Shown: positions 1 to 27,016 of the stretch, piece by piece
Layout of the letters: the number at the start of each line of letters is the position of its first letter
Numbering within the stretch: position 1 is the first letter of the stretch
Source of the DNA: a virus
DNA length: 27,016 nucleotides
IMG/VR virus record: IMGVR_UViG_3300036785_000133
Location: 1 to 27,016 of that record
Direction: 5' to 3' (one strand)
Notes under the pieces: model-generated
The model's database searches: none
What the model saw: only the letters and a program-made list of their open reading frames with translations
Told to the model about the DNA's origin: nothing
Translations under genes and position numbers: made by a program

Positions 1-64
1 GAAAACTTAGCTATGACTAAAGTTTCAATAAAGTTTACCAGCTGTAACAGTCTGACTCTTAAAC

Positions 65-80
65 CCTCTAATCAAAGAGG
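65..80 (+). promoter_or_regulatory. Ribosome binding site of the helicase gene, inside a small hairpin
   Basis: AGAGG at 76-80 is the ribosome site for the TTG start at 87, with a 6-base spacer. CCTCT at 65-69 is its exact complement, so the site can fold into a 5-bp hairpin with a 6-base loop (AATCAA). The pairing is seen in the sequence. That it limits translation of the helicase is inference, since so short a stem would be only marginally stable. Confidence 0.4.
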
Positions 81-86
81 CGTACC

Positions 87-1424
87 TTGCCAATCAAAGA
101 ATCGGAGCTGGAACCGACGATCGTAGAAGTTTTACTAGACCCACAAGTTAGACAGTACTGCGCCCCTTTTATAGAACCTTGGATGTTTCAGAAGACGATC
201 CACAGGAATTTAGTGGAATCATTGATAAGTAATGACTTTAAGGATAGGCCAGTTGATCTCAAAGTACTCAGGCTGCATATGCAGCATACGTACAGAGATA
301 TGTATAGTGAAGACTGGCAAATCGTGGAAAAGATATACTCGTCATACGCACCAATTGCTAGCGAAGACTTACAAGCAATAACAAGAATAATATCTACTTT
401 TATCAAAGATAGACTTAATCTTAAAGGAGTAGATCTTTATTCTAGGGGACAAACTAAAGAAGCTCAGAAGTTTTTTACAAAAGCAACTTCGTTTAATATT
501 ACAGCCGATCCATTTATCAATCCTCTACAAGAAGGTATAATAGATTATCTTAGACAGAAGGACATGCCTAAAGGAGGAAAAGTTATCAAAAGCTCCTTGG
601 GATTGGTTAACGGTTCCTCTCAGTACGGAGGATTCAAGAACGGTGACTTAGCAATGGTAGTTCTTCGTCCAAAAGGAGGAAAAACTACATTCATGATCCA
701 AGAGGGAGCAGCTGCTGCCGATCAAGGATTTAACGTAGCTCACATATTCCTCGGAGATTATTCAGAATTAGATGGTCTTCATAAGTATATGAGTTGTCTG
801 ACTGGAGATATGATAAATAATGTAGTTAATGCGCCTAACCAGTATAAAAAGAAATGTGAGAAATGGTTAGAACATCTTAGGGTAGCATCATTCCCAGCGT
901 TTGGCTTGGATTGCAACGAGATAGTTTCCTATGCTAGAAATTTAAGAAGAAAATTTGAGTTTAGTATGTTTGTAATAGACTACGATTCTAACGTTAGACC
1001 TCCGGACGATTTCGGAATGTATGAAACAGGTGGAATAATGTACTCAACATTTAAAGGATTTGCCCAGTCTGACGAATGTGTAGTAATTGTAGGATGTCAG
1101 CCAAAAATTCAGTTTTGGATGGACGAACAACTTGGTTTCAGTTCGGCTGCAGAGTCTAGTCGGAAACAACATGCAGTAGATTATATGATTACAGGTGGTC
1201 GTAATAATGATTACTCGCAGGTTGGAACTTTTCATTTACCTTTGGTAAGAAGAGGCGAGAGTTCTGGAGCTACTAGAGTCAAATTTGATGATATTCATAG
1301 TAGGATTATAGAGATATCTCCAAAAGAGTACGAAACTTTGATACGTGATCACAAAGGTAGCCATACCCAGATTAAAGATCTAAGCCTAGATGGAATTAGG
1401 TTTGACAATAAGGAAAAGAAATGA
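87..1424 (+). CDS. DnaB-like replicative DNA helicase
   Basis: Probable hexameric replicative helicase that unwinds DNA at the phage fork using ATP. The C-terminal half is a RecA-type domain: Walker A RPKGGKTTF (about residues 194-202) matches the DnaB form RPxxGKT, Walker B is FVIDYDS (about 295-301), and LVRRGESSGATRVKFD (about 386-401) matches the DnaB KxRxG...F segment with its arginine finger. The first ~140 residues are helical and would be the divergent N-terminal domain. At 445 residues it has normal DnaB length. The TTG start is chosen because AGAGG lies 6 bases upstream and no better start is visible. Odd point: the usual SQLxR segment reads VGCQPK, so that sensor region has diverged. 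It heads a tight plus-strand operon. Family assignment is firm; the replicative role is inferred. Confidence 0.85.
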   Translation: MPIKESELEPTIVEVLLDPQVRQYCAPFIEPWMFQKTIHRNLVESLISNDFKDRPVDLKVLRLHMQHTYRDMYSEDWQIVEKIYSSYAPIASEDLQAITRIISTFIKDRLNLKGVDLYSRGQTKEAQKFFTKATSFNITADPFINPLQEGIIDYLRQKDMPKGGKVIKSSLGLVNGSSQYGGFKNGDLAMVVLRPKGGKTTFMIQEGAAAADQGFNVAHIFLGDYSELDGLHKYMSCLTGDMINNVVNAPNQYKKKCEKWLEHLRVASFPAFGLDCNEIVSYARNLRRKFEFSMFVIDYDSNVRPPDDFGMYETGGIMYSTFKGFAQSDECVVIVGCQPKIQFWMDEQLGFSSAAESSRKQHAVDYMITGGRNNDYSQVGTFHLPLVRRGESSGATRVKFDDIHSRIIEISPKEYETLIRDHKGSHTQIKDLSLDGIRFDNKEKK

Positions 1425-1690
1425 CTCAAGAAGAACTGGAGGCTAGGTATGTTGCAGAACTCGCTCGTATTACAGCAACTTCGGTATCCTTAGTTGCTAA
1501 AATAGTTGAAGTTCAGATCGCTATGATTATGAGAGATCTGAGTCTCAGTGGAGAAGCACAAACATTAGTTGGTAGAATCAAACTTATTAAAGGGAACATC
1601 GTCCTAATCGATCCTAACTCTTATCTACAAAGAATGTTAGAAAAAGACAAACTAATTGATCGGTTGATGAGAGAATTAGGAGAAAGATAG
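1421..1690 (+). CDS. Small protein of unknown function, possibly HU-like
   Basis: Function not recognised with certainty. Its ATG overlaps the helicase stop (ATGA) and AAGGAAAAG lies just upstream, so the two are translationally coupled. At 89 residues it is the length of a bacterial HU subunit. The N-terminal part reads as two helices followed by LSLSGEAQTLVGRIKLI, which resembles the HU stretch LKEGDAVQLVGFGTF. However, the long DNA-binding arm of HU and its conserved proline are not evident, and the protein ends in a charged helix. A DNA-packing or architectural role would fit beside a helicase, but this is inference from a weak resemblance. Confidence 0.55.
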   Translation: MTQEELEARYVAELARITATSVSLVAKIVEVQIAMIMRDLSLSGEAQTLVGRIKLIKGNIVLIDPNSYLQRMLEKDKLIDRLMRELGER

Positions 1691-2335
1691 ATGTTAGAAA
1701 ATTATGTAAACAAAAAGATATATCAGATTGGGAGAGAGACAATAACTCATATCAACAACTACGCTAAATCTAGAAGTGATAAGGATTTAAACGAGGTATT
1801 CTATTGTTTAGTTGTTATGGGATCTAAAGTTCTTTTCCAAGATGTCGGAGGAATAGAGCATTCCTTAGTCGAGGAATGGGTCTACATCCTAGCTGAGGAT
1901 ACTATAATAGTGATTGCAAATAATCCAGAAAAGTTCGTACATCAAGATAACTTCTTTGCTTACTATAAAACAGCCCTTAAGATTACAGCAAAGAGAATGT
2001 ACGCTCAAAAGTATGAACAACAAGCAATTCATATTCCAATTGAAGAGTACATGGATGATTATCCAGTATTTGCTCATATAGATAGAACAGATACTAATCT
2101 TCTCAAAAGAGACGAATGTGGGATACTTATTGATTCTATACTAAAAACGATAAAGAAATTTCCCAGATTTTCAACTCGTGCCAACTATCTAGCTTGGCCA
2201 GTTATCTTCGCGCTTATCGACAGATCTGACCTAGTGTTGGACACTCCCGACTATAGAGACAGAATAGCCCTAAGAATGCTAATGAGGTTAATCGAACAAC
2301 GGATACCTGGAATACTCCATGACCTTGAAGTCTAA
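1691..2335 (+). CDS. Hypothetical protein, possible divergent gp55-type sigma factor
   Basis: Unrecognised protein of 214 residues, mostly helical. The start directly follows the previous stop, with AGGAGAAAG upstream. The middle (about residues 75-125) contains NPEKFVHQDNFFAYYKTA followed by a basic helix ending KRMYAQKYEQQ. This resembles the region-2 core of T4 gp55-like late sigma factors, where a segment of the form NP-AYFTQ-NAF-RIKKEKK is typical. The C-terminal 60 residues are another helical block with no match I can name. A small late sigma factor next to a Mor-like gene and the terminase would make sense, but the likeness is faint. It could equally be an unrelated helical phage protein. 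Confidence 0.5.
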   Translation: MLENYVNKKIYQIGRETITHINNYAKSRSDKDLNEVFYCLVVMGSKVLFQDVGGIEHSLVEEWVYILAEDTIIVIANNPEKFVHQDNFFAYYKTALKITAKRMYAQKYEQQAIHIPIEEYMDDYPVFAHIDRTDTNLLKRDECGILIDSILKTIKKFPRFSTRANYLAWPVIFALIDRSDLVLDTPDYRDRIALRMLMRLIEQRIPGILHDLEV

Positions 2336-2738
2336 TCTAGACCCAGACTCGTCTGTAGTTTATCTAGCACTAAACATACTATGTTCTTCTCAAAACTCTC
2401 TGATACCAGAAGTACTATACCTTATGTCTCCGGAACAGATTATAAACTTTGTTAAAGTATTTGGTGGAGAGACTATTAAAGTACCTACTCCTAGAGAATT
2501 TAGTAGAGATTTGTTTGCGGCACTAGCATGTTATCATGTTCTTGTAGAAGGTAAGTCTTGGGACTGGTTTGAGCTCAAGTATAAACTAAATGGTAACTCT
2601 GTTAGAACACTTCAAGCAAGGTTAGACTACTGGATTAAGGGACTATCTCCTGAAGAGATGAGATTCATCAAGTCCCTTAAGACCCACGACCGCGCCCAGA
2701 AACTCCACGAGAAAGTGAAAGTACCCAGCCATGAGTGA
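2319..2738 (+). CDS. Mor-like helix-turn-helix protein (putative)
   Basis: Small protein of 139 residues, probably DNA-binding. It overlaps the end of the preceding gene by 17 bases and has only a weak ribosome site, so it is probably translated by coupling. The segment FGGETIKVPTPREF (about residues 48-61) recalls the GGxxIYIPK motif of Mu Mor-type activators. After it comes a helical stretch with ELKYKLNGNSVRTLQARLDYW (split here as ELKYKLNGNS, then VRTLQARLDYW), laid out like the helix-turn-helix in which Mor proteins read ELAxKYxLSxxTV. The N-terminal 35 residues and the basic tail match nothing I know. Possible roles are late-gene activator or DNA recognition in packaging. The family link is an inference from motif pattern. 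Confidence 0.5.
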   Translation: MTLKSNLDPDSSVVYLALNILCSSQNSLIPEVLYLMSPEQIINFVKVFGGETIKVPTPREFSRDLFAALACYHVLVEGKSWDWFELKYKLNGNSVRTLQARLDYWIKGLSPEEMRFIKSLKTHDRAQKLHEKVKVPSHE

Positions 2739-3303
2739 CGACGACAGAGAAGACAACATTTTCGATATGAAAGGTCAGAAGACTAAGGTGGAACCTCCTA
2801 AGGTCTATAAAAACCCCGTGGAGGTAGCTTTAGAACTAAAGAAGGACTTGGACGACTATGAGGAACATCAGGATAGAAAACAATTGATAGGTGCTCTTAA
2901 AGAGCAATTCCTAGTTTCTAGATATAACAATGCCAGTCAGGCCGAGAAAACTCGATATCTAGGAATTCAAATTTTATTTGAACGAATGCATAAAATGTCA
3001 GATAATATGTTACTAAAAACTATAAGAGAATTAGCAGAGATAGGTGTAATCGATCTTCAATCTGTCACCGGAATGGCGCTAGGAGCTAGAGGTGGTAGCT
3101 CTCTTGTAAATATAAATCAAGCATTTGGACTAGGAGGACCTCCTCGAGATACGCTCCAATTAGGAGCATCTCGTAGCACAGAAACTAATCCAATTAAAGA
3201 TACAGGAAATCTTCTAGAGGCGCTGGAGCACATAGCAGAGCACTTTAAAGATAGACCTATGCTGACTATCGAAAATCAATCAAATTCTGATGACAAGAAG
3301 TGA
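2731..3303 (+). CDS. Hypothetical protein, candidate small terminase subunit
   Basis: A 190-residue protein overlapping the previous gene by 8 bases and ending 9 bases before the large terminase gene. The N terminus is very acidic (MSDDDREDNIFD). A helical middle follows (about residues 25-115), then a glycine-rich linker (GARGG, GLGGPPRD) and a helical, acidic C terminus. Small terminase subunits of myoviruses are similarly helical and are usually encoded directly before the large subunit, so that role is plausible from position. I see no convincing helix-turn-helix and no diagnostic motif. It could instead be a head-assembly accessory. Confidence 0.55.
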   Translation: MSDDDREDNIFDMKGQKTKVEPPKVYKNPVEVALELKKDLDDYEEHQDRKQLIGALKEQFLVSRYNNASQAEKTRYLGIQILFERMHKMSDNMLLKTIRELAEIGVIDLQSVTGMALGARGGSSLVNINQAFGLGGPPRDTLQLGASRSTETNPIKDTGNLLEALEHIAEHFKDRPMLTIENQSNSDDKK

Positions 3304-3312
3304 GTAACTTCT

Positions 3313-5259
3313 ATGAAACAAGATGTTGATCTAAATAAGATAGACTTTGAAAGGATTAAGCCTCTTTTGAAGTCTAAAGAACTTATTCAGTATGACGAAG
3401 AGGTTCGTTTATTGAATCCCAGATACAGAGAGATTCCAACAGAGCAAAGGAAGACTGCTCTAGCATTAATAATGACTGGACAAATGACTTCTATTCCAAC
3501 TTTGGAGAAGCTTTATTTAAAACGTAAAATTCCTAAGATAGATGAATTTCTAACTTCTGAATACATAGGAGAAGACGCAGTTACATTGTTTCCACAATGG
3601 CGAAGAGACCTATGTGAAGTCTTTGCTAAAGATTCAACTATTAGAAAATGGTTGTGTACTGGAGCAATTGGAACTGGAAAAAGTTCGGCTGGTATTATTG
3701 CACATCTATATAATATTTATAGGATTAATTCTCTTAGACGTCCTCAGCTAAGCTTAGGAGGTGGCTCATCAAAACCTATGACGTGTCAGTTGTTCACGGT
3801 TACCGTGGCAAAAGCACATACTACTCTTATGGATCGTGTAGTCATGCTCCTTAGAGGATGTAAGAATTATGTAGAGGTAAGAAAACTTGCTGACTTTAAT
3901 CTCTTCGTTGGAGAAGATAACGATGAACTAACACCTTGGTGTAGAACCTACGAAGGCATAGAGTTTCCACATGGCGTTAAGATATTCGTAGGGTCTCAGG
4001 ACAGACATGCTCTAGGCGAGGACGTATTCGGGGGATTGTTGGATGAGGCCGAGTTTAGAATAGGCGCTCACGGAGAGATCGAAAAAGCAGTTGCTCTCTT
4101 TGATAATATTTATGAAAGAATTCGTTCCAGATATATAGGAGCTAAATTTACTTTGATGACGATTATATCGTCAATACGTAAAGCCAAGGGAGTTATGTCA
4201 ACTTATATTTCCCAGATGTCTACCGATCCAGGCAGCAAAATTTCTCAGTATAGTATTTGGGATACTAAGTATCCCAGTGCTATGATTAGTGATGGTCACT
4301 TTTGGGTAATGAGAGGTACCCAAAGGCACCCTTCCAGAGTCTTAATAGGAAAAGATACTGAAGAGGCTGACAAGAACATATTCGAACTTCCTCCTTCTTG
4401 TAGCCTAATCAAGGTACCAAATCGGTACAAAATAGATTTTGAACTTAGGACTGAAGAGTCCTTGATGAATCTAGCTGGTCAAGCTTCAATGGGTCAAGAA
4501 ATCCCATTTGACGATTTGACCAGGGTTGAAGATAACAGGCTATGTCCAACTTTGTACTTTACTGCCCCGTTAGGAACTACAGCTAGACCTATCACGAAAC
4601 CTTTAAGGGATCAGCTTCCGAGAGATATATTCAAAGCTACTCCTGACGGTCCTCGTATAAGACGTTATCCAATGGCTCCAAGATACGGGCATTGGGACGG
4701 CGCAGCTGTTAGCTCCGCCGGCCTAGCAGTTATTCACAAGGAGCTGAGTCAGACAGGTCGTATAATATACGTATCGGACTTGATTATTAAAATAAATTCT
4801 CCAAATAGAATTAACTTGGACCTAGTAAGAGACTTTATTATTGATTTGAGAGACTTTTTTGGAATGACCTTTCAAGCTTTTACTGCTGACCAATACCAAT
4901 CAGAGCAATTACTTCAGAAATTAACTTCTATCGAATTTGCTGATGTAATCGAAGTGTTATCAACCGTCAAGACTCGTAATCAGTATGATACCTTATCAGC
5001 AGTTGTAGCTCAAGACTGTCTCAAGACAGGTCAACTAAGAGACCTATGGCAAGAACTAGAGGGGATTTATTTTGAGCACGACAAGCCTTACAAGCAATAT
5101 AAGGACGGCTCCCATGGAGATTTAGCTGACGCACTTTGTGGAGCTGTTTTTAATTCTGTCCAGAATCCTTACGATATTCCTATCAACATCTACGAGACAT
5201 ACGGGAGGGTACCAGATGCTCTGAGAACTCTTGAGGGAAACTACCAGAAGATCGCTTAA
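3313..5259 (+). CDS. terL: Terminase large subunit
   Basis: DNA-packaging motor and headful nuclease that drives the phage genome into the prohead through the portal. The ATPase domain has Walker A GAIGTGKSS (about residues 117-125) and Walker B GLLDEAEF (about 241-248), with the catalytic Glu in DEAE. The C-terminal RNase H-fold nuclease shows its acidic residues in GHWDGAAV (about 459-466), FTADQYQSEQL (about 523-533) and SHGDLADAL (about 600-608). At 648 residues it is close to T4 gp17. The start is 9 bases after the preceding stop, with a weak GTGAG site. The candidate small subunit lies directly upstream. Portal and capsid genes do not follow as they do in many phages, so the head genes must lie elsewhere. 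Confidence 0.93.
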   Translation: MKQDVDLNKIDFERIKPLLKSKELIQYDEEVRLLNPRYREIPTEQRKTALALIMTGQMTSIPTLEKLYLKRKIPKIDEFLTSEYIGEDAVTLFPQWRRDLCEVFAKDSTIRKWLCTGAIGTGKSSAGIIAHLYNIYRINSLRRPQLSLGGGSSKPMTCQLFTVTVAKAHTTLMDRVVMLLRGCKNYVEVRKLADFNLFVGEDNDELTPWCRTYEGIEFPHGVKIFVGSQDRHALGEDVFGGLLDEAEFRIGAHGEIEKAVALFDNIYERIRSRYIGAKFTLMTIISSIRKAKGVMSTYISQMSTDPGSKISQYSIWDTKYPSAMISDGHFWVMRGTQRHPSRVLIGKDTEEADKNIFELPPSCSLIKVPNRYKIDFELRTEESLMNLAGQASMGQEIPFDDLTRVEDNRLCPTLYFTAPLGTTARPITKPLRDQLPRDIFKATPDGPRIRRYPMAPRYGHWDGAAVSSAGLAVIHKELSQTGRIIYVSDLIIKINSPNRINLDLVRDFIIDLRDFFGMTFQAFTADQYQSEQLLQKLTSIEFADVIEVLSTVKTRNQYDTLSAVVAQDCLKTGQLRDLWQELEGIYFEHDKPYKQYKDGSHGDLADALCGAVFNSVQNPYDIPINIYETYGRVPDALRTLEGNYQKIA

Positions 5260-5278
5260 AACACTAGGAGGTAAGACT

Positions 5279-5518
5279 ATGAAGCACTTTATGAACATCC
5301 TCGATCAGACAGGTCACACTTCCTACGGATGGGACGCAGACAACTCCGTTGAAGTTGAATTGGCTAGAGATGCTTTCAACGCTGCTCTCAAAAGAGGTTA
5401 CCATGCTTTTAGAGTAACCGAAGGAAAGGACGGGGAACCTAGGCGTGGAGAAAGAATGACTACGTTCGATCCTGAAGCCGAGAAAATGATGCTGATGCCC
5501 CAGCTTCAGGGAGGTTAA
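5279..5518 (+). CDS. Small phage protein of a conserved type, unknown function
   Basis: About 79 residues, no assigned function. I start it at the ATG at 5279 because AGGAGG at 5266-5271 sits 7 bases upstream. The frame is open further up, but an earlier start would lie inside the terminase gene without a ribosome site. It opens with MNILDQTGHTSYGWD and closes with FDPEAEKMMLMPQLQGG. This layout (DQTGHT at the front, FDPEA...P..GG at the end) recalls small proteins seen in many phages and metagenomic contigs, often beside packaging or head genes. That recollection is not a checked match. It forms a tight trio with the next two genes. Confidence 0.75.
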   Translation: MKHFMNILDQTGHTSYGWDADNSVEVELARDAFNAALKRGYHAFRVTEGKDGEPRRGERMTTFDPEAEKMMLMPQLQGG

Positions 5519-5522
5519 GGTA

Positions 5523-6197
5523 ATGCCATTCTTCAACTCGTATATCTCAGATAGCACCTGTGCTACAGGTAGTTTTCACTCAGTCTGGGTTCCAGACGAG
5601 CTTATACCACCGTACCCTTCTATAGCAGCAACTCCTCTTGCTTCAATATACCATAATTCAGTATACTTTCCAATTATAGGACGAAATCTAGATATATTCA
5701 GTATTACTACTAATAGTACTACTGCTACCAGTACCTGTGTAGGAAATGTCATTGTTTCTGGTAATACTATATACTGGCCACAGTGGCATGATGACATCCA
5801 TGTCCCTAGTATCATCGAAGAAAGGACTGAGGCTGAACGGATCAGACTTGAGGAATATCACAGAGTCCAGGCAGAAGAATCTGAGAAACGTAGGATTGTT
5901 TCTAAGAAAGCTAAAGAAATATTCCTAGAGCATCTCACGCCTTTTCAGCGTGAGATGGTTGAGAAGAACGGATGGTTTGTGATTGAGGGAGGGAAGACAG
6001 GAAAGAGATACAAGATAAAATCTGGAGCTGTCGCCGGAAATGTTGAGGAATTAGATGGTAATAAAGTAGTAGCTAGATACTGTTGCCATCTACCTCACAT
6101 CTATCCTCACTATGATCATAACCTAGCTCAGAAACTAATGCTAGAGTGGGATGAGGAAGAATTCTTGAGAAAGGCTCACAAGACTAATATAGCTTAG
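5523..6197 (+). CDS. Conserved phage-type protein with coiled coil, unknown function
   Basis: A 224-residue protein behind a good GGGAGG site. The first ~95 residues are rich in Ser, Thr, Asn and Tyr and look like a beta-rich structural segment. Next comes a charged heptad-like helix (about residues 98-135: EERTEAERIRLEEYHRV and onward). The C-terminal ~90 residues form a compact domain with LTPFQREMVEKNGWF, GGKTGKRYKIKSG, a Cys-Cys-His cluster at VARYCCHLPH and a closing LMLEWDEEEFLRKA. This last domain recalls a small protein type seen in other phages, though I know no function for it. The variable N terminus fused to it may be a late addition. Co-transcribed with its two small neighbours. 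Confidence 0.75.
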   Translation: MPFFNSYISDSTCATGSFHSVWVPDELIPPYPSIAATPLASIYHNSVYFPIIGRNLDIFSITTNSTTATSTCVGNVIVSGNTIYWPQWHDDIHVPSIIEERTEAERIRLEEYHRVQAEESEKRRIVSKKAKEIFLEHLTPFQREMVEKNGWFVIEGGKTGKRYKIKSGAVAGNVEELDGNKVVARYCCHLPHIYPHYDHNLAQKLMLEWDEEEFLRKAHKTNIA

Positions 6198-6209
6198 GGA
6201 GGAACCACT

Positions 6210-6422
6210 ATGAGTGAATTCAAACACTACCTACGCAAGAAAATAGCTGAACTAAGAACCTACGAACCTGGAGAATCCCTTGTTGGAGTTAGTATTAATG
6301 AAGAAGATAAGAAAGCTGGATCTCCTAAAGTTGGAGACATGATTGCTAGAAATCCTAAGAATCATGACGATCAATGGTTAGTCTCTGAAGAGTATTTCAA
6401 GGATAATTTTAGTACGACGTAG
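6210..6422 (+). CDS. Small phage protein of a conserved type, unknown function
   Basis: A 70-residue soluble protein. AGGGAGGA at 6196-6203 lies 6 bases before the ATG and overlaps the stop of the preceding gene, so the two are coupled. Recognisable text is YEPGESLVGVSI near residue 18, then SPKVGDMIARNPKNHDDQW and LVSEEYFKDNF. The PxVGDMIARNPxN...DQW core recalls short phage proteins of unknown role that may act in regulating or modifying host functions. It is the last gene of the plus-strand operon and ends just before the convergent hairpins. Confidence 0.75.
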   Translation: MSEFKHYLRKKIAELRTYEPGESLVGVSINEEDKKAGSPKVGDMIARNPKNHDDQWLVSEEYFKDNFSTT

Positions 6423-6430
6423 CTTGAGAT

Positions 6431-6472
6431 CCATCTTCCTGAAATTTTAGCAAGTGACCCACAGGAAGGTGG
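6431..6472. terminator. Hairpin between convergent operons, possible terminator 1
   Basis: CCATCTTCCTG (6431-6441) pairs with CAGGAAGGTGG (6462-6472) as an 11-bp stem with one G-U pair on the plus-strand RNA and a 20-base loop. It begins 9 bases after the stop of the plus operon. No run of T follows on either strand, so it is not a textbook intrinsic terminator. It may act as a transcript-end or protective structure. Confidence 0.4.
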
Positions 6473-6474
6473 TA

Positions 6475-6513
6475 GGGGTTGGTATACTGGTCATCCCCCA
6501 GGGTGCCAACCCC
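6475..6513. terminator. Hairpin between convergent operons, possible terminator 2
   Basis: GGGGTTGG (6475-6482) pairs perfectly with CCAACCCC (6506-6513). Inside it CTGG (6487-6490) pairs with CCAG (6498-6501), giving a long GC-rich stem. It lies 8 bases past the stop of the minus-strand tail operon and works in both orientations. No T-run follows. Placement between two converging operons supports a bidirectional terminator role, which is inferred. Confidence 0.45.
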
Positions 6514-6520
6514 GACTTAA

Positions 6521-7075
6521 CTAGTAGTTAGTAGGTATATTTGCATAAGCAGCGTCAATCTGAGCATTGGTAGTGACACTTCCAGCCTTGATACCAGAGT
6601 TAATTGAGGACTCTGTGTTGAAGCAATTTTGAACAAAAAGATTAACCTTATCGAAAAGATTAGTTATTTGAGTTGCTGTGTACGTAATAAAAGTGAGATC
6701 TGGTAACTTCCACTGAACAGAGATACTTGAATGTATTTGACAATAAGTATAAACTGCGTGTAGTGCTTGTTGTGATTGTAAGTCAGTCTGAGTGTATACT
6801 CCATTAACAGTTATTCCAGATATCTCCTTATTGTATCTAGCACTTTCTGAGTAATCTAAAAGAAAAGATTTTGCAGCATCATGTACATTATATACAGCCA
6901 TTACTTTATTAATATCGTTTTGTGACACACTACCCCAAGTAAAAGTTCCGTCAGAAGCCCAAGAGAAACTCCAATTTGTTATAGCACCTAGTGTATCTCC
7001 TGGCTTAGTTCCATATAGTAGCAACTCACCTGAGAAAGTGGGTCCTATTTTTTCTCCATTAGGTCCTAGAGACAT
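6521..7075 (-). CDS. DUF4376-like tail fibre accessory protein
   Basis: A 184-residue protein, last in the tail operon, with AGGAGT 7 bases before its ATG. The C-terminal part, with ITVNGVYTQTDLQSQQAL, a central VQWKLPDLTFITYTA and a helical end FVQNCFNTESSINSGI, follows the pattern of the DUF4376 domain common in phage tail-fibre and fibre-assembly proteins (a W-x-x-x-D-G-x-x-x-L-T core, then helices). The N-terminal ~80 residues are Gly, Ser, Thr and Trp rich and could attach to the fibre. Sitting directly after two tail fibres it may be a fibre chaperone or a distal fibre piece. The domain call is by pattern only. Confidence 0.65.
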   Translation of the reverse strand: MSLGPNGEKIGPTFSGELLLYGTKPGDTLGAITNWSFSWASDGTFTWGSVSQNDINKVMAVYNVHDAAKSFLLDYSESARYNKEISGITVNGVYTQTDLQSQQALHAVYTYCQIHSSISVQWKLPDLTFITYTATQITNLFDKVNLFVQNCFNTESSINSGIKAGSVTTNAQIDAAYANIPTNY

Positions 7076-7104
7076 GATTTTACTCCTTCATGATTCTTGA
7101 ATAT

Positions 7105-9024
7105 TCAACCGTCTACTATTATAGTAATAGATATCGGAGCTGGAAGTGGATTTCCTACACCATGAGTATTACTATAAACCTCTGTGTCCCATCCACATTG
7201 ACCTCCTCCATGATCAGTCCCTCCCTCACTTCCAGATGGAGTAAGTCTACATCCTACTAACGTACTATAATGGGCTCCCTCTGAAAGAGCTAGCTTCTCT
7301 CCAATGATAGCTAATGGAAAATAAAGAGAAACTCCACCAGATCCTTGATTAGCTCTAGTATTTTCCAATTCAGCTGTTCCTCCGTCAAAGGAAATTGAGG
7401 TACCAGTTCCACAAGACACATTTCTTGAACTTCCTCCTGTAGAAAACTTCACCAATTGTTTATCCCAAACTAAGAAAAAATTTCTCAGAGTTGGACTTAT
7501 TTCTATATAATCTCCAGCACTTGTTTGTACAACTCCTCGATTTTGAGTAGGAGGAAGCTGTAACGTGGATTTAGATCTTTTTCGTTTTCTATTAAACCAA
7601 GAGAGTACACAAAGGGCACCATCTTGATCAATCCAAGCTGGTCCAATTGTTGTTTGAGCAAAACCAACCAAAGTACGTGACTGATCTCCATTTTTAATTT
7701 CTACTCCAGTAATTAAAGATCTCGTATGACCCGTAGGCGAAGCTTCCAACGCCATCCCAGAGTTTGTCATATAAGCATAGATATAGTATACTACATAAGG
7801 AATAAGTCCAGATGGACTTAGACTAATCCCACCACTTGGAATCACTTGAACTTGAGCATTTATAATAACACTATTACCATTATAGGGATGGAAAAGTAAT
7901 ACTCCATTTATTAATTCCAAATAACCGCCTGGAGGATTAACTACTGAAGTAACTCCACCAGGACCAGAAGCTCCTGTTACACCAGTAGCACCAGTGCCTC
8001 CACCACCGTTAGGTATTAGCTTTCTGGCAAATAATCCACCTGTGAAATCAATCCAACATAACCATCCAGTAGCGTTCTGAGAACTTACAGGTTGTATAGC
8101 ATAACCAATGCACCAGTCGTTAGGAGCAGTTACAATCTTACCTACGTTAGCTCCAGTTCCTGCGTATAGCAACTGGAATGTACCGTACGTATTTACAGGA
8201 TCAACATAAGCACCATAATTTGTGACTTCTCCATCTCCTGTACGTATTCCAATTATAAAAGGATCGTTTGTAGGATCGGATACTTTAATTCTAACATACT
8301 GAGGATCTAAAGCACAAATAGTACCTACATTAACATCAGAGTTAAAAAGTGTTGGATCAACAGGAACAACGCCTTCACCCTGGCCAGGTATCAGTCTTTC
8401 AGCAGCCATTAACCAAGCAGGATTAGCTCTACCTTGTGTAGCAGTTTGCCTAAGAGATATTGATGGAATTCTCATAAACGAATGTCTATCTACTTGATAA
8501 GTATTAAAAGCAACGTGTAAAGGGTCAGGAAGAAGTGACTCATTAGCTACTTCAGGTACTGCTAATAGTTTTAGCAATGGTATTGTAAAATTACATAACT
8601 TGGATAATTTAGTAATTGATAAGTATATTGAGTACGTAAGTCTATTTCCAACAACATTTCCAGAAGTTGAGAATTTGTAATCAGGAACTGGATTGCCATT
8701 AGCATCAACAGCATCTATAGCTGTTATTGAAAATAGTACATTACTATCAGTAAAAAGTCCTATTCGACCAACAGCAAATGGTGGACTTCCAACCGACTCG
8801 TCCAAAGTTAAAATAAATTCTACAGTGTTGGCATCAACTACAGCGTATTGTAATGACGTAGAAGTATATACTGAGCCTGGTAGATCTGTAGACGGGTCAT
8901 TTGCAGAAGGGGGAGGTGTTGGAGAAGGATCTATTTTAGCATGAGTAATATTAATCTTAGGACCAGCACCAGTATTCGCATTTTTAGCGTAGGTTATACC
9001 TGAAGCTGTTACTTGTGTGGTCAT
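7105..9024 (-). CDS. Tail fibre protein, distal copy of a tandem pair
   Basis: Tail fibre or receptor-binding protein of 639 residues with GGAGAGG just upstream of its ATG. The N-terminal ~150 residues resemble the P2 gpH-type attachment domain: they open TTQVTASGITYAKNA and include VGRIGLFTDSNVLFSI. A conserved shaft follows (residues ~150-330), then a short collagen-like stretch GATGVTGASGPGG (about 346-358), a domain with GNSVIINAQVQVIPSGG and VLSWFNRKRKRSK, and a variable tip ending in VYSNTHGVGNPLPAPI. It is a paralogue of the fibre gene directly upstream, nearly identical in many N-terminal stretches and most different at about residues 500-620. The variable tip is the likely receptor-contact zone, by analogy with other fibres. 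Confidence 0.8.
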   Translation of the reverse strand: MTTQVTASGITYAKNANTGAGPKINITHAKIDPSPTPPPSANDPSTDLPGSVYTSTSLQYAVVDANTVEFILTLDESVGSPPFAVGRIGLFTDSNVLFSITAIDAVDANGNPVPDYKFSTSGNVVGNRLTYSIYLSITKLSKLCNFTIPLLKLLAVPEVANESLLPDPLHVAFNTYQVDRHSFMRIPSISLRQTATQGRANPAWLMAAERLIPGQGEGVVPVDPTLFNSDVNVGTICALDPQYVRIKVSDPTNDPFIIGIRTGDGEVTNYGAYVDPVNTYGTFQLLYAGTGANVGKIVTAPNDWCIGYAIQPVSSQNATGWLCWIDFTGGLFARKLIPNGGGGTGATGVTGASGPGGVTSVVNPPGGYLELINGVLLFHPYNGNSVIINAQVQVIPSGGISLSPSGLIPYVVYYIYAYMTNSGMALEASPTGHTRSLITGVEIKNGDQSRTLVGFAQTTIGPAWIDQDGALCVLSWFNRKRKRSKSTLQLPPTQNRGVVQTSAGDYIEISPTLRNFFLVWDKQLVKFSTGGSSRNVSCGTGTSISFDGGTAELENTRANQGSGGVSLYFPLAIIGEKLALSEGAHYSTLVGCRLTPSGSEGGTDHGGGQCGWDTEVYSNTHGVGNPLPAPISITIIVDG

Positions 9025-9035
9025 TCAACCTCTCC

Positions 9036-10937
9036 TTAGCCGTCTACAACCATAGTTATAGTAATTGGGGATGGAAGTGGATTAGAGACATTATGCGTAT
9101 TACTATAATCATAAGGTCTCCAATAAGCAGTCCCTGGACCTCCTCCAGAAAGAAATCCCATTAAAGTACTATAATGCAAACCTTCTAGTAGTCCTTTTCT
9201 TGTTCCTGTAAGAGCTATAGGTCCCTCCATATTAGGACCTCTCGAACCTTGAGAAGCGGTTGAGTTCTCTGACTCTGGATAATTACCATCAATGCTTATT
9301 GCAGAAGTTACTCCATTTCCGCCATTAGCTAAGTGACTACCACCAGTAGAGAATCTAGCTAGTTGGTTACCCCAAATTAAGAAGTAATTTCTTAGAGCTG
9401 AACTGACCTCGACATAATCATTAGCGGCATTTGATGCTAGTTTAGGTAATATAGTTCTAGATCTCTTTCGTTTTCTATTAAACCAAGAAAGTACACATAA
9501 GAGACCATCTTGATCAGCCCAACTAGATCCTACGGTTCTAGCAAACCCGACTAATGTACGAGATTGATCAAGATTTTTAATCTCAACACCTGTGATTTGA
9601 GAAGTTATATGACCTGTGGTCGAGGCTTCTAAAGCCATTCCGGTCTGAGACATAAAGGCGTATATGTAATAATTAGTATCAGGGGAAAGTCCAGTTGAAG
9701 GAAGAGTAATCCCAGAACTAGGAACAATTTGTACCTGACCATCAATGATAATACTATTTCCATTATAAGGATGCAAAACTAATAATCCACCCAATAGTTC
9801 AAGGTAACACTGACCTCCAACTTGGAATCCCCCTCCTCCACCTCCCGGACCTCCACCAGGACCAGTAGCTCCTGTAGCTCCTGTAGCTCCAAAACCAGTT
9901 GGTGTAGACTTTCTAGCGAACAGACCTCCAGTAAAATCAACCCAACATAGCCAACCTACTATAGGTTGTGAACCAGCAGGCTGACTATTAACTGGACCTA
10001 TGGTATAACCTATGCACCAGTTGTTAGGTGCGGTCACAATTTGACCAGCACTTACTCCACTTCCAGCATATAGTAAAGTAAAAGCACTAGAGTAATTATT
10101 GATATTATCAACATACACACCGTAGTTTGTAACTTCCTCGTTACTAGATCGTATACCAATCATAAAGTTAGTAATTTGTGGATCAGCCAGCCAAACCTTT
10201 CCACTGCTTGAGTCAATATACACAACTGAACCAACGGTAGCATTAGGAGCGAAAAACGAAGGATCAATTGGAACTACACCTTCACCCTGACCAGGTATCA
10301 GTCTCTCGGCAGCCATTAACCAAGAAGGATTAGTTCTACCTTGAGTAGCTGTTTGTCTAAGGCCTATTGCTGGAGTTCTCATAAATGAGTGTTTATCTAA
10401 TTGATAAGTATTAAAAGCTACCAGGGTAGGGTCAGGTAAGAGTAGCTCTGAAGCCACTTCAGGTATAGTTAACAATTGTAGTAATTGAATTGTAAAGTTG
10501 GATATAGTAGCTAGACTTGAGATTGCTAGATATATAGAGTATACTAACCTGTTTCCAACAACAGTCCCAGCAGTTTTGAACTTAAAGTCAGGAACATAGT
10601 TTAAATTAGCATCTTTAGCATCAATCATAGTTATAGAAAATAATGTATTATCGTCAGTGAAAAGTCCTATTCTACCAACAGTAAAGTTACCTACCGATTC
10701 ATCAAGAGTTAAAATATATTCTACAGTGTTAGCGTCAACTACGGCATATTGTAATTGACCTGGACTAGCTGTGTAGACTGAATCTGTTATGTCCGTAGAA
10801 GGATCATTAGGAGATGGAGGTCCTGGAGGAACTTGAGTAGGACCTATTTTTGCATAGATTATATTAATCTTAGGTCCTTGGTTATTACGAGCATTAACTG
10901 CATAGGTTATACCAGCTTGTGTAATTTCAGTAGTCAA
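9036..10937 (-). CDS. Tail fibre protein, proximal copy of a tandem pair
   Basis: Tail fibre of 633 residues. It starts at TTG, chosen because GGGAGA lies about 6-7 bases upstream and the N terminus then aligns exactly with its paralogue (MTTEITQAGITYAVNA against MTTQVTASGITYAKNA). Domain order is as in the next gene: gpH-like attachment domain (~1-150), shaft (~150-340), a collagen-like and glycine-run linker (GATGATGATGPGG, then GGGGGG, about 360-380), a beta-rich domain with VLSWFNRKRKRSR, and a variable tip ending YSNTHNVSNPLP. It lies directly downstream of the gp7/tail-protein-I-like wedge gene, the usual place for a fibre that docks on the baseplate. Which copy contacts the baseplate cannot be told from sequence. 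Confidence 0.8.
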   Translation of the reverse strand: MTTEITQAGITYAVNARNNQGPKINIIYAKIGPTQVPPGPPSPNDPSTDITDSVYTASPGQLQYAVVDANTVEYILTLDESVGNFTVGRIGLFTDDNTLFSITMIDAKDANLNYVPDFKFKTAGTVVGNRLVYSIYLAISSLATISNFTIQLLQLLTIPEVASELLLPDPTLVAFNTYQLDKHSFMRTPAIGLRQTATQGRTNPSWLMAAERLIPGQGEGVVPIDPSFFAPNATVGSVVYIDSSSGKVWLADPQITNFMIGIRSSNEEVTNYGVYVDNINNYSSAFTLLYAGSGVSAGQIVTAPNNWCIGYTIGPVNSQPAGSQPIVGWLCWVDFTGGLFARKSTPTGFGATGATGATGPGGGPGGGGGGFQVGGQCYLELLGGLLVLHPYNGNSIIIDGQVQIVPSSGITLPSTGLSPDTNYYIYAFMSQTGMALEASTTGHITSQITGVEIKNLDQSRTLVGFARTVGSSWADQDGLLCVLSWFNRKRKRSRTILPKLASNAANDYVEVSSALRNYFLIWGNQLARFSTGGSHLANGGNGVTSAISIDGNYPESENSTASQGSRGPNMEGPIALTGTRKGLLEGLHYSTLMGFLSGGGPGTAYWRPYDYSNTHNVSNPLPSPITITMVVDG

Positions 10938-10961
10938 CTTAGTTCTCCCTTGAGCAGATTC

Positions 10962-12293
10962 CTAGATTTCTATAAAGGGTGAGTAGCTTGAAAATTCCGA
11001 GTGACGGTAATCTACCATTACCATAAATATTGTCGGGTAATCTAGATTGACCTGACCAGAATGACTTACACGATGTATATGTCTGTGATCATACATTTTT
11101 ATGTACAGTGTCATGTCAGCTAGTACTATAGGTTTAGAAAAATCAACATAATCATGACCGGAGTGATCGGCCATAACTAAAGTCATAGTAAGAGGTTCTC
11201 TACGACGAAATACAAACGCTTCTAGAACAAGAGGAACAGAAGCTAATTTATAAAAAGTATCCAGCAAAAGATTATAAACTTCCTCGTCATAGACGTCGAA
11301 TTTATCTAGATCGTATGTAATTAATACATGGTTTGTTGGATAGTAACTATCATTAAACTTTCCTAGATTGACCAGGTCAGTTCTTGTTTCAAAATCCCTG
11401 TAGTCCGTAGTCCAAGTAGCATCTACGTATAAATGTGTATCGTATACATACGCTAGAAAATCGATAAAATATTCAGTTCCAGCATATTCAAGGAACTCTT
11501 TCCATTCATAAGCTAGACGTCTTCTAGACTCATTGTCTAGTAAACTTATATTAAGATAGCAACCTATTGTTTGGATCCAAGGACCTAAAAAGTCCGGAGG
11601 CATCCTGTCCCATCGTCTTAAGTCTCCTGCTCTTTGAGTCAGGTACTTAGACTCTGAGACGAAGAATTTTCTAGCATCTTTCATAAACGTGCTAAGAAGA
11701 TCAGACTCTCTAAAATAATTAGGAGTGTAGACTTTAGTATTAAAATCAGTACTTAGAGGTATACGTAACTGCCACTCATCAGGTGGAAGTACCCATGTTG
11801 GAAACGGAGTGATAATATCAATACCAACAGTATCAACGTGATACTGAGGATCCTCATTTAGGACAGCTACACCTCCAAGATTAGAAGTAAGAACAAATCC
11901 TTGGAATACGCCTCCTTGACCTAGGTCAGACCACTTAAATCTTTTAAGAGTAGCATACCATTCGTCATTTCTAGTATCCTGACGATCAGGATCATCACTC
12001 TCACACCATAAAGTTAGAGTATCTTCAGGGGCATAGTTTTGATTTATAGCATTAAGAACTACGACTGTAGGATTTACTCTAACAAAACTCTCTGATATAA
12101 TTGTAGCCGAACCAAATTGTACAAGTAGAGCTGGTACTACACCAGTAGGACCAGTAGAAAGTGCATAATCATTCGTAGAATCAACAGCGTAATCTACGAG
12201 ATGACCAGGGGTAGAATCTACCTGGTAACCAACAAAGCCACTTCCTATAAAGGAAGTGGATAATATAGTTACTCTACCTTGATAAACTGTCAT
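10962..12293 (-). CDS. Baseplate wedge protein, gp7 / tail-protein-I-like
   Basis: A 443-residue baseplate component whose ATG overlaps the stop of the gp6-like gene (ATGA), so the two are translated together. The N-terminal ~180 residues are beta-rich. The middle (about residues 190-340) reads RESDLLSTFMKDARKFF, LGPWIQTIGC and ESRRRLAYEWKEFLEYAGTE, matching the P2 gpI / T4 gp7 style in which a helical segment with R-x-x-L-x..x-K-GT connects the wedge to the fibre. The C-terminal part holds repeated beta strands (TLVMADHSGHDYVDF, IFMVMVDYRHSEF). Its place between gp6-like and the fibre genes supports a linker role between wedge and fibre. Similarity is at fold and motif level, so confidence is moderate. 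Confidence 0.65.
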   Translation of the reverse strand: MTVYQGRVTILSTSFIGSGFVGYQVDSTPGHLVDYAVDSTNDYALSTGPTGVVPALLVQFGSATIISESFVRVNPTVVVLNAINQNYAPEDTLTLWCESDDPDRQDTRNDEWYATLKRFKWSDLGQGGVFQGFVLTSNLGGVAVLNEDPQYHVDTVGIDIITPFPTWVLPPDEWQLRIPLSTDFNTKVYTPNYFRESDLLSTFMKDARKFFVSESKYLTQRAGDLRRWDRMPPDFLGPWIQTIGCYLNISLLDNESRRRLAYEWKEFLEYAGTEYFIDFLAYVYDTHLYVDATWTTDYRDFETRTDLVNLGKFNDSYYPTNHVLITYDLDKFDVYDEEVYNLLLDTFYKLASVPLVLEAFVFRRREPLTMTLVMADHSGHDYVDFSKPIVLADMTLYIKMYDHRHIHRVSHSGQVNLDYPTIFMVMVDYRHSEFSSYSPFIEI

Positions 12294-14530
12294 CTACTAC
12301 TGGCTGTCATTTGAATATTCAAACTTGTTAAGTACACGTACTGGTCGATATCACAAACAGTGTCAACTCCTTGAGGTGGATTTATAAAGACATGATAGTC
12401 AACTCCAGGAATTGAAGACACGATTCTTCCATAGTCAGAGAATTTTATAGACTTTGATATAGAACCTTTCTTAACTTTAAGAAAATCTGTTATGGCTTTT
12501 GATACCTGAGCCAAAACAGTATTTCTACTATATACTGGATTATAGAATACCTGCAAAACAAGGTCTGCTCTAACCATTCTACATGAAGAGTAAGTAAACT
12601 GAGTTGTAAAGTGATTAGTATTAAGTATAAATTTTAATACTTCGTCCTGTTCCTCCTGAGTTAAATTTCCACCGTAATAACGAGCATTTATTACGGAATT
12701 AGCCGAGAGGTTAACAGGATACTTTACATATACTGTAGATGTACTATAGTCAATAAGAGATGACTGTTGATATATCTGTAGCTCAATCTCTGAGAGTCGA
12801 CAAAAGTCAGAAACTCCGTATTTTCCGTTAATTTGGAATCTCAAGTATGTATAAGGCGTGTAATTATTTAGAGAGTACCATTTAGTATAACCCTCAACTC
12901 CAGGTTCTGGAGGATATACATTTCCTCTAATCGGCATCCAATCATCTAGATTATTTGGTGAGGGAGGAGCGCTAGGATTAGCCTTAGATCCATTAGATCC
13001 CCAAATGCTCACGCTGCTAGGGAATGCTCGATCGTCTAGAGCTAAATCATCAGAAGCTCTAAGTCTAAAGCTCTTTGCTACTTGTTGTGCTCCACCAGAA
13101 AAAGTAATCATTATAAACAATGGATTAAGTATGTCTGGAGCTATCCTAGAAGTCCACTTTGTATCCGGAGAACCATCTATTATGTAAGGAATAGTGAGTC
13201 CTATGTCAGAGGTCGTGTTAACAGCAGTTCCAGGAGTTAAAAAATTATCAAACGATACCAAAGGTGAAGTTAGTATTCCATATCCATCAGTATCCGAGAA
13301 TACTATTTTGTAGTTATTAGATATGTCACCTGCGGCTGGGATATTACTAATTAAAGTAGATCCTGGAATTGGGAGTTGCTGACTAAGAGTAAAACTAAAG
13401 GTCGAACTGTGCCCATCAGCAGTAGCTATCTGATCATCAGAGTAAGCTAGAATTGTTGAAAGAACTCCTCCCCAATATGCTCTATTCATCATATCTAGAG
13501 TACCGAGACCCACCATAATAGCTTGTTCGTACTCGCCCCAGACTCTGGCATCGTCCATAGCGACAGGGCAATCAGAACCAAGCAGCTGACCTATGTAATC
13601 GTCTCGTCTAACCGATCGTTCATTAGCAGCATAGAGCCTAGGAATAACATACTTGATACTATCTAAGTCTTCTTCGTCAGATCCACCAGAAGCAACTGTC
13701 GTGGTGTTGCAGTTAACAAGTAAGCCAACTCCGGCTGAAACGAGTATTGTACTATTCAAAAGAACTTGGTCTCCTATGGATGCATTATTACCTTGAGCAC
13801 CTAAGGTAGTAGTATACATAATCTGTATAGTATCTCCAGTAGCGGGGATAACCCCGTAGATACCATTCCCAAATAACACTAAAACACGACCATCTGGAGA
13901 CGTAGTTGGAATAAAGACTTTGTCCGTCGCTTGGTACTTTACGAAAGTACCTATACCTGAAATCCAGTACTCATTATTAATAAAGACTCTTACCGTATCT
14001 TGATCTACATTATACTGAGTACCAAACAACCATCTTTGAAACTTCTCTCCAGTTGAGATAAATGAAACTGAATTTTGAATTCCCTCGAATATCTGGATCA
14101 AAACTTCGGTATCTTCAGGATGAATTAAGTAATCCTCCCTAGTATGCCAAGTCATACTTCTACAAGTAAACTGAGTATATGCAGGTATCCCAACTGGAGC
14201 TTTTAACTGTTGACTAAAGTCTGGAGATCCGTCTCCAGAAACAATGCTAACAGTCTGTTGAGCTCCTAGTCTCCTTCTAGGAGATATACCTAAAGTACTA
14301 GCAATTGCATAGCCCGCCGACTTTAGAAACGCGAATGGAATAAAATTATTTAAGTCTCTAGTAACCTGGGAGTAATTTAGCATGGCTGTACAACCAGCCA
14401 ACGTATTTGATAGTAGGACTATCGTCTGGTCGGGGAAACCAGCTGATAAGAGATCACTCTCATTAGCAATTTTCTGCTGCATTTCGACTGCGAGCGAAGC
14501 AAAATCGGTATTGAGGCCGGACAACTCCAA
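12290..14530 (-). CDS. Baseplate wedge protein, gp6 / baseplate-J-like, with inserted discoidin-like domain
   Basis: Main wedge protein forming the baseplate ring, 746 residues. TTG start, supported by AGGAGGG 7 bases upstream. Baseplate-J features: a beta segment opening SIVSGDGSPDFSQ and going on to AYTQFTCRSMTWHTRED (~95-135), SVRRDDYIGQLLGSDCP plus ARVWGEYEQ (~303-330), and a C-terminal KAITDFLKVKKGSI...DYGRIVSSIPGVDYHVF (~675-725). Between these lies an unrelated beta domain (~438-585) with PYIIDGSPDTKWTSR, FPSSVSIWGSNGSK, YTYLRFQINGKYG and CRLSEIELQIYQ. That is the pattern of a discoidin / F5-8 type C module, which usually binds sugars. T4 gp6 and P2 gpJ lack such an insert to my knowledge. 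gp25 lies upstream and the gp7-like gene downstream, as expected. Confidence 0.75.
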   Translation of the reverse strand: MELSGLNTDFASLAVEMQQKIANESDLLSAGFPDQTIVLLSNTLAGCTAMLNYSQVTRDLNNFIPFAFLKSAGYAIASTLGISPRRRLGAQQTVSIVSGDGSPDFSQQLKAPVGIPAYTQFTCRSMTWHTREDYLIHPEDTEVLIQIFEGIQNSVSFISTGEKFQRWLFGTQYNVDQDTVRVFINNEYWISGIGTFVKYQATDKVFIPTTSPDGRVLVLFGNGIYGVIPATGDTIQIMYTTTLGAQGNNASIGDQVLLNSTILVSAGVGLLVNCNTTTVASGGSDEEDLDSIKYVIPRLYAANERSVRRDDYIGQLLGSDCPVAMDDARVWGEYEQAIMVGLGTLDMMNRAYWGGVLSTILAYSDDQIATADGHSSTFSFTLSQQLPIPGSTLISNIPAAGDISNNYKIVFSDTDGYGILTSPLVSFDNFLTPGTAVNTTSDIGLTIPYIIDGSPDTKWTSRIAPDILNPLFIMITFSGGAQQVAKSFRLRASDDLALDDRAFPSSVSIWGSNGSKANPSAPPSPNNLDDWMPIRGNVYPPEPGVEGYTKWYSLNNYTPYTYLRFQINGKYGVSDFCRLSEIELQIYQQSSLIDYSTSTVYVKYPVNLSANSVINARYYGGNLTQEEQDEVLKFILNTNHFTTQFTYSSCRMVRADLVLQVFYNPVYSRNTVLAQVSKAITDFLKVKKGSISKSIKFSDYGRIVSSIPGVDYHVFINPPQGVDTVCDIDQYVYLTSLNIQMTASSR

Positions 14531-14615
14531 TGGTATACCCTCCTCTTACTTGAGCCAGTTAGTTTGAGTCCAAACCTTAAACTCTAAGAGTTAACGTCCT
14601 AGGAGATAGTTTCCC

Positions 14616-15074
14616 TTACTGGCCGGTTTGTGTCGGAAGTGATCTAACATATGTCACAATCTGATCATTTGATAGAATTTGGTAGATTATGCTAGCTATA
14701 TAAAGATGAATATCATAATAGGGAGTTACAATAGATTGTTGCACTAAGACTTTGACTCGTGGTTCCCATTGCTCTACAGCTTCTACTATCGAAATTTTTA
14801 ACCTGTACGCTGTAAGATCGTTCATTGGTTCAAATAGTATACTTTTTATCCTACTTCCAAAAGCTCTGTTGAACATGAAGCTACCAACTGGGCACTCAAG
14901 AATATTGTCAATATTCTCGTTTAGTGCGTCAGCTCCAGTCACAATTATCTGATTTGATCTTTGATTGAATCGTCTTTCTAGATCGTTAAAGAAGTATAAT
15001 TGAGGAGGTAAATTTTTATTGGTAATATTACCAGGTCTGGCCGCCTCCCTAGTAAAAGGTAAAGCTAATGCCAT
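14616..15074 (-). CDS. gp25-like baseplate wedge protein
   Basis: Small wedge protein (152 residues) that, with gp6, joins the baseplate to the sheath and nucleates sheath assembly in contractile tails. It shows the gp25/GPW layout: CPVGSFMFNRAFGSRIK in the first half, then ISIVEAVEQWEPRVKV, containing the conserved EPR motif, and a beta-strand end. GGAG lies 7 bases before its ATG and overlaps the end of the spike gene, so they are coupled. The 85 bases between this gene and the gp6-like gene hold only the gp6-like ribosome site and a short palindrome. Length fits the family (T4 gp25 is 132 residues). Confidence 0.85.
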   Translation of the reverse strand: MALALPFTREAARPGNITNKNLPPQLYFFNDLERRFNQRSNQIIVTGADALNENIDNILECPVGSFMFNRAFGSRIKSILFEPMNDLTAYRLKISIVEAVEQWEPRVKVLVQQSIVTPYYDIHLYIASIIYQILSNDQIVTYVRSLPTQTGQ

Positions 15075-15076
15075 GT

Positions 15077-16192
15077 TTACACTCCAGAGATATCATAAGA
15101 GAATAGCCAAGCCCAAACGCTAGATTGAGCTTTAGCACTCCAGCTACTTTGATATTTATCGTCTCTTTTTCCACTTTTATCAATTGTAGTTTTAGCAGGA
15201 CCATCTGCATCACGCTCAGTACTAGTACTCCCTACTACACGAGTATATTTTTGTCCGACTGTATGGGTATAATTTTGTTTGTGTGACATCGTTACATCTT
15301 TGGATACGGTAGAAGAATGTTCATCTTTGAAGGTTTCAGAAACTTTTCCTGTAATTGTTTCAGTTTTTTGTCCTTGAATTGTTTTAGTATGTTGACCAGC
15401 AACTGTCCAAGTTACGTCTCCTTTTACAGTATCTTGTCCTTCAGGAGGTTGCTCGGACGATCCTCCGCCACCAGAGCTTCCAGCTCTAGAACTTCCACCT
15501 CCAGAGCTACCTCCGCCTCCTTGAATTGGAGTCTGACTACCGCTCTCACCCCATCCTTTAGTTCTATCATGTTTAGTATCCTGTATATCCCAAGAAATCT
15601 TTGGAGCCTTAATTATAACTTCTGAAAGCTTGGTCCAATCAATATTTAAAGTTTTCTTTTTCATATCTACGTGATAAAGATTCCCTAGAGGATCTTTATG
15701 TCCATAATGATCTTTTTGATTAAAACCACTATCTTGACCGGAGCCACCACTTTCTCCACCACCTCCAGTATCAGCTTTATTACCTCCACTCCCTCCACCA
15801 GAGCCTCCAGAACCTCCTCCTCCACTAGAATCGTCTCCACTGAATTCTTTAATTTTACCAGGAGTAGAGTAAGGAGCCCCATTTACTAGAGGGGAGTACT
15901 TATCCGCTCCATGAGCACGAGCCTTCATCATGGCTCCCTTTTGAGGAAGTCCAAACGAAGACTGCTCTGGATTATTCCCGAACCCCGGAGAACGCTCTAG
16001 TTGAGCCCAAGGAAGATGCTCGTCAGGAATTCCTGAACCTTCATCTCCGTGTAATTCAGGAACTCTGAATTTTACTCTACCTTGTTTTTTGGGATCCGGA
16101 TATTTATGTGGATCAATTACAGTTCCATATCGAGTATCCTCTGAAGGATTGTTCTTAGCGCCTGTATCAAGTCCTGGCATGACGAACGACAT
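15077..16192 (-). CDS. Central spike protein, gp5/VgrG-like, without a lysozyme domain
   Basis: Membrane-piercing spike under the baseplate hub. The first ~110 residues look like the gp5/gpV OB fold: RYGTVIDPHKYPDPKKQ, GRVKFRVPELHG, LPWAQLERSPGFG. Two Gly/Ser-rich linkers follow (about residues 120-155 and 218-247). The C-terminal ~110 residues are strand repeats typical of the triple-stranded beta-helix needle, for example GDVTWTVAGQHTKTIQG, KTETITGKVSETF, NYTHTVGQKYTRVVGST. T4 gp5 carries a lysozyme between OB fold and needle. Here the linkers and a short beta piece take its place and no catalytic motif is visible. GGAGG lies 6 bases before the ATG. The neighbouring hub gene fits a gp27-gp5 pair. 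Confidence 0.82.
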   Translation of the reverse strand: MSFVMPGLDTGAKNNPSEDTRYGTVIDPHKYPDPKKQGRVKFRVPELHGDEGSGIPDEHLPWAQLERSPGFGNNPEQSSFGLPQKGAMMKARAHGADKYSPLVNGAPYSTPGKIKEFSGDDSSGGGGSGGSGGGSGGNKADTGGGGESGGSGQDSGFNQKDHYGHKDPLGNLYHVDMKKKTLNIDWTKLSEVIIKAPKISWDIQDTKHDRTKGWGESGSQTPIQGGGGSSGGGSSRAGSSGGGGSSEQPPEGQDTVKGDVTWTVAGQHTKTIQGQKTETITGKVSETFKDEHSSTVSKDVTMSHKQNYTHTVGQKYTRVVGSTSTERDADGPAKTTIDKSGKRDDKYQSSWSAKAQSSVWAWLFSYDISGV

Positions 16193-16204
16193 TCTAACCT
16201 CCCT

Positions 16205-16717
16205 CTAGAGACCATGTTCCTTTGGAAACTCTTTCCCAAAGTAATCTTTATGATCGTCCCACTCACGTCTAGCAGAACCAATTATTCTATGTGTATACTG
16301 AGGAGCTGGAGCTTTATCTGCTAAGCTGCTTAGTCCTTTAAACTTTTCTAATTTATCATCTATGTGACTCATGATAGCTGAATGATTTCTTTTTATATGA
16401 TCAACTGCACTTTGACGATTGGGATCGCTTTTATCAACAGCTGTAAATTTTAGAACATGGATGGAATTTATTCCTTTTTGATAATCTTTCATTAGATGAG
16501 GAAGTGCAAATCTGTTAGCTCCTTCACTATCAATTGACTTGACTTGATTGTTTAGATGACTTTCTATATCGTTTTGTTTAGCAAAAACTCCAGACATAGA
16601 TGCTGCAACGTTACTAAGTTTCTTGTGAAATTCATCCGACTTTTGTGTTTTTCTAGCATTGAGTTTAGCGGAGAAATCAACAACGTCGCCTTCTAGAATG
16701 TCTAGTATATAGCTCAT
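16205..16717 (-). CDS. Small helical protein of unknown function in the hub region
   Basis: A 170-residue charged protein, predicted mostly helical, with no motif that I recognise. Its ATG shares one base with the stop of the hub gene (TAATG) and AGGA lies about 8 bases upstream. Features: a Lys/His-rich coiled stretch (FHKKLSNVAASMSGVFAKQ), HIKRNHSAIMSHIDDKLEK, and a C terminus rich in Asp, His and Lys (EWDDHKDYFGKEFPKEHGL). It lies between hub and spike, the place where some phages encode spike-assembly or hub chaperone proteins, so an assembly role is possible. This is inference from context only. Confidence 0.6.
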   Translation of the reverse strand: MSYILDILEGDVVDFSAKLNARKTQKSDEFHKKLSNVAASMSGVFAKQNDIESHLNNQVKSIDSEGANRFALPHLMKDYQKGINSIHVLKFTAVDKSDPNRQSAVDHIKRNHSAIMSHIDDKLEKFKGLSSLADKAPAPQYTHRIIGSARREWDDHKDYFGKEFPKEHGL

Positions 16718-17877
16718 TAAGCTAGTCCTAGATCTAAGCCGGCATCATAGTTGGCACCTTGTCTAATCAAGGTGTAGTTCTTTGTTACTGCTGTAGGTAA
16801 AATCATTGTCGAGACTTCAGAAACAAAGTATGCCCCTGCAAACGGAGTGATAATTCCATCGTTTAAGACTAGAGAATGAGGCTCTAGGTAAACATGATCT
16901 AGCAATAACGCAGACCTTGGATACCTTGCCATTATCTTACATTGAGTGGAGTACATACATTTAAATCTTAGATTTTGAACTGCTGCTTTGTTATAATTTT
17001 CATGTTGATTATCAGACTTGAATGGCATAGTTGTAGCCCTTTGACTACCCATAGCATCAGATGCCATATTAGAAAAGCTAGAAGCTATTTGACCAATATT
17101 AGCGCTAACATCTCCAAACCCTTTATCTAAATCATACTGTCCATTTGTAGACCCGTATCCACCAAGAGTATTTAATGTACCAGAGATAGTTTCAAAAGTT
17201 GCATCTATCGTATCAAACATAATATCGTTAGCTGCTGGAATATAGTTCCCAGCATACCTATTCAGAAACTTCCAAGAAGTACCGCCACCAGATCTCGCAT
17301 TAACATCATACATGCGAAGAGAACCATTAGCAAGGATAGCAATAACGAAACAAGAGAAATTAGAGGCCCAAGAATGCGGAACTGTCTGAAAAATAAAATC
17401 AATCCCTCTTTCGTTAGTACGTAACCAATACTGAGTATCAGAAGTGGCGTCGCAGTCTGGAGATAATCCGGCATCACTAGCGCAGGCAGCTATAGCATTA
17501 GAAGATGAAGTCTTACCATAAGACTTAATCCTAGCTCTGAACAAATCGTTTGCGTCTATTCTTAGAGAAAGAAAATACTTAAATTCATTCGTACCAGACC
17601 AAAGTCTAGAATTAAATACTTTCATTTTATAAAAACTAACGTTCGGTGGATCCATTTGCATATCTGTTAGCGTAATATAAATTGGAGTACCATCAACTGG
17701 TGGATTTTGAAATACGTACTTAGGGCTACATGCAAATATAAATTCTCCAGTAGGATACTTAGCCTTACAACTTTCCATTATATCAATACGATCGAGAGCA
17801 GCGTGACCCCAATCAATAGACTCACCTCTGATAGTTACTTCAAGAGCGAATCTATTTATGAGTAAACGAGTAGAAAT
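16717..17877 (-). CDS. Baseplate hub protein, gp27/gpD-like, probable ATT start
   Basis: Hub protein joining tail tube, baseplate and spike. The first ATG (17778) has no ribosome site, while the frame is open 33 codons further up. The only well-spaced ribosome site is GGGAG (17884-17888), 6 bases before an ATT, giving an N terminus of about MSTRLLINRFALEVTIRGE. From there the product is 386 residues, close to T4 gp27 (391). Hub-like features: alternating strands with YITLTDMQMDPPNVSFY, ANDLFRARIKSYG, a mid segment WLRTNERGIDFIFQTVPHS, SLRMYDVNARSGGG, and a C-terminal FAGAYFVSEVSTMI followed by YTLIRQGANYDAG, the form seen where gpD-like hubs meet the spike. Either the rare start is real or an upstream indel hides a normal one. 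Confidence 0.6.
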   Translation of the reverse strand: MSTRLLINRFALEVTIRGESIDWGHAALDRIDIMESCKAKYPTGEFIFACSPKYVFQNPPVDGTPIYITLTDMQMDPPNVSFYKMKVFNSRLWSGTNEFKYFLSLRIDANDLFRARIKSYGKTSSSNAIAACASDAGLSPDCDATSDTQYWLRTNERGIDFIFQTVPHSWASNFSCFVIAILANGSLRMYDVNARSGGGTSWKFLNRYAGNYIPAANDIMFDTIDATFETISGTLNTLGGYGSTNGQYDLDKGFGDVSANIGQIASSFSNMASDAMGSQRATTMPFKSDNQHENYNKAAVQNLRFKCMYSTQCKIMARYPRSALLLDHVYLEPHSLVLNDGIITPFAGAYFVSEVSTMILPTAVTKNYTLIRQGANYDAGLDLGLA

Positions 17878-17883
17878 TTTATA

Positions 17884-17888
17884 CTCCC
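17884..17888 (-). promoter_or_regulatory. Ribosome binding site for the ATT start of the hub gene
   Basis: GGGAG on the minus strand is followed by 6 bases (TATAAA) and then ATT in the hub frame. No ATG, GTG, TTG or CTG lies between this site and the ATG at 17778 in that frame, and that ATG has no such site. This decides the proposed start. Confidence 0.5.
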
Positions 17889-17889
17889 A

Positions 17890-18129
17890 TTAACAGTGTG
17901 TCACGTATCCAAAAGTAACAATAGTAGTCGACGCAGTTATTCCTGTAGGACATCCTTGAACAAAGACTCCATTGGTAGCTCCATTTACGCTTCCTCCACT
18001 ATTATTAGTAAAATCTACCTGTCCAAATACAGTAGCACCGGCACCAGTATTAACTGTCGAGTTAAATCCGATACCAGTATTCGAGATAGCAACTAAGAAA
18101 GCTATGGAATTACCGACGTACCGTTTATA
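17890..18129 (-). other. Open -1-frame extension of the beta-helix protein
   Basis: In the -1 frame relative to the beta-helix gene, 79 codons are open between a TGA at 18130-18132 and TAA at 17890-17892. The text is protein-like, rich in Gly, Thr, Asn, Val: LVAISNTGIGFNSTVNTG, GATVFGQVDFTNNSGG, VNGATNGVFVQGCPTG, TTIVTFGYVTHC. No ATG, GTG or TTG opens it, so it cannot be a normal separate gene. It most likely is the C-terminal part of the beta-helix protein, reached by a -1 shift somewhere in the last 8 codons before the stop, or cut off by a one-base indel. A single extra G in TCGGTA would give a smooth join. It accounts for most of the apparent gap 17779-18101. Confidence 0.55.
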
Positions 18130-19526
18130 TCAATATTATTACCAAGGAAACGCACCATACCAGCATTATCGTTGACAGCAGCCGTCCCCATGGGATTAGC
18201 AAAGTTATTTCCGGCTAAAGCAACTACTCCAGTGACTGAAGAATCAATTGACACTCCATATCTAGCGTAACCTATTTGGTTTAGAGCAAATCCGATCTTA
18301 CTATTTGCTATCAGTGCGTTACTTGTTCCTCCTGCTTGAGTGATCTCAATAGCTGAGTAAGTATTTAAAGTATTCTTTCCACAGTCGTAAACATCAGTAC
18401 CAATTATACTAAAATCAATCGAATTAGAAACAATACATCTACCGTAAGTATCATGAACGCCACCACCAATAAGCTTAACTTGTCGTGTTATGGAACCACT
18501 AGCACCAGCGTCTGGATCTATTTGAACAATCGGGATATCTGCCGTCGTACCAGAAGAATTAAGATCTGATGCTATAAACTGCATATTATATCCAGCTTGT
18601 ATCCAAAGAGCTTGTTGGCTAGCACCATCAATCTGCAAATTTGTAAAAGTACCAAAGGCAGGGTAGAAACTAGAGTTATGAGAATTATTAGATATAGCTA
18701 GACCTATTGTACATCCTAACATTACTAAACGGTTAGAATTAACAGTTTGAACCATACCATCCCATTGCATACAAGTAGTAGGAGAGTTTGGTTGGATAAC
18801 TGAACGATCAATCGTGAACTGATCACTTCTCTGAGCACTATTAGCTGGACTAAAAAGAACTACAGCACCATTCAATCTAGAATCACGTACAATCATATCG
18901 TTAAATTGTTGTACATAAAGAGCAGTATGAGTTCCAGTCACACTGATAATGACATCCTCAAGTCCAGGTTGTGACGCCCCCAGAACATTAACACCATATC
19001 CAGCAGTTCTAGCAGTATTATCCTTAATCGTAAGATGTCTTAATCTAATATTACTTGGTCCAGGAAGACCTGCCATGTTACCTATATTAATATTATTAGC
19101 AGTAGCGTTATTAAAAACTAAAGTAGTTCCTACATTACCACCATCAATAGTTATATTACTAAAATTAATAGATAATGTATGATTACTCATAGAACAAGTC
19201 TTACCACTTGGTACTACAATGAGTCCTCCTGAAGAAGTAGCATTGATAGCTGCTTGAAAAGCAGAAGAGTCATCAGTCACACCATCACACTTAGCATTAT
19301 ATGGTGGAGATATTACAGAGGTAACATTTAAAGTATCTTGTTTATTTATAAACGCTTGATTGAGACTAAGAGGATTTGGATTAGGGTCGCTAGAACAATC
19401 TGTATTTGGATAGTTAGCACATATATGTGCTCCTTCGACAAATCCAGGATTTCCTTGTGCTTTTACTAAATTTACTAGTCCAAGTAAGACCAGTAAAGCC
19501 AGAGAAAGTTTCTTATCCCAGTACAT
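18102..19526 (-). CDS. Pectate-lyase-type beta-helix protein with signal peptide
   Basis: Right-handed beta-helix protein of the pectate-lyase-3 / tailspike type, likely a carbohydrate-binding or -degrading appendage. N terminus: MYWDKK, then a hydrophobic core LSLALLVLLGLVNLV and a signal-peptidase-I-like site VKA-QG, a textbook Sec signal. Residues ~75-95 hold the family entry motif, YNAKCDGVTDDSSAFQ, followed by many short Gly/Asn/Ile/Val-rich coils up to the end (IRLRHLTIKDN, VKLIGGGVHDTYGRC). No catalytic residues can be assigned by eye. AGGAGG ends 5 bases before the ATG, and the gene overlaps the gp53-like stop by 14 bases, so this start is firm. It ends at TAG, but the frame appears to continue in -1 for about 79 codons. 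A secreted protein in a baseplate operon is unusual. Confidence 0.78.
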   Translation of the reverse strand: MYWDKKLSLALLVLLGLVNLVKAQGNPGFVEGAHICANYPNTDCSSDPNPNPLSLNQAFINKQDTLNVTSVISPPYNAKCDGVTDDSSAFQAAINATSSGGLIVVPSGKTCSMSNHTLSINFSNITIDGGNVGTTLVFNNATANNINIGNMAGLPGPSNIRLRHLTIKDNTARTAGYGVNVLGASQPGLEDVIISVTGTHTALYVQQFNDMIVRDSRLNGAVVLFSPANSAQRSDQFTIDRSVIQPNSPTTCMQWDGMVQTVNSNRLVMLGCTIGLAISNNSHNSSFYPAFGTFTNLQIDGASQQALWIQAGYNMQFIASDLNSSGTTADIPIVQIDPDAGASGSITRQVKLIGGGVHDTYGRCIVSNSIDFSIIGTDVYDCGKNTLNTYSAIEITQAGGTSNALIANSKIGFALNQIGYARYGVSIDSSVTGVVALAGNNFANPMGTAAVNDNAGMVRFLGNNIDINGTSVIP

Positions 19527-20166
19527 CAGGACCTCCTAGGATACTAGATCCAAGTGTGAATATAGATTCGTCAGGTACAGGAGTAGGAGTAGTAGGAGGA
19601 GTAGTAGGAGGAGGAGGAGTAGGAGGAGTAGGTGTTGGAGGAGGCATAGAAATAGGAGGAGACACTGGAGGTGGAATTACAGGTGTTGGAGGCTTAGGAG
19701 GTACAGATCTAGGAGTACGAGTAGGAGTAGGTGTAGTAGGAGTAACAACGTTAACAACGTTAGAGACAGGAACTGGATTTGTTCCAACCCCCTGAGGAGT
19801 AAGATTTATAATTCTAAGTGAAGAACTTCTTTGGTTAATCTTAGACAAGAAATTAGATACGTCATCTGTACCTGGTATGTAGATATTAGTACCAATTTCT
19901 ATTTCAGTATCAGGAGTTATCATTTGATTAGCAATTGATAGCACCCACCATAAATCATGGGTACCATACTCCTGAAATGAAATTAAATCAGGAACTCCCT
20001 CTTTCGAAGCGTCAATTCTACGTACCTGACCTATAGAATTTCTTAAAAAGTAAGGTAAGTCCGTCCAGAAAAATGTGTAAGGATCTAGAATGGTATTGTT
20101 GTTAGGATCGACAGCTGTCTGGAAAAAGTTGTCCAGTGAGTACTGTCTAGTTATGTTTGTAGCCAT
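19513..20166 (-). CDS. gp53-like baseplate wedge protein with proline-rich tail
   Basis: Baseplate protein of 217 residues. The first ~110 residues match T4 gp53: an N-terminal Tyr-rich segment (YFLRNSIGQVRRIDAS), then ISFQEYGTHDLWWVLSIAN (the conserved S-x-x-x-YG-x-x-LWW-x-L core), QMITPDTEIEIGTNIYIPG (a short loop with a LysM-like IP end) and DVSNFLSKI. The last third is low-complexity, proline/threonine-rich (PTTPTPTRTPRSVPPKPP and onwards, about residues 141-196), and is not part of the T4 protein. It may be a flexible arm or a spacer to the beta-helix protein encoded next. Its stop lies inside the beta-helix gene. In T4, gp53 bridges wedges and the hub. Confidence 0.75.
   Translation of the reverse strand: MATNITRQYSLDNFFQTAVDPNNNTILDPYTFFWTDLPYFLRNSIGQVRRIDASKEGVPDLISFQEYGTHDLWWVLSIANQMITPDTEIEIGTNIYIPGTDDVSNFLSKINQRSSSLRIINLTPQGVGTNPVPVSNVVNVVTPTTPTPTRTPRSVPPKPPTPVIPPPVSPPISMPPPTPTPPTPPPPTTPPTTPTPVPDESIFTLGSSILGGPDVLG
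19532..19537 (-). promoter_or_regulatory. Ribosome binding site for the beta-helix protein
   Basis: Perfect AGGAGG on the minus strand, 5 bases before the ATG at 19526. It lies inside the gp53-like gene and supports the start that includes the signal peptide. Confidence 0.7.
19577..19743 (+). repeat. GGA/GTA-rich simple-sequence tract
   Basis: About 165 bases of plus-strand sequence made of repeated GGAGTA, GGAGGA and GTAGGA units, coding on the minus strand for the Pro/Thr-rich tail of the gp53-like protein. It contains many GG runs on the plus strand (the template strand of this operon). Repeat-length changes by slippage would alter the protein arm without breaking frame when they are multiples of three. 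Confidence 0.6.
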
Positions 20167-20168
20167 TA

Positions 20169-20933
20169 TTATGTCAACGTTGGGTTGGGTCTGATGTCAT
20201 ATAGTTTAGAACCAACTAAGTTAGGTAACAGTATATCCATCATATCATCTGATGTAAGAGAGTATGTAGTCTTAAACGTAACACGACACTCACCTTGCAT
20301 AGGGAGGCCACCAGGATCAGTAGCTGTTGTTGCACTTAATCTTCCTTTGAAAGTTATTGGATTTATGTCTGATATAAATACTTGCTTCAGTCTCATAAAA
20401 TTACCTATGTACACATTGATATCATCACTTCCTAAACGAGTTATCCCTCCACCAAAAAATGTTTCGAAAAGTCCGCCTGGGTCAACTCTAGGTCCTGGAG
20501 GTACTAGTTGAAATATACTAGATATTACATTACTAGAAGTATTTTTTCTAGGTAGTGCCATCCTAATTAAATTTCTTATTGGTCTAATGACTTCATCAAC
20601 TGAATCTGATACAGCAAAGAACTGTAGATCCAGTACTACCTCTAGAGGCTGAGATCCTTTCCAAGCTTGAGCAGTTAAATACTGAGCAAATGGTACAGCT
20701 CCAACAGTTCCAGCAAAGAAGAAGCTGGAGAGAGCATCTGGTCCAGATGAGAGAATAGTAGCCCATTCAGACTTAACAGATAAACCTATAATATCTGGTA
20801 GCCAAGCTTGAACTGATCCGTATTTAGTTGAAGTAATGATAACTAGATAGTACTTATTTTGACCAAATAGTTTAGTAACACCCCAGTCACCACGATCTTG
20901 GACAGTCGGTCCAGTGTTAGCCGAGTCAGCCAA
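20169..20933 (-). CDS. Tail tube initiator / baseplate-tube junction protein, gp48/gp54-like
   Basis: A 254-residue protein following the tape measure. TTG start, chosen because GGAG lies 8 bases upstream and no in-frame ATG nearby fits better. Features: QAWLPDIIGLSVKSEW near residue 45, TAQAWKGSQPLEVVLDLQFF, then VDEVIRPIRNLIRMALPRK (the form P-x-x-V..P-x-x-L..P common to tube-initiator and T4 gp48/gp54-type proteins), GPRVDPGG, and a C-terminal strand segment with CRVTFKTTYSLTSDDM. These proteins cap the baseplate hub and start tube growth. The position, directly after the tape measure and before gp53, agrees. I rate the family as likely but not certain. Confidence 0.6.
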   Translation of the reverse strand: MADSANTGPTVQDRGDWGVTKLFGQNKYYLVIITSTKYGSVQAWLPDIIGLSVKSEWATILSSGPDALSSFFFAGTVGAVPFAQYLTAQAWKGSQPLEVVLDLQFFAVSDSVDEVIRPIRNLIRMALPRKNTSSNVISSIFQLVPPGPRVDPGGLFETFFGGGITRLGSDDINVYIGNFMRLKQVFISDINPITFKGRLSATTATDPGGLPMQGECRVTFKTTYSLTSDDMMDILLPNLVGSKLYDIRPNPTLT

Positions 20934-20945
20934 TTTTATCTCCTA

Positions 20946-23900
20946 TTAGAAACCTGATCCAGTTGAAGCCATAACTAGTGCTACGTCGGAAGATACAAAC
21001 TTATGAGATGGCTGATGACGTTGATCAACAGGACCACGACCACCTCCAGTATCAGGTTTAGATCCAGTTTTAGATTGGGTTTGGATTTGAGTATGTACGT
21101 CTTTGAGTCTACCTATTTCCATTTCCAAAGATTGTTTTGAAGGTCCTCCACCCTTAACTCCAAGAGAGGACTCCATTTGAGGTTTAACTGGTCCACTAAC
21201 TTCAGACTGACCAGGTCCTGGCAAAGGAACTACTGTACTTCCTTGGTCATGAGCCATAACCAGCTCTGGACCAGCTTCACCAACTAATCCCATTCCCCCA
21301 AACGGAATTTCTCCACCGAATTGGTAAGCAGGTATGTGATGTTCTCTATCCTTAGTTTGGTGATGAGTAACTTGTTTATGAGTGGTCTGATGACGAGTAG
21401 CTTGGTGATGAGCAACTTTCTGAACAGCATGTGTACGAGGAGTTCTAGCTCCCCTACTTTTAATTTCTAAGTTAGTCGGCCTCTCTTTAGGTAAAGGAGT
21501 ATGTTCGCCATAAGCCCCTCCAGCTACGTCAGACATCTTAGGACGGGGTTCTTCCTCATGTCGATAAGCACCACCGACATCAGCCATCTTAGGACGAGGC
21601 TCTGTAGCTTCTACAGGTCTGCTTCTGGGAATGGGAATATGTTTATTATAAGCACCTCCGGTAACATCAGCCATCTTAGGACGAGGTTCAGACTCTCTTG
21701 GAAAACTAGACTTAAAAGCTGGACTCTTAAGAAGCTCAGGATCTACAGTCATAGAAGCTACATGAGGAAATCTAGCTATAGAAGATCCTTTTTCAGGGAC
21801 ATAGTCAGGCTCACCTGGTTTGGCTTCAGAAGAAGGACGATTAGTTCTACTCCTAACTTCTCCCTCCATAGGTAGAACACCTGGAGCATTAGACCCTTGA
21901 GGTGACTTAGAAGCAACAGTAGGCTTTTCTCCAGCAGCTCTTCTACGTTCATCTTCATCTATCACATGAGCCTTATAAGGATCTTTAGAATGTGCTTTGA
22001 TACGCTCAGAAAGCTGAGCATCAGAGGTATTACTAGAAGGAGTCCCTGGAGCCTTTTTACTTGCAGCTATCTCTTCTTCAGTAGCTTTCCTTCCAGGGGT
22101 CCACTCAAAGTGACCCCAGTCATGAGTTCCCTTTGGTGAGTATAAATTTCTCATATGGTGACGTTCTTGTATCTCTGCAAATTCTTTTGGATGAGCCTGA
22201 GCCCACTTATATAATGCAGGACTATTATCAGAACCAGATCCCATTCCTGATTCAATATCTACAGCATTTGCGAAAGCATGCTGTGACCACATACTACCGC
22301 CTCTTTTACGACGGTCATTAAAAGTACCATTAAATTGTCCTAACGGAGCTCCTGCTGCGTGCAGATCATGAATAAATCCAGCCATATCTGGACCAGCAAA
22401 CTTATTAGCTTGGATCTTACCTATTCCAGAGACTCCGGTATCAAACCACTGCAATCCTCCTTTACCATGTTGAACATCCATTCCCATATCATGAGCAGAT
22501 TTACTACCCATGAAATCAAAACCACCAGTCCCTACATAACCTCCTGAAACTCCCCCTCCCCCACCAGTTCCTTGAGGGATGCCTGCGTAAGGTTGATAAG
22601 GACTATAACCAGTAACTTTACCCTGACCACCGCTTGTCTTTAAGCCAGTTCCAGATGCAATCTCTCTTGCTTCACCTAAGTGTTTCTCAGTACGATCTGG
22701 GTGTTTTCCAATGGTGGAAAATCGCGCACCTAGTATCCCACCACGAAGACTTCCCTTATTAACAGAGCTTGTAGTATCTCTAACAAATGCCTTGATGGAA
22801 GCGTCTACATCATAAGCATTTCCACCAGGAACTTGGTTATGTGCATACTGAAAAGTACCGTGTGATCCACCAGGATCAGTTGCCGGACCGTCTAATTTAG
22901 GATTAAAGCTAGATTCAGATGAAGCTACGGCAGTTCCGAACCTTGCATATTCCTCTGCCGATCCTGTCTTGATCCCAAACCTAGCACCGTCTTTTGGCAC
23001 CTTTCCAATGATACTCGACCCTTGGAATGCTTTAAGTAGCTTATCGTAAACTGCACCCCCTCCTCCAGTTCTATTTGAACCAGAGACATCACCTCCTCCA
23101 GAAGTCTGAGCTGGACCTCTAGGCATATCTCCTTCTCTAAGTTGACCTCCTCCAGCCTTTAAGGCTTCAGTCAATAAACCCAATGGTTTGTTGACATCTC
23201 CAGTAATATCAGATCCTTGAACTTGATCAGCTGGAGTGGTGTCAGTTTGACCAGGAGTGTCACCTCCAGGTCCACTACCTCCAGGTCCACCACCTCCTCT
23301 TCCACGCCCACTACCACGCATACGATTAAGTAGATTTTGAATTCCTCCTCCCATTCCCCCACCAGGGAGTCCTCCGCCACCTCCTCCACCCCCACCTCCA
23401 GCACCTCCAGCACCTCCACCTAGAGATTGACCAGGTGGCGTATAGGCAGCTACTTGTCCTCCTCCTCTTCCTTGGTCTCGACTTAACGCCTCCATTATAA
23501 GTGCATTTAACTTGGCAGACTCCTGGCCTCTACTACCTCTTAGGCTTGCAATTTCTTCAGCTAACGCCTGTAGACCTTGTTGATTGGCTGTGGACTGACC
23601 ACCACCACCATTACCTAATGGTATAATAGCTTCAGGACCAGCTTCACCTACCATAGCTAGAGTTGGTCCAGTGACGATACCTCCCTTTTGGAACTTAGGA
23701 ATTCTTCCTGCTCCACTATGAGGTAATCCAGGAGGAGTAGAAGGTTTCCCCCCACCTAGTCCTTGATCTTGCGGAGAAACTCCTTGTGCACTGGACAAGA
23801 GACTCCATATAGTTTTCAAAGGATTTTCTGTACCTCCAGAGTGAGACAGTCCTGGAGCTCCAGAAGGAGTTGCTTTATATCCTGAAGGCATCCTAAGGTA

Positions 23901-24794
23901 AGGCATGTCTAGCTTATTATCCGGATGCTTAAATCTAAATATATTTTTTTCTGCTCCGTATTGACTACCTCCTTCAATTTCTAATTGTTTTCTCATTATT
24001 TCTGCATCAGATCTACCTGGGAACATTTGACGTAATCTATCTTCACCTTCCTTTTTATAGTCACTAGCCCAATCAACGTACTTCTTTCCTGCAAAATATA
24101 GAACAACTCCTGCACCTATAGCCGCTCCAATTTCTGGAGCTGCTGCTATCAAACCAGTTTTTAGAGTATTAAGAATAGTTGTACCAGCACCTTGTGCAAC
24201 CTTTCCACCAAGATAACCTTCGGCTATATGCTCAAGAGTAGAATCACCTCCACCACCTCCCCCTCCACCAACCCCTGACCCTCTTAGTCTAGATACCAAT
24301 GATTCTACTATACCTTTTGAATTACTTGGATCTAAGTATCTTTCAATTTTATGAAGATCGTCTGGAGACTTATTTAAGCTCTTGAGTAAATCAACTGTAG
24401 ATTTCCCTATATCTCTAAGCTGTCTTACAGTATCATAGTTTTGTTGTATTCCTTTTATTAGTATACCTAACGTCTGACCTCCTGGGAGCATTCCAGCTAT
24501 ATTTCCTAATGGAGCGCCAATTCCTTGGCCACTCCATAACTGCTCCTTAACATCTCTAGCAAAAGGTCTACCACTACTTTGTCTCTGGTATCTTTCCTGA
24601 TCTTTTAGACTAAAATTTAGATCTGCAATACTTCTACTAAGTGACTTGATAGCTTCCTCTAAACTTCTGGTGTCAGGTCCTCCGGGACCTCCACCTCCAG
24701 GTCCACTAGAGCCTCCACCACCACTACTAGTACCTCCAGCGCTCCCTCCTGAGGGAGCACCGCCAGTAAGTAGGAAGCTATTTTCTCTAGCCAT
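20946..24794 (-). CDS. Tape measure protein with lytic transglycosylase-like and M15-like peptidase domains
   Basis: Tail length ruler and tail-tip lysin, 1282 residues. Order: Gly-rich start; helical part with a hydrophobic span (about 208-241, LIAAAPEIGAAIGAGVVL); the tape-measure motif GGIVTGPTLAMVGEAGPE (about 366-385); long Gly-rich linker (~450-580). Next is a transglycosylase-like domain (~590-710), with its likely catalytic Glu in VASSESSFNPK (~626) and SHGTFQ. Then comes an M15 peptidase-like domain (~790-900): SQHAFANAVDIE (~836) and DWGHFEW (~891) supply the expected His, Asp, His metal ligands. The C-terminal third has three EPRPKM-DV repeats (~1035-1090), a His-rich stretch (9 His in 32 residues) and a second MGLVGEAGPELV motif (~1170). 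It probably both measures the tail and cuts peptidoglycan at injection. ATG 8 bases after the upstream stop; weak ribosome site. Confidence 0.85.
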   Translation of the reverse strand: MARENSFLLTGGAPSGGSAGGTSSGGGGSSGPGGGGPGGPDTRSLEEAIKSLSRSIADLNFSLKDQERYQRQSSGRPFARDVKEQLWSGQGIGAPLGNIAGMLPGGQTLGILIKGIQQNYDTVRQLRDIGKSTVDLLKSLNKSPDDLHKIERYLDPSNSKGIVESLVSRLRGSGVGGGGGGGGDSTLEHIAEGYLGGKVAQGAGTTILNTLKTGLIAAAPEIGAAIGAGVVLYFAGKKYVDWASDYKKEGEDRLRQMFPGRSDAEIMRKQLEIEGGSQYGAEKNIFRFKHPDNKLDMPYLRMPSGYKATPSGAPGLSHSGGTENPLKTIWSLLSSAQGVSPQDQGLGGGKPSTPPGLPHSGAGRIPKFQKGGIVTGPTLAMVGEAGPEAIIPLGNGGGGQSTANQQGLQALAEEIASLRGSRGQESAKLNALIMEALSRDQGRGGGQVAAYTPPGQSLGGGAGGAGGGGGGGGGGLPGGGMGGGIQNLLNRMRGSGRGRGGGGPGGSGPGGDTPGQTDTTPADQVQGSDITGDVNKPLGLLTEALKAGGGQLREGDMPRGPAQTSGGGDVSGSNRTGGGGAVYDKLLKAFQGSSIIGKVPKDGARFGIKTGSAEEYARFGTAVASSESSFNPKLDGPATDPGGSHGTFQYAHNQVPGGNAYDVDASIKAFVRDTTSSVNKGSLRGGILGARFSTIGKHPDRTEKHLGEAREIASGTGLKTSGGQGKVTGYSPYQPYAGIPQGTGGGGGVSGGYVGTGGFDFMGSKSAHDMGMDVQHGKGGLQWFDTGVSGIGKIQANKFAGPDMAGFIHDLHAAGAPLGQFNGTFNDRRKRGGSMWSQHAFANAVDIESGMGSGSDNSPALYKWAQAHPKEFAEIQERHHMRNLYSPKGTHDWGHFEWTPGRKATEEEIAASKKAPGTPSSNTSDAQLSERIKAHSKDPYKAHVIDEDERRRAAGEKPTVASKSPQGSNAPGVLPMEGEVRSRTNRPSSEAKPGEPDYVPEKGSSIARFPHVASMTVDPELLKSPAFKSSFPRESEPRPKMADVTGGAYNKHIPIPRSRPVEATEPRPKMADVGGAYRHEEEPRPKMSDVAGGAYGEHTPLPKERPTNLEIKSRGARTPRTHAVQKVAHHQATRHQTTHKQVTHHQTKDREHHIPAYQFGGEIPFGGMGLVGEAGPELVMAHDQGSTVVPLPGPGQSEVSGPVKPQMESSLGVKGGGPSKQSLEMEIGRLKDVHTQIQTQSKTGSKPDTGGGRGPVDQRHQPSHKFVSSDVALVMASTGSGF
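21525..21692 (-). repeat. Three EPRPKM-DV-GGAY repeats in the tape measure protein
   Basis: Three copies of EPRPKM(A/S)DV followed by GGAY lie at roughly residues 1035, 1064 and 1081, each followed by H-P-I-P-R-like or P-L-P-K-E-R-P-like text. At DNA level the plus strand shows catcttaggacg(a/g)gg(c/t)tc three times. The units are spaced 29 and 17 codons apart, so they are imperfect copies. No known function is recognised. Confidence 0.7.
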
Positions 24795-24802
24795 AGCTTA
24801 GT

Positions 24803-25834
24803 TTACTTTCGTTTTACTATACTGTCAAAACGAGCAGGACTCTGAGCTACGTCAAGTTCTACCTCATGACGAACCTCTTCGAGTATTCTATTAGCTAGCC
24901 TGTCAGACTGCTCTTTGGTTATTATTGGAGTTACTGTCTCAGCCTCACCGCTGCCATTTGGTCTTCTAGCTGCTGCTTCGACTTGGCTAGGTTGTCTAAC
25001 TCCGCTTGGTGGCGTCTCTGAAACCATAAGAGCCTCTGGAATGACTGGTTCTGCTGTTCGCTTAACTGCATGCTTAAGTGGTTTAGTAGAAAGTATTCTA
25101 GTTCTAATATCTGCGAAGTCGGTATCAGTGGGAAAGAATTCCAGTACTGAAAATCGAAAGGATACTTCTCTTGGTTCTCCACATTTTGTACATTTACAAT
25201 CCATTAGATTGTTAGGACCATACCTAAAGAGTCTCTTAAATCCTTCTATAACAAAAATATCTTCTGGAGTAAATACCTTATTGATTAAATCCCATTTTTC
25301 CATCGGAGAATGACCTTGGTCAAATTCCATCATGCATAGCAGTTCCGCCTTGCGGAAGTGGCTTTCGTTTGGATTTTCGATTGAGAGCATCTTGACTTGT
25401 TGAGCTGCATTAACGTCATCAACCTCTTTTGGGAGTCTGAAGACTAGTTGATGACCGCAGGGTAAGTCAAGGCCAACTCCGTCTGGAGGGTAGTCGTCTG
25501 CGACTGACGGAGATACAATTTTTGTGAGGTCTAATCTACTAGAATTATTAGAGTTGCAAGTAGGACATTGCCAAGGAAGATTGTATGGAAAATGAGAGTA
25601 AGAGTTCACTCTCTGCCAGTAGACCATAAAGAGAAAATCTGGTTCGTAAAGTTCTTCTATCTTTATACCTTTTAACGTATTTTCTATCAAAGTTCGTAAA
25701 GCAGGGATTGATCCAGTACGTCTTATAACGTAGTAGTTCTCGACTTCCGTAGGACCAAATTGACGTATCTGGACTTCCTTTTGATAGAGACGTGCTCCAG
25801 GTAGAGTAATGGGATGGTACTGTATCCCGGCCAT
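24803..25834 (-). CDS. Zinc-ribbon baseplate/tail assembly protein, gp26/gp51-like
   Basis: A 343-residue protein lying between the tube and tape-measure genes, the position where phages keep tail assembly chaperones. AGGA lies 7 bases before the ATG. Cysteines are laid out as WQCPTCNSNN (about 87-96), LPCGHQ (~125) and DCKCTKCGEP (~212-221), which suggests a split zinc ribbon with two CxxC knuckles, as in the T4 gp26/gp51-type baseplate proteins of T4-like phages. The helical segment NPNESHFRKAELLCMM (~155-170) and EDIFVIEGFKRLFRYG (~193-208) would hold the chaperone-type core. The last ~90 residues are basic, disordered-looking, with Glu and Pro. I cannot tell gp26 from gp51, and another chaperone family is possible. 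Confidence 0.55.
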   Translation of the reverse strand: MAGIQYHPITLPGARLYQKEVQIRQFGPTEVENYYVIRRTGSIPALRTLIENTLKGIKIEELYEPDFLFMVYWQRVNSYSHFPYNLPWQCPTCNSNNSSRLDLTKIVSPSVADDYPPDGVGLDLPCGHQLVFRLPKEVDDVNAAQQVKMLSIENPNESHFRKAELLCMMEFDQGHSPMEKWDLINKVFTPEDIFVIEGFKRLFRYGPNNLMDCKCTKCGEPREVSFRFSVLEFFPTDTDFADIRTRILSTKPLKHAVKRTAEPVIPEALMVSETPPSGVRQPSQVEAAARRPNGSGEAETVTPIITKEQSDRLANRILEEVRHEVELDVAQSPARFDSIVKRK

Positions 25835-25878
25835 AGTCTTTTCCTTTCAGTGTTACAGTTCATTCTTAGACCACGAGT

Positions 25879-26616
25879 TTACAACGACAGTTGTTGAACA
25901 GAAGGACCTGGAGTAGGTAATCCTTGATCGTTTGTTAGATCAGGATTACCTTGTCCTGGAACCAAAGCCAAACGACCAACCGAGAAAGACTGTGCAATCT
26001 TACTTCTACCTGGACTCTCATAGTCTAGATGAAGAGTTGCAGTCGTTGTTGGAAAACAGTATTTATACCAAAGTGTATGAACTATATGGTTCTGCATATC
26101 TTGTATATATACATAAATATCATACCAGTAATTTATTGGATAAAGATAAGTTCCATCGTCTGAGCCAGTAGATTGAGAAAACGGTCTAATCAATTTCTTC
26201 CAGGCAAGAATATACTCTAAAGGAGTACAAGAAATTAGGTTTCCACTGTCGTCAGAATAAGCATCATTATACATTATCATATTTAATTCTGAGGTATCGA
26301 AAAAATCTGCTATAAACATATGCCTACCACCGATTGGGTGAGGCTCAGCTATAGTGTTATCGAAACTACAAACAACTGATTCAACTATAGGCCTCAGAGG
26401 ATTACCAGGTAATGGTGGAAGAAGGACGTCAAATTTAAATATTCTATGAGGTTCAGGTATCTCTAGAGCATGATAGGTACCAATAGTTATCTGGCCATTA
26501 GTACCTATAGTGCCAGTAAAATTATTTGCTTGAGGAGATATTATGACTGGAGTAGCAACTGGTATAACTACATCAGTTGCAGTTACACTAGGTAGAATGG
26601 GGACTGGAATGGGCAT
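25879..26616 (-). CDS. Tail tube protein of gp19 type, second copy
   Basis: A 245-residue protein resembling T4 gp19-type tube subunits: a central beta-rich domain with FKFDVLLPPLPGNP, PHPIGGRHMFIADFF, SCTPLEYILAWKKLI, then YLYPINYWYDIYVYIQD and VHTLWYKYCFPTTTATLHLDY (shown in part), and a Pro/Gln-rich C-terminal tail. The Y-P-x-x-Y-x-x-D-I-x-V-Y segment is the strand where tube proteins pair around the ring. There is no good ribosome site; the start follows the previous stop by 4 bases and is probably coupled. Being one of two tube-like genes in a row, it may be a minor tube variant or a tube cap (gp54-type). Call by pattern, moderate confidence. Confidence 0.6.
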   Translation of the reverse strand: MPIPVPILPSVTATDVVIPVATPVIISPQANNFTGTIGTNGQITIGTYHALEIPEPHRIFKFDVLLPPLPGNPLRPIVESVVCSFDNTIAEPHPIGGRHMFIADFFDTSELNMIMYNDAYSDDSGNLISCTPLEYILAWKKLIRPFSQSTGSDDGTYLYPINYWYDIYVYIQDMQNHIVHTLWYKYCFPTTTATLHLDYESPGRSKIAQSFSVGRLALVPGQGNPDLTNDQGLPTPGPSVQQLSL

Positions 26617-26620
26617 GTGA

Positions 26621-27016
26621 CTAAATGTTTATTGTTCCTACATCAGATATCTGATCGATATCAGTATAGTCGAAACTCCAAGTGATACTAGGAGCAACCG
26701 CACGACTTTCAGCCATAGAAAGGGCTATAGCTGGATTTCCGATTGGGAAGACTCCATAAAGAGTAGTTTTGATAGTCCTGACTCCTGGATTATTGTATTG
26801 TTGAATAGCTGCAGTAGATGCAATATCTTTCTTATTACCACCCTTTCCTGTGATCCAGTTATAACATAGTTTCATCCAGGATGCTATCGCAACTTGGATA
26901 TCACCATTTACACCTTCCACCAGTGTAGTAGTCCAAGTATGATGGAACCTAGCTCGACCTGAGTACTCAAGAGTAAATCCAGCCAGGTCAACTGGTACTT
27001 GGTCTATACCTATTCC
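26621..27016 (-). CDS. Tail tube protein of gp19 type (5' end missing)
   Basis: The frame stays open from the right window edge to the stop, so the gene starts outside. The GTG at 26918-26920 is not its start: 32 more codons upstream read as good protein, VPVDLAGFTLEYSGRARF then HHTWTTT. Visible C-terminal part: IQVAIASWMKLCYNW, a Gly/Lys loop, TAAIQQYNNPGVRTIKTTL, FPIGNPAIALSMAESRA and SITWSFDYTDIDQ. The SITWSFDYTD close with preceding G-x-FP-x is the tail tube / gp19 C-terminal style. It stands next to a second tube-like gene. Tail sheath genes would be expected further right. Confidence 0.6.
   Translation of the reverse strand, partial: GIGIDQVPVDLAGFTLEYSGRARFHHTWTTTLVEGVNGDIQVAIASWMKLCYNWITGKGGNKKDIASTAAIQQYNNPGVRTIKTTLYGVFPIGNPAIALSMAESRAVAPSITWSFDYTDIDQISDVGTINI

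Follow-up and report, generated by a model that had tools for sequence, protein, structure and literature searches.

A swappable, putatively exported spike-like protein and a matching baseplate end-peptide hint at tail parts that certain phages export and may fit to the particle later

In a virus record of 27,016 bases (the window, from the whole of which the neighbours and the gene set were read) we identified a gene inside the baseplate operon whose product combines a predicted Sec signal peptide, a conserved N-terminal module and a variable C-terminal domain, and whose upstream neighbour ends in a peptide that recurs on other tail proteins. Our preferred reading, to which we assign a probability of about 0.45, is that the product is a modular protein resembling a spike or depolymerase, exported through Sec and stabilised by disulphides, and that it forms one cassette with the upstream tag and docks on the baseplate at lysis. 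The usual assumption is that the adhesins of tailed phages are synthesised and attached inside the cytoplasm, and Sec export is in conflict with cytoplasmic tail assembly unless the two parts join late; if both export and tag docking hold, joining at lysis would reconcile them. The more general proposition, that some phages build a tail part outside the cytoplasm in the form of a disulphide-bonded periplasmic spike, which is picked up at lysis via a baseplate peptide and is encoded by a cassette that crosses unrelated phage types, is regarded by us as rather unlikely.

The gene of the spike-like protein (P0001, 474 aa) lies on the minus strand at 19526..18102 and was recognized by its open reading frame, its leader and a domain match. 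Its ATG at 19526 is preceded, with a spacer of 5 bases, by a Shine-Dalgarno sequence AGGAGG (19532..19537, minus strand), which doubles as part of the LGG codons in the tag of the upstream gene. The start is located inside the last codons of this upstream ORF (19513..20166, minus strand), which encodes a gp53-like baseplate wedge protein of 217 aa with a linker and a tag (PHROG 15542, 1.4e-10; PHROG 7145, 6.4e-7), and via this overlap the spike-like protein would be made in step with the baseplate protein. According to the Pfam and PHROG matches the surrounding operon is a baseplate operon, with the gp53-like wedge, a gp5-like hub/lysozyme, gp25 and gp6. The first-pass annotation had described a secreted-type protein built into the baseplate operon, overlapping the gp53 gene and started from a perfect AGGAGG five bases upstream, and this arrangement is real; the interval that it gave, 18102-19537, does contain the gene, but the ORF itself covers 18102-19526 on the minus strand and the last bases belong to the Shine-Dalgarno region.

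The predicted signal peptide, MYWDKKLSLALLVLLGLVNLVKA (19458..19526, minus strand), is followed by QG and consists of a basic start, a hydrophobic core and an AxA/Q-type site, with cleavage predicted at VKA/QG. Its best 12-residue hydropathy within the first 30 residues is 2.97, and only one of the 18 other window genes exceeded 1.6 (2.28, at 25879-26616), its start being without a basic residue. Signal peptides were called by a simple rule of our own (n-, h- and c-region and a small-residue cleavage site, applied to genes of at least 100 aa), according to which a signal-peptide-like start is found in one of the 21 window genes of this size, namely the spike-like gene, and in one of 12 genes of G001, a close relative recognized via its terminase (147.5 kb, 89%), where it again belongs to the exported-type gene. 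The leader is present in every homologue of the module that has an intact 5' end, and in two more distant variants as well; the core diverges among the homologues, whereas the cleavage region is fixed, with a small residue and then Q at the same place. The full Sec signal peptide claimed in the first-pass annotation is thus borne out, both by the rule and by its conservation. The same annotation had pointed to homologues without the hydrophobic leader as evidence to be sought against export, and none was found among the module homologues with intact 5' ends; a spike assembled in the cytoplasm would be expected to have no export leader. In two podovirus-like contigs (L016:7969-10146 and L013:4132-5858) several further signal-peptide-like starts were observed among the structural genes.

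Cysteines were counted in the mature proteins, those inside the leader having been removed first. The window protein has 8, and its counterparts have 14 (G001), 16 (L009), 6 (L010), 6 (L012), 12 (L013), 10 (L016), 8 (L057), 8 (L070) and 12 (L145); the number is even in 10 of 10 mature proteins of the exported type, with a chance of about 1/256 when about 8 independent lineages are taken, whereas 6 of the 10 cysteine-containing structural proteins of the window have an odd number. The cysteine content of the spike-like protein is 1.8%, as compared with 0.7% in its structural neighbours (p 0.02), and the two cysteines of the module are invariant in six aligned sequences. If all cysteines were paired in disulphides, as an oxidising compartment would allow, even counts would result. 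Sec export of the spike-like protein is considered probable, since the conserved leader with its AxA/Q-type site, the conserved cysteine pair and the even cysteine numbers support it well, and the mature protein would fold and oxidise in the periplasm. That the leader stays uncleaved in practice, its hydrophobic stretch serving an otherwise ordinary tail spike as an anchor or assembly element, seems improbable to us: the position in the baseplate operon and the leaderless occurrence of the same kinds of domains in cultured phages would suit such a protein, but the basic start, the core and the cleavage site, the divergence of the core next to a fixed cleavage region, and the cysteine pattern all argue against it.

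The mature protein begins with a conserved module (Q24-D64; 19335..19457, minus strand) of the form GNPGFVEGA.ICANYPNT.C...NPLSLNQAF, in which Cys36 and Cys44 are the conserved cysteines, and continues with a variable C-terminal domain (18105..19334, minus strand). A search with the full-length protein returned zero relatives, but the N-terminal module alone reached others: the leader and the next ~40 residues (NPGFVEGA.LCANYPNP.C...NPLSLNQAF) occur in seven other uncultured virus contigs, with the leader intact in six. The consensus after the cleavage site in the homologues is NPGF[VI][ED]GA.LCA...C...NP..LNQAF..K.D. The query with the N-terminus led to L009, which is the same kind of phage, to L010 and L012 with Mu-like tail genes, and to the podovirus-like L013, L016 and L019; the contigs with the module carry myo-, Mu- or podovirus-like tail genes, and their C-terminal domains differ. 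In G001 the place behind gp53 and ahead of the following baseplate gene is occupied by a 363-aa ORF, which shares only residues 1-75 (55%) with the window protein and has an unrelated C-terminus. The identity to the L010 protein is 36.5% in an alignment of 167 positions that takes in the leader and the module. A scan for the upstream tag, in which the module was not used, retrieved L070, with the same module, and L057, whose protein combines a leader with a short, related module and a hydrolase of the GDSL type (phrog_6102), and a stricter tag scan added L145, with an exported-type fibre-like protein of 748 aa. Matches of the NPLSLNQAF pattern in L023-L025 and L028 were rejected as chance. The C-termini on the shared N-terminal module are swappable, comprising a beta-helix, a GDSL hydrolase and unknown domains; a signal peptide, a mature module of ~40 residues and an interchangeable C-terminal domain would make up the architecture of an exported spike, and judging by the domain types the protein probably acts, in exchangeable versions, in the manner of a spike or depolymerase.

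The assignment of the window's C-terminal domain to the pectate-lyase-like beta-helices is weak but consistent. The protein matches PF12708 with an E value of 2.7e-5 and 24.5 bits, below the cut-off of 27 bits, and two relatives with the same module match this family at 1.1e-4 and 8e-4. AlphaFold2 reached a mean pLDDT of only 34 with the single sequence and 33 with a 4-row alignment, and a PDB sequence search gave zero matches. The pectate-lyase-3-type fold named in the first-pass annotation thus keeps its family match in three proteins, at a sub-threshold score and with low-confidence models. Pectate-lyase-like beta-helix tail spikes and depolymerases, exemplified by gp214 and gp216 of phage pf16 (PMC5587285), have modular C-termini and a tail-gene neighbourhood in common with the spike-like protein. 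ORF84 of Burkholderia phage vB_BpP_HN02 shows weak similarity to the beta-helix region of the window protein and starts without a signal peptide. The catalytic domain family of the L057 protein is found in cultured Pseudomonas phages as phrog_6102/GDSL lipase domains, and unlike L057 all four versions checked there (4/4) are without a leader. The N-terminal module itself gave zero matches in the phage collection, and likewise zero in the plasmid collection and in the GTDB genomes.

The comparison of L157 with L009 is the strongest evidence on the joint movement of the tag and the spike-like gene. The DNA of these two related phages is ~80% identical as far as about codon 130 of gp53, and the identity resumes shortly ahead of the gene that follows; in between, 1583 bp of L009 are missing from L157, and they comprise the linker and tag, the exported-type gene and a small exported coiled-coil-like ORF. 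Judging by this empty site, tag and gene were gained or lost together, as one cassette. In the window the Pro/Thr-rich linker of the gp53-like protein lies at 19561..19797 (minus strand) and is absent from gp53 of L157 and of the cultured relatives QdP_Psa3 and phiXF1, whose gp53 proteins are short (113 and 123 aa), lack the tag as well as the linker, and are not followed by an exported-type gene. The small companion ORF, seen behind the exported-type gene at L008:6665-6880 and L009:9227-9457 and absent from the window, has one mature cysteine and is faintly spanin-like.

The C-terminal tag of the gp53-like protein is FTLGSSILGGPDVLG in the window (19516..19560, minus strand), with its last codons overlapping the start of the spike-like gene, and the corresponding ends are FTLGESKLGGTNVLG in G001 and FTLGSSVLGGSNVLG in L009. 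What is new here is that the tail gene upstream of the exported-type gene, although it belongs to different families, ends in the consensus F[TI]LGxSxLGGxDVLG: the virion proteins bearing it include the gp53 wedge, a Mu-type hub (phrog_184, L010), a wedge of phrog_203 and a tail tubular-type protein (phrog_394, L016), and in Mu-like and podovirus-like contigs upstream proteins of other families have the same or a similar end peptide. The tag is conserved as a peptide, because its codons vary synonymously while the residues are kept, and because the conservation reaches upstream of the overlap and the Shine-Dalgarno region. For these reasons, and since the peptide is present inside other proteins too, the possibility that it is a mere by-product of the overlapping start was rejected. 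Uniqueness to exported-type genes was likewise rejected, as the tag of L144 precedes a leaderless gene and most scan matches are internal, so that an exported partner is not a requirement for the tag. In unrelated contigs the peptide F[IT]LGxSxLGGxDVLG is common, often in tandem, in tail proteins belonging to several families, where it lies internally or close to the N-terminus (L035, L047, L059, L094 (Dit-like) and >100 other scan matches). Searches of the open-access literature yielded neither a description of the tag peptide nor a report of Sec leaders on tail spikes, which is weak evidence.

The simplest reason for the co-mobility, and for the fact that different tail proteins keep the same peptide, would be that the exported protein docks on the tag. 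According to our preferred reading the mobile cassette would supply the upstream tail protein with linker and tag as well as the spike; the exported protein, already in the periplasm, may act on envelope polysaccharide, and at lysis its N-terminal module would dock onto the tag, which completed baseplates would expose. Leader, module, domain swapping, tag and co-mobility are seen in the sequences themselves, whereas export, disulphides, enzymatic activity, docking and the timing of docking after lysis are inferred. The chief alternative is an exported enzyme that stays free: it would pass from the periplasm into the medium at lysis, trim surface polysaccharide or debris for the escape or diffusion of the progeny and never enter the virion, the gp53 overlap setting its expression level only. 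This explanation is possible, though we find it doubtful. It would suit the leader and cysteine evidence, the beta-helix and GDSL hydrolase domains, the dispensability of the cassette in L157 and the small exported companion ORFs in relatives, but it leaves unexplained why a baseplate protein gains or loses its linker and tag along with the gene, and why the tag is conserved beyond the overlap and the Shine-Dalgarno region. The first-pass annotation had left the choice between a periplasmic or surface effector and a tail part joined by an unusual route; the comparative data modestly favour the tail part, since the gene travels with a tail-protein tag, its C-termini are of the tail-fibre/spike type, and the same kinds of domains occur leaderless in cultured phages. 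An exported spike meets no obvious need, because the window phage has two ordinary collar-fibre genes (7105-10937), probably its receptor-binding fibres. These two collar-fibre-like genes (7105-9024 and 9036-10937) are related, tandem and diverged copies.

Export of phage proteins is ordinary in itself, as demonstrated by the endolysin Lys44 of fOg44, which is Sec-exported with a genuine cleaved signal peptide (PMC6116005), by Llp of T5, likewise sent to the periplasm (PMC9586334), and by Lom of lambda, a signal-peptide protein encoded between tail genes (PMC12309495). None of the three combines a modular spike with a tag on a tail protein. Lys44 is a lysis enzyme, whereas the protein studied here is spike-like and made with a tagged baseplate protein; contrary to an exported endolysin, it has zero Pfam or PHROG matches to a peptidoglycan-cleaving domain. 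Lom is an outer-membrane beta-barrel rather than a modular spike. Llp, which blocks a receptor from the periplasm (PMC9586334), gives a precedent for superinfection exclusion or receptor masking, where the exported spike would bind the receptor that the phage itself uses, be it from the inside or the outside, and shield the progeny from lysis debris. Spike-like domains would suit receptor binding, but Llp is a small lipoprotein without a tail-protein tag, in contrast to the 474-aa modular protein, which has no lipobox (the +1 residue is Q, not C, in the window protein and in the aligned homologues), and the baseplate-operon location presumably means late expression, so that we consider masking very unlikely. 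The earlier suggestion that the protein blocks rival phages found no support here. A class of spike-like proteins with leaders, paired cysteines and a co-moving tail-tip peptide would point either to a periplasmic arm of virion assembly or to the export of depolymerases as a common strategy of environmental phages, and the tag-module pair is a simple candidate for a natural docking system.

The C-terminus of the window protein deserves a separate remark. Behind its stop an open segment without a start codon, ...GCPTGITASTTIVTFGYVTHC* (17890..18129, minus strand), continues in the -1 frame and stops 12 bases before the start of the next gene, its overlap with the spike-like ORF being ~27 bases only. 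Since the segment fills nearly all of the space between the stop and the gene that follows, the real protein may extend for another ~70 aa or have a frameshifted C-terminus. A homologue of the segment was searched for and not found. Its product ends in ...CPTGITASTTIVTFGYVTHC and adds two cysteines, so that the number stays even. The segment probably represents the C-terminal part of the exported protein in a displaced frame, for which an assembly error, a mutation and -1 frameshifting are the candidate origins. The baseplate gene that follows (16717..17877, minus strand; phrog_25710) has an apparent ATT start (17877-17875) behind GGAG, from which it reads 386 aa, exactly the length of its G001 homologue; the latter has ATG at this start, and L009 and L157 have ATT TCT AC there.
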